Shown here one piece after another: positions 1 through 43,201 of a stretch of 43,201 bases of DNA. A program made the position numbers and the translations under genes. The notes under the pieces are model-generated. The model was not told the DNA's origin, made no database searches, and saw only the letters and a program-made list of their open reading frames with translations. The DNA is from a virus. The stretch is taken from positions 1 through 43,201 of IMG/VR virus record IMGVR_UViG_3300045950_000321. One strand, written 5' to 3'. Position 1 is the stretch's first letter. Every line of letters begins with the position of its first letter.

Positions 1-1170
1 ATGCCGAAACTTACCAAGCGTATCGTCGAAGCTGTAAAGGCAAACACCTCTGAATATTTCCTGTGGGACGACGAGGTGCCGGGCTTTGGACTTCGTGTTC
101 TACCAAGCGGTCGGAAGGGCTTCGTTGTCCAATATCGCGCTGGGCGCCGGCCACGGCGGATCAGTCTCGGCCCAAGCAGTGTGCTGACCTGCGAACAGGC
201 GCGCACTCGCGCGATCACGATCATTGCGGCCGTCCGGAACGGCGAGGATCCCGCCGCAAAGCGGGATGCCGATCGGGACGCCCTGACAGTTGCTGAATTG
301 GCTGATCGTTTTGACCGGGAACACATCAGCGTACGGCTCAAAGAGAGCACGGCCAAGGGCTATCGGCGGATGATCGAGCGCATCATTCTGCCCACCCTCG
401 GTCATCACCGCGTCACCGAAGTGACCCGGGCCGACATCGCGAAGCTGCATCATGACATGCGCCACATCCCCTATGACGCAAACCGATGCTTGGAGATTAT
501 CTCCAAGATGTTCAACCTTGCTGAGATGTGGGGCCTGCGGCCCGACGGCACGAACCCACGCAGGCACATCAAGAAATACCCCGAGGAGAAACGCGAACGT
601 TTCCTGAGCGCCAGCGAGCTTCGCCGCGTTGGTGAGGTGTTGCGAGAAATGGAGATGGAGGGTATCGAGCTAGCGTCAGCAATTGCGGCAGTCCGATTGC
701 TGATGCTAACGGGATGCCGTCTCGGCGAAATCATGCGACTGAAATGGGAGTATATCGATTTCTCTGGTCGAGCCCTTCGCCTCCCAGACTCCAAGACGGG
801 AGCGAAAATCATACACCTTGGTCAACCAGCTCTCGACGTGCTGACCGCGATCAAACGCATCGAAGATAATCCTTGGGTGATTACCGGAACATTGCCCAGA
901 GCACCGCTATATGATCTGCAGCCCTTCTGGCAACGCGTGCGGGCGCGTGCCGGTCTTAAAGAGGTTCGCATTCACGATCTGAGGCACACTTTCGCATCCA
1001 CCGCCGTCGCAGCAGGGCAAGGTCTGCCAATGATTGGCAAACTACTCGGGCACACGCAAGTTCAAACGACTGCGCGATACGCCCATCTCGCGGCCGATCC
1101 TGTGAAGCTCGCAGCCGATCAGGTCGCTCAGGAAATCGCCAATAGCTTAAACGGCCAAGCTGCGGCCTAA
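1..1170 (+). CDS. int: Tyrosine recombinase, phage integrase (389 aa)
   Basis: Site-specific recombinase that would integrate and excise the prophage. The N-terminus (about residues 1-85) looks like the DUF4102 arm-binding domain, followed by a SAM-like core-binding domain (about 95-190) and a catalytic domain. The catalytic set is visible: R240 in TGCRLGEI, a Lys near 265, H325 and R328 in HDLRHTF, H351 in LLGHTQ and the nucleophile Y360 in ARYAHL. The length is normal for P4-type integrases. The window begins on its ATG, so upstream signals and the attachment site cannot be seen. Its stop overlaps the stop of the convergent nuclease gene by four bases. Family assignment is secure; the target site is unknown. 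Confidence 0.97.
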   Translation: MPKLTKRIVEAVKANTSEYFLWDDEVPGFGLRVLPSGRKGFVVQYRAGRRPRRISLGPSSVLTCEQARTRAITIIAAVRNGEDPAAKRDADRDALTVAELADRFDREHISVRLKESTAKGYRRMIERIILPTLGHHRVTEVTRADIAKLHHDMRHIPYDANRCLEIISKMFNLAEMWGLRPDGTNPRRHIKKYPEEKRERFLSASELRRVGEVLREMEMEGIELASAIAAVRLLMLTGCRLGEIMRLKWEYIDFSGRALRLPDSKTGAKIIHLGQPALDVLTAIKRIEDNPWVITGTLPRAPLYDLQPFWQRVRARAGLKEVRIHDLRHTFASTAVAAGQGLPMIGKLLGHTQVQTTARYAHLAADPVKLAADQVAQEIANSLNGQAAA

Positions 1171-1688
1171 TCCCCTCCTGAATGAACGTTGGTTCGTAAG
1201 GGTCGCTGCCCTCGTCGCCACTCCCACGGCATCACGAAATCCCCCGACCAGATACCGCGGCGCGCGGCGCGGGCTTCCGCTTCCTGTCTGACGTAATCAC
1301 GGGAGTATCGGGTGTAGGCGACCGCCCAGCCGTTGCGAACCAGCCAAGCGTTGACGTCGACGCCTGAGACGGTGCACTGGCCGACCAGACGGCCATAGCG
1401 GTCGACATCGCGCCTGACGCAAACCACTGGTCGATTGCGCAGATAGTTCTCAAGAGCCGAAGTGGCCCGTTGTGCACAGTCCCATCGCGTGCCGTCCGCG
1501 CGTCCGCAGTCCTGTGCTCCCTCCGGCGCATCGATCCCGAACAATCGAATTCGTATGCCGCGAATTTCTATGGTGTCGCCATCAATCACGGCGGCGATGC
1601 CGGTAATCCGAAAGTCCTCGCCCTGGACTGGACCCGCGATCAGGAGAATGGAGGTCACCAGCACCGCGCGAAGCCAATTAGCTTGCAT
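1167..1688 (-). CDS. Secreted thermonuclease-like (SNase-fold) protein (173 aa)
   Basis: Staphylococcal-nuclease-fold protein, expected to cut DNA or RNA outside the cytoplasm. A classic signal peptide is visible: a Lys-free but Arg-containing start, a hydrophobic core (VLVTSILLIAG) and a likely cleavage after the VQG region near residue 23. The SNase signature follows: VIDGDTIEIRG, then RLFGIDAPE, and later DRYGRLVG and NGWAVAYTRYS. A GGGGAG ribosome binding site lies about 8 bases upstream of the ATG. It is the last gene of the leftward cluster behind the repressor and ends tail-to-tail with the integrase. Such genes are common as lysogenic cargo in alphaproteobacterial prophages; the biological role here is not known. 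Confidence 0.85.
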   Translation of the reverse strand: MQANWLRAVLVTSILLIAGPVQGEDFRITGIAAVIDGDTIEIRGIRIRLFGIDAPEGAQDCGRADGTRWDCAQRATSALENYLRNRPVVCVRRDVDRYGRLVGQCTVSGVDVNAWLVRNGWAVAYTRYSRDYVRQEAEARAARRGIWSGDFVMPWEWRRGQRPLRTNVHSGGD

Positions 1689-1691
1689 GTC

Positions 1692-1928
1692 TCAACTCCC
1701 CACCCACCGCCAAATTCCAAGCACGTTGATGGCCATGAACGTGCCCTGCAAGACGACTAGGCTCGTTTCCCGCTGCGCCAACGACGCGGCAAACCAAAGC
1801 GAGGACGAGACCAGAAAGAGCGCAAATCCGTATCCGACCATTCCGAGATTGAGCGCGATCAGGATGGCGCCAGATACACCGGCAGCGGTTCCGATCCATT
1901 TGATGGTGTTCAATGCGGTCGGGTTCAT
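1692..1928 (-). CDS. Small integral membrane protein, function unknown (78 aa)
   Basis: The protein starting MNPTALNTIKWIG has three hydrophobic stretches (about residues 9-27, 31-50 and 57-75) and ends in IWRWVGS. This three-helix layout vaguely recalls small YgjV/PnuC-like repeat membrane proteins, but no family is claimed. The ATG at 1928 is preferred over an in-frame GTG at 2012 because the sequence upstream is not protein-like in composition. There is no strong ribosome binding site, but the ATG overlaps the stop of a tiny upstream reading frame (TGATG), so coupled translation is possible. The gene ends 4 bases before the nuclease start, consistent with one leftward operon expressed with the repressor in the lysogen. 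Confidence 0.6.
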   Translation of the reverse strand: MNPTALNTIKWIGTAAGVSGAILIALNLGMVGYGFALFLVSSSLWFAASLAQRETSLVVLQGTFMAINVLGIWRWVGS

Positions 1929-2020
1929 CAGAGGCTGCTCGTCCCATATTGGGCAACTGCGGCCGAGGGTGGGAGCGCCGCTCGCGCTGCACGCCGTTTG
2001 CCCCACTTCCACTCAATCAT
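1928..2020 (-). CDS. Possible tiny coupled ORF (30 aa)
   Basis: A 31-codon frame starts MIEWKWGKRR and ends in TSSL. Its ATG overlaps the stop of the preceding 43-aa frame (ATGATTGA) and its stop overlaps the ATG of the membrane protein (TGATG). The basic N-terminus and tight junctions are suggestive, but the middle is Ala/Pro-rich as chance GC-rich frames are. It could be a leader that couples translation to the membrane protein, or nothing. Confidence 0.25.
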   Translation of the reverse strand: MIEWKWGKRRAARAALPPSAAVAQYGTSSL

Positions 2021-2144
2021 GGGCGCGCTTGCAATCGGCGCGCCACGAATGCAGACGGCCGGGGGTACGCAATCTGAACTGCTCGCGAGGCGCCCAGTGC
2101 TGGCCACGCGTACAGAACAAGGATCCCATTGCTGCGCGAGTCAT
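2013..2144 (-). CDS. Possible small degenerate zinc-ribbon-like protein (43 aa)
   Basis: A 43-codon frame starts MTRAAMGSLFCTRGQH and ends in ADCKRAHD. The pattern C..(x)..REQF..(x)..ADCKRAHD resembles the short zinc-ribbon proteins of phages in which two CxxC pairs flank a conserved Phe. Here one Cys of each pair appears to be missing (CTRG and RADC), so it may be a decayed copy. It sits between the repressor stop at 2169 and the membrane-protein cluster, in the same direction. The upstream GGGAAA is only a weak ribosome binding site. Confidence 0.3.
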   Translation of the reverse strand: MTRAAMGSLFCTRGQHWAPREQFRLRTPGRLHSWRADCKRAHD

Positions 2145-2168
2145 CGGCTTTCCCACGTCTGAAGCCAG

Positions 2169-2885
2169 TCAGAGCCGTCGCGCCGCCCAAACGACGCGTC
2201 CGACGACATTCACCTCCTCGGCAATGCGCTCGTACGCCTGGTACTCGGGATTCACGGACTTGATGAGGACCTTAGGCGGATCCGAATTGGGGATATGCTC
2301 CACACGTTTCGCGACCAGCCCCATGCCGTCCCAGATCACGAAGATGCCGGGCGGCACCGGCACGCGCTGACTAGCGTCGATCAGGATTCGGTCGCCGCTC
2401 GACAACAGCGGCTCCATCGAGTCCCCGTCGACCGTGATCATCCTAAGCTCATTCGGCGGCGCGCGGAACTCGTGTCGCACGATCGCCTCAGGGAACAGCC
2501 ACGTCACCTTGGTTTCCTCGAGGCCCTCGTGGAAGGCACCGGGCCCCGCCGAGGCGCGCACGTCGATTTCGGGGATTCCGATGAACCCGTCCGGAACGCG
2601 GGAAGCACGCGCCGGGGCGACACCGACGTCGTCGCCATGCGCACTCACCTTCGCGCGCGGCTTGCGCGGCGGCACGCGCCGATGTCGCAGCGAGTCTTCG
2701 TCCACGTCAAGAAACTCGGCCAGTGGCTGCCGTACATCCTCCGGCAACACCTTCGGCGTTCCGCGAAAAATGAATTGGTGCAGGTAGGCGGCGTTCTTGC
2801 CTATCTTGAGCGACGCGTTCTTTAGATCGGTGTTGCGATCCTCGATCAGCTTCAGGACGCGCGCCCGTACGGGATCGAGGTTCAT
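2169..2885 (-). CDS. Prophage repressor, XRE-S24 (LexA/CI-like) (238 aa)
   Basis: Likely the lysogeny repressor. Residues 1-70 form a helix-turn-helix-like DNA-binding region, a basic Pro/Arg/Lys linker follows (71-82), and the C-terminal half is an S24 self-cleaving peptidase domain. The catalytic Ser is S156 in VDGDSMEPLL and the Lys is K193 in LVAKRVE. A plausible Ala-Gly autocleavage bond is A113-G114 in ASAGPG. By family knowledge, RecA filaments would stimulate self-cleavage and so induce the prophage during the SOS response. An AAGGAG ribosome binding site lies 7-8 bases before the ATG. It is divergent from the early operon across a 117-bp region containing an inverted repeat, as expected for a CI-type switch. 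Confidence 0.92.
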   Translation of the reverse strand: MNLDPVRARVLKLIEDRNTDLKNASLKIGKNAAYLHQFIFRGTPKVLPEDVRQPLAEFLDVDEDSLRHRRVPPRKPRAKVSAHGDDVGVAPARASRVPDGFIGIPEIDVRASAGPGAFHEGLEETKVTWLFPEAIVRHEFRAPPNELRMITVDGDSMEPLLSSGDRILIDASQRVPVPPGIFVIWDGMGLVAKRVEHIPNSDPPKVLIKSVNPEYQAYERIAEEVNVVGRVVWAARRL

Positions 2886-2901
2886 GGGCTATCTCCTTGA
2901 A

Positions 2902-2938
2902 TCAATTGGATAGGAAATTAACAATCTTTTCCAATTGA
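2902..2938. promoter_or_regulatory. Operator inverted repeat and divergent promoter region
   Basis: The arms TCAATTGGA (2902-2910) and TCCAATTGA (2930-2938) are a perfect 9-bp inverted repeat separated by 19 bp, between the divergent repressor and Cro-like genes. The sequence is AT-rich against a GC-rich genome. A rightward -35-like TTGACG (2935-2940) begins inside the right arm. On the other strand TTGGAA followed 17 bases later by TATCCA could be the repressor promoter, lying inside the same arms. Repressor bound here would cover both promoters. The repeat is seen directly; operator function is inferred. Confidence 0.65.
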
Positions 2939-3002
2939 CGCAATAGGCCGATTACGATTTTCTAATTCCTACCATAGCGTGCATTCGCAGGCGGCTTCAC
3001 CC

Positions 3003-3224
3003 ATGATCAGCAGCCAATTTCGCGAGCAGGTAGAGGCGTTTATCGCCGCCCACGACTTCAAGCCGACCGAGTTCGGCCGCCAGGCGGTCGGCGATCCCTC
3101 GTTTGTGTTGGGCCTGCGCCGGGGCCGATCCCCGACGCTCGCGACCGCCGACAAGGTCCTTTCCTTCATGGCGGAGTTCGAGGCGACCGAACGCAAACGG
3201 CATCGCCAGAGGAGGTCTGCATGA
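3003..3224 (+). CDS. Cro-like small HTH regulator (73 aa)
   Basis: First rightward gene across from the repressor, the position of Cro in lambdoid phages. The sequence contains a compact helical region, KPTEFGRQAVGDPSFVLGL followed by RGRSP and a helix ADKVLSFMAEFEATE, resembling small phage HTH proteins in which the GDPSFV segment forms the turn. The ATG at 3003 is chosen over an in-frame GTG at 2979 because AGGCGG lies at good spacing. The stop overlaps the next ATG (ATGA), so it is translationally coupled to the AlpA-like gene. The function as early regulator is inferred from position and size. Confidence 0.7.
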   Translation: MISSQFREQVEAFIAAHDFKPTEFGRQAVGDPSFVLGLRRGRSPTLATADKVLSFMAEFEATERKRHRQRRSA

Positions 3225-3493
3225 CTGACCGTCCGATCAAACACCTCAATCAGATCGAGCTTTCGCGCCGCTGGAGCATCTCGCCGCGCACGCTGGAGCG
3301 ATGGCGCTGGCTCGGCCAGGGACCGCGCTACCTGAAGATCGGTGGCCGTGTTGTCTACCGTCTCGAAGACATCGAGGCGTTCGAAGCACAGCAGGCTCGC
3401 GCAAGCACTGCCGAAGCCCCCCTCTTGCCCACACGCAAGCCGTCCCTCGGTCAAAGCGATCGCCCTGGTGCGAATATGACGGGAGGCGCGTGA
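3221..3493 (+). CDS. AlpA/MerR-type HTH protein, excisionase-like (90 aa)
   Basis: Winged-helix DNA-binding protein of the HTH_17/AlpA type. The core is LSRRWSISPRTLERWRWLG followed by GPRYLKIGGRVVYRLEDIEAF, the typical pattern of helix-turn-helix plus wing with the conserved R-Y-x-x-x-D-I-E ending. Such proteins act as excisionases or as early transcription regulators in prophages. About 30 residues after the domain are low in structure. The start overlaps the preceding stop (ATGA), and the stop overlaps the next ATG by one base (TGATG). Whether it is Xis or an activator cannot be decided from sequence. Confidence 0.75.
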   Translation: MTDRPIKHLNQIELSRRWSISPRTLERWRWLGQGPRYLKIGGRVVYRLEDIEAFEAQQARASTAEAPLLPTRKPSLGQSDRPGANMTGGA

Positions 3494-4338
3494 TGGCACT
3501 GCGGATCGTCACAGCCGACGAACGCCTGGCGGTCGCCAACGCGAAGACCACCGTCGCGATCTTCGGGCCCGCCGGTGTGGGCAAGACTTCCCTCGCCCGC
3601 ACCTTGCCGCCTGCCGAAACCATCGTCATCGATCTCGAGGCCGGCATGAAATCCCTCCAGGGCTGGGGCGGCGACTCAATCCCCGTGCGCACTTTCAAGG
3701 ACGCGGCCGATATCGCCTGCCTGGTCGGCGGCATCGATCCCGCGGCGGACGCCAGCGGATTTCTCTCAGGTGCGCATTACGAGCACGTCAGTCGCGAATA
3801 TCCCGATCTCGCGCGCATGCTGGCGGCAAAGCGCTACGTGTTCGTCGATTCGATCACCGATCTGACGCGGCAGGCAATGGCCTGGTCGAAGACGCGCCCC
3901 GAGGCGTTCTCGGAACGCACAGGCAAGCCCGACACGCGCGGCGCCTATGGCCTGCTCGCGCGCGAGACCATCGGTCTCCTCAAGCATCTGCAGCATGCGC
4001 CCGGAAAGACCGTCATCTTCGTCGGAATCTTGGAGCGCGTTGTCGACGAGTTCAATCGCGAGACGTTCCAGCCGCAGATGGAAGGCAGCAAGGCCGCGCG
4101 CGAGCTGCCCGGCATCGTCGACCAGGTGATGACGCTGTCTCTGTTCGACCGCGATGGCGACGGCTGGCGGCACAATCCAGTCAATGGCGCCGAGCGCCGG
4201 CTCGTGTGCCACTCGGGAAACCCTTGGGGTCTGCCGGCAAAGGATCGATCCGGCAATCTCGAAGAGACGGAGGCGCCGAACCTGATGTCGGTGCTCACGA
4301 AGGCGAACAGGCCGCGCGGGAGCCCGGCTCCCGGCTGA
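3493..4338 (+). CDS. Sak4-like phage recombination ATPase (AAA_24) (281 aa)
   Basis: P-loop ATPase of the Sak4/RecA-like core group, which promotes single-strand annealing in phage recombination together with a phage SSB. Walker A is GPAGVGKTS at residues 25-33; a Walker B-like strand YVFVDSITDL is near 115-124. The length fits the family. The reading frame stays open 192 bases further upstream, but the ATG at 3493 is chosen because it overlaps the previous stop and the upstream part is out-of-phase shadow of the HTH gene. The C-terminal part (RLVCHSGNPWGLPAKDRSGNL) is typical of these proteins. The next gene is a putative DNA-binding partner, which supports a recombination module. Confidence 0.82.
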   Translation: MALRIVTADERLAVANAKTTVAIFGPAGVGKTSLARTLPPAETIVIDLEAGMKSLQGWGGDSIPVRTFKDAADIACLVGGIDPAADASGFLSGAHYEHVSREYPDLARMLAAKRYVFVDSITDLTRQAMAWSKTRPEAFSERTGKPDTRGAYGLLARETIGLLKHLQHAPGKTVIFVGILERVVDEFNRETFQPQMEGSKAARELPGIVDQVMTLSLFDRDGDGWRHNPVNGAERRLVCHSGNPWGLPAKDRSGNLEETEAPNLMSVLTKANRPRGSPAPG

Positions 4339-4367
4339 CGTCGCTCAACGATTCAAACCCTGCCCAG

Positions 4368-4386
4368 CTGCGCGCTCGCCGCGCAG
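4368..4386 (+). terminator. Short GC hairpin between recombination genes
   Basis: CTGCGCG (4368-4374) and CGCGCAG (4380-4386) form a 7-bp stem with a CTCGC loop in the 88-bp gap between the Sak4-like gene and the next gene. No U-run follows, so it is more likely a processing or attenuation element than a true terminator, or chance in a GC-rich genome. Confidence 0.3.
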
Positions 4387-4426
4387 AACGAGGCCCGCGT
4401 GCCCACGATCAACCAAGGACAATCCC

Positions 4427-5194
4427 ATGCTCGATTTCAACGGCGTCGATCCCGCAAAGCCCAATGAACCCATTCCGGACGGCACCTTCGCCAAGGTGAT
4501 CATGACCATCCGCCCCGGCGGCCTCGACGGCGACAGCCCGATCGACCGCGGACTGCTCACCGCGTCCCGCGCTGAGGGCTCCGACGTCATCCAGCTCGAT
4601 TGCGAGTTCACGATCCTGGAAGGTCCGTTCGCCCGCCGCAAGTTCTGGCGCCGCTTCGTCGTCTCGGGCGGCAAGGTCGACGAGCAGGGCGTCTCGATCG
4701 GCTGGAAGATCACGAAGTCCGCGCTGCGATCGATCCTCGATTCCGCCCACGGACTCGATCCCAAGGACGAAAGCCCGGCAGCGCAGGCCAAGCGCCGCAT
4801 CAACGGCTTCTACGATCTCAACAACCTCCTCTTCGTTGCCAAGATCGCGACGGACGAAGAAGGGCGCAGCGAGCTCGATGCCGCGATCACGCGCGAGCGC
4901 CCCGAATGGGCGAAGGTTATGGCCGGCGAATTCGTACCGCCGAAGCCGGGCGCGCGGCGCAAGGCAGCGGGTCAGCGCCCGGGCGCTACGCCTGCCCCGC
5001 AACCGCCGGCGTGGCAGAGCGCGCCGCCGGCTTCCGGCCACCCGAGTCCACAAGGGCAACCGGCGCCTGCCGCGCCCATTCCCCCGAATGTGCCGGCTCC
5101 GCGCCAGGCACCCACGACGGGCGCGCCTGTGGGGCAACCGGTGCCGGGAGCCGTCCTGGCGCGCAAGGTAGGACCTGCCTGGCTCAACGAGTGA
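4427..5194 (+). CDS. Putative phage ssDNA-binding/annealing partner protein (255 aa)
   Basis: Not firmly assignable to a named family. The N-terminal 165 residues form a compact, beta-rich-looking domain: IPDGTFAKVIMTIRPGG, then VIQLDCEFTILEGPFARRKFW, then KITKSALRSILDSAHG and FYDLNNLLFVAKIA. The rest (about 175-250) is a Pro/Ala/Gln-rich disordered tail ending in GPAWLNE. A structured domain followed by a flexible Pro-rich tail with a conserved tip is the layout of SSB proteins, and its place next to a Sak4-like ATPase fits an SSB-like partner. AAGGACA upstream serves as a weak ribosome binding site. Function is inferred from context. Confidence 0.65.
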   Translation: MLDFNGVDPAKPNEPIPDGTFAKVIMTIRPGGLDGDSPIDRGLLTASRAEGSDVIQLDCEFTILEGPFARRKFWRRFVVSGGKVDEQGVSIGWKITKSALRSILDSAHGLDPKDESPAAQAKRRINGFYDLNNLLFVAKIATDEEGRSELDAAITRERPEWAKVMAGEFVPPKPGARRKAAGQRPGATPAPQPPAWQSAPPASGHPSPQGQPAPAAPIPPNVPAPRQAPTTGAPVGQPVPGAVLARKVGPAWLNE

Positions 5195-5202
5195 GGGAGG
5201 CG

Positions 5203-5457
5203 ATGGCAAAGCCGCGCGAGCCCAATCCCGATGATGCCTGGCTCGATCACGTGAGGGCGGAATGCGCAAAGGCCGTTGGCGAATGGCTCGAAGGCTCGGT
5301 TCGCCTGGATCGGCCAATCCGCAGCCTGACATCTTTGGAGCTTCAGTGCATCGCGGAGGCTGCGACGAGCCGCTGGATCGTGCTCGCGTCGCAGCGGATC
5401 GCGGAACGGCCCGATGCGCCCGAGTCGCGGAGGCTCTCGACGCTGCTCCTGGGCTGA
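5203..5457 (+). CDS. Conserved phage hypothetical protein (84 aa)
   Basis: Small mostly helical protein beginning MAKPREPNPDDAWLDHVRAE and ending ESRRLSTLLLG. A strong GAGGGAGG ribosome binding site lies just upstream of the ATG at 5203, 8 bases after the preceding stop. Its stop overlaps the probable start of the DUF6511 gene. Proteins of this size and pattern (charged N-terminus, SRWIVLASQR helix) occur in the same place in other rhizobial prophages as far as I recall, but no function is known. Confidence 0.65.
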   Translation: MAKPREPNPDDAWLDHVRAECAKAVGEWLEGSVRLDRPIRSLTSLELQCIAEAATSRWIVLASQRIAERPDAPESRRLSTLLLG

Positions 5458-5798
5458 GGGCGTGCCGGATCTGCGGCCGCGCCGCGCGAGGCTTCTTCTA
5501 CACGCACCATCTGAGGCCGGATCGCTTTCCGACCTTCGCATTCTGTTCACGCAGCTGCCAGGAGGCCGGCGCCGCGATCGCAAAGAGGACCAACGGCATG
5601 ATCGACAAGACGGAAGCCGAAGCCCGCGCGATCAAGGAGACGCGCGCGGTCTTTGCCGAAGTGATCCAGGACCTCGGGCTGATGCCGACGTTCGAGCATC
5701 GCACCGCGGCAGAGATCGACCGGATCATCGAGGCCTGCGTCGACGGGTTTCGCGAGGCGATGGGCCGCATCGCGCTCAACGACGACATTCCATTCTGA
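5454..5798 (+). CDS. DUF6511-type zinc-finger-like protein (about 114 aa; start uncertain)
   Basis: The N-terminus carries a CxxC pair (CRICGR) and a second C-x3-C pair (FCSRSC) about 25 residues later, a probable zinc site. The C-terminal part is a helical segment ending in ALNDDIPF, preceded by EIDRIIEACVDGFREAM, characteristic of DUF6511 phage proteins. The zinc motif starts at once after codon 5454, where the base order is CTGA, overlapping the previous stop just as ATGA would. ATG codons exist in frame at 5262 and 5283 and a GTG at 5346, but these lie deep inside the preceding gene. The CTG start is therefore proposed, not proven. Function unknown. Confidence 0.65.
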   Translation: MRACRICGRAARGFFYTHHLRPDRFPTFAFCSRSCQEAGAAIAKRTNGMIDKTEAEARAIKETRAVFAEVIQDLGLMPTFEHRTAAEIDRIIEACVDGFREAMGRIALNDDIPF

Positions 5799-5812
5799 GG
5801 TCGCGTCAGCTC

Positions 5813-6595
5813 ATGTTCATCGACCTCAACCATGGCTCCGGCTTCGTCTATGGCCACGCACCTGCCTCCGTCTCGATCGGCGAGCGCATCGACGCCCTTG
5901 TCGACGCGGCGCTCCTGGCGGAACGAGCAGCGATCGCGCCGCGGGACTATCTTGGCGCCTCACGCATCGGCGAACCCTGTGCGCGCCGGCTCTGCTACGA
6001 GCTGATGCAGACCCCCGTCGATGACGGCGCGGATTTCGGCGGGCGCCTGCTGCGCGTCTTCGAAACCGGCCACCGCTTCGAAGACATGACCATCCGCTGG
6101 CTGCGTCACGCCGGCTTCGACCTGCGCACCCACAGGCGAAACGGCGAGCAGTTCGGCTTCTCGGTCGCCGGCGGCCGCTTCCGCGGGCACATCGATGGCG
6201 TGATCGTCGAAGGGCCCGATGTCGGCATCGCCTACCCGGTGCTGTTCGAGCACAAGGCGCTCAAGTCCTCGTCCTGGCAGGACGTCGTCAAGCACGGCGT
6301 CAAGACCTCGAAGCCGATCTACTGGGCGCAGGTCCAGGTCTACATGGCCTACCTTTCGGTGGAACAAACGCTGTTCGTCGCGCTCGACAAGGACACGCAG
6401 GCGCTCCGCTACGAGCTCGTCCCTTTCGATCCGCCTGCCGCACAGGCGCTCTCGGACAAGGCGGTCACCGTGATCCGCGCTGTCGAGGCTCGCGAGCTGC
6501 TGCCGCGAGTGTCCGACGATCCTGACTTTTACCTCTGCACGCTCTGTCCCTACCGCATTCGCTGCCATGCGCTCATGCCGCGAGGCCTTGCATGA
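5813..6595 (+). CDS. PD-(D/E)XK nuclease with Cys cluster, Cas4/RecB-like (260 aa)
   Basis: RecB/Cas4-type DNA exonuclease, probably preparing single strands for the phage recombinase. Nuclease motifs are HIDG near residue 127 and the E-x-K in LFEHKALKS near 149-151, followed by a QVQVYMAYL helix carrying the motif-IV Gln/Tyr. Cysteines lie at both ends, in GEPCARRLCYE near residue 52 and in CTLCPYRIRC near 241-250, as in AddB/Cas4 nucleases that bind a 4Fe-4S cluster. The ATG at 5813 follows the DUF6511 stop by 14 bases. The stop overlaps the helicase ATG (ATGA), so the pair is probably co-translated. Confidence 0.88.
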   Translation: MFIDLNHGSGFVYGHAPASVSIGERIDALVDAALLAERAAIAPRDYLGASRIGEPCARRLCYELMQTPVDDGADFGGRLLRVFETGHRFEDMTIRWLRHAGFDLRTHRRNGEQFGFSVAGGRFRGHIDGVIVEGPDVGIAYPVLFEHKALKSSSWQDVVKHGVKTSKPIYWAQVQVYMAYLSVEQTLFVALDKDTQALRYELVPFDPPAAQALSDKAVTVIRAVEARELLPRVSDDPDFYLCTLCPYRIRCHALMPRGLA

Positions 6596-7896
6596 CCATC
6601 ACGCTCTCCGACAGCCAGCGCGCGGCAGTCGCCACCATCAAGGACTGGTTCGAGAACCGCACCAAGGACCAGCAGGTCTGCCGCGTGTTCGGCTATGCCG
6701 GCGCCGGCAAGAGCACCATCGTCAAGTACGCGATCGAAGAGCTTGGTCTCACCACGTCTTCGTCGGGCTGCAAGACGGGCGACGTGCTCTATGCCGCCTT
6801 CACCGGCAAGGCCGCGCTGGTGATGACCCGCAAGGGAACGCCCGCTTGCACTATTCATTCGCTCATCTACCGGGTTTCCGAGGCAAGCCCGCAGGAGATC
6901 GAAAAGCTCAAGGCCGAGGTCGCTGAGATCCAGGCCAAGCTGCCGACGCTCGGTGTGGCCGAACGCCTATTCGAGGAGTCGCGCCTGCGCTCCCTTGAGC
7001 TGCGGCTCAAGGACGCCCACAAGCCGCGCTTCGTGCTCAATTCCGAATCCGTTCTGCGCGACGCCAAGCTCCTCGTGCTCGACGAAGTGTCCATGGTCGG
7101 CGCCGAGATGGCGCGCGATCTACTTGCCTTCGGGAAGCCCACTCTCGTGCTCGGCGATCCCGGCCAGCTGCCGCCGGTCAAGGGCGAAGGCGCCTTCGAC
7201 ACCGACAAGCCCGACGTGCTGTTGACGGAGGTGCACCGCCAGGCCGGCGACAGCGCCATCATTCGCCTTGCCACCTGGGCGCGCGAGGGCAAGCCCATTC
7301 CTTACGGCGAGCACGACGAATTCGTGTGGAAAATGCGCCGGGCGGATGTTAACGCCACCGGCCTGCTCAAAGCCGGTCAGGTGATCTGCGGCCGCAACGC
7401 CACCCGCATGCAGCTCAATCTCGCCATGAAACAGGCCGCCGGCTTCGCCGCTCCCTATCCGACCGGTGCCGGCGAGAAGCTGATTTGTCTGCGCAACCGC
7501 AACGACATCGGCCTCGTCAATGGCATGTTCGTGACCCTCGACGAGATCGAGGAGGATGGCGACGAAATCGCCTTCAAGGCCGCGATCACGACCGAGGACG
7601 GCCGCCAAGTCGGCGGCGAGGCAAACGGCCGGCGCGAGCGCTTCCGCATCTACCGCGGTCACTTCGACGACCATCTTTCGCCCGATCCCGACCGGGAACG
7701 CCGCGATCACCACAAGAAGCGCGCCACGATCGAGTGCGTCTGGGGCTGGGCCATCACCTGCCACAAGGCGCAAGGCTCGCAGTTCGAGAACGTCGTCGTA
7801 TTCGATGACGGACTCGGACGCACGCCGCAGGACCGTGCCCGCTGGCTCTACACTGCCATCACCCGCGCCGAGCGCGGGCTGGTGCTGCTCGATTGA
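6592..7896 (+). CDS. SF1 DNA helicase, RecD/Dda-like (434 aa)
   Basis: ATP-dependent 5'-3' type helicase of superfamily 1B by similarity of motifs. Walker A is GYAGAGKST near residues 36-44, motif II is LVLDEVSMV near 162-170, motif III is VLGDPGQLPPV near 187-197, and the C-terminal UvrD_C_2 part holds WAITCHKAQGSQFENVVV and WLYTAITRAE. Length and order match Dda/RecD2-like phage helicases. Translation is coupled to the Cys-cluster nuclease by an ATGA overlap, so the two may act as a nuclease-helicase pair in recombination or in replication start. Assignment is secure, substrate is inferred. Confidence 0.93.
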   Translation: MTITLSDSQRAAVATIKDWFENRTKDQQVCRVFGYAGAGKSTIVKYAIEELGLTTSSSGCKTGDVLYAAFTGKAALVMTRKGTPACTIHSLIYRVSEASPQEIEKLKAEVAEIQAKLPTLGVAERLFEESRLRSLELRLKDAHKPRFVLNSESVLRDAKLLVLDEVSMVGAEMARDLLAFGKPTLVLGDPGQLPPVKGEGAFDTDKPDVLLTEVHRQAGDSAIIRLATWAREGKPIPYGEHDEFVWKMRRADVNATGLLKAGQVICGRNATRMQLNLAMKQAAGFAAPYPTGAGEKLICLRNRNDIGLVNGMFVTLDEIEEDGDEIAFKAAITTEDGRQVGGEANGRRERFRIYRGHFDDHLSPDPDRERRDHHKKRATIECVWGWAITCHKAQGSQFENVVVFDDGLGRTPQDRARWLYTAITRAERGLVLLD

Positions 7897-7907
7897 GGTC
7901 GCCGGCA

Positions 7908-10829
7908 ATGCTCGACTTCAACGGCATAGAGGCCGCACGGCCCTTCGAGCGTTTTGACCTCGACGCCATCGTCGACGCCCTGCGTCGGGACGCCAAGACC
8001 TGGGTTCCAGAACATTTTCCGAAGGGGCGGCGGGAAGGGAATGTCTGGCGGCTTGCAAACATCCATGGCGCCCCGCCGCGCAAGCAGGGCTCCTGTGTCA
8101 TCGCGCTCGACGGCCCGAATGCCGGCGACTGGATCGACTTCGACGGCTCCGGCTCCGGTGGACCGCTATCGGCACTCGAACACGCCACCGGCCTGAAGAG
8201 CAGAGAGCTTTACGCCTATGCAGCCGCACTCGTCGGCCAGAGCAGCGGCACCACCCAGAAGGGCGCAAAGAGAAAGCGTGCGAACGGAGCGACCTCCCCC
8301 GACGTCAGCGATGGTCGATCGACCAGTGAAGCGCGCGACGCGGCGGTCGCAACCGAGATTCGCCACATCCTTGCCCGCGCGGCGCCGATCAAGGACACGC
8401 TGGCTGAAGTCTACCTGCGCGGTCGAAAGCTCGTGGTCCCGGATACCGACGACCTGCGCTTCGTCGCTTATCTCACGCATTTCGAGACACAAACCGGCTG
8501 GCCCGGGATGGTCGGCATCGTTCGCGACATGCGCGGCGAGGTGGTCGGCCTTCATCGCACCTACCTCGCGCCCGAAGGCGCGGCGAAGGCGCCGCTTGCC
8601 ACACCGCGCATGTCGCTTGGCCACGTCGGAGGCGGCGTCATCCGTCTGGCATCGCCGAACGCCGGCCTGATCGGGATTGCCGAGGGCGTCGAGACGGCCC
8701 TTGCGGTCATGACGGCCTGCCCATCGCTGCCGACGTGGGCCGCACTCTCTGCCGGCAACATCGCAGAGCTCTCTCTGCCGCCGGAGATCGATCGCGTCGT
8801 CATCTGTGCCGATCATGATAGTAGCGGCGTCGGCTTCGAAGCCGCGCGCAAGCTTGCGACGCAAATGGCCGACCGCGGCAAGCGCGCCTGGGTCGCGTTG
8901 CCGCCGGGCATGGGCGATGATTTCAATGACCTGCTCATGCGCGAGGGCGCCGAGGCCGTCTGCGCGGTGATCGAGGCTGCCGAAGAGTTCGTCGTCGAGA
9001 GCCCGCTTCTCGGCGCCATGATCGTTGACCGCGATCCAAAACCGACGCGCACGATCGAGGACGTCGCCAAGCTGTTTCCACTGCCGAATCTGGAGGATGC
9101 GACTCTTGCCTATCGCAGGGCTCGCGACGGGCGCATTCTCCTGTTCAAGTCGACAGGCCGCGACAAGCTCGGCAACGAGCGCTGGCAGGCCATGACTACG
9201 CCGTTTGGCGCGGTCGCGCGCCTGCGCTACCTCGACCATGACGAGGCCTTCGGGCTTCGTGTCCACATCGATGCCATGGACGGCCGGATCCGGGCGGTCG
9301 ATTTCAACCGCGCGGCGCTCGCGCGGCTCGGCGCATCCGATCTCAGGGCAGAGCTGTTTGCCGCCGGCCTGCGCTGCGAGAATGATGGCGATCAGCTCGC
9401 CGTCCAGGTCCTCAAGGGCGCCGACCCCGATCAGGAAATCCTCGTGGTCTCTCGTCCGGGCTGGCACCGCCTCGACGGCAGCGAGCATCCGGTCTTCGTG
9501 ACGCCGGCGGGCACCGCAATAGGCGACAATCCGGCCCGGCGGCTCGAACTTGCCACCAACGCACGCTTCGGAACGACCACGCGCGGCTCGCTCGACGGCT
9601 GGAAGACGGCGCTCACAGCCGTCGCCTCGGCAAAGGGCTGCCCGCATTTCTTGCTCGGCGTGCTCGCGGGCTTCGCCGGCGTCGTTCAATCCCTTGCCGG
9701 CCTTGATAGCTGCGGCATCAATCTGAGCGGACTGTCATCGAGCGGGAAGACCACTGCGCAGCGCCTTGCGGTCTCCGCCTGGACGTCGCCCCTGATCGGG
9801 GCAGGCCTGCTGCAGTCGATGCGCTCGACCGAGAACGCGGTCGAAGTGTTCGCCCAGGCGGCCTCGGGCACGGTGCTGGCGCTCGACGAGCTCGCCCACG
9901 CCGATGGGCGCGCGATCGGCCGGCTGATCTACGCGATCTCCGGCGGCCAGGGGAAAGCGCGGCTCACCGCCGGCGCCATCCTCAAGCATCGCTATGCCTG
10001 GTCGACCTACGCGGTGCTCTCCAGCGAGTGCTCGCTCGAAGAGAAGGTCCGCGCCGACGGTGCCGCCTGGATCGCCGGCATGGCGGTGCGCATCCTCGAC
10101 GTCGACGTGACCGACGTCGACCGCACCCTGAGCCAGAACGTGATCCGGGAGATCGTCGCGGTCGAACAGCATCACGGCCATGCCGGCCCTGCGTTCGTCG
10201 AGCGACTCGTCGCCGCCAAGCTTCACCACAGGCCCGACGCGCTGCGCGAGCGGGTGATGGACTTCGCGCGGCGACTCGCCGGCGAGCGGGCCGATGCGGC
10301 GCGGCTGCGCGCGGCGACCTGCCTCGCACTGCCCTGCATTGCCGGCCAGCTCGCCCAGGATTTCGACCTGCTGCCGTGGTCGATCGATCTCGAAGCGCCC
10401 GTGCGCTGGGCTTGGGAGCGCTTCCAGAAATCCTCCGACGCCGAAGCCCTGGCGCCGGACGAGCAGGCGATTGCGAGCCTGCGCGCATGGATCGCCGAAC
10501 GGTGGGACGTGACCATCAAGTCCGTCGACACCGGCGCCGATGGCTACGACCGCAAGCTCAACAATCGCGAGGCGGTGGCTTGGTACGACGACACGGCGAT
10601 CTACGTGCCGGTCCAGCGGCTGCGCGAGGCTTCCGGTGAGACGCTTAAGGCCCAGCAGGTCGTCAAGGCGCTCGTCGAAAGGAATCTGCTCGACAAGCGA
10701 CAGGACAACCGGCGCGCCGTGGTGCGCTGGGTGCCGAAGATTGGCCGCGTCGACGCCTATGCGCTCAAGCGGTCCGAGTTCGGCCGGCGCCAGACCTGGT
10801 TCGGCGACGAGAGCGGGGGCGTCCAATGA
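7908..10829 (+). CDS. Toprim primase fused to DUF927 helicase-like domain (973 aa)
   Basis: Large replication protein. The N-terminus (about 1-90) resembles the fold seen before Toprim in phage primases, but has no CHC2 zinc cysteines. A Toprim domain follows: AEGVETAL near 260 and the acidic motif ADHDSSG near 300. The C-terminal half is a DUF927-type ATPase with Walker A LSSSGKTT near 609-616 and Walker B LALDELAH near 659-666. Together these could prime and unwind DNA at the fork. The ATG at 7908 has a GAGGT ribosome binding site 8-9 bases upstream; an in-frame TTG at 7893 overlaps the helicase stop but is less likely. It begins MLDFNG, as does the protein at 4427. Confidence 0.92.
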   Translation: MLDFNGIEAARPFERFDLDAIVDALRRDAKTWVPEHFPKGRREGNVWRLANIHGAPPRKQGSCVIALDGPNAGDWIDFDGSGSGGPLSALEHATGLKSRELYAYAAALVGQSSGTTQKGAKRKRANGATSPDVSDGRSTSEARDAAVATEIRHILARAAPIKDTLAEVYLRGRKLVVPDTDDLRFVAYLTHFETQTGWPGMVGIVRDMRGEVVGLHRTYLAPEGAAKAPLATPRMSLGHVGGGVIRLASPNAGLIGIAEGVETALAVMTACPSLPTWAALSAGNIAELSLPPEIDRVVICADHDSSGVGFEAARKLATQMADRGKRAWVALPPGMGDDFNDLLMREGAEAVCAVIEAAEEFVVESPLLGAMIVDRDPKPTRTIEDVAKLFPLPNLEDATLAYRRARDGRILLFKSTGRDKLGNERWQAMTTPFGAVARLRYLDHDEAFGLRVHIDAMDGRIRAVDFNRAALARLGASDLRAELFAAGLRCENDGDQLAVQVLKGADPDQEILVVSRPGWHRLDGSEHPVFVTPAGTAIGDNPARRLELATNARFGTTTRGSLDGWKTALTAVASAKGCPHFLLGVLAGFAGVVQSLAGLDSCGINLSGLSSSGKTTAQRLAVSAWTSPLIGAGLLQSMRSTENAVEVFAQAASGTVLALDELAHADGRAIGRLIYAISGGQGKARLTAGAILKHRYAWSTYAVLSSECSLEEKVRADGAAWIAGMAVRILDVDVTDVDRTLSQNVIREIVAVEQHHGHAGPAFVERLVAAKLHHRPDALRERVMDFARRLAGERADAARLRAATCLALPCIAGQLAQDFDLLPWSIDLEAPVRWAWERFQKSSDAEALAPDEQAIASLRAWIAERWDVTIKSVDTGADGYDRKLNNREAVAWYDDTAIYVPVQRLREASGETLKAQQVVKALVERNLLDKRQDNRRAVVRWVPKIGRVDAYALKRSEFGRRQTWFGDESGGVQ

Positions 10830-11233
10830 CCGGTTTCCGCTCGCGCTCGATTCGAGGAGCACGCCATGTGGCCAGTGTGGCTCGGGTGGCCACGCCCGCG
10901 AACGTCTGCGCAATGCGCGTGACCACGCGGACCGCGGTGGCAACGCTCGTGGCCACGCTCAAGCAATTGAGATTGCGGGCGAATGGCCACACCAGCCATA
11001 GGTGCCACGCGCCGAGGAGAGATTATAGGAATTTGACTCCCGTTCCGTGTTCGGGGATCGGCGGAAGGGTCGCGCGTAGTATCTCTTCTTCTTCAGTGGA
11101 TAGAGTGGAAAGAGTGGCAAGTCGCCAACTCTTTCAGCGACTTGGCCGTAGCCACCGCGAATTCCACGGTGGCCAGCGTGGCAACTTCCGCGCGTCTGCC
11201 GAGCACCTCTGGCGAAGTCGCGCGCCTCCCTGA
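10826..11233 (+). CDS. Uncertain low-complexity protein with VA repeats (135 aa)
   Basis: The frame starts with an ATGA overlap on the primase stop. Its N-terminal half contains Val-Ala repeats (HVASVARVATPANV, then TAVATLVATLKQ) and later VDRVERVASR, all encoded by GTGGC-type repeats. The remainder is Arg/Ser-rich and looks like non-coding GC-rich sequence. Short proteins with such VA repeats occur beside primases in related prophages to my recollection, but the repeats could equally be DNA-level iterons that happen to stay open. The frame may be real only for its first 60-70 residues. No function is proposed. Confidence 0.35.
   Translation: MTGFRSRSIRGARHVASVARVATPANVCAMRVTTRTAVATLVATLKQLRLRANGHTSHRCHAPRRDYRNLTPVPCSGIGGRVARSISSSSVDRVERVASRQLFQRLGRSHREFHGGQRGNFRASAEHLWRSRAPP
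10868..11182. repeat. GTGGC short direct-repeat tract (possible iterons)
   Basis: GTGGC or a one-base variant recurs with 9-bp spacing at 10868, 10877 and 10886, again at 11096, 11105 and 11114 (the first two as GTGGA), and at 11169 and 11178; a 12-bp unit GTGGCAACGCTC is repeated at 10937 and 10949. Inverted copies GCCAC occur near 10986, 11004 and 11151. A relatively AT-rich stretch (about 11020-11036) lies in the middle. The tract directly follows the primase gene. Phage origins often have iterons next to replication genes, so an origin is possible; a repeat-coding gene is the alternative. Confidence 0.5.
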
Positions 11234-11303
11234 TCGCAAGGCAATCACATCGCCGCTGCTCGAAGTGAGCAGTAAGCGCTGAACCGAATTCAGGATCACG
11301 TCG

Positions 11304-11843
11304 ATGTTTGCTCTTGCCACGCGTCCCGCCGTGGACGCGAACCTTTCTGCTCGTCCCGAGCTCAAGCTTGTGCCGGCGAACCGGCGCACACTGCTCGCGT
11401 TCGATCTTGGCAGCGCGACCGGTTGGGCCCTGAAACGCATCGGCCGACCGATCGTGAGCGGCACCATGACGTTCAAAGCCGGTCGCTTCGAGGGCGGCGG
11501 CATGCCGTTCCTTCGTTTCCGCCGGTGGCTCGCCGAGATCGAAGCCGCGGAAGGTCTGCTTGCTGTCTATTTCGAAGAAGTCCGCGCCCATGCCGGCACG
11601 ATCGCCGCGCACGTCTATGGCGGTTTCCTCGCCGAGCTCACCGCCTGGTGCGAGGAGCGTCGCCACCCGTATGAAGGCGTGCCCGTCAGCGTCATCAAGC
11701 GCTTTGCGACCGGAAAAGGAAACGCCGACAAGCAGGCGGTCTGCGATGCAATGCGCGCCCGCGGCTTCTCGCCGGCTGACCACAACGAGGCCGATGCCAT
11801 CGCCATCCTGCTGTGGGCGATCGAGGCACGAGGCATGCCATGA
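11304..11843 (+). CDS. RuvC-like Holliday-junction resolvase (179 aa)
   Basis: RNase H-fold endonuclease of the RuvC/phage crossover-junction type. Acidic metal ligands are D34 in LLAFDLGSATGWA, E91/E92 in VYFEEVRAH, and D159 and D164 in the C-terminal ADHNEADAIAILLW. The GKGNADKQAVCDAM segment is the usual Gly/Lys loop before the last acidic motif. The first 27 residues are a poorly conserved extension, so the true start could be slightly later, but AGGATCACG gives good spacing for the ATG at 11304. It would cut branched DNA before packaging. The stop overlaps the next ATG. Confidence 0.9.
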   Translation: MFALATRPAVDANLSARPELKLVPANRRTLLAFDLGSATGWALKRIGRPIVSGTMTFKAGRFEGGGMPFLRFRRWLAEIEAAEGLLAVYFEEVRAHAGTIAAHVYGGFLAELTAWCEERRHPYEGVPVSVIKRFATGKGNADKQAVCDAMRARGFSPADHNEADAIAILLWAIEARGMP

Positions 11844-12157
11844 CCAGGCAACGCCTGCCCGATCGCCGGCCGAGTTTCACCACAGAGCTCGTGCATGAAT
11901 GCCGATCCTATTCGGTGACGATCGGATTCGATCCAGCGACCGGCCGCATCGGTGAGGTGTTCACGCATGGAGCCAAGGTCGGCTCCGCCATGGACGGGAT
12001 TCTCGACGACGCGTGCGTCGCGCTCTCACTCCTGCTTCAGCATGGCGTCGAACCCGCCGAGCTCGCCTCGAGCATGGGCCGACTCGGCGATGGCAAGTCT
12101 CCCGCATCGATCATCGGCGCCCTGACCGATCTCCTGGTTCGGGAGGCGCAGTCATGA
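11840..12157 (+). CDS. TSCPD-domain-like protein (105 aa)
   Basis: Small protein with the signature of the TSCPD domain found at the C-terminus of class II ribonucleotide reductases and as stand-alone phage proteins: SYSVTIGFDPATGRIGEVFTHG, then LDDACVALSLLLQHGV, then GRLGDGKSPASIIGALTDLL. A role around nucleotide metabolism is sometimes suspected for the family, but the stand-alone form has no proven activity. The ATG at 11840 overlaps the resolvase stop (ATGA) and the stop overlaps the following gene (ATGA). A longer in-frame start at 11813 is unlikely. Confidence 0.75.
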   Translation: MTRQRLPDRRPSFTTELVHECRSYSVTIGFDPATGRIGEVFTHGAKVGSAMDGILDDACVALSLLLQHGVEPAELASSMGRLGDGKSPASIIGALTDLLVREAQS

Positions 12158-12351
12158 GGTGGACTCCAAGAGGCTTTGGCGGCGAACGCAGGACTCCCGA
12201 GCAAATCAAGCGCGATGGCTGGCTCGAATACGGGATCCTCGTCGTCAATGAGGATGATCATCGCCTCACCTGGCCGGAGCGCCAGCTTGTTCGCCAGCTG
12301 GGAGTGCGGCTGTTCGGCAAACGGCAGCAGAAGGAGGCCTGCGATGGCTGA
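12154..12351 (+). CDS. Hypothetical small phage protein (65 aa)
   Basis: Short charged protein starting MRWTPRGFGGERRTPEQIKR with a central WLEYGILVVNEDDHRLTWPERQLVRQLG. It is held between its neighbours by an ATGA overlap upstream and an 8-base overlap downstream, which supports expression. No known domain was recognised. Its context between TSCPD and DUF6362 genes is typical of the end of early operons in rhizobial prophages. Confidence 0.6.
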   Translation: MRWTPRGFGGERRTPEQIKRDGWLEYGILVVNEDDHRLTWPERQLVRQLGVRLFGKRQQKEACDG

Positions 12352-12817
12352 CACGACCTGGACGCCTTCGATGGTCGAAGAGCGCTTCGTCGAGGCTGCC
12401 GACGTGATGAAGCGGCTGCCCGAGGTTCGCGTGCCCGGCTACTATTCGCTGTGGCCGAAAGTGATTCACGAGTTCGCCGACCTGGTCCAACAGGAGCCGC
12501 CACGCTTGCGGCGGCCACCGCCTGCTCCGGACGCGATCAGTCGAATGGAAGAGACGTTGGAGTGGCTGCGGTGGCTTGAGCCGACGGATGCCAGAATCGT
12601 CTGGCTGCGCGCGAACGGAGAGCGATGGAAGGTGGTCTGCTACCATGTCGGGCTGGCGCGGGCGGCCGCCAACGAACACTGGCTCTATGCCCTTTGCCTG
12701 ATCGCCTGGCGCCTAAATGGCTCGCGTCTATCGCAGCCGCGGTCGAAACGGCGCGTGATCGAGCATTTCCGGGGCAGGGCCCGACAAGGGGAAGGCTTTA
12801 GACAGGCGCCTTCGTAA
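12344..12817 (+). CDS. DUF6362 protein, HTH-containing (157 aa)
   Basis: N-terminal half: TWTPSMVEERFVEAADVMKRLPEVRVPGY and a conserved Tyr/Trp region (YYSLWPKV). C-terminal half: RIVWLRANGERWKVVCYHVG, AAANEHWLYALCLIAWRLNG, which has the look of a sigma-region-4-like helix-turn-helix. DUF6362 proteins usually sit at the end of the early region near terminase genes, so a late-gene regulator is a reasonable guess. A strong AAGGAGG lies 7 bases upstream of the ATG. The last 25 residues are basic and may be disordered. Family call is good; role is inferred. Confidence 0.75.
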   Translation: MADTTWTPSMVEERFVEAADVMKRLPEVRVPGYYSLWPKVIHEFADLVQQEPPRLRRPPPAPDAISRMEETLEWLRWLEPTDARIVWLRANGERWKVVCYHVGLARAAANEHWLYALCLIAWRLNGSRLSQPRSKRRVIEHFRGRARQGEGFRQAPS

Positions 12818-12834
12818 CTAAACGAAAACGCGCT

Positions 12835-12868
12835 ATCCTTTAGTAAGGCCTCTGGCTTACTAAAGGAT
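12835..12868. promoter_or_regulatory. Perfect 13-bp inverted repeat before fic
   Basis: ATCCTTTAGTAAG (12835-12847) and CTTACTAAAGGAT (12856-12868) are perfect inverted copies with an 8-bp spacer. The right arm contains the AAAGGA ribosome binding site of the Fic gene (ATG at 12876). As RNA, the hairpin would hide the ribosome binding site; as DNA, it would be a strong dyad operator, and a -10-like TATCCT (12834-12839) overlaps the left arm. The Fic protein has its own C-terminal winged helix, so autoregulation is the simplest idea. Confidence 0.75.
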
Positions 12869-12875
12869 TGAGAAC

Positions 12876-14057
12876 ATGACGGGAACGGCAGGAACCCGCC
12901 TCGGGCAGTATGTCGAGACGGCTGTCGGCGGGGAGCGGGTGCGGGCTTTCCTCCCTCCCCCGCTGCCGCCCGATCCGCCGCTCGACCTGCCGGCCCTGTT
13001 CGACCTCTACGATGCCGCCCGCGGCGCCCTTGGCCGCCTCGACGGGGTCACGACGATCCTGCCCTCTACGCCCCTCTTCCTGTTCATGTACGTGCGCAAG
13101 GAGGCGCTTCTCTCCTCTCAGATCGAGGGTACCCAATCATCGCTTTCCGACCTGCTCCTGTTCGAGAACCATGAGATTCCGCAGGTCCCGCTCGACGATG
13201 TCGCCGAGGTCTCCAACTACATCGCGGCGATGGAACATGGACTGAAGCGCCTGCGCGAAGGATTTCCGCTTTCGCTCCGCCTCATTCGCGAGATGCACGA
13301 AATCCTCCTTCACTCGGGGCGCGGCGCCAGCAAGCAACCAGGCGAGTTTCGCCGCTCGCAGAACTGGATTGGTGGTACGCGTCCCGGCAATGCGTTGTTC
13401 GTGCCGCCGCCTCCTGACCGACTCAATGAATGCCTCGACGCGTTCGAGAAGTTCCTGCACGTCGACAACCCGCAGCTGCCGCCTTTGATCAAGGCCGGCC
13501 TCGCGCACGTTCAATTCGAGACCATTCACCCGTTTCTTGACGGCAATGGACGGCTTGGACGCCTTCTCATCACGCTCATGCTGTGCGAGGCAGGCGTTCT
13601 TCGCGAACCCATCCTGTACCTCAGCCTCTACTTCAAAGCGCGACGGCCCGATTACTACCGTCTTCTTCAGGAAGTTCGTGAGAACGGCGCTTGGGAAGCC
13701 TGGATGGAATTCTTCCTCAGCGGCGTGTGCGATACCGCAACTCAGGCGGTAGATACGGCACGCGATCTCATCGACCTGTTCGATCACGACCGGGAGGCGA
13801 TTCAAGCGCTGGGACGAAGCGCTGCGTCTGTCTTTCGTGTGCATGACTTCATGCAGCGTCGCCCGATTGTCACCATCCAGGCCGCATCAAGAGAACTGAA
13901 GCTTTCACTTCCCACGGTCGGCAAGTCGCTTGAGCACCTCATCAAGCTCGGCATCGTTCGTGAACTGACCGGCAAACAACGTCATCGCGTCTTCGCCTAC
14001 AGCAAGTATCTCGCCGTGCTCGACCAGGGCACCGAGCCACTACCACCCAATGCGTGA
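12876..14057 (+). CDS. Fic family AMP-transferase with winged-helix C-terminus (393 aa)
   Basis: Fic-domain enzyme that would transfer AMP (or another nucleotide moiety) to a target protein. The active-site loop HPFLDGNGRLGR (218-229) is intact, matching HPFx(D/E)GNGRxxR. The N-terminal Fic_N region contains an inhibitory-helix motif S80-S-Q-I-E84-G85, so this is a class II, self-inhibited Fic. The C-terminus (about 315-385) is a winged HTH: IVTIQAASRELKLSLPTVGK, then LIKLGIVRELTG. The gene is free-standing: it does not overlap neighbours, has its own upstream inverted repeat and a downstream hairpin, and so looks like lysogenic cargo. The target is unknown. Confidence 0.93.
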   Translation: MTGTAGTRLGQYVETAVGGERVRAFLPPPLPPDPPLDLPALFDLYDAARGALGRLDGVTTILPSTPLFLFMYVRKEALLSSQIEGTQSSLSDLLLFENHEIPQVPLDDVAEVSNYIAAMEHGLKRLREGFPLSLRLIREMHEILLHSGRGASKQPGEFRRSQNWIGGTRPGNALFVPPPPDRLNECLDAFEKFLHVDNPQLPPLIKAGLAHVQFETIHPFLDGNGRLGRLLITLMLCEAGVLREPILYLSLYFKARRPDYYRLLQEVRENGAWEAWMEFFLSGVCDTATQAVDTARDLIDLFDHDREAIQALGRSAASVFRVHDFMQRRPIVTIQAASRELKLSLPTVGKSLEHLIKLGIVRELTGKQRHRVFAYSKYLAVLDQGTEPLPPNA

Positions 14058-14079
14058 GCGAACGGCTGCGTGGCAAAGA

Positions 14080-14104
14080 GAAAAGTGTCTTGCAGACACT
14101 TTTC
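14080..14104 (+). terminator. Terminator-like hairpin after fic
   Basis: GAAAAGTGTC (14080-14089) and GACACTTTTC (14095-14104) form a perfect 10-bp stem with a TTGCA loop, 22 bases after the fic stop. Each strand ends its stem in a short T-run, so it could end transcription from either side, although the stem is AT-rich and weak by Rho-independent standards. Confidence 0.5.
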
Positions 14105-14336
14105 GCTCGGACAAAAACGCTCGGACTCGGTAGTTTCGACGCCAAGCTCGCGAGCCGCGCGCACGGACGCAGGCCTCGCCACTCGATGAAAATGCCCAGG
14201 ACCGACTGGCTCCATTTCGACGCCCAAATACACCCAAATGCTCTTTAAGCCTCTGAACGCACGGGTCCTCCCTGGCCGAATTGGTATGCGGGGGGCAATG
14301 GCCCGAAATTTCGCCACCGCCAGCCGCAAAATCTGA

Positions 14337-14452
14337 GTTACCAGTTACCACGGAACGTTGGCCCGCCTTGCGCCAAAGGCGCGCAACGGCGCGCGTTTTT
14401 CGCGCGGCCACCCTGGTAACCCTGCGTGGTAACGCACCGACCCCTGGTTACC
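14337..14452. repeat. GTTACC/GGTAAC repeat cluster
   Basis: Five copies of GTTACC or its complement occur in 116 bp: 14337-14342, 14344-14349 (direct), 14415-14420 and 14428-14433 (inverted), and 14447-14452 (direct, as GGTTACC). Several are preceded by CCTG or CCA. They lie just before the ParB-methyltransferase genes. They may be protein-binding sites for packaging, replication or transcription control. Confidence 0.5.
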
Positions 14453-14484
14453 AGCGGCCAACGTACCGCGCCGACACGAACCAC

Positions 14485-15873
14485 ATGCCGCCGCGCCTGC
14501 CCGATGCGGTCGAGCACTGGCCGCTCGATCGGCTCAAGCCCTATGCGCGCAATGCCCGCACGCATGACGACGACCAGGTCGCGCAGATAGCAGCCTCGAT
14601 CGTCGAATTCGGGTGGACCAATCCGATCCTTGTTGACGCGGAGGGTGGCATCGTCGCCGGTCATGGCCGGCTGCTGGCGGCGCACAAGCTTGGCCTCGAC
14701 ACGGTGCCGGTCGTCGTCCTCGATCATCTCACGCCGGCACAGCGGCGCGCCTATGTCATCGCCGACAACAAGCTCGCGCTCAATGCCGGCTGGAACGAGG
14801 AAATTCTCGCAGCGGAGTTGCATGCGCTGAACGGCGAGGGCTTCGACCTCGCGCTCACTGGCTTCTCGGAGGCAGAGCTCGACGCCTTGATGGCGCCGCT
14901 GGACGATGAGGCGGAGGACGCCAAGTCAGCGGGCGAGGATGCAGACGACGACATGCCCGCGCCGCCGCGCGAGCCCATCTCGCGTAATGGCGACCTTTGG
15001 AAGTTTGGCGAGCATCGTTTGCTTTGTGGCAACAGCATGGATGCATCGTCGGTAGCGCGCGTCATGAACGGCGAGCGCGCGGTGCTCGTGTTCACGTCCC
15101 CGCCCTACGGCAATCAGCGCGACTACACCACTGGGGGCGTCGGCGATTGGGACGCGCTGATGCGCGGCGTGTTCACGGCGCTGCCGGTCACCGAAGCCGG
15201 ACAGGTCCTGGTCAATCTCGGTCTCATCCACCGCGATAACGAGTGGCAACCGTACTGGAGCGCCTGGTTCGACTGGATGCGCGAGCAGGGCTGGCGCCGT
15301 TTCGGGCTCTACGTCTGGGACCAGGGCCCGGCACTGCCAGGCGATTGGAACGGGCGTCTGGCGCCGGCCTTCGAACTTGTCTTCCACTTCAATCGCAAGG
15401 CGCGAAAGCCCAACAAGATCGTGCTCTGCAAATGGGCCGGGCACGTCAACGACGCGCATGGCGGCATCCGCCACAAGAACGGACACGTCGGCGAATGGAC
15501 GCATGCCGGCCAGGGCGTCCAGGAGACGCGGATCCCGGACAACGTCATTCGCATCACGCGACACAAGGCGCGCGGCATCGAGACCGAGCATCCGGCGGTG
15601 TTTCCGGTCGCGCTGCCAGAATTCGTAATGCGGGCCTACAGCAACGAACACGACATCGTCTACGAGCCCTTTGCCGGATCTGGCACCAGCATCGTTGCTG
15701 CGCAGCGCGCTGACCGACGAGCGAGGGCAATCGAGCTCGCGCCCGAGTACGTCGACGTGGCGCTCCGCCGGTGGCGCAAGCTCTTTCCTGACCAGCCAGT
15801 AGTCCTCGATGGCGAAGGCCAAACCTTCGAAGCGGTCGCGCGAGCGCGCGGGGTCGCAATCCCCGACGACTGA
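14485..15873 (+). CDS. ParB-like domain fused to DNA methyltransferase, SPPY type (462 aa)
   Basis: N-terminal ParB/sulfiredoxin-like domain (about 5-100): PILVDAEGGIVAGHGRLLAA, then IADNKLALNAGW. C-terminal N4/N6 methyltransferase: catalytic motif IV TSPPYG near residue 205 and the SAM-binding motif I YEPFAGSGTSIVAA near 393, in the beta-class order (IV before I). The SPPY form is typical of N4-cytosine enzymes but also occurs in adenine enzymes. Such orphan fusions are frequent in phages and may protect DNA from host restriction. The ATG at 14485 lacks a clear ribosome binding site; the frame is open further up to 14281, but that part looks non-coding. It overlaps the next gene by 65 bases. 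Confidence 0.9.
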   Translation: MPPRLPDAVEHWPLDRLKPYARNARTHDDDQVAQIAASIVEFGWTNPILVDAEGGIVAGHGRLLAAHKLGLDTVPVVVLDHLTPAQRRAYVIADNKLALNAGWNEEILAAELHALNGEGFDLALTGFSEAELDALMAPLDDEAEDAKSAGEDADDDMPAPPREPISRNGDLWKFGEHRLLCGNSMDASSVARVMNGERAVLVFTSPPYGNQRDYTTGGVGDWDALMRGVFTALPVTEAGQVLVNLGLIHRDNEWQPYWSAWFDWMREQGWRRFGLYVWDQGPALPGDWNGRLAPAFELVFHFNRKARKPNKIVLCKWAGHVNDAHGGIRHKNGHVGEWTHAGQGVQETRIPDNVIRITRHKARGIETEHPAVFPVALPEFVMRAYSNEHDIVYEPFAGSGTSIVAAQRADRRARAIELAPEYVDVALRRWRKLFPDQPVVLDGEGQTFEAVARARGVAIPDD

Positions 15874-17110
15874 CGCGCTGCAGGTCGAGCTCTGGCCTAT
15901 CGGCCGGCTCCTGCCCTATGCGGCGAATGCCAGAACGCATTCGGACGAACAGGTCGCGCAGATTGCCGGCTCGATCGCAGAATTCGGATTCAACGTTCCG
16001 TGCCTCGTCGACGATCGCGGCGTGCTGATCGCCGGCCATGGTCGACTCCTCGCGGCGAGGCGCCTTGGACTGCAGCAGATCCCGGTCATTCGGCTAGGCC
16101 ACCTGACCGATGCGCAGACGCGGGCCTTTCGCTTGGCCGACAACCGGATTGCCCTCAATGCCGGTTGGGACGATGCATTGCTGGCTGCCGAGATCGAGCG
16201 GCTCAAGGAGGAGGGCGTTGCTCTCGATCTGCTCGGCTTTGCCGAGGACGAGCTCGACCGGTTGCTCGATGGACTCGATGCAGGCGGAGCATCCGAGAAA
16301 GAGGACGAGGTCCCTGAGCCGCCTGCCGAGGCGGTTACGCGACCCGGCGACCTCTGGCTGCTCGGGCCGCATCGCCTTCTGTGTGGCGACGCGACGATTG
16401 CGACACACGTTGCACAACTGCTCGATGGCGCGTGTCCGCACCTGATGGTGACGGACCCGCCCTACGGTGTCGACTACGATCCAAGCTGGCGCAACGAGTC
16501 GGGCGTCTCTGCAACGGCGCGCACAGGCAAGGTCAACAACGACCATCGTGCGGACTGGAGGGAGGCTTGGAGCCTCTTTCCCGGCGAGGTCGCGTATGTG
16601 TGGCACTCCGGGATCCACGCGCGCACGGTTGCAGAAAGCCTCGACGCCTGCGGCTTTCTGATCAGGGCGCAGATCATATGGGCGAAACCGCGCCTCGTGC
16701 TCTCCCGCGGCGATTACCATTGGCAGCACGAACCGTGCTTCTACGCGGTGCGCAAGGGAGCCACCGGACACTGGCAGGGCGCGCGCGACCAGTCGACACT
16801 CTGGACCATCGGCACCGGCGAGAACGACGACGCGACCGAACACGGGACGCAGAAGCCGGTCGAGTGCATGCGCCGGCCGATCGTCAACAACAGCGCGAAG
16901 GGCGACCTCGTCTATGAACCGTTCGCGGGCTCCGGCTCGACCCTGATTGCCGCCGACTCCGTCGGCCGCGTCTGCCTCGCCATCGAAATCGATCCGCGCT
17001 ACTGCGACGTCATCATCGAGCGCTGGCAGAATCGCGCTGGCAACACAGCGACGCTTTCGGATGACGGCCGCACCTTCGATGCGCTGAAGACTGAAAGGCC
17101 ATCAGCATGA
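15809..17110 (+). CDS. ParB-like domain fused to DNA methyltransferase, DPPY type (433 aa)
   Basis: Paralogue of the preceding gene with the same two-domain layout. ParB-like part: CLVDDRGVLIAGHGRLLAA and LADNRIALNAGW align closely with the first copy. Methyltransferase part: motif IV VTDPPYGVDY near residue 215, motif I YEPFAGSGSTLIAA near 370, plus TQKPVECM just before it, as in N6-adenine beta-class enzymes. The ATG at 15809 lies inside the first gene; this overlap is unusually long (65 bases), but ELWPIGRLLPYA aligned with the first copy begins only 26 residues in, so a slightly later start is possible. Together the two could mark two different target sequences. Confidence 0.9.
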   Translation: MAKAKPSKRSRERAGSQSPTTDALQVELWPIGRLLPYAANARTHSDEQVAQIAGSIAEFGFNVPCLVDDRGVLIAGHGRLLAARRLGLQQIPVIRLGHLTDAQTRAFRLADNRIALNAGWDDALLAAEIERLKEEGVALDLLGFAEDELDRLLDGLDAGGASEKEDEVPEPPAEAVTRPGDLWLLGPHRLLCGDATIATHVAQLLDGACPHLMVTDPPYGVDYDPSWRNESGVSATARTGKVNNDHRADWREAWSLFPGEVAYVWHSGIHARTVAESLDACGFLIRAQIIWAKPRLVLSRGDYHWQHEPCFYAVRKGATGHWQGARDQSTLWTIGTGENDDATEHGTQKPVECMRRPIVNNSAKGDLVYEPFAGSGSTLIAADSVGRVCLAIEIDPRYCDVIIERWQNRAGNTATLSDDGRTFDALKTERPSA

Positions 17111-17116
17111 ACGGGA

Positions 17117-17149
17117 AAGCGCCGCCGGGCTTCGCAGCCGGCGGCGCTT
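17117..17149. terminator. Bidirectional terminator hairpin
   Basis: AAGCGCCGCCGG (17117-17128) and CCGGCGGCGCTT (17138-17149) form a perfect 12-bp GC-rich stem with a 9-base loop, directly after the methyltransferase stop and before the end of the convergent DUF3489 gene. It is preceded by AAA and followed by TTG, so it can serve both directions. Confidence 0.75.
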
Positions 17150-17165
17150 GAGCATTCGGCGGGGC

Positions 17166-17753
17166 TCAGGCGATCCGGTAGACGCGGCCGCGCCCTTCGA
17201 CCTTCTCCGACTGGACGTTCAGACCGAGCTTCTTCTTCAGGGCGCCGGCGATGGCGCCGCGCACCGTGTGCGCCTGCCAGTCGAATTTCTTGACGATCTC
17301 TTCGATCGTCGCGCCATCGGGACTCTTGAGCATTGCGATGAGCTGGGCCTGTTTGCTGTCGGGCCGGGTCTGCTTCTGAACCGCGCGTTGATGCGCCTTG
17401 GACTTGCTCGAGTTCTCGTCGGTCTCGCCGGCCTCGCCCTCGGCCTCGGCAGTGGCGCTGGCCTCATCGGCTTCGTCCTCGGCGGCTGCGACCTCTTTCG
17501 GATCGATGCCGAGGGCATCGAACGCGGCCCGGGTGGCGCGCAGGGTCATCTTGCCGTGGTTCCGGTCGTGTCGCCACACGGTGTCATCGCGCTTGGCGCG
17601 CACTTCCTTGATCAGGCCCTTGTTCAGGAGGCTCTTGAGCACGTTGCCGGCGGCATTGCCCTTGAGCTTCGGATTGACCGGAAACACGCAACGGTCGGGC
17701 CGCTGGCAGGCCGCGGTGAGAACGACGAGTTGAGAGTCGGAAAGCTGCGCCAT
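17166..17753 (-). CDS. DUF3489 domain protein (195 aa)
   Basis: The N-terminal region MAQLSDSQLVVLTAACQRPD resembles a small winged-helix start, with VLKSLLNKGLIKEVRAKRDD as the recognition part. An acidic Ala/Glu linker follows (about 85-130). The C-terminal DUF3489 domain is SKQAQLIAMLKSPDGATIEE, then FDWQAHTVRGAIAGALKKKL and RGRVYRIA. Both halves look like helix-turn-helix units, so DNA binding is likely; function is not known. It is the last gene of a leftward island between the methyltransferases and the terminase genes and has a striking palindrome 22 bases upstream of its start. Confidence 0.85.
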   Translation of the reverse strand: MAQLSDSQLVVLTAACQRPDRCVFPVNPKLKGNAAGNVLKSLLNKGLIKEVRAKRDDTVWRHDRNHGKMTLRATRAAFDALGIDPKEVAAAEDEADEASATAEAEGEAGETDENSSKSKAHQRAVQKQTRPDSKQAQLIAMLKSPDGATIEEIVKKFDWQAHTVRGAIAGALKKKLGLNVQSEKVEGRGRVYRIA

Positions 17754-17774
17754 GGTGTTGGCTCCCTGGTAGTC

Positions 17775-17795
17775 GGGTCGCGACCATCGCGACCC
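17775..17795. promoter_or_regulatory. Palindrome upstream of the DUF3489 gene
   Basis: GGGTCGCGA (17775-17783) and TCGCGACCC (17787-17795) are perfect inverted copies around CCA, and each arm contains the self-complementary TCGCGA. It lies 22-42 bases before the DUF3489 ATG on the leftward strand. The tight spacing suggests a protein-binding operator more than a terminator; a hairpin is also possible. Confidence 0.55.
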
Positions 17796-17809
17796 TTCTA
17801 CGACCCCGA

Positions 17810-17829
17810 GCCCCGCGTCGGAGCGGGGC
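17810..17829 (-). terminator. GC hairpin after the leftward 84-aa gene
   Basis: GCCCCGC (17810-17816) and GCGGGGC (17823-17829) form a 7-bp stem with a 6-base loop 24 bases past the stop of the leftward gene ending at 17854. There is no T-run. It may separate that gene from DUF3489. Confidence 0.35.
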
Positions 17830-17853
17830 GGAGCCTCAGGCGCCAGACGCCAG

Positions 17854-18108
17854 TCAGTTTCGGCGCGACAGCACGCGATCCATGGATTGCTCGAAGGTTT
17901 CGTTGGGGAGCGCGGTCTCTGCCGCGTGACAGATCACGCCGAAGACCACCAGCTGCACGCGCCTGACTGCCTGTTCGAGGGTTTCTCCAGGAAGAACCGT
18001 CGCGCCGCAGCTTTCGAGAAACCTACGCAAGGCTGGCTCACGCGCCGCGGCAACGCGGGCGCGAATCTCTGCAGGGGTGAGTCGGCTCCGGTCTTCCATG
18101 GCACCCAT
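17854..18108 (-). CDS. Hypothetical protein with internal ETLEQAVRRV/ETFEQSMDRV repeat (84 aa)
   Basis: Helical protein starting MGAMEDRSRLTPAEIRARVA. Two similar stretches, LPGETLEQAVRRVQ and LPNETFEQSMDRVL, occur about 30 residues apart. A similar GLTVEQAVDAAVDR stretch appears in the neighbouring leftward gene at 18119, so the two may share a repeated helix. A second in-frame ATG at 18099 is possible. It starts 11 bases past the stop of that neighbour, consistent with one operon. No known family was recognised. Confidence 0.55.
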   Translation of the reverse strand: MGAMEDRSRLTPAEIRARVAAAREPALRRFLESCGATVLPGETLEQAVRRVQLVVFGVICHAAETALPNETFEQSMDRVLSRRN

Positions 18109-18118
18109 CCCTTGGCGC

Positions 18119-18481
18119 TCACGCCGCCGCTTCGGCCAGAATCTCGAAATAGGTCACGCAGCCGATGAGGTAGGGCAGTCCGCGCGGAATGCCGGTCTCG
18201 CGCTCGATGCGGTGGCCGATGGTCCAGTCCATCCAGCGGTCGACTGCGGCATCGACCGCCTGCTCGACGGTAAGTCCTTTAAACAATCCGTTCGCCACGT
18301 CGTCGGCGAAGTGCCGGCCGTGACGACTGTCGAGGAAATCGCGCACACCAATTTCCGAGCATCTGGTCGCGTCGGCGACGGCTTGAAAGGCAATCGGCCA
18401 GGCTTCTGCCGGATCGGCATGGTGCCGAATGGTCCCGTAGAAGCCCCAGGCTTCGTTGTTGCTGGACAATGTGGCGGTCAT
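18119..18481 (-). CDS. Hypothetical protein (120 aa)
   Basis: Starts MTATLSSNNEAWGFYGTIRH; the middle reads RCSEIGVRDFLDSRHGRHFADDVANGL and the end PYLIGCVTYFEILAEAAA. The pattern (N-terminal WGFYGTI, central FLDSRHGRHFADDV) resembles short plasmid/phage-borne proteins of unknown function in rhizobia, often beside DUF3489-like or antirestriction genes. The ATG at 18481 was chosen because the upstream part of the longer frame is Arg-rich and not protein-like. Function unknown. Confidence 0.65.
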   Translation of the reverse strand: MTATLSSNNEAWGFYGTIRHHADPAEAWPIAFQAVADATRCSEIGVRDFLDSRHGRHFADDVANGLFKGLTVEQAVDAAVDRWMDWTIGHRIERETGIPRGLPYLIGCVTYFEILAEAAA

Positions 18482-18518
18482 TGCAAGCCCCCAATGGCAG
18501 TTTGGCGCAGTATTTCGA

Positions 18519-18665
18519 TCAGGCGATGAACCGCGCCCAGCGGCGCGGCGACGGAGGGGTATCGGCACGGACTGCCTTGATCGCATCCGCCGCGCTGGCG
18601 GCGGCGATGTAGCGATCTTCGAAGGTACCGTCCGCGTAGATCACCTGGACCATCCAGACCGTCAT
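18519..18665 (-). CDS. Small hypothetical protein (48 aa)
   Basis: Starts MTVWMVQVIYADGTFEDRYI, continues AAASAADAIKAVRADTP and ends RRWARFIA. The first part reads as a beta-hairpin (VWMVQVIYADGTFEDRYI) followed by a helix, like small dodecin- or CRISPR-associated-size folds, but no family is claimed. The ATG at 18665 has a clear GGAG about 8 bases upstream; a longer frame up to 18773 is less likely. It is the first gene of the leftward island, divergent from the terminase operon. Confidence 0.6.
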   Translation of the reverse strand: MTVWMVQVIYADGTFEDRYIAAASAADAIKAVRADTPPSPRRWARFIA

Positions 18666-18771
18666 TGCTGTTCTCCGTCGCTTGATCATGACGCCATAAA
18701 ATGCGCTGCTTCGGCCTGGAGCCAAGCGAATAATCGGGTCATTTGATTGCTTTGTTCGCGGCAGGTTCGTC
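18666..18771. promoter_or_regulatory. Divergent promoter region before the late operon
   Basis: These 106 bases separate the leftward island from the terminase genes and are less GC-rich than their surroundings (CATAAAATG, AATAATCGGGTCATTTGATTG). TTGATT is a possible rightward -35, with no good -10 at ideal spacing. Position implies promoters in both directions; no element can be fixed. Confidence 0.35.
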
Positions 18772-19329
18772 ATGGGATTATCAATCCGCGCTTATGCCCG
18801 CAGACGTGGCGTAAGCCATGTGGCGGTCCTGCGCGCGATCAAACAGGGCCGCGTCCCGGTCGAGCCGGACGGCACCATCGATCCCGCCAAGGCTGATGCG
18901 TCGTGGGAACGCTCGACCGACCCAGGACGCACACGCACGAAACCGAAGCCCACCGCCGAGAAGCTTCGCCCGGTCGGAGAAGCCGCGCTCGGCTCGGTGC
19001 GCGAGACGCTGAGGGAGCAAGGCCTCCCCTCGGGCGGCAATGTCACCTTCGTCCAGGCGCGCACCGCGCACGAGATTGCCAAGGCCCACCTCACGCGGCT
19101 GCGCTTGCAGCGCATGAAGGGTGAGCTTGTCGATCGCGCTCGCGCCACCGCGCTTGTGTTTCGGCTTGCGCGCGAGGAGCGGGATTCCTGGCTCAACTGG
19201 CCGGCGCGGGTTGCTGCATTGATTGCAGCCGACCTTGGTGTGGAGGCGCACGCGGTCCAGAAACTCATCGAAACGCATGTCCGCGGTCACCTCGCCGAGC
19301 TCGCCGAAATTCGAGCCGAGTTCCGGTGA
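18772..19329 (+). CDS. Terminase small subunit, Nu1-like (185 aa)
   Basis: DNA-packaging specificity subunit. The N-terminus is a winged HTH of the Nu1/MerR type: IRAYARRRGVSHVAVLRAIKQGRV followed by EPDGTIDPAKADASW. A basic linker leads to a long helical region (TFVQARTAHEIAKAHLTRLR, then LVDRARATALVFRLAREERD) and a C-terminal helix for contact with the large subunit (LIETHVRGHLAELAEIRAEF). Size and order match Nu1-type subunits that pair with GpA. It overlaps the TerL start by 53 bases. First gene of the late operon. Confidence 0.85.
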   Translation: MGLSIRAYARRRGVSHVAVLRAIKQGRVPVEPDGTIDPAKADASWERSTDPGRTRTKPKPTAEKLRPVGEAALGSVRETLREQGLPSGGNVTFVQARTAHEIAKAHLTRLRLQRMKGELVDRARATALVFRLAREERDSWLNWPARVAALIAADLGVEAHAVQKLIETHVRGHLAELAEIRAEFR

Positions 19330-21283
19330 TCTGTTCGCGTTCGAGGGCGCGGAAGACATCGCGCACGCCTGGCGCGACGGGCTCACGCCTGACCCCGCGC
19401 TGACGGTCTCGGAATGGGCTGACCGCCATCGCGTCCTGAGTCCGCGCGCTTCCGCGGAGCCCGGGCGCTACCGCACCGATCGTACGCCCTACATGCGGGC
19501 GATTGTTGATGCGCTCTCGCCCACGCATCCGGCGCGCCGCATTGTGGTGATGAAGTCGGCCCAGGTCGGCTTCACGGAAGGCGGCAATAATTGGATCGGC
19601 TACGTCATCCATCATGCGCCCGGGCCGATGCTCAGCGTTCAGCCGACCGTCGAGCTGGCCAAGCGCTTCTCGCGCCAGCGCATCGATCCGCTGATTGGCG
19701 AGAGTCCAGCATTGCGCGAACGGGTGAAGCCCGCTCGCTCGCGCGATGCTGGCAACACGGTGCTGTCGAAGGAGTTCCCGGCCGGGCTCCTGGTCATCAC
19801 CGGAGCGAACAGTGCCGTCGGCTTGCGCTCGATGCCGGCCCGCTATCTCTTCCTCGACGAGGTCGATGCCTATCCGCCCTCGGCCGACGAAGAAGGCGAT
19901 CCGGTTGCCCTTGCCGAAGCGCGGACGCGCACGTTCTCGTGGCGTTCCAAGGTCCTGCTCGGGTCGACGCCGACCATTCATGGCCTGTCGCGCATCGAAC
20001 GCGAGTACGAGGCGTCTGATCAGCGGCACTATTTCGTGCCGTGCCCGCACTGCGGGGCGATGCAGTGGCTCAAGTTCGAGCGGCTGCGCTGGGAGAAGGG
20101 CAAGCCTGAGACGGCGCATTACGAGTGCGAGTCATGTGATGGCCGGATCGAAGAGCACCACAAGACGGCGATGCTCGCGGCTGGCGAGTGGCGCCCCACT
20201 GCCGAGCCGCAGGATCCGGACACGATCGGGTTCCACATCTCGGCGCTCTATTCGCCGGTCGGGTGGCTCTCCTGGGAGAACATCGCCCGGCTTTGGGAGG
20301 CCGCGACCACCGACGAAGCCAAGCGCAGCTTCAAGAACAGCGTGCTGGGAGAGACATGGGTCGAGACCGGTGAGGCTCCCGACTGGCAGCGGCTCTACGA
20401 ACGACGCGAACCCTGGCAGATCGGCACTGTGCCGAGCGGCGGCCTGTTCCTGACGGCGGGCGCCGACGTCCAGAAGGACCGCATCGAAGTCGACGTCTGG
20501 GCCTGGGGGAGAGGTCTCGAAAGCTGGCTCGTCGACCACATCGTGATCGAAGGCGGACCCGAGCAGGCGGAGACCTGGGACGAACTTGCCCTTCTGCTCG
20601 ATCGGACCTGGCCGCATGCGCATGGAGCGCGCCTCGGCATTGCCAAACTTGCAATCGACACCGGCTACGAGGCGCCCGCAGTTTACGCCTGGTCACGCCG
20701 TGTCGGTCACGCCCAGGTCGCGCCGATCAAGGGCGTCGAGGGCTTCAATCGCGCAGCACCGGTCATCGGCCCGACGCATGTCGACGTGACCGAAGGCGGC
20801 AAGAAGCTTCGGCGCGGCGCTCGACTGTGGACGATCGCGGTCGCCACCTTCAAGAGCGAGACCTATCGGTTCTTGCGCTTGTCGGCACCGACCGATGATA
20901 AAATTGCCGCTGGCATGAAATTCCCCGCGGGCTTTGTCCACCTGCCGCGCGGCACAGACGCCGAGTGGGTCAAGCAGCTCGTCGCCGAGCAGCTCGTCAC
21001 GGTGAAAACCAAGCGTGGTTTTACTCGGCTCGAATGGCAGAAGCTGCGCGAGCGCAACGAGGCGCTCGACTGCCGGGTCTATGCGCGCGCGGCCGTCTGG
21101 ATTGCCGGCGCCGATCGCTGGACCGAAGCGATGTGGCGCGACCTCGAGCAGCAGGTTGGCATCGTCGAAGAGGTGCGGACGGACGAGCCGACTGACCTGC
21201 AGACCGAGAGCGTTGCCGGTATCATCCGGCGCCGGTCCGAACGCCGCGGTCGTCGCGTGTTCCGGTCGAGCTATCTCGGCTGA
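19277..21283 (+). CDS. Terminase large subunit, GpA family (668 aa)
   Basis: ATP-driven DNA packaging motor and nuclease of the lambda GpA group, which cut at cos sites. The deviant Walker A is MKSAQVGFTEG near residues 92-102, Walker B is YLFLDEVDAYP near 190-200. Two Cys pairs, CPHCG near 256 and CESCDG near 285, form the zinc site seen in this family. The C-terminal nuclease part contains KLAIDTGYEAPAVYAW. The ATG at 19277 is chosen because TSPSSPKFEPSSGDLF leads into the domain without the upstream shadow sequence. Length is normal (lambda A is 641 aa). GpA type suggests cohesive ends. Confidence 0.95.
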   Translation: MSAVTSPSSPKFEPSSGDLFAFEGAEDIAHAWRDGLTPDPALTVSEWADRHRVLSPRASAEPGRYRTDRTPYMRAIVDALSPTHPARRIVVMKSAQVGFTEGGNNWIGYVIHHAPGPMLSVQPTVELAKRFSRQRIDPLIGESPALRERVKPARSRDAGNTVLSKEFPAGLLVITGANSAVGLRSMPARYLFLDEVDAYPPSADEEGDPVALAEARTRTFSWRSKVLLGSTPTIHGLSRIEREYEASDQRHYFVPCPHCGAMQWLKFERLRWEKGKPETAHYECESCDGRIEEHHKTAMLAAGEWRPTAEPQDPDTIGFHISALYSPVGWLSWENIARLWEAATTDEAKRSFKNSVLGETWVETGEAPDWQRLYERREPWQIGTVPSGGLFLTAGADVQKDRIEVDVWAWGRGLESWLVDHIVIEGGPEQAETWDELALLLDRTWPHAHGARLGIAKLAIDTGYEAPAVYAWSRRVGHAQVAPIKGVEGFNRAAPVIGPTHVDVTEGGKKLRRGARLWTIAVATFKSETYRFLRLSAPTDDKIAAGMKFPAGFVHLPRGTDAEWVKQLVAEQLVTVKTKRGFTRLEWQKLRERNEALDCRVYARAAVWIAGADRWTEAMWRDLEQQVGIVEEVRTDEPTDLQTESVAGIIRRRSERRGRRVFRSSYLG

Positions 21284-21307
21284 CACCCGGGCCTAGGGCT
21301 TGGTCGT

Positions 21308-21490
21308 TTACCGGCCCGGCGGTTGCGAGACGTCTCCGATGATCAATGACGGGATCTGCTGTGCGCGGGCTTCGTCGATCGCACGCTCGATCAGATATTC
21401 GGTGGTCGGCTCGTTGAGCTCATGGGCAAGCGAAATTGCGCTTTCCAGATGCCGCATCAGGGCAGCGCGTTTCTGCGCGGTGTCCAGCAT
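21308..21490 (-). CDS. Small conserved hypothetical protein (60 aa)
   Basis: Leftward gene between TerL and gpW. The sequence MLDTAQKRAALMRHLESAIS, LAHELNEPTTEYLIERAIDE is two amphipathic helices. A strong GGAGG ribosome binding site lies 6-8 bases before the ATG, and amino-acid composition is protein-like. Similar small proteins sit at this place in other rhizobial prophages to my recollection. Being opposite to the late operon, it could be expressed in the lysogen. Function unknown. Confidence 0.6.
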   Translation of the reverse strand: MLDTAQKRAALMRHLESAISLAHELNEPTTEYLIERAIDEARAQQIPSLIIGDVSQPPGR

Positions 21491-21605
21491 GGCAAGCCTC
21501 CAGCCCGTCGCAACGAGTTCAGAGCAATTTACGAAACGGCTGAAGCGTTGACCAGACGCGCCGAATTAGTACCACGGGGCCATGGCCACAGCTGACTGAT
21601 CGTCC

Positions 21606-21818
21606 ATGACACTCGAAGAGATGATCGCACAGCGCGACGCGCTGCTCGCGGCGCGTTTTCGTGGAGTGCGCACAGTCGAGATCGAGGGTCGCCGCGTGAC
21701 CTACGCCACCGACGCCGAGATGGCAGCCGCCATCACGGATCTCGAACGTCGGATCGCTGCCGCCGGTGAAGGCGGCCGACGCCGCCGTATCCTGACGTCA
21801 GCCTCGAAGGGACTCTGA
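21606..21818 (+). CDS. gpW-like head-tail joining protein (70 aa)
   Basis: Small head-completion protein like lambda gpW, which binds the portal after packaging. The layout is two helices around a beta-hairpin: LEEMIAQRDALLAARFRG, then VRTVEIEGRRVTYATD, then EMAAAITDLERRIAAAG. The length (lambda gpW is 68 aa) and the position between terminase and portal are exactly those of gpW. It ends 4 bases before the portal start. Confidence 0.9.
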   Translation: MTLEEMIAQRDALLAARFRGVRTVEIEGRRVTYATDAEMAAAITDLERRIAAAGEGGRRRRILTSASKGL

Positions 21819-21822
21819 GCTC

Positions 21823-23280
21823 GTGGTCGTTTCGCTGAAAGCCTTCCGACGCCGGGTCGGGGCGTTCATCGGGGGCTTCGAGGCAGGACTGGCGAACCGA
21901 CGTCTCAAAGGTTTCCAGCCGAGCCGGGCGCATCTCAACACGCTGATTGCCGCGGCCGGACCCGACATTACCGCGCGGGCCCGCTGGCTCGTGCGCAACA
22001 ACGGCTATGCCGCTAATGCGATCGAGAGCTGGGCCGGCAACGTCGTGGGTGCAGGCATCAAGCCGTCCTCGATGATCTCGGATTCCGACCTCAAGGCGCA
22101 GGTCCAGAAGCTCTGGCTCCACTGGACGGACGAAGCCGACGCCGAGGCGTTCACGGACTTCTATGGCCTGCAGCGTCGCGCGGCACGTGAGGTGTTCATC
22201 GCAGGCGAAGTGTTCTTTCGGTTCCGGCCGCGCCGGCCGCAGGACGGGCTCACGATGCCGCTGCAGCTGCAGATGCTCCCCTCCGAGATGCTGCCGATCA
22301 ATCGCAACGAGGTTGCGCAGAACGGCAACGTGATCCGGCAGGGCATCGAGTTCGACGCAATCGGCCGACGCGTGGCCTACCACTTTCTGCGCCGGCACCC
22401 GGGCGACTTGACCGACCCCCGGCTCGCGGGCGAGACGGTGCGTATTCCGGCCTCCGAGATCGTGCACATCGTCGACCCGGTCGATGCCGGGCAAATGCGG
22501 GGCATTTCGCGCTTCGCCGCCGGGATCGTGAAGCTGTTCCTCCTCGACCAGTACGACGACGCCGAGCTCGACCGCAAGAAGGTCGCGGCAATGCACGCGC
22601 TTTTCATCACGACGCCGGCGCCGACCGAGCCACTCGACGCCGCGGAAGGACGCGACGAGAATGACGAGCGTACCATCGACCTGCAGCCGGGCCAGATCAC
22701 CATGCTGGAACCGGGCGAGGAAGTTCAAACCTCCTCACCCGCGGAATCGGGTCAGACCTACGAACCATTTCAGTACCGCACGCTGCTGCAAGTGTCGGCG
22801 GCGCTCGGCGTGCCCTATGCGTATCTCTCGAATGACATGCTCAAGGCGAACTATTCGAACTCGCGCCTTGCGCTCCTTGAATTCCGCCGCCGCATCGAAG
22901 CCTACCAGCATGCCGTGATCGTCTGGCAGCTCTGCCGCCGGGTGTGGGCGCGCTGGATGGACACCGCGGTGCTTGCGGGGGCGATCGACCTTCCAGACTA
23001 TAACCAGCGCCGGCGCGAGTATCTTGCCTGCGGTTGGTTGCCGCCGAAGTGGGATTGGGTCGATCCCTTGAAGGATGCGCGCGCCGAGATCGAGCAGATC
23101 GAGGCGGGCCTCAAGAGCCGCACGCAGGCACTCGCCGAGCGCGGCTATGACGCCGAGCAGGTGGATGCCGAGATCTCGGCCGACCGGGCGCGCGAGAAGT
23201 CGCTGGGTTTGAGCTTTGCGACCTCCGTCAACCTGCCGGCGGTAAACTTGTCTACGGCCTCCGACGCGGTGACGAACTGA
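21823..23280 (+). CDS. Portal protein, lambda gpB family (485 aa)
   Basis: Dodecameric ring at the unique capsid vertex through which DNA passes. Family motifs are ARARWLVRNNGYAANAIESW and AGNVVGAGIKPS in the N-terminal third, AGEVFFRFRPR, the EIVHIVDPVDAGQMRG region, and PYAYLSNDMLKANYSNSRLA near 320-340. Length is close to lambda gpB before processing. The start is a GTG at 21823, 4 bases after gpW. The 3' end overlaps the convergent toxin gene by 29 bases. Confidence 0.95.
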   Translation: MVVSLKAFRRRVGAFIGGFEAGLANRRLKGFQPSRAHLNTLIAAAGPDITARARWLVRNNGYAANAIESWAGNVVGAGIKPSSMISDSDLKAQVQKLWLHWTDEADAEAFTDFYGLQRRAAREVFIAGEVFFRFRPRRPQDGLTMPLQLQMLPSEMLPINRNEVAQNGNVIRQGIEFDAIGRRVAYHFLRRHPGDLTDPRLAGETVRIPASEIVHIVDPVDAGQMRGISRFAAGIVKLFLLDQYDDAELDRKKVAAMHALFITTPAPTEPLDAAEGRDENDERTIDLQPGQITMLEPGEEVQTSSPAESGQTYEPFQYRTLLQVSAALGVPYAYLSNDMLKANYSNSRLALLEFRRRIEAYQHAVIVWQLCRRVWARWMDTAVLAGAIDLPDYNQRRREYLACGWLPPKWDWVDPLKDARAEIEQIEAGLKSRTQALAERGYDAEQVDAEISADRAREKSLGLSFATSVNLPAVNLSTASDAVTN

Positions 23281-23677
23281 ATGGATCGAGCACCGATACG
23301 CCCGTCGGTTCGAAATCCGATACGTTGCGTGTTACCACCGTGAGGCCGTGTTCGAGCGCGATGGCCGCGATTTGAAGGTCGGCGCCATGATGGCCGAGCG
23401 CTGCGCTCAGTTGTCCCCAGCGCCGCGCGGAAGCAAGATCGAAAGGCAGAACGCGGTCGCCATAAACGGTCAGGACCTGGTCCAGCCAGCGGGCAAGCAT
23501 CGCGGCAAAATTTGGGTCCTTGCCGCGCTGCAAGGCGATCCCGCGCTCGATCTCGCCGATGCCGATGACGCTGAGGAACAGGTCGCTGCTCCGTTGGCGA
23601 CTGATCCAATTTTCCACGTTGGCATCACGCCGCCGCTTGGCCAGCGCCGAGAGAACGTCGGTGTCGATCAGGTACAT
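23252..23677 (-). CDS. PIN-domain toxin, VapC/FitB-like (141 aa)
   Basis: Predicted Mg-dependent ribonuclease toxin. PIN acidic residues are D5 and D7 in YLIDTDVLSAL, E43 in IGIGEIERG, D100 in HHGADLQIAAIA and the final D in VSDFEPTGV. Partner gene upstream encodes a Phd-type antitoxin; the toxin ATG overlaps the antitoxin stop by one base (TGATG), so they are coupled. The pair lies leftward inside the rightward head operon. By family knowledge, free toxin cuts RNA and arrests growth, stabilising the prophage or blocking other phages. The C-terminal 8 residues are variable. Confidence 0.92.
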   Translation of the reverse strand: MYLIDTDVLSALAKRRRDANVENWISRQRSSDLFLSVIGIGEIERGIALQRGKDPNFAAMLARWLDQVLTVYGDRVLPFDLASARRWGQLSAALGHHGADLQIAAIALEHGLTVVTRNVSDFEPTGVSVLDPFSSSPRRRP

Positions 23678-23934
23678 CAGAATTCGACGGCGCGCGGCAT
23701 CGCCTTGAGACGATCAAACTCAACGTCGCCTTGAGGTATCGCGAGCAACAGCTCGGCAAAGCTTGGGGCCTTCAGCTGCTCCAGCTTGCGCAAACGCTCG
23801 TATTCGTCGGCGGCAACGACGACGACGGCCGGTTTGCCGTGCTTGGTCACGGTCTGCGGCTTGCGGCGGGCGGCCTCGACCACCTCACTGAACCGGTTCT
23901 TGGCGTCCTGCACCGACCACGTGCGGTGAGCCAT
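23677..23934 (-). CDS. Antitoxin, Phd/YefM family (85 aa)
   Basis: Antitoxin that should neutralise the adjacent PIN toxin and repress the operon. N-terminal DNA-binding part: TWSVQDAKNRFSEVVEAARR, then PQTVTKHGKPAVVVVAADEYERL, the classic Phd/YefM pattern. The C-terminal 25 residues (LLLAIPQGDVEFDRLKAMPR) would bind the toxin. The ATG at 23934 has AGGAGA about 8 bases upstream; a longer frame to 24219 is shadow. A palindrome lies 14 bases upstream of the start. Confidence 0.92.
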   Translation of the reverse strand: MAHRTWSVQDAKNRFSEVVEAARRKPQTVTKHGKPAVVVVAADEYERLRKLEQLKAPSFAELLLAIPQGDVEFDRLKAMPRAVEF

Positions 23935-23947
23935 CCCATCTCTCCTA

Positions 23948-23962
23948 GCTAGATCTTCTAGC
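23948..23962. promoter_or_regulatory. Palindromic operator of the toxin-antitoxin pair
   Basis: GCTAGA-TCT-TCTAGC is a perfect palindrome with a 3-base centre, just before the antitoxin start and beside an AT-rich leftward -10-like TATTCT (near 23965-23970). Phd-type antitoxins bind short dyads at this position, so it is the likely autoregulatory site. Confidence 0.65.
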
Positions 23963-24019
23963 CAGAATATCGGACCGCCTACTCGATTCGTCAAGGGCCC
24001 CGCGAAGGGTAACGTACGC

Positions 24020-25306
24020 ATGCTCAACCTGCCACACGTGGCATCTCGCGTGTTTGGGACGCCGCTCATGATCGCGCGCCCCAAGCTCGAGGCGATCCTC
24101 GGCGTCTTGGCGCCACGCCTTAGCGGTGAGACGATCGAACCGATCGACCAGACGTCCGATCCGGCGCCCCTCACCTCGATCACGGTCGAGCGCATTGCAG
24201 TCGTTTCCGTAATCGGCACGCTGGTGACCCGCTCCGGCTATCTCGATGCCGCGAGCGGGCTCATGTCTTATGGCGACATTGGTGACGCCATTGCCGGCGC
24301 GATGTCGGACCCAACCGTCCGCGGTGTGATCCTCGACGTGGACTCCTCGGGCGGGGAGGTTGGCGGCCTGTTCGATCTTGCCGACCGGATCAGCGCGATC
24401 AGGACGGCCGGCGGTAAGCCGCTGTGGGCGGTTGCGAACGAAAGCGCGCTGTCGGCAGCCTATGCCATCGCGAGTACGGCCGATCGGGTCTACGTCACCC
24501 GCACCGGCGAGGTCGGTTCGATTGGCGTGGTTGCCGTGCATGTCGATGAAAGCCAGGCTGACGTCAAAGCGGGTCTCGCCTGGACCTTCATTTTCGCGGG
24601 CGACCGCAAGGTTGACGCGAATGCACATGAGCCGCTCTCGGAGCGTGCCCGGTCAACGATTCAGGCGGACGTTGATCGCCTCTACTCCGAATTTTGCCGT
24701 CTGGTTGCCGCCAATCGCGGCCTGACGACCGAGGCGGTGCGGGGCACCAACGCCGCGATCTATCGCGGAGAGCTCGCGATCCGCGCAGATCTCGCCGATC
24801 GTCTCGGTACGCTCGACCTCGCCATCGCCGAAATGGCCGCTGAGCTCGATCGGAGCGCATCAACGCGCGCTTTTATTAACCCGACACTCAAGAGGAGCCT
24901 GTCCATGGCGACGAACGAAACCGAACAGATCCAAGATCAGCCGAGCGAACCGCAGCAGGCGGCCGACGCTCCGCCGGCCGTAACACAGGCTGCGCCGGAT
25001 CCCGCGCGGCCGGCAGCGCCTGCATCAACCACGCCCGAAGCGAGCGCGGCCGAGCGATTGCGCGCGGAGTTCGCCGAGATTGCCGCGATTGCGGCACAAG
25101 CAGCTCGCCTTGATGTTGCGGTCGACGCCGCCGACGCGCTGAAAAAGGGCATTACGCCCGATGCGTTGCGTCGCTCGGTGCTCGACACGCTCACTGCGCG
25201 TGCCGAGGCAACGAGCGTCATTGCCGCAGCACCGTCCACTCCCGCTGCGGGCGACAGCCCGATCGTGCGGCGTGCACGTGAGCGGGCCGCGGCGGCTCGT
25301 GCCTGA
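24020..25306 (+). CDS. S49 head maturation protease fused to scaffold (lambda gpC-like) (428 aa)
   Basis: Serine protease that processes capsid components; the C-terminal part is the scaffold. Protease: VISVIGTL-like strand (VVSVIGTLVTR), RGVILDVDSSGGEVGG, catalytic S145 in ALSAAYAIA and Lys197 in AGDRKVDANAH, the Ser-Lys pair of SppA-like S49 enzymes. From about residue 296 the sequence becomes Gln/Pro/Ala-rich and then helical (AERLRAEFAEIAAIAAQAAR), as in scaffolds. An internal start at 24905 could yield the scaffold alone. The gene resumes the head operon after the toxin-antitoxin pair. Confidence 0.93.
   Translation: MLNLPHVASRVFGTPLMIARPKLEAILGVLAPRLSGETIEPIDQTSDPAPLTSITVERIAVVSVIGTLVTRSGYLDAASGLMSYGDIGDAIAGAMSDPTVRGVILDVDSSGGEVGGLFDLADRISAIRTAGGKPLWAVANESALSAAYAIASTADRVYVTRTGEVGSIGVVAVHVDESQADVKAGLAWTFIFAGDRKVDANAHEPLSERARSTIQADVDRLYSEFCRLVAANRGLTTEAVRGTNAAIYRGELAIRADLADRLGTLDLAIAEMAAELDRSASTRAFINPTLKRSLSMATNETEQIQDQPSEPQQAADAPPAVTQAAPDPARPAAPASTTPEASAAERLRAEFAEIAAIAAQAARLDVAVDAADALKKGITPDALRRSVLDTLTARAEATSVIAAAPSTPAAGDSPIVRRARERAAAARA
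24905..25306 (+). CDS. Nested scaffold protein from internal start (Nu3-like, 133 aa)
   Basis: An in-frame ATG at 24905 is preceded by AGAGGAGCC (24891-24899) at ideal spacing, inside the protease gene. The product would start MATNETEQIQDQ and consist only of the disordered and helical scaffold part. In lambda, gene Nu3 is nested in gene C in just this way. The ribosome binding site inside coding sequence is the direct evidence; production is inferred. Confidence 0.7.
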   Translation: MATNETEQIQDQPSEPQQAADAPPAVTQAAPDPARPAAPASTTPEASAAERLRAEFAEIAAIAAQAARLDVAVDAADALKKGITPDALRRSVLDTLTARAEATSVIAAAPSTPAAGDSPIVRRARERAAAARA

Positions 25307-25326
25307 ACACGTAAGGAGCACAACAC

Positions 25327-25716
25327 ATGCCCACATTGACGATGGCGCCGACGCTCGGCGACCTGCTCAAGTACGAGCTCAACGGCAACTACACACGGGA
25401 GACCGTGACGCTCAAAGCCGGCACGAACTACGCGCTCGGCGCCGTGCTCGGCAGGATCACGGCCTCCGGCAAGTACCGGCTTTCTCCTGCGGCACAGGTC
25501 GTGGGCGACGAAGGCGCCGAAACCGCAGTCGCGGTTCTGATCGAGGCGGTCGACGCCACCGCCGCTGACAAGCCGGGCCTCGTCATCGCGCGAGGTCCCG
25601 CGATCGTGTCCAAGGCCGCGCTCGTGTTCGATCCATCCGTCGACCAGGGGGCCGAGAAGGACGCGAAGCACACGCAGCTCGCCACGGCCGGCATCGTGCC
25701 GCGCGACACCGCCTGA
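25327..25716 (+). CDS. Head decoration protein, lambda gpD-like (129 aa)
   Basis: Capsid-stabilising protein that binds as trimers on the expanded head. The flow LTMAPTLGDLLKYELNGNYT, RETVTLKAGTNYALGAVLGR, then AVAVLIEAVDATAADKPGLV and ARGPAIVSKAALVFDPSVD, is typical of the gpD family, in which Leu/Ala-rich beta segments alternate. Length is near lambda gpD (110 aa) with a slightly longer tail. GTAAGGAGCA gives a good ribosome binding site. Position between scaffold and major capsid protein matches lambda. Confidence 0.9.
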   Translation: MPTLTMAPTLGDLLKYELNGNYTRETVTLKAGTNYALGAVLGRITASGKYRLSPAAQVVGDEGAETAVAVLIEAVDATAADKPGLVIARGPAIVSKAALVFDPSVDQGAEKDAKHTQLATAGIVPRDTA

Positions 25717-25740
25717 TCTCTTCCCCCAACCTCCCTGCCT

Positions 25741-25775
25741 GACCGGGCCTCGATGGAATCCATCGGGGCCCGGTC
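25741..25775 (+). terminator. Strong hairpin before the major capsid gene
   Basis: Arms GACCGGGCCTCGATGG (25741-25756) and CCATCGGGGCCCGGTC (25760-25775) pair over 16 positions with one G-U pair and a 3-base loop. It is followed by CCTTT. It lies between decoration and capsid genes, both highly expressed. Partial termination or 5' end protection of the capsid mRNA is likely. Confidence 0.7.
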
Positions 25776-25798
25776 CCTTTCTGAGGAGACCCGACTCT

Positions 25799-26821
25799 AT
25801 GGCCCCGATGATCAATCCCTTCGACGCGGGCGGCTACACGCTCGCCGAGATGACGCAAGCCATCAACATCCTGCCCAACATCTACACCCGTCTCGGCCAG
25901 CTCGGCCTGTTCCGCTTCGAGGGCATCACTCAGCGCAGCGTCATCATCGAGCAAGCCGAAGGCGTGCTGAACCTCTTGCCGACGGTGCCGCTCGGCGGGC
26001 CGGCCACCGTGGCTAACCGCGACAGTCGCTCCATGCGCTCGTTCACGGTGCCGTGGATTCCCCACGACGACGTGATCACGCCTCAGGACATCCAGGGCGT
26101 GCGCGGCTTTGGCGTCGCGGATGCCGCCGACCCGCTCGCGACCGTCATGGAGCGCAAGCTCACCCGCATGCGGGCAAAGCACGCCCAGACCCGTGAGTAC
26201 ATGGAGGTCAATGCGCTGCGCGGCGTAGTCAAGGATGGGGCCGGCATTCAACTCTACGATTACTTCGCCGAGTTCGGCCTCGCCCAGCAGTCGGTCGACT
26301 TCGTGCTCGGGACGGCCGGCACGAATGTGCAGGCCAAGTGCCGCGAGGTGCTGCGCGACATCGAGACCGAACTCAAGGGCGAGACCATGACCGGGGTACT
26401 GGCCCTGGTCAGCCCCGGCTTCTTCGACAAGCTGATCGGCCACGCCAAGGTCGAGGAAGCCTACAAGTACTTCTCCTCGACCGGCGCGCAGCCGCTGCGC
26501 GAGGACACGCGACGGCGCTTCCCCTTCGCCGGCATCGTGTTCGAGGAATACAACGCCACGGTCACACTCTCGACCGGCGCGACCGAGACGCTGATCCCGG
26601 CGAACGAAGGCATCGCCTTCCCGCTCGGCACGATGGACACGTTCGTAACCTACGGGGCGCCTGCGAACCTGATCGAGACCGTGAATACGGTGGGTCTGCC
26701 GATCTATGCGCGGCAGATCGCCCGGCCCGATGGCAGCGCCATCGACGTAAAGACCGAGGCCTCGCCGCTGCCCGTGAACAAGCGGCCGCGACTTGCGGTC
26801 AAGATCATCACCAGCAATTAA
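25799..26821 (+). CDS. Major capsid protein, lambda gpE family (340 aa)
   Basis: Main shell protein with the HK97 fold. Motifs of the Phage_cap_E family are INPFDAGGYTLAEMTQAINI at the N-terminus, GQLGLFRFEGITQRSVIIEQ, the conserved PTVPLGGPA, then TRMRAKHAQTREYMEVNALR, and the C-terminal TYGAPANLIETVNTVGLPIY. Length equals lambda gpE (341 aa). The ribosome binding site TGAGGAG lies 11-17 bases upstream, after a strong hairpin. Identification is secure. Confidence 0.96.
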   Translation: MAPMINPFDAGGYTLAEMTQAINILPNIYTRLGQLGLFRFEGITQRSVIIEQAEGVLNLLPTVPLGGPATVANRDSRSMRSFTVPWIPHDDVITPQDIQGVRGFGVADAADPLATVMERKLTRMRAKHAQTREYMEVNALRGVVKDGAGIQLYDYFAEFGLAQQSVDFVLGTAGTNVQAKCREVLRDIETELKGETMTGVLALVSPGFFDKLIGHAKVEEAYKYFSSTGAQPLREDTRRRFPFAGIVFEEYNATVTLSTGATETLIPANEGIAFPLGTMDTFVTYGAPANLIETVNTVGLPIYARQIARPDGSAIDVKTEASPLPVNKRPRLAVKIITSN

Positions 26822-26847
26822 CCCTCCGAAGCCTTGGCGTAGGAGGG
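26822..26847 (+). promoter_or_regulatory. Hairpin covering the ribosome binding site after the capsid gene
   Basis: CCCTCC (26822-26827) pairs with GGAGGG (26842-26847), and GCC (26831-26833) with GGC (26836-26838) inside the loop. The right arm is the ribosome binding site of the next gene (ATG at 26854). The hairpin starts at once after the capsid stop. It could lower translation of the joiner relative to capsid, or be opened by ribosomes finishing the capsid gene. Confidence 0.55.
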
Positions 26848-26853
26848 CTGACG

Positions 26854-27189
26854 ATGGACGCCTTCGCCGCCGCAACCGATGCGCTGTTCGCCGATCCGAA
26901 CATCGCCCGCGACGCCATCTGGCGCGTGGGCGGTCTTGGCCCGGGATTCTTCGTCCGCGTCGTCACGCGCCGGCCGGACGACGTTGTCGGTTTTGGCGAC
27001 AGCCGGGCCATCCTCTCGATACTGCTGATCGACGTGCGCCGCTCCGACGTAACGGCGCCGGCAAGTGGCGACACGGTCGAGATCCCCGGGCCAGGCCCAG
27101 GGACCAGCGAGACCTTCCAGATCATCGCAACGCCCACCCTCGACAGCCTGCGGCTCGTGTGGACATGCGAGGCGGCGGCGCCGCCATGA
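26854..27189 (+). CDS. Head-tail joining protein, FII-like (111 aa)
   Basis: Small connector protein expected between portal/head completion ring and tail. The sequence ends in a beta-rich region typical of lambda gpFII: GDTVEIPGPGPGTSETFQII, then TLDSLRLVWTCEA. N-terminal helix: FAAATDALFADPNIARDAIW. Length is near lambda FII (117 aa), and the position between capsid and tail completion genes is the same. AGGAGGG provides the ribosome binding site. Confidence 0.75.
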   Translation: MDAFAAATDALFADPNIARDAIWRVGGLGPGFFVRVVTRRPDDVVGFGDSRAILSILLIDVRRSDVTAPASGDTVEIPGPGPGTSETFQIIATPTLDSLRLVWTCEAAAPP

Positions 27190-27192
27190 ACC

Positions 27193-27849
27193 ATGCGCTT
27201 CACGCTGAAGACCGATGACCTCTTCAAGGGTCTAAGCGACATTGAAGGCGATGCGGCGCGTTCCGTCACCCGCGCGATGCGCGAGGTGACGGACGACCTC
27301 AAGGCTGATCTGCGTGCCGATGTCGTCGATTCTGGTCTCGGGCAGCGCCTCGCCAATACCTGGCGCGGCAAGACCTATCCCGAGGGCGGCGCCAGCCTGG
27401 AAGCGGTGTCCTTCGTCTGGTCGAAAGCGCCGAACATCGTCGATGCCTTCGACCGCGGCGTGACGATCCGGTCGCACCGCGGCTTCTGGCTCGCCATTCC
27501 AACGCCGGCTGCTGGCGGCAAGGGTATCAGCGCCACCGGCACCATGCAGCGCATCACACCGGGCGGCTGGGAGCGGCGCACCGGCATGCGGCTGCGCTTC
27601 GTATACCGGCGCGGCCAGCCTTCGCTGCTCGTCGCCGACAACGCGCGGCTGAGCAGAAAGGGGCTCGCCAGGCCGAACATCGGCCGCACCCGAACAGGCG
27701 CTCAGTTCACCCGGCTGAGGGGGCGCTCGACCGTCGTGGTCTTCGTCCTGGTCCCGCAGGTCACATTGCGCAAGCGGCTCGATATCGCCTCGATTGCACA
27801 ACGCTGGGCCGATCGCGTGCCAGGCGCGATTGCGAGTCATTGGAGATGA
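27193..27849 (+). CDS. DUF6441 family tail completion protein, gpZ-like position (218 aa)
   Basis: Belongs to a phage family seen between head joiner and tail terminator. Features: N-terminal helix DIEGDAARSVTRAMREVTDD, then LGQRLANTWRGKTYPEGG, VWSKAPNIVDAFDRGVTIRS, and a C-terminal segment STVVVFVLVPQVTLRKRLDI that is conserved in DUF6441. It stands where lambda has gpZ, so a role in tail completion is inferred. The stop overlaps the ATG of a 29-codon membrane ORF (ATGA). Confidence 0.8.
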   Translation: MRFTLKTDDLFKGLSDIEGDAARSVTRAMREVTDDLKADLRADVVDSGLGQRLANTWRGKTYPEGGASLEAVSFVWSKAPNIVDAFDRGVTIRSHRGFWLAIPTPAAGGKGISATGTMQRITPGGWERRTGMRLRFVYRRGQPSLLVADNARLSRKGLARPNIGRTRTGAQFTRLRGRSTVVVFVLVPQVTLRKRLDIASIAQRWADRVPGAIASHWR

Positions 27850-27935
27850 CTGTGAAGCAAAAACGCGCTGCGGTCCTGATGACGCTCTTGGCGTTCGTGT
27901 TCATCATTTCGGTGCTGGTGGCGAGCCTGCGGTGA
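27846..27935 (+). CDS. 29-aa single-transmembrane microprotein
   Basis: An ORF of 29 codons begins with an ATGA overlap on the stop of the DUF6441 gene and ends with a GTGA overlap on the start of the tail terminator gene, so all three reading frames are used in sequence. The product starts MTVKQKRAA and then has an uninterrupted hydrophobic helix of about 20 residues (VLMTLLAFVFIISVLVASL) ending in Arg. The positive-inside start and length suit one membrane span. The hydrophobicity would be unlikely by chance in GC-rich DNA, where shadow frames are Arg/Ala/Gly-rich. No homologue is known to me. Role unknown: a lysis accessory, superinfection factor or translational coupler are possible. Confidence 0.65.
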   Translation: MTVKQKRAAVLMTLLAFVFIISVLVASLR

Positions 27936-28366
27936 CGAGCAAGCGCGAACAGGTCCTTGATGCGGTCAAGGCTCTCGTTGCAGCCGCGCTGCCGGACGCG
28001 GACGTCAAGCGCAACCTCGCCAAGGCGGACCGCATCCCGCCCGGCGGTCTCATCATCGTCCGCGACGGCGACGCGGGCGAGCCAGAAGTCATGCTGTCGC
28101 CGCTCACTTACATCTACACGCACCGGATCCCGATCGAGGTTGCGGCGTGCGAGACCTCGAGCAAGACCCGCGAGCAGGTGCTCGACGAAATGCTCGGCGC
28201 GATCGGCACTGCTATTACTGGCGATCGCACGCTGGGCGGCCTCTGCGATTTCATCGAGACAGAGGCGCCGGCGACCGACGATGTCGAGACCGCGGGCGCC
28301 CGCCCCGGTCGCTGGGCCGACGCCGCGATCGTTGCGGTCTACGCCACGACCGATCCGCTGAACTGA
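27932..28366 (+). CDS. Tail terminator protein, gpU-like (144 aa)
   Basis: Caps the tail tube during assembly. Starts with GTG at 27932, overlapping the microprotein stop. The N-terminal helix SKREQVLDAVKALVAAALPD, the GLIIVRDGDAGEPEVMLSP strand, YIYTHRIPIEVAACE and the end WADAAIVAVYATTDPLN agree with the minor tail protein U fold of siphophages. A longer in-frame start at 27794 lies inside the upstream gene and is unlikely. Position before the tail tube gene supports the call. Confidence 0.8.
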   Translation: MTSKREQVLDAVKALVAAALPDADVKRNLAKADRIPPGGLIIVRDGDAGEPEVMLSPLTYIYTHRIPIEVAACETSSKTREQVLDEMLGAIGTAITGDRTLGGLCDFIETEAPATDDVETAGARPGRWADAAIVAVYATTDPLN

Positions 28367-28390
28367 ACACCAACAATCCAGGAGAGTCCC

Positions 28391-29332
28391 ATGGCACGCG
28401 CGCGCGGCGCCAATGCCGTCATGGCGGCCGCATTCGAGACGACCTACGGCACGCCGCCGGTGGCCGGTTACAAGAAACTCCCCTTCGTCTCCTCGGCGCT
28501 CGGCGACGAGCAGAACCTGATCGCCAGCGATCTCCTTGGGCTTGGCCGGGAGCCGCTCCCGCCGAGCCGGGATGTCGTGAACAACGAGGGCGACGTTGTC
28601 CTCCCGGTCGATCTCCGCAACTTCGGCTATTGGCTGAAGCTCCTGCTCGGCACGCCGACATCGATCGACAACGCCGGCGTCTTCACCCACACGTTCGTCT
28701 CGGGCGCGCTCACGCTGCCGTCGATGTCGATCGAGGTCGGCCTGCCGGAGGTCCCGAGCTATGGCATGAACTTCGGCGTGCGCGCCAACTCGATGCGCAT
28801 CCAGCTGCAGCGATCGGGACTCCTCAACGCCACCATGAGCCTGGTCGCGCAAGGCGAAACGCGGACCACGACGTCGAGCGCTGCTTCGCCCAGCGAGGCG
28901 GTGATCGAGCGCTTTTCGCAGTTCATGGGCGAGATCAAGCGCAACGGCACTGCCCTCGGGCAGATCGTCTCGGCCGAGCTCATGTACTCGAACAATCTCG
29001 ACAAGGTCGAAGTGATCCGGCCTGACGGCCGGATCGAGGACGCGGACCCGGCCATGGTCAGCGTGACCGGCAACGTGGCCGTGCGCTTTGCCGACACCGT
29101 GCTGCTCGACCAGGCGGTGAACGGCACCGCCTGCGAGCTTTCCTTCGGCTGGACGATCGGCGCTGACAAGTCGCTCCTGTTCACCCTGCACGAAGTCTAC
29201 CTGCCGCGCCCGAAACTGCCCATCACCGGACCGGGCGGCGTTCAGGCCACATTTGCGTTCCAGTCGGCCAAGGACCCAGGCCTGCAGAAGACACTGACGG
29301 CCGCCCTCGTCAACGACGTGTCAGCCTACTGA
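28391..29332 (+). CDS. Major tail tube protein, gpV-like (313 aa)
   Basis: Forms the tail tube hexamers. Family features: N-terminal ANAVMAAAFETTYGTPP, which is common to rhizobial phage tail tube proteins, then GRDVVNNEGDV-like region (SRDVVNNEGDVVLPVD), FGYWLKLLLGTPTS, and the C-terminal GGVQATFAFQSAKDPGLQKT. It is longer than lambda gpV (246 aa), as usual for this group. CAGGAGAG is the ribosome binding site. The gene is followed by the tail chaperones as in most siphophages. Confidence 0.9.
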   Translation: MARARGANAVMAAAFETTYGTPPVAGYKKLPFVSSALGDEQNLIASDLLGLGREPLPPSRDVVNNEGDVVLPVDLRNFGYWLKLLLGTPTSIDNAGVFTHTFVSGALTLPSMSIEVGLPEVPSYGMNFGVRANSMRIQLQRSGLLNATMSLVAQGETRTTTSSAASPSEAVIERFSQFMGEIKRNGTALGQIVSAELMYSNNLDKVEVIRPDGRIEDADPAMVSVTGNVAVRFADTVLLDQAVNGTACELSFGWTIGADKSLLFTLHEVYLPRPKLPITGPGGVQATFAFQSAKDPGLQKTLTAALVNDVSAY

Positions 29333-29348
29333 TCTCCCGAGAACCATC

Positions 29349-29765
29349 ATGGCCAAGACCAACTCCGAGCCGCTTGCGCGCGGCGCGTCCCGCTCATCCA
29401 AAGAGGCCCCCATGCTCAAGCTTGCCTTGGACCGCGAGCCGTTCTGGCTCGACGTCCTCCCCGGCGTGCGAATCCAATTCCGTCCAGTGACCGTCGCAGC
29501 GGTCCTTGTGGCCCGCAGCAAGGCCGCCGAAGTGCTGAGCGCGGGCGGCGAGGATGCCGCGGTAAAGGCCGGTGTTGCCTTCACGCGCGCGCTTGCCCAT
29601 TCGAGCATTGCCGCCTGGACCGGCGTGGGCGATGCCGAGGGCAGGCCCGTGGATCCCACGCGCGAGAACATCGATGCCGCGCTCGAGCTCTGGCCCATGT
29701 TCGATGCGATCGATCGGCTCTATGTCGGTCCCGCGCTGATCCAGGACGTCGAAAAAAACGCCTGA
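29349..29765 (+). CDS. Tail assembly chaperone, short form (lambda gpG-like) (138 aa)
   Basis: Chaperone for the tape measure protein. It has the expected mixed sequence VLPGVRIQFRPVTVAAVLVA, then RALAHSSIAAWTGVGDAEGR, then ENIDAALELWPMFDAIDRLY. Near its end lies a run of seven A (29752-29758) read GAA-AAA-AAC, and the gene stops two codons later. This is where lambda G shifts into GT. The position between tail tube and tape measure genes is diagnostic. An alternative start at the Met of MLKLALDREP (29412) is possible. Confidence 0.88.
   Translation: MAKTNSEPLARGASRSSKEAPMLKLALDREPFWLDVLPGVRIQFRPVTVAAVLVARSKAAEVLSAGGEDAAVKAGVAFTRALAHSSIAAWTGVGDAEGRPVDPTRENIDAALELWPMFDAIDRLYVGPALIQDVEKNA
29753..29759 (+). 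other. Programmed -1 frameshift slippery site A-AAA-AAC
   Basis: The heptamer A AAA AAC in zero frame lies six bases before the stop (29763-29765) of the short chaperone. The -1 frame is open from here to 30064 and has protein-like composition. The heptamer matches the X-XXY-YYZ rule. Confidence 0.85.
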
Positions 29766-30064
29766 TCGCCCTCGCCGAATGGCACTTCGGCGGAGGCGAG
29801 GGTTATTGCGCGGCCTGCCCTGAGACCTGTGCCGGCTGCCCGTACGTCGAACACGCGCCCACAACGGCGGACGGGATCGCCGCCTGGGGCGTGCTCAAAC
29901 GCGCGGCCGGCCAGGTCCGCGCGGTGATGAGTGGCGTCTACGCTCTCGATTTCGGCGCCGTGTTGTTGCTCGCCGACGCCATGGGAGCGCTCAATACGCT
30001 TCTCGTCGACCTCTTGCCCGAGATCGAGCCGATCATCGTTCGCGGCTACGCCCGAGACCCATAA
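29759..30064 (+). CDS. Frameshift extension of the tail chaperone (GT T-part, 101 codons)
   Basis: After the slip the -1 frame begins RLIALAEWHFGGGEGY and runs to a TAA at 30062-30064, directly before the tape measure ATG. No ATG start precedes it with a ribosome binding site, so it should be made only as a fusion of about 238 aa with the upstream short form. It has a tight cysteine cluster, CAACPETCAGC, and a hydrophobic helix ALDFGAVLLLADAMGALNTL. By analogy with lambda GT, the extension contacts the tape measure protein and tail tube subunits. The cysteine cluster is unusual for a GT part. Confidence 0.82.
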   Translation, partial: RLIALAEWHFGGGEGYCAACPETCAGCPYVEHAPTTADGIAAWGVLKRAAGQVRAVMSGVYALDFGAVLLLADAMGALNTLLVDLLPEIEPIIVRGYARDP

Positions 30065-33000
30065 ATGAGCACCACACAGGTCTCGATCCGACTTGGGGTC
30101 GAGGGCAAGGCGGAGGTCAAGCGCGCCTTCGACGAGGTCGGCAAAGCGGGGCAGGACGCCTTCCGTGGCGTTGCCACCTCCATGGACGCGGCGGGTGCCG
30201 CCGCCGATCGGGAGACGCAAAGGCTTCAGCGCCTGGCGCAGGCTGCGAGGCAGGCCGCCGCCGCCGACCAGGCGCAGCGCAGCTTCAACCAGGTCTTGGG
30301 CATTGGCATCGGGCCCTCGAAGTCCGCCCGCGACTCCGCCGCCGTGTTCGAAGAGGCTGCACGGGCCGCGGAAGACCTTGCCGCGCGCACCGCGGCACTG
30401 CGCGCGCAGATCGATCCTCTTGGCGCTGCGCAGACCAAGCTCAATGCTGAGATCGCCGAGGCGAATGCCCTGTTCAAGGCCGGCGCGATTACGGCCGAAG
30501 AGCAGGCCGCCGCCCACGCGCTTGCGCAGAGCCGATTCAACGCCACGGCGCGCGCCCTCGGCGCAGTCGGCGCAACCGGCAAGCTGACCTCGAGCCAGCT
30601 CGTCAATCTCAGCTATCAGTTCAACGACGTGGTCGTCTCGCTCGCGAGCGGCCAGCGTCCGCTGATGGTGCTGATGCAGCAGGGCTCGCAGATCGCCCAG
30701 ATCTTCGGTCCCGGCACTGGAGTCACCGGCATCCTGCGCGGCGTCTGGCAGGGCCTCACCAGCCTGATCTCGCCGACGACCGCGGTGGTCGGCGGCATCG
30801 CCGCCATCGGCGCTGCCGTCGCCTATTCCTATTATCGCTACATCGAGTCGCAGAAGGAGCTCGAGGTTGCGCTCGCCGGCACGGGCCGCGCCGCCGGCGC
30901 AACCGTCGGCCAGATCGAGCGCATCGCTGAGCAGTCGGCCTCCGCCGGCAGCATCTCGGTTGCCGCCGCCCGCGAGATGGCAGCGGCGTTACTTGCGACC
31001 GGCAAGATCGCCGTCGCGAACTTTGAAGGCCTGATCAAGGTCGTCAAGAATTACGCCGCGACGACAGGAACCGATGCCAAGGCGGCCACAAAGGAATTGG
31101 CCTCGGCCTTTGTCGACCCGATCCGCGGCGCCGATGCGCTCAACGACAAACTCAATTTCCTCGACGACCGGACTAGGGCATACGTTCGGACGCTTGCCGA
31201 CCACAACGACCGCACCGGTGCCCAGCGCCTCCTCCTCGATGCGCTCAAGGGCAGTCTCGTCAATGCGGCGGACGCGACGACAGCGCTCGGGCGGGCGTGG
31301 GACTTCGTCGGGCGCATGGCATCGAACGCCTATGACGCCATCGGCCGGGCGATCTCGCGCGCCATCGATGGCGCGCCGATCGAGGAACGCCTCAAGGAAC
31401 TGCAGCAGGAGCGTGCTCGTCTTAAGGCGCTGATCGAGAACCCTCCGACCCGCTTCGCGGCCCAGGCCCGCAACATCAACACGCGGCTGCTCGCGGACGT
31501 TGACGCCGAAATCGCCAAGATCGAGGCGAAGCTCAACGCCATCGAAGCGCGCGCCCGGGACGCGAGGGCGAATGAGCTCTCGATCCGCGCCGGCACCGTT
31601 GCGCGCGAGCTCACGCCGGGCTTTGAGGAGTTGCAGGCGCTGCGCGCGCGGCTGGCGCAGCTTCGTTCTGCCCTTGATGACCCGCTGGTCCGCCAAAAGG
31701 TCGCCGACTTGCGCCAGGTCGAGGCGGCCTATGACGCTATCACCCGCGCGCTGCGCACTTGGCTCGATCCGGCCGAGAAAGCCCGTCGCCTCGACGAACT
31801 GGAAATCCGGGCGCTCGAGGCCAAGACGCCGGCGCAGAAGGCAGCGATTGCCGAAGAGCGGCGACGGCTGGAACTTGCTGGACAGGCCATCCCCGTCGTC
31901 TTCGCCGAAGCCGACATCGCGCGGGCGGCTACCCGAGCCCGCGCCGAAGCGACCCAGGCCCTGATCGACCAGTCGCGCGTGGTCGAGGTCAACACCCGGG
32001 CGACGCTCGGTCTTGCCGAGGCTTGGCTCAAGGGCGCAGCGGCAGCCCAGCAAGCGGAGGTGCGCCGCAAGGCTCTGACCGAAGCCGTGCAGAACGGTGT
32101 CGACGTTGAGGCCCGCGCGCGCGAGTTGCTGCGCGAACAGATCGCGGAAACTGCGGCGCAGTCGGCCAAGTCGGTCAGCGATCTGACCGCCGAAGCCGAT
32201 GCGCAGCGCCGGCTCAACGACGCGGTCCTTGCCGGCCGCCACACGAGCGAGCAGGCGCAGCGGCAGATGCAGGTCGAACAGGCGCTGCGGCCGCTGATCA
32301 TTGCGCAGTCGCTCGCCGAGGGCGAGGCGAAGACGACGCTCGCGCGCATCATCGATCATCTGCGCGGCGCTTACGCGCGGCTCCACGGCGAGCAGGCGCG
32401 CGCCGCGGCCCTGCAGACGCTCGAAGGCCAGCGAAACCAGGTCGAGCTTCTGCAGAAGCAGATCGAGCTTGCCGGCACGAGCGAATCGCAGCGCGCGATC
32501 ATCATCGCGCAGCTGCAGGCTGAGCAGCAGCTGCGGCAGAAGGGCATCGACCTTGCCAGCGCCGAAGGCCAGGCGATCCTCGCCAACGCCGCCACCATCG
32601 AGCGACTGAACCGGGAGCTGGCGCGCTCGCAAGGCGCCATGCAGGCGCTTCAGGGGATTACTGACACAACCTTCAACCATTTCGCCAATCTGATTGCCGA
32701 GGGCAAGCTCGACTGGAAGTCATGGGCGGATGCGGGGCGCGCCGCGATCGCCGACATCGAAAAGGAAATCCTCAAACTTGCGGTGCTGAACCCGTTCAAG
32801 AACATGCTGTTTGGCACCAACCTGCCGACGCTCGGCAATGTCGGCGGGCTTCTCGGCAACCTGTTCGGCGGGTTTTTCGGCGGCGGCGCAGGCCTCTCCC
32901 CGGCCACCGCGGCGGCGCGCCTGTTCGGCTCGCCGATCTATCACGCGGGCGCAATCGCGGGAGATCCGGCACCGATCCGCTTCGTTCCCCGCGACCTGTT

Positions 33001-33247
33001 CCGAACGGCGCCGCGCTTTCATGAAGGCGCGTTTTTGAAGCCCGACGAGGTCCCCGCGATTCTGCAGCGCGGCGAGCGCGTGCTCTCGCGCGAAGAGACG
33101 CGCCGATATGCAGAGCGTGCGTCTAACACCCAGCCGATTGTCAACGTGGTGATCCAGACGCCGAACCCGGCCGCGTTCCAGGCGAGCCGCACACAGATCG
33201 CGGCCGACCTCGCGCGCGCCGTGCGCATGGGCACGCGGGGACTGTGA
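30065..33247 (+). CDS. Tail tape measure protein (1060 aa)
   Basis: Sets tail length and helps inject DNA. N-terminus MSTTQVSIRLGVEGKAEVKR, then long coiled-coil regions (for instance QRLAQAARQAAA at about 60 and the ERLKELQQERARLKAL helix near 440), a hydrophobic segment AVVGGIAAIGAAVAYSYY near residues 240-257, and a Gly/Phe-rich region NVGGLLGNLFGGFFGGGAG near 923. C-terminus has the FHEGAFLKPDEVPAILQRGE motif conserved in lambda-family tape measures, followed by VVIQTPNP. As the largest gene of the tail tube module with this composition, the call is secure. Confidence 0.94.
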   Translation: MSTTQVSIRLGVEGKAEVKRAFDEVGKAGQDAFRGVATSMDAAGAAADRETQRLQRLAQAARQAAAADQAQRSFNQVLGIGIGPSKSARDSAAVFEEAARAAEDLAARTAALRAQIDPLGAAQTKLNAEIAEANALFKAGAITAEEQAAAHALAQSRFNATARALGAVGATGKLTSSQLVNLSYQFNDVVVSLASGQRPLMVLMQQGSQIAQIFGPGTGVTGILRGVWQGLTSLISPTTAVVGGIAAIGAAVAYSYYRYIESQKELEVALAGTGRAAGATVGQIERIAEQSASAGSISVAAAREMAAALLATGKIAVANFEGLIKVVKNYAATTGTDAKAATKELASAFVDPIRGADALNDKLNFLDDRTRAYVRTLADHNDRTGAQRLLLDALKGSLVNAADATTALGRAWDFVGRMASNAYDAIGRAISRAIDGAPIEERLKELQQERARLKALIENPPTRFAAQARNINTRLLADVDAEIAKIEAKLNAIEARARDARANELSIRAGTVARELTPGFEELQALRARLAQLRSALDDPLVRQKVADLRQVEAAYDAITRALRTWLDPAEKARRLDELEIRALEAKTPAQKAAIAEERRRLELAGQAIPVVFAEADIARAATRARAEATQALIDQSRVVEVNTRATLGLAEAWLKGAAAAQQAEVRRKALTEAVQNGVDVEARARELLREQIAETAAQSAKSVSDLTAEADAQRRLNDAVLAGRHTSEQAQRQMQVEQALRPLIIAQSLAEGEAKTTLARIIDHLRGAYARLHGEQARAAALQTLEGQRNQVELLQKQIELAGTSESQRAIIIAQLQAEQQLRQKGIDLASAEGQAILANAATIERLNRELARSQGAMQALQGITDTTFNHFANLIAEGKLDWKSWADAGRAAIADIEKEILKLAVLNPFKNMLFGTNLPTLGNVGGLLGNLFGGFFGGGAGLSPATAAARLFGSPIYHAGAIAGDPAPIRFVPRDLFRTAPRFHEGAFLKPDEVPAILQRGERVLSREETRRYAERASNTQPIVNVVIQTPNPAAFQASRTQIAADLARAVRMGTRGL

Positions 33248-33253
33248 ATTGGC

Positions 33254-33616
33254 TCAATCGTTCGAGACAACGAGCCGCAACGGACTTCGCTCAGCTGGAA
33301 TCCGGCCAGGAGGCGAACGAACCGCTTCAGCGGCTTCCGTTCCATCCAAGTCGGTCTCTGTTTCCGATGGCGTTGGAGAAGCTTCGAGATAGCGGGTCGC
33401 GGTATCGAGGCCAACCACTCGCCCAATGCGATCGGCGATCGTCCGCGCGACCGCGCACCAGAATTTATGCTCGCCCCGTTCGCCCGCGCGAAGCGTGCGA
33501 ATGCGATGATCGCGCGCGACGTCATAGGCGCTCTCGCCGTGCCGGGCTATCAGCTCGTCGGCCCTCTGCACGACTCGCTTAAGGAATTCGCGCCGGCGCT
33601 GCGCCCATCCGAACAT
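33254..33616 (-). CDS. Leftward hypothetical protein within the tail operon (120 aa)
   Basis: Protein starting MFGWAQRRREFLKRVVQRAD, then ELIARHGESAYDVARDHRIR, HKFWCAVARTIADRIG and a variable acidic, Pro-rich end. The first 80 residues are helical and resemble short rhizobial proteins (MFxW..RR...AxxLI...G..AY..AR) of unknown function. The frame is open to 33676, but the added N-terminus lacks a ribosome binding site and is unlike a conserved start. It is opposite to the tail genes, so it may be expressed from its own promoter in the lysogen. Confidence 0.65.
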   Translation of the reverse strand: MFGWAQRRREFLKRVVQRADELIARHGESAYDVARDHRIRTLRAGERGEHKFWCAVARTIADRIGRVVGLDTATRYLEASPTPSETETDLDGTEAAEAVRSPPGRIPAERSPLRLVVSND

Positions 33617-33727
33617 TGGTCTGATTTTCACCTCGCGATGATGGGAAAACCGATCCGGCTCCGCCGACGGTACCATGGTCGTCGCACGCAGTCAGCCTGA
33701 AAGCCTTCGTCGCAAACTCGCCACGCC

Positions 33728-34318
33728 GTGCCCCAGCCGTTCCTCGACATTTCGTTTCCGCCATTCGTCGCGCGCGGAGCAACCGGCGGACCGTCCTTCT
33801 CGACCGGCGTCGTGGCGCTCGCTTCTGGCCGGGAGGAGCGCAACATTCTTTGGGCGAACGCGCGGGGCGAGTGGAACATCTCCACGGGCATCCGCACCCG
33901 TGAGCAGATGCTCGACGTGATTGCCTTCTTCCATGTCGTGAAGGGCCGCGCCTATTCGTTCCGCTTCAAGGACTGGAACGACTATTCGACAACCGACCAG
34001 CTGATGGTCGAGGTGACGCCCACGACCTGGCAGCTCGTCAAGCGCTACGCCATCGGCGGGTTCGAGCATGTCCGCACCATCACCAAACCCGTGGCCGGCA
34101 CGGTCGCGGTCAAGGTCGGCGGCGTGCCGACGACCCCGTCCGGCATCGACCACCTGACTGGGCGGCTGACGTTTTCCTCTCCGCCCTCCTCGGCTCCCAC
34201 CGCCAGCTTCGAGTTCGACGTGCCGGTGCGGTTCGATACCGACCACCTGCCGGTGCAGGCGCAAGCCTTCGACCAGCAGGTCGTGTCCCAGATCGACCTG
34301 ATCGAGGTCCGGGAGTGA
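33728..34318 (+). CDS. DUF2460 distal tail protein (RcGTA gp12-like) (196 aa)
   Basis: Tail-tip component of the DUF2460/TIGR02217 family, which forms the distal tail ring in gene transfer agents. The N-terminal FLDISFPPFVARGATGGPSF, then ARGEWNISTGIRTREQMLDV, FHVVKGRAYSFRFKDWNDY and the end DIDLIEVRE-like (SQIDLIEVRE) are family hallmarks. The start is GTG at 33728. It begins the GTA-like tip module; the stop is 3 bases before DUF2163. Confidence 0.93.
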   Translation: MPQPFLDISFPPFVARGATGGPSFSTGVVALASGREERNILWANARGEWNISTGIRTREQMLDVIAFFHVVKGRAYSFRFKDWNDYSTTDQLMVEVTPTTWQLVKRYAIGGFEHVRTITKPVAGTVAVKVGGVPTTPSGIDHLTGRLTFSSPPSSAPTASFEFDVPVRFDTDHLPVQAQAFDQQVVSQIDLIEVRE

Positions 34319-34321
34319 GCG

Positions 34322-35215
34322 ATGCGCGACTTGACCGCCTCCATGCAGGAGAAGCTCGCGAGCGGGCTCACCACGTTCTGCCATTGCTGGCTCCTGGAGC
34401 GGACCGACGGCGTCAAGCTCGGCTTCACCGACCACGACGAGAACCTTTCATTCGATGGCGTGACCTACGAGGCGCTCGCCGGCATGACCGCCTCGGCCGT
34501 GACGCAGACGCTCTCGCTCAATGTCGACACCATGGATATCGCGGGCGCGTTGCAGAGCGATCACCTCAATGAGGCGGACCTTGCGGCGGGCCTCTACGAC
34601 AACGCCGCGCTCACGCTCTATCTCGTCGACTGGACCGATGTGACCGACCGCGACATCGTCTTTGCCGGCTCGGTCGGGGAGATTTCGCGGGGGCTCAATG
34701 CCTTCACCGCCGAGATGCGCGGGCTATCCCACGCGCTCAACCAGGAACGCGGCCGCGTCTATCAGCGCGCGTGCGACGCCGACCTCGGCGACAACCGGTG
34801 CACGGTCAACCTCGATTCGCCGACCTACAAGGGCAACGGCACCGTCGACGGCGTGAGCTCGGGCCATGTCTTTTCGGCGAGCGGGCTCGATGGTTTCAGC
34901 AGCGGCTGGTTCACCGATGGCCGGCTCGTGTGGACGAGTGGCGCAAACCAGGGCGCGGCAATCGAGGTCAAGACCCACGTCAATTCCGGCGCCGAGGTGT
35001 CGTTCGAGCTCTGGGAATCGATGGCCTTCGACATCGCAACCGGCGACACATTCACGGTGACCGCGGGCTGCGACAAGAGTCTCGATACATGCATCGCCAG
35101 GTTCAACAACGTCGCAAACTTCCGCGGCTTCCCCTTCATTCCGGGCAACGACGCGATTGTGTCCTATCCCAACACAGGCGATCGCAATGACGGTAAATCC
35201 AGATCGAGCAGTTGA
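34322..35215 (+). CDS. DUF2163 tail hub protein (RcGTA gp13-like) (297 aa)
   Basis: Tail hub component with DUF2163 N-terminal part (LASGLTTFCHCWLLERTDG, GFTDHDENLSFDGVTYEA) and a C-terminal phage_BR0599-like part containing CDADLGDNRCTVNL and CDKSLDTCIARFNNVANFRG, which end in FPFIPGNDA. In RcGTA the hub protein has cysteine-bound clusters; the Cys pairs seen here (YQRACDADLGDNRC, GCDKSLDTC) could bind iron-sulfur or zinc. It overlaps the next gene by 29 bases. Confidence 0.93.
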   Translation: MRDLTASMQEKLASGLTTFCHCWLLERTDGVKLGFTDHDENLSFDGVTYEALAGMTASAVTQTLSLNVDTMDIAGALQSDHLNEADLAAGLYDNAALTLYLVDWTDVTDRDIVFAGSVGEISRGLNAFTAEMRGLSHALNQERGRVYQRACDADLGDNRCTVNLDSPTYKGNGTVDGVSSGHVFSASGLDGFSSGWFTDGRLVWTSGANQGAAIEVKTHVNSGAEVSFELWESMAFDIATGDTFTVTAGCDKSLDTCIARFNNVANFRGFPFIPGNDAIVSYPNTGDRNDGKSRSSS

Positions 35216-35666
35216 CGTTACCCGCGCCGCGATCGTTGCGGAAGCGCGTTCGTGGATCGGTACACCGTATCGGCATCAGGGCTCGCTCAAGGGCGCGGGC
35301 TGCGATTGCCTCGGGCTGATCCGCGGCGTCTACCGCGTCTTCTACGGTCCCGAAAAGGAGCCGATCACGCCCTATTCGCCCAACTGGGCCGAGGAGACCG
35401 GGCAGGAGGCGCTGCGCGACGCCGCCCGCCGGCATCTGGTTGAGATCGACGCCGCGCCGTTCCGCGTCGGCGCGCCGCTCGATGCAGGCGATGTGATCCT
35501 GATCCGCGTGCGCGACCGAGGGATCGCCAAGCACGCCGCGATCGCGTCGGGACCGGATTGGATCATTCATGCCTATGAGCGCCACGCGGTCGCCGAGGAC
35601 GCATTGCCCGCCGCGTGGCGCCGGCGCATCGCCTATGCGTTCCGCTTTCCGGGGATCGCGGATTAG
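35187..35666 (+). CDS. NlpC/P60 cell wall peptidase of the tail tip (RcGTA gp14-like) (159 aa)
   Basis: Peptidoglycan-cutting enzyme carried on the tail tip to open the wall during DNA entry. Catalytic Cys is C41 in GAGCDCLGLIRGVYR; His116 lies in KHAAIASG and a polar residue in the IIHAYERHAV segment near 127-133. N-terminal EARSWIGTPYRHQGSLKG is typical. The ATG at 35187 overlaps the DUF2163 gene, normal for this gene pair; the stop is 2 bases before the megatron start. Family call is secure. Confidence 0.94.
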   Translation: MTVNPDRAVDVTRAAIVAEARSWIGTPYRHQGSLKGAGCDCLGLIRGVYRVFYGPEKEPITPYSPNWAEETGQEALRDAARRHLVEIDAAPFRVGAPLDAGDVILIRVRDRGIAKHAAIASGPDWIIHAYERHAVAEDALPAAWRRRIAYAFRFPGIAD

Positions 35667-35668
35667 CC

Positions 35669-38600
35669 ATGGCTTCCCTCGTTCTGACGGTTGCCGGCTA
35701 TGCGGTCGGCGGTCCGATCGGCGCGCTCGTAGGCTCCTTCGCCGGAAGCTTCATCGATCGCAAGCTGTTCGCTCCCTCTCCGGTCAATACCACTCAGGAA
35801 GGGCCGCGACTCACCGATCTCTTCGTCACTTCCTCAAGCGAGGGCGCGCCTGTCCTGCGCGTCATCGGCCGCATGCGGGTGAGCCCGCAGATGATCTGGG
35901 CGACCAACTTCCGCGAGGTCGTGACGGTCTCGACCCAAACGCAGACGTCCGGCGGCGGTGGCGGCAAGGGCGGCGGCGGTGGCGGGGCGTCTTCGACCGT
36001 CACCACGACCACCACGACCTACAGCTATTTCGTGTCGTTCGCGCTGGGCTTATGCGAAGGCCCGATCGTCGGCATTGGCGGCGTGTGGGCCGACGGCAAG
36101 CCGCTCGACCTGTCGCAGTACACCTGGCGGCTCTACAAGGGCGACGAGACGCAAGGGCCTGATCCCAAAATCGCGGCGGTCGAGGGCGCTGGCCGCGTCC
36201 CCGGCTTTCGCGGGCTTGCCTACCTCGTGTTTGAGGAGATGCCGCTCGAAAAGTTCGGCAACCGCATTCCCCAGATCACGGTCGAGGTAATCCGCCGCCC
36301 GAGCGCAACCGGCGTGCGGCTCGAAGATGTGCTTAAGGCCGTCACCATCATTCCGGGGCTTGGCGAATTCGTCTACGCGACCGACACGGTCTACCGCTCC
36401 GACGGCTTCGGCCACTCCATCGCCGAGAACCGGCACGGCAGCCACGGCAAGTCGGACTTCCTGGTGGCGCTCGATCAGCTGCAGGCGAGCGCCCCGAACG
36501 TCAACCCGGTGTCGCTCATCGTCGCCTGGCACGGCACGGACCTGCGCTGCGGCAACTGCGAGATCAAGCCCAAGGTCGAATTCGGCGCGAGCAAGGTCAC
36601 GACACCCTGGAGCTGGCAGGTATCCGGCATCTGGAGAGGGAGCGCCGATGTCGTCTCCTCCGACAGCTTCGGCGCCCTGCTCGGCGGCGCGCCCGCGGAC
36701 CGCTCGGTGGTGCAGGCCATCACTGAGCTCAAGTCTCGCGGGTTCCGCGTCGTGCTCTACCCATTCGTCATGATGGACATTCCGGCGGGCAACAGCCTGC
36801 CGAATCCCTACAGCGACAATGCCGCAGCCAGCGGGCAGCCAGCGTTTCCCTGGCGCGGTCGCATCACCTGCTCGCCGGCGCCCGGCTATGCCGGCACGGT
36901 CGACAAGACCGCGGCGGCGGCGAGCCAAATCGACGCATTCTTCGGTGCCGCCGCGCCATCCGATTTCGGGGCGTGGAACGGCGACACGATCCCCTACGAC
37001 GGGCCCGCCGAATGGTCCTACCGGCGCTTCATCCTGCACTACGCCAAGCTTGCTGTCGCGGCGGGCGGTGTCGACGCCTTCCTCATCGGCTCCGAGATGG
37101 TCGCGCTCAATGCAGGGCGATCAAGCGCGTCCAGCTTCCCGGCGGTGTCGAAAATGGTGACGCTCGCGGCCGACGTGAAGGCGATCGTCGGTGCGGGCTG
37201 CAAGGTCGGCTACGCTGCGGACTGGAGCGAGTACGCGAACTTCCGGCCCGATGACGGCTCGAATGATGTCTACTTTCACCTCGACCCGCTGTGGGCGAGT
37301 GCGAACATCGATTTCGTCGGTGTCGATAATTACATGCCACTCTCCGACTGGCGTTCCGGCCGGCTGCATCTTGACGCGCAAGCAGGCCACGCATCGATCT
37401 ACGACCAGTCCTACCTGCAAGGGAACATCGAGGGCGGCGAGCTCTTCGACTGGTTCTACGCCTCGGGCGACGACCGCAAGACGCAAGTTCGCACGCCGGT
37501 CACGGACGGCGCCTACGGCAAGCCCTGGGTGTTCCGATACAAGGATTTCCACAGCTGGTGGACGAATCAGCACTACGACCGGCCGGGCGGTGTCGAGAGC
37601 AGCACACCGACCGCTTGGGTGCCGCAGTCAAAGCCGATCTGGTTCACCGAATTCGGCTGTCCGGCGATCGACAAGGGCAGCAATCAGCCAAACGTCTTTT
37701 ACGACCCCAAATCGTCGGAAAGCTTTTATCCGCACTTCTCGACCGGGCGCCGCGACGACCTGATCCAGCGCGCCTTCCTCGAAGCCCACATCACCTATTG
37801 GAATCCCGCGGCCGGCCACAACCCGACCTCGTCGGTCTACGGCGGCCCGATGATCGATCCGGCTTCGCTGTTCGCCTGGACGTGGGATGCAAGACCCTAT
37901 CCGCAGTATCCGAACTCCTCGCTCATCTGGCGGGATGCCGCCAACTGGCGGCGCGGGCATTGGCTCTCCGGCCGGCTCGGCCTCGTGACGCTCGCCGACA
38001 CCGTGCAGGAGATCTGCTCAGGGTTTGGCGTTGCGATCGACACTTCCGGCATCAATGGCATCGTGCGCGGCTACACAATCGACAGCATCATGAGCCCGCG
38101 CAATGCGCTCAGCCCCTTGATGCAGGTCTATTTCTTCGACGCGGTTGAGTCCGGCCGCTCGATCCGCTTCGTCCAGCGCGGCGGCTCGCCGGTCGCAAGC
38201 TTCACCGTGGACGACGTCGTCGACAGCGGGAACGAGGACAAGCGCTTCTACACCCTGACCCGCGCACAGGAGTCGGACCTGCCGGAGACCGCGCATCTGC
38301 GCTTTCTCGATCCGGACAACGACTACCAATCGGCCGATGTCTATTCGCGCAGGCTTCGTGGATCGAGCCACCGGACCATCGAGATCACGCCGGCGCTCGC
38401 GCTCGACTATGCCGAGGCGCAGGGTATTGCCGATGCGCTTCTCGTCGACACCTGGGTCATGCGCGAGCGCGCAGACGTGACCCTGCCGCCCTCGACCTAT
38501 GCGCTGGAGCCGACCGACGTGGTCACGCTCGATCTCAACGGCCGCGCCTTCGAGATGCGCATCGAGCAGCTTGGCTATGAGCGGAGCAGGCCAGTCAAGC

Positions 38601-39625
38601 TCGTTCGTACCGACGAGGCAACCTATGGCGCGCCTGATGCGCCTTCGCCCTCGCGCCAGCCCAGGCCCGAGGCAGAACCCGGACCGGCCGTCCTGCACAT
38701 TATGGACCTGCCGGTCTTGACCGCAAGCGAGGTGCCGGGCGTCCCCCGCCTTGCCGCCTATGCCGAGCCTTGGGCGCGGGTCGACGTGTTCCGCTCGCCG
38801 GCAACGAGCGGCTTCGTGCGCGACCAGTTCATCGTCAATCGCGCCACCATCGGCAGGACCCTGTTCGATTTCTATTCCGGCCCGTTGTGGACCTGGGACA
38901 TGGCGAACGGCCTCTATGTCCAGCTGCCCTCGCTGCAGGCGCTCGCCTCGCTCGATGACGCCTTTGTGCTCGCCGGCGGCAACACCTGCGCGATCCAGAA
39001 CGTCGACGGGGAGTGGGAGATTCTGCAGTTTGCGGTCGCGGAGCTGATCGCGCCCGACCAGTACAAGCTCACGCGGCTCCTGCGCGGCCAGCTCGGCAGC
39101 GAGTACGCGATGCGCAATCCCGTAGCGGCGGGCGCGCCGTTCGTGATGCTCGATCCGACCGTCGTCCAATCGACCATCGCCGTCACCGAGCGCCACAATC
39201 CGTGGACCTGGAAATGGGGACCCTCGACGAAGGCAATCGATGATCCGACCTTCCAGGTGGTGACGTTCAGCTTCGATGGCGTGGGGCTACGCCCGTACAG
39301 TCCTGTCCACCTCGCCGGCGTCCGCGACCTGGTCACCTTCGACTGGACGCTGAGCTGGATCAGGCGCACGCGCATCGATGGCGACAATTGGGAAGCGCCC
39401 GACGTGCCGCTCGGCGAAGAGGTCGAGCTCTACGACGTCGATATTCTCGATATTGGCACCGGCGCGGTCAGGCGCATGGCCCGCGTCAATCAGCCGGCCT
39501 TCCTCTACACCGCGACCATGCAGGCGGCCGACTTCGGCACCACTCAGTCGCAGGTAAAGTTCGCCGTCTACCAGGTCAGCCTCGCCTATGGTCGCGGCAC
39601 CGGCGCGATCAAGACCGTCCCGTAA
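35669..39625 (+). CDS. GTA TIM-barrel baseplate megatron protein (RcGTA gp15-like) (1318 aa)
   Basis: Large tail-tip protein that would plug the tube and touch the cell surface. The N-terminus has a hydrophobic Gly-rich stretch (SLVLTVAGYAVGGPIGALVG) and a low-complexity Gly/Thr loop (about 90-116). A TIM-barrel glycoside-hydrolase-like domain spans roughly 450-770 (DNYMPLSDWRSG, WFTEFGCPAIDKGSNQPN, SFYPHFSTGRRDDLIQRAFL), followed by the tail hub part (LRFLDPDNDYQSADVYSRRL, RGQLGSEYAM). The E in FTEFGCPA may be catalytic. Order after DUF2460, DUF2163 and NlpC is the standard GTA-like set. Confidence 0.95.
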   Translation: MASLVLTVAGYAVGGPIGALVGSFAGSFIDRKLFAPSPVNTTQEGPRLTDLFVTSSSEGAPVLRVIGRMRVSPQMIWATNFREVVTVSTQTQTSGGGGGKGGGGGGASSTVTTTTTTYSYFVSFALGLCEGPIVGIGGVWADGKPLDLSQYTWRLYKGDETQGPDPKIAAVEGAGRVPGFRGLAYLVFEEMPLEKFGNRIPQITVEVIRRPSATGVRLEDVLKAVTIIPGLGEFVYATDTVYRSDGFGHSIAENRHGSHGKSDFLVALDQLQASAPNVNPVSLIVAWHGTDLRCGNCEIKPKVEFGASKVTTPWSWQVSGIWRGSADVVSSDSFGALLGGAPADRSVVQAITELKSRGFRVVLYPFVMMDIPAGNSLPNPYSDNAAASGQPAFPWRGRITCSPAPGYAGTVDKTAAAASQIDAFFGAAAPSDFGAWNGDTIPYDGPAEWSYRRFILHYAKLAVAAGGVDAFLIGSEMVALNAGRSSASSFPAVSKMVTLAADVKAIVGAGCKVGYAADWSEYANFRPDDGSNDVYFHLDPLWASANIDFVGVDNYMPLSDWRSGRLHLDAQAGHASIYDQSYLQGNIEGGELFDWFYASGDDRKTQVRTPVTDGAYGKPWVFRYKDFHSWWTNQHYDRPGGVESSTPTAWVPQSKPIWFTEFGCPAIDKGSNQPNVFYDPKSSESFYPHFSTGRRDDLIQRAFLEAHITYWNPAAGHNPTSSVYGGPMIDPASLFAWTWDARPYPQYPNSSLIWRDAANWRRGHWLSGRLGLVTLADTVQEICSGFGVAIDTSGINGIVRGYTIDSIMSPRNALSPLMQVYFFDAVESGRSIRFVQRGGSPVASFTVDDVVDSGNEDKRFYTLTRAQESDLPETAHLRFLDPDNDYQSADVYSRRLRGSSHRTIEITPALALDYAEAQGIADALLVDTWVMRERADVTLPPSTYALEPTDVVTLDLNGRAFEMRIEQLGYERSRPVKLVRTDEATYGAPDAPSPSRQPRPEAEPGPAVLHIMDLPVLTASEVPGVPRLAAYAEPWARVDVFRSPATSGFVRDQFIVNRATIGRTLFDFYSGPLWTWDMANGLYVQLPSLQALASLDDAFVLAGGNTCAIQNVDGEWEILQFAVAELIAPDQYKLTRLLRGQLGSEYAMRNPVAAGAPFVMLDPTVVQSTIAVTERHNPWTWKWGPSTKAIDDPTFQVVTFSFDGVGLRPYSPVHLAGVRDLVTFDWTLSWIRRTRIDGDNWEAPDVPLGEEVELYDVDILDIGTGAVRRMARVNQPAFLYTATMQAADFGTTQSQVKFAVYQVSLAYGRGTGAIKTVP

Positions 39626-39628
39626 ATC

Positions 39629-40984
39629 ATGACCGATACGCCGCATCTCGGGCTGCCGCTGATCGCAGCGAGCCAGTCGCAGAAGCACGTCACCCACAAC
39701 CAGGCGATCGTTATCCTCGATGCGATCGTCATGCTGTCGGTGGTCGATTCGACGCACACCGCGCCACCGGCCTCACCCTCAGAAGGCGACCGCTACAAGG
39801 TCGCCTCCGGCGCAACCGGCGCCTGGACCGCCTGGGACCTCAACATCGCCCTCTACACCAGCGGCCAGTGGGTCAAGCTCGTCCCGAAGAAGGGCTGGCT
39901 CTGCTTCGACGAGGCAACCGGGGCGCTGACAGTCTGGACCGGGTCGAGCTGGACCGACCTCGCTGCCGCCGGCGGCTACCTGACGATCGCCGCCGCCGGC
40001 AACGGGACGCTTGCGAAGCTCGGCATCCTGACCGCGGCCGACAACACCAACCGGCTCGCCGTCAAGTCGGACGCGGTCCTCTTGAGCCACGACGACGTGA
40101 CGCCCGGCAGTGGCGACATGCGGTTGGCGCTGAACAAGAGCGCGGCGGCAAAAGACGCAGGGCTAACTTTCCAGGACGCCTTCAGCACGCGCGCCCTGTT
40201 CGGGCTTCTTGGTGACGACGACTTCGCCATCAAGGTCAGCCCCGACGGCTCGACCTTCTACCTTGCAGTCTCAATCGACAAGGACACCGGCCATGTCGGC
40301 CTCGGCGGCGCGACCGCCGACGCCAACAACGCCCTGATCGTCAAAGGCACGGCTTTCCTGTTCGACCGCGAGACGGACGATGTCCGCTTCACCTTCAACA
40401 AGGCGGCGGCGGGCGACGATGTCGCGCTCGCGTTCCAGACCAACTACTCAGCCCGGGCACTGTTCGGCCTCCTCGGCGACGACGACTTCACCGTCAAGGT
40501 CTCGCCCGATGGCTCGAACTACTTCACCGGGTTCATTGTCGATCGGGCCACTGGCCAACTCAGGCTGCCGCTCACGCCGAAGTTCTCCGCCTACACCAAC
40601 TTCGACAACTACATTGCCGCCAACACCTGGACCAAAGTCCAGTTCAACAACGCCGACTCCAATGACCAGAACGCGTTCAGCGGCGCGAACAACAATTTTA
40701 CGGCGCCGTTCGCAGGCCTTTACGCCTTCGGTTTCTCGTTCCGGTTCAAAGACAATGCGACCGTGCCGACCAAGGTGATCGCAACCTTCTACAAGAACGG
40801 CACTGAGCTCGGGCGCGGCCGCGCAGTGTCCGGCGCGCCGGTCGATGATGTCACGACCTACAACCTCTCGGTCCTCACGCCGCTTGCCGCGAATGACGTG
40901 ATCGACGTGCGCGTGCATTTCGCGACCAACGACGGCTACATCGAGGCCGACCAATCGCACTTCTGGGGCCACTACGTGCCCTGA
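39629..40984 (+). CDS. DUF2793 fibre-like protein with internal repeat and C1q-like C-terminus (451 aa)
   Basis: N-terminal DUF2793 domain (about 1-110): TPHLGLPLIAASQSQKHVTH, then GDRYKVASGATGAWTAWDLN. The middle has two similar units of about 85 residues; ALFGLLGDDDF recurs at about residues 188 and 277, each followed by KVSPDGS. The C-terminal 135 residues (FNNADSNDQNAFSGANNNFT, FAGLYAFGFSFRFKD, VDVRVHF-like IDVRVHFATNDG) look like a C1q/TNF-type trimeric jelly-roll. The whole suggests a trimeric fibre binding the host receptor. Host-range role is inferred. Confidence 0.85.
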   Translation: MTDTPHLGLPLIAASQSQKHVTHNQAIVILDAIVMLSVVDSTHTAPPASPSEGDRYKVASGATGAWTAWDLNIALYTSGQWVKLVPKKGWLCFDEATGALTVWTGSSWTDLAAAGGYLTIAAAGNGTLAKLGILTAADNTNRLAVKSDAVLLSHDDVTPGSGDMRLALNKSAAAKDAGLTFQDAFSTRALFGLLGDDDFAIKVSPDGSTFYLAVSIDKDTGHVGLGGATADANNALIVKGTAFLFDRETDDVRFTFNKAAAGDDVALAFQTNYSARALFGLLGDDDFTVKVSPDGSNYFTGFIVDRATGQLRLPLTPKFSAYTNFDNYIAANTWTKVQFNNADSNDQNAFSGANNNFTAPFAGLYAFGFSFRFKDNATVPTKVIATFYKNGTELGRGRAVSGAPVDDVTTYNLSVLTPLAANDVIDVRVHFATNDGYIEADQSHFWGHYVP

Positions 40985-41011
40985 GGCGAAACGCACACAA
41001 CAACCGCAACG

Positions 41012-41035
41012 ACGGCCACCCCTCGGGGCGGCCGT
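41012..41035 (+). terminator. Terminator hairpin after the fibre gene
   Basis: ACGGCC-a-CCCC (41012-41022) pairs with GGGG-c-GGCCGT (41025-41035), with a single A-C mismatch and a TC loop, followed by TTTCG. It lies between the tail and lysis modules, so it probably ends or weakens the structural transcript before lysis genes. Confidence 0.65.
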
Positions 41036-41054
41036 TTCGATTCCGGAGCACTCC

Positions 41055-41861
41055 ATGAAAGAAACCTACGACGAGGCGCTCAAGCGCCTGCTCGCGCACG
41101 AGGGCGGCTACACCAACCATCCTTCCGATCCAGGCGGCCCGACCAACTTCGGCATCACGATCCACGACTACCGCAAATACGTGAGGCCGAATGCAACTGC
41201 GGACGACGTGCGCGCCATGAGGCTCGACGAGGCGAAAGCGATCTACCGCGCCAAGTACTGGGATGCGCAGCGCTGTGACGACCTGCCCGCCGGCGTCGAC
41301 TACACCGTCTTCGACTACGGCGTGAATTCCGGGATCGGTCGCTCGGGTCGCGTCCTGCGCCGCGTCGTTGGACTGCCCGACACAACGCATGCGGTGACCG
41401 ACGAGGTGCTGCGCGCCGTTGCCAGGCGCGATCCGAAGGCGCTGGTGACCGCAATCAACGACGAGCGGCTGCGCTTCCTGAAAAGCCTCAAGACCTGGCC
41501 GGTGTTCGGCAGTGGCTGGGGCCGCCGGGTCGCCGAGGTCAAGGCGTTCTCGCTCACCGCCGAGCACACGATCGTCGCCAATGCGCCGGCGTCGCATCCC
41601 ATGCCCACCGAGGCCGCGCCCGCGAAGGGTGTCGTGCCGCTCCCGAAGGGCCTGCAGAAGGTCACGACCGCCACTCCCGTCGCCGCCGGCGGCGCCACAG
41701 CGAAGACCTTGCACGAATCCGGGCACGACCCCTGGACCATCCTCGCGGTGGTCGGCGGCTTTGTCCTGATCGCCGGGATCGGCTGGGTCACCTTCCACTG
41801 GTGGCAGCGGCGCCGGCAACACGCGCCCACTCCCGGCATCGTGCCGGTGCCGGCGATGTGA
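41055..41861 (+). CDS. GH108 endolysin with C-terminal membrane anchor (268 aa)
   Basis: Muramidase that cuts the peptidoglycan glycan chain. The catalytic Glu is E16 in LLAHEGGYTNHPSDPGGPTNFG, the GH108 signature. The next 110 residues hold VFDYGVNSGIGRSGRVLRRV and ERLRFLKSLKTWPVFGSGWG of the PG_binding_3 part. After a Pro/Ala/Thr linker comes a hydrophobic helix TILAVVGGFVLIAGIGWVTF (about 225-245) and a basic tail. A membrane helix at the C-terminus is not usual; lysins with anchors are normally N-terminal SAR types. The tail may hold the enzyme on the membrane until holin action. Confidence 0.92.
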   Translation: MKETYDEALKRLLAHEGGYTNHPSDPGGPTNFGITIHDYRKYVRPNATADDVRAMRLDEAKAIYRAKYWDAQRCDDLPAGVDYTVFDYGVNSGIGRSGRVLRRVVGLPDTTHAVTDEVLRAVARRDPKALVTAINDERLRFLKSLKTWPVFGSGWGRRVAEVKAFSLTAEHTIVANAPASHPMPTEAAPAKGVVPLPKGLQKVTTATPVAAGGATAKTLHESGHDPWTILAVVGGFVLIAGIGWVTFHWWQRRRQHAPTPGIVPVPAM

Positions 41862-41868
41862 GCGCGCC

Positions 41869-42396
41869 ATGCGAAAGGTCCGCGCCTTCAATATTCGCGG
41901 CCTCGGGCGGTTTCCGTCGAACGGCATGGTCAAGCTGACCAAGCTATTGAACGATATCCCGGGCGTCAGTGCCACCACCGACGACCATGGCATCTTCGGG
42001 TTCGAGTACGTTGCAAATCTGACCGAGGCCTGCATCGCCGCCCACAAGTCCGGCCGGCTGATTGCGCTCAATGGCCACTCGTTCGGCGCCAACGCCGCGA
42101 TCATGATCGCGACGCGATTGGCGCAGAGAAACATCGAGGTCGATTACCTCGCCGCCATCGATCCGGCTGCGCAGTTTGTGCTCAGCGTCTCGCTGAACGT
42201 CAGGCGCATCTACAACCCCTATCAGAAGGTCGATCCCGTTGGCCGCGGCGTCGTCAAGCCGGCCGACGGCGAGAGCGAAGCGCACTGGAACGCGCGCGCC
42301 ATGATCGAGCGCCGCAACCAGCTGCATGTCCGCATCGACGACGACCCCCTCATCCACCGCAACATCATCGCCGCCATCAAGGCGCTGACAGCATAG
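41869..42396 (+). CDS. Alpha/beta-hydrolase (lipase/esterase-like) in the lysis cassette (175 aa)
   Basis: Compact alpha/beta-hydrolase. The nucleophile elbow is G-H-S71-F-G in ALNGHSFGANAAIM; a likely acid is D98 in LAAIDPAAQ and a likely His is H163 in PLIHRNII. The N-terminus VRAFNIRGLGRFPSNGM forms the first strand with an RGLG loop. It lies between endolysin and small membrane proteins, which suggests an esterase acting on envelope lipids or wall bonds at lysis, as LysB does in mycobacteriophages. That role is inferred; family membership is supported by the motif. Confidence 0.75.
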   Translation: MRKVRAFNIRGLGRFPSNGMVKLTKLLNDIPGVSATTDDHGIFGFEYVANLTEACIAAHKSGRLIALNGHSFGANAAIMIATRLAQRNIEVDYLAAIDPAAQFVLSVSLNVRRIYNPYQKVDPVGRGVVKPADGESEAHWNARAMIERRNQLHVRIDDDPLIHRNIIAAIKALTA

Positions 42397-42405
42397 GAGG
42401 AGAGC

Positions 42406-42567
42406 ATGTTCTGGATCATCGCTGCACTGATCGGAGGCTACGTCGCCGCGATCTTCACCTGGCCGAGAATCCGCACCTGGGTCGTCGGCGTCGAGGCCGA
42501 GATCGCCTCGCTGCGCGAGAAGGCTCGCGCGCTCCAGGCCAAGATCAAGAGCTTCACCGGGGGATGA
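42406..42567 (+). CDS. Small membrane protein with coiled coil (53 aa), spanin- or holin-like
   Basis: Starts MFWIIAALIGGYVAAIFTWP, a single N-terminal transmembrane helix, followed by a charged heptad-like helix (VEAEIASLREKARALQAKIK). One N-terminal span plus a coiled coil is the layout of inner-membrane spanins, but these are usually longer; a holin accessory is also possible. A strong AGGAGGAG ribosome binding site lies 5-6 bases upstream. The stop overlaps the next ATG (ATGA). Confidence 0.75.
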   Translation: MFWIIAALIGGYVAAIFTWPRIRTWVVGVEAEIASLREKARALQAKIKSFTGG

Positions 42568-42812
42568 CCATGTGCGAGCGTATCAAAGCATGGTTCAAGC
42601 ACTCGGCCACGATTCTCTGGGCGCGGATCGTCGGGTTCAGCGGCTTCGTGTTCGCCGTGCTCGAAGCGACGGCTAACCTCTTCGAGCTGCCAGGGATCAG
42701 GGAGAACATCCAGCTTCTGCTCGATCCCAAGTACGTGCCCTACTACATCATTGCGATCGCGCTCGTGACCGAGCTCGCGCGCCGGCGCACGCTCAAGAAG
42801 GAAGCCCAATGA
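42564..42812 (+). CDS. Membrane protein, holin-like (82 aa)
   Basis: Two probable membrane helices: FSGFVFAVLEATANLF (about 24-40) and YYIIAIALVTELA (about 60-73), with a charged end RRRTLKKEAQ. It starts with an ATGA overlap on the preceding gene (an alternative ATG lies two codons later) and its own stop overlaps the following holin ATG, so the three small proteins are translated as a unit. A role as holin or antiholin is likely but not shown. Confidence 0.75.
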   Translation: MTMCERIKAWFKHSATILWARIVGFSGFVFAVLEATANLFELPGIRENIQLLLDPKYVPYYIIAIALVTELARRRTLKKEAQ

Positions 42813-43201
42813 TGTGGGCGTGGCTGGCAAGTTTCCTGGGCGGGCCTGTCGTCAACGGCCTGATTAGCGCCTACAAGGCCAGACTCGACGCCGCCAACAC
42901 GCAGGACCGCATTGCGGCCGATCTCGCCGCCAAGGAGATCGAGGCTGAGATTGCGGCGCGCAAGCAGGCGTCCGCCATTATCATCGCCGAGCAGGGTCGA
43001 TGGTACACGGCCATCATCCGACCGCTGCTCGCGCTGCCGGTTATCATCTACTTCTGGAAGGTGATCGTCTGGGACAAGGTGCTTGGGCTCGGCACCACCG
43101 ATCCGCTCACGGGCATGATCGCCGATTGGAGCGGCCTCATCATCACGGCCTACGTGGGCGGGCGCTCAATTGAGAAGGTCGCGCGGATTTTCAGGCGGTG
43201 A
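42809..43201 (+). CDS. GTA-type 3TM holin (130 aa)
   Basis: Matches the 3TM holin family used for release of gene transfer agents. N-terminal hydrophobic stretch (WAWLASFLGGPVVNGLI), a long charged helix (DRIAADLAAKEIEAEIAARK), then YTAIIRPLLALPVIIYFWKV and a final hydrophobic region ADWSGLIITAYVGGRS ending in RIFRR. It forms the membrane lesion that lets endolysin reach the wall. The stop codon is the last base of the window. The ATG overlaps the previous stop. Confidence 0.88.
   Translation: MMWAWLASFLGGPVVNGLISAYKARLDAANTQDRIAADLAAKEIEAEIAARKQASAIIIAEQGRWYTAIIRPLLALPVIIYFWKVIVWDKVLGLGTTDPLTGMIADWSGLIITAYVGGRSIEKVARIFRR

Follow-up and report, generated by a model that had tools for sequence, protein, structure and literature searches.

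A 27-Residue Predicted Membrane Protein Encoded Between the DUF6441 and Tail Terminator Genes of GTA-like Siphophages

Here we describe a frame of 84 nt, located between the DUF6441 gene and the tail terminator gene of a siphophage, which, judging from the comparison of its homologues, is almost certainly a real gene under purifying selection. Its product, referred to below as the microprotein, is very likely a membrane protein with a single predicted span and represents a new family within a known class, that of tiny phage membrane proteins. The gene can be regarded with good confidence as accessory, i.e., optional for the phages that carry it. The family was missed by the annotation libraries that we searched, and its exact boundaries and the strong comparative evidence make direct testing feasible.

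Genome Context

The window, i.e., the whole stretch of DNA analyzed here, is the 43.2-kb virus record IMGVR_UViG_3300045950_000321, which comes from a phage that infects bacteria of soil and water. According to Pfam and PHROG matches over the window, the order of its head, neck, and tail genes is that of alphaproteobacterial GTA-like siphophages: head decoration protein D, major capsid protein E, head-tail attachment protein, DUF6441 protein, tail terminator, tail tube, tape measure, and the GTA_TIM tail-tip protein. An endolysin gene and then a holin-like gene follow past the tail genes, at the right end (Table 1). The order of head-tail attachment, DUF6441, terminator, and tail tube genes is shared by GTA-like siphophages and by Rhodobacter phages such as RcKemmy; however, the neck/tail region of the RcKemmy type is devoid of the microprotein gene, and the DUF6441 and terminator genes overlap there directly. 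An earlier reading of the window, made from the sequence alone, had proposed that such a protein is foreign to the known lambda and GTA gene sets, and this holds for the distant relatives that we examined, phages of Rhodobacter and of cyanobacteria, where the microprotein is absent. That reading was also right in that the microprotein gene and its two neighbors use three different frames. Two further small features of the structural region may be mentioned: a PIN-domain toxin gene with a Phd/YefM antitoxin gene lies on the opposite strand of the head-gene cluster (23252-24219, minus strand), and a 57-aa gene of unknown function (phrog_11212) is found between the tail assembly chaperone and tape measure genes (29891-30064).

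Table 1. Positions, in the window, of the microprotein gene, its translation signals, and the genes discussed with it.
Feature	Position	Strand	Evidence or remark
DUF6441 neck/tail protein (PF20039), 218 aa	27193..27849	+	Pfam E=1.2e-51, phrog_6367 E=2.3e-61
Shine-Dalgarno GGAG	27842..27845	+	within last DUF6441 codons, 6 nt upstream of GTG 27852
Upstream codons ATG ACT, alternative start, unconserved	27846..27851	+	ATG in 24/42 homologues
Microprotein gene, 27 aa, MKQKRAAVLMTLLAFVFIISVLVASLR	27852..27935	+	42 distinct homologues, in-frame dN/dS, uninterrupted hydrophobic core
GTGA overlap: microprotein stop and GTG start of tail terminator	27932..27935	+	GTGA 22, ATGA 20 of 42/42
Tail terminator, 144 aa	27932..28366	+	phrog_4204 E=9.5e-26
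Endolysin GH108	at 41055		lysis module, right end of phage
Holin-like gene	at 42809		lysis module, right end of phage

Boundaries and Translation Signals of the Microprotein Gene

Relatives of the DUF6441 and tail terminator genes were gathered from viral contigs and genomes, and an alignment was built from the 42 distinct microprotein sequences. The 29-codon frame that had been noticed in the window, from the ATG at 27846 to the TGA ending at 27935, is indeed present, and its ATGA (27846-27849) does overlap the stop codon of the DUF6441 gene. This overlap is not conserved: position 27846 begins an ATG in 24 homologues and a GTG in four, the remainder having ATC, ATA, GTA, ACC, GGG, or GAA. 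The codon at 27852 is a valid start in every homologue (GTG in 31, ATG in 11), and a Shine-Dalgarno sequence, GGAG in 38 cases and GGAA in three, is placed exactly 6 nt before it in 41 of the 42. The start therefore lies two codons downstream of the one first proposed, 2 nt past the DUF6441 stop in 32 of 42 homologues, and the product has 27 residues. A longer protein beginning inside the DUF6441 gene was also considered and rejected, since the in-frame open stretch before the ATG spans from 3 to more than 300 codons among the relatives and there is thus no conserved extension.

At the 3' end, the overlap of the microprotein stop codon with the start of the tail terminator gene, described as GTGA for the window, was borne out and is kept as GTGA or ATGA in all 42 homologues. 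Among the relatives, there are also a variant with a stop one codon earlier and a TAATG overlap (L150) and a 24-aa form of the microprotein (L040). The median duplex energy with the anti-Shine-Dalgarno sequence is -6.4 kcal/mol for the microprotein and -3.9 kcal/mol, i.e., weaker, for the tail terminator. A consensus scan of positions 27100-28400 revealed no promoter-like (sigma-70 consensus) or terminator-like site.

Evidence for Selection on the Peptide

The ratio of nonsynonymous to synonymous change points to a protein-coding function. In 18 independent pairs, the in-frame dN/dS is 0.38-0.46 (p = 5e-9 to 3e-6), the value varying with the weight given to transitions and transversions. Read in its other two frames, this DNA shows no selection (dN/dS of 1.0-1.2 and 2.3-2.8), whereas the values for the flanking genes are 0.12 and 0.15. 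The microprotein frame contains no internal stop in any of the 42 homologues, and the other two frames contain such stops in 38 and 10 of them. A conserved hydrophobic frame with an excess of synonymous change, which the sequence-only reading had named as the support to be sought in relatives, is thus what the alignment contains. The selection also supports, although only indirectly, that the frame is translated. Given its shortness, one may suppose that the frame is open by chance. This is extremely improbable: in addition to the frame-specific dN/dS and the conserved start, Shine-Dalgarno sequence, and stop, the microprotein is the only one among the 278 short ORFs (20-60 aa) of the window whose Kyte-Doolittle mean over 19 residues is no lower than 2.0. 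Its value is 2.85, so that the hydrophobic run picked out in the window is confirmed to exceed chance.

With fewer than about 50 residues and one hydrophobic span, predicted at about residues 6-26, the microprotein resembles small single-span membrane proteins in size and predicted topology, and there is little else in the peptide. The lowest 19-residue Kyte-Doolittle mean over the homologues is 2.36; D, E, K, R, H, N, and Q are absent from positions 7-25 of every homologue (n = 42); and A7, L13, F15, and V23 scarcely vary. No periodicity along a helical face was seen for the conserved positions (p = 0.65). A basic start, which had been listed among the features of the peptide, is not general: the net charge of residues 2-5 (K and R minus D and E) is positive in 28 of 42 homologues, zero in 10, and negative in four.

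These properties bear on the possibility that the frame acts solely as a translational coupler or spacer and encodes an inert peptide. The invariable 3' overlap and the weaker Shine-Dalgarno sequence of the tail terminator would be expected from such a device. However, selection acts on the amino acids, with no polar core residue tolerated in any homologue, and relatives without the microprotein start the tail terminator from GGAG or another start; in three of them (L017, L031, and L125) the terminator begins 6 nt after the same GGAG. The purely coupling role, which had been one of the options put forward initially, is thereby weakened and we consider it very unlikely.

Searches of Pfam, PHROG, NCBIfam, and PADLOC, including their holin/antiholin, exclusion, and defence families, gave no family match for the microprotein; an NCBIfam match to ComGG (E=0.18, far below its cutoff) was taken as a chance effect of hydrophobicity. 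No match was obtained by tblastn of phage records, and the literature accessible to us contained no paper on DUF6441 or on small membrane proteins encoded next to tail terminators.

Distribution, Loss, and Replacement at the Junction

A profile built from the 42 peptides was run on about 790 genomes of the host lineages. Strong matches (E <= 3e-7, 34-58 bits) were obtained in nine genomes, which include seven previously known microprotein holders, and all nine are located at the DUF6441/terminator junction. Two weaker matches outside the junction were attributed to chance: that in L177 (E=4e-4) lies within a long open frame, and there are no tail genes around that in L180 (E=4e-4). The named host genomes belong to Hyphomicrobiales (Chelatococcus, Pseudolabrys, Pseudorhodoplanes, and a Nitrobacter MAG). 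Among them, Chelatococcus sambhunathii DSM 18167 has a prophage copy, L147, with 96% identity in the flanking proteins. The holin-like gene occurs four times and the endolysin gene five times on contig 1 of the Pseudolabrys MAG G005, which holds the microprotein locus L156. There are apparently several related prophages in this genome, only one of which yields a microprotein match.

On the tree of the two neighbor genes, the presence of the microprotein requires six changes by parsimony, at least four of which are forced by well-supported branches. The probable history is thus a single gain of the microprotein followed by four or more losses. According to the sequence-only reading, a broken frame or a missing hydrophobic pattern in close relatives would speak against the gene; frame and pattern are always kept where the gene is present, but some close relatives do not have the gene, having lost it by clean deletion and not by decay. 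Remnants of its 3' end can be recognized: in L047, ACGCTGCC precedes the terminator start, as in the microprotein gene of the sister L040, and L034, L036, and L038 have a CGACACC-like end. The records of relatives without the microprotein, some of them fragments, showed no second copy of it. The microprotein is thus present or absent among close relatives with its neighbors undisturbed, as is typical of accessory genes of the moron type, but the consensus scan gave it no promoter and terminator of its own, and we do not class it as a classical moron.

It could be thought that the microprotein aids virion assembly, either by retaining tail-neck intermediates at the membrane or as a minor component of the particle, and its location, which is always at the DUF6441/tail terminator junction and never elsewhere, would fit such a role. 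Since several losses occurred while both neighbors stayed intact and similar, and since distant relatives never carry the microprotein, we find this explanation decidedly improbable.

In six relatives, the junction is filled with larger cargo, and no record with both the microprotein and larger junction cargo was seen, although the numbers are small. ParE and Phd/YefM-type toxin-antitoxin genes occupy the junction in L056, L069, and L160, in the middle of the tail operon and on the opposite strand, as does a PIN toxin gene with its neighbors in L072. In L044 (3748-5435) and L045, the microprotein is replaced by a DUF5131 and TcmP-like gene pair, which in L044 matches A and B of the PADLOC candidate defence system PDC-M41; on the tree, the grouping of L044 with microprotein holders is weak (SH-aLRT 81). 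The pair in L044 and L045 suggests the existence of a slot for defence cargo inside the tail operon. The DUF6441/tail terminator junction is, then, an accessory-gene site in these phages, and a candidate anti-phage system is among the genes that it accommodates.

The toxin-antitoxin pairs found in the same slot are also in line with the microprotein perturbing a host membrane target, such as a protease, a transporter, or energy coupling, in the manner of the small hydrophobic toxins of type I systems or of small membrane proteins with regulatory roles, to which its size and hydrophobicity correspond. We nevertheless hold this to be unlikely, because no antitoxin candidate overlaps the microprotein, and its coupling to a structural gene, which is conserved, sets it apart from the loci of type I toxins.

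Possible Function

The role of the microprotein is most likely an accessory one based in the membrane, probably the inner membrane of the host. The function that we place first, with somewhat less than an even chance of being correct, is that of an inner-membrane accessory effector made late in infection, with superinfection exclusion as the leading candidate activity. In such a scheme, ribosomes would start at the GGAG-led GTG right after the DUF6441 gene, complete the microprotein, and then re-initiate on the overlapping start of the tail terminator, so that the microprotein would be synthesized late, along with the structural proteins. Twenty-seven residues are too few to emerge from the ribosome before termination, and tethering of the messenger by the nascent chain was judged unlikely for this reason. 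The peptide would be released before leaving the ribosome and would be inserted into the membrane afterwards, as happens with YohP of E. coli, likewise of 27 aa, whose post-translational insertion is carried out by SRP with SecYEG or YidC (PMC7549839). YohP and similar small membrane proteins (PMC7549839) resemble the microprotein in size (27 aa) and in consisting essentially of one transmembrane segment; YohP differs in being chromosomal and stress-associated and not phage-borne and nested between tail genes. Once in the inner membrane, the microprotein may make helix-helix contacts with a phage or host membrane protein and thereby provide an accessory, moron-like contribution to fitness, exclusion of competing phages being the first among the candidates.

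Exclusion taken specifically is a tentative possibility, suggested by analogy. It is mildly favored, as the leading guess, by the toxin-antitoxin and candidate defence cargo that relatives hold in the same slot and by the precedents of P22 SieA and HK97 gp15. The former is much larger than the microprotein, and the latter is longer and is encoded by a moron with its own expression signals. Both are exclusion proteins encoded by temperate phages, with a known or predicted location in the inner membrane (PMC10883804). SieA, which is expressed from the prophage and has been shown to block DNA entry, is an accessory protein of the inner membrane, as we propose for the microprotein; HK97 gp15 is a superinfection exclusion moron product of a long-tailed temperate phage, predicted to be in the inner membrane and likewise accessory (PMC10883804). 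Against exclusion stands the result of the sigma-70 consensus scan: as no promoter-like site was seen near the microprotein, its gene is probably not expressed in the lysogen, the state in which exclusion would be of most use. This late-only expression is the main argument against exclusion. Confinement to a single junction is not what one usually sees in a moron that moves freely, and it would agree as well with a role tied to the tail operon; the periodicity analysis does not support a specific binding face, and the variable N-terminal charge also counts against the reading placed first. That the microproteins (24-27 aa) form a new family of minimal phage membrane effectors, which use the stop-start link between two neck genes, guard the late-phase cell against competing phages, and occupy the slot given over in relatives to toxin-antitoxin genes or the candidate defence pair, is in its entirety a doubtful proposition.

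Relation to the Lysis Module

Lysis is a frequent role of small phage membrane proteins with a single span, and the sequence-only reading had named lysis timing among the options. An antiholin-like or holin-assisting peptide that sets the time of membrane breach would be expressed late, in agreement with the position of the microprotein, and would share its small size and hydrophobicity with holins, antiholins, and single-gene lysis peptides. There is, however, no family match to these proteins, and the lysis module is separate, at the right end of the phage, and unchanged in relatives lacking the microprotein. The holin is kept at 86% identity in L037, where the microprotein gene is deleted, and at 78% in L045, which has cargo instead; the corresponding values for the endolysin are 67% and 63%. 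Since the same holin is present in these two large relatives without the microprotein, it does not depend on the latter, which disfavors a role as holin partner, and the microprotein is neither linked to the lysis module nor varies with it. The lysis option is thus weakened, and we regard it as quite unlikely. Between the endolysin and holin-like genes of the window, there are two small genes without assignment (42406-42567 and 42564-42812), the first of which encodes a product that begins with a hydrophobic stretch; this pair may represent a spanin or a second holin.
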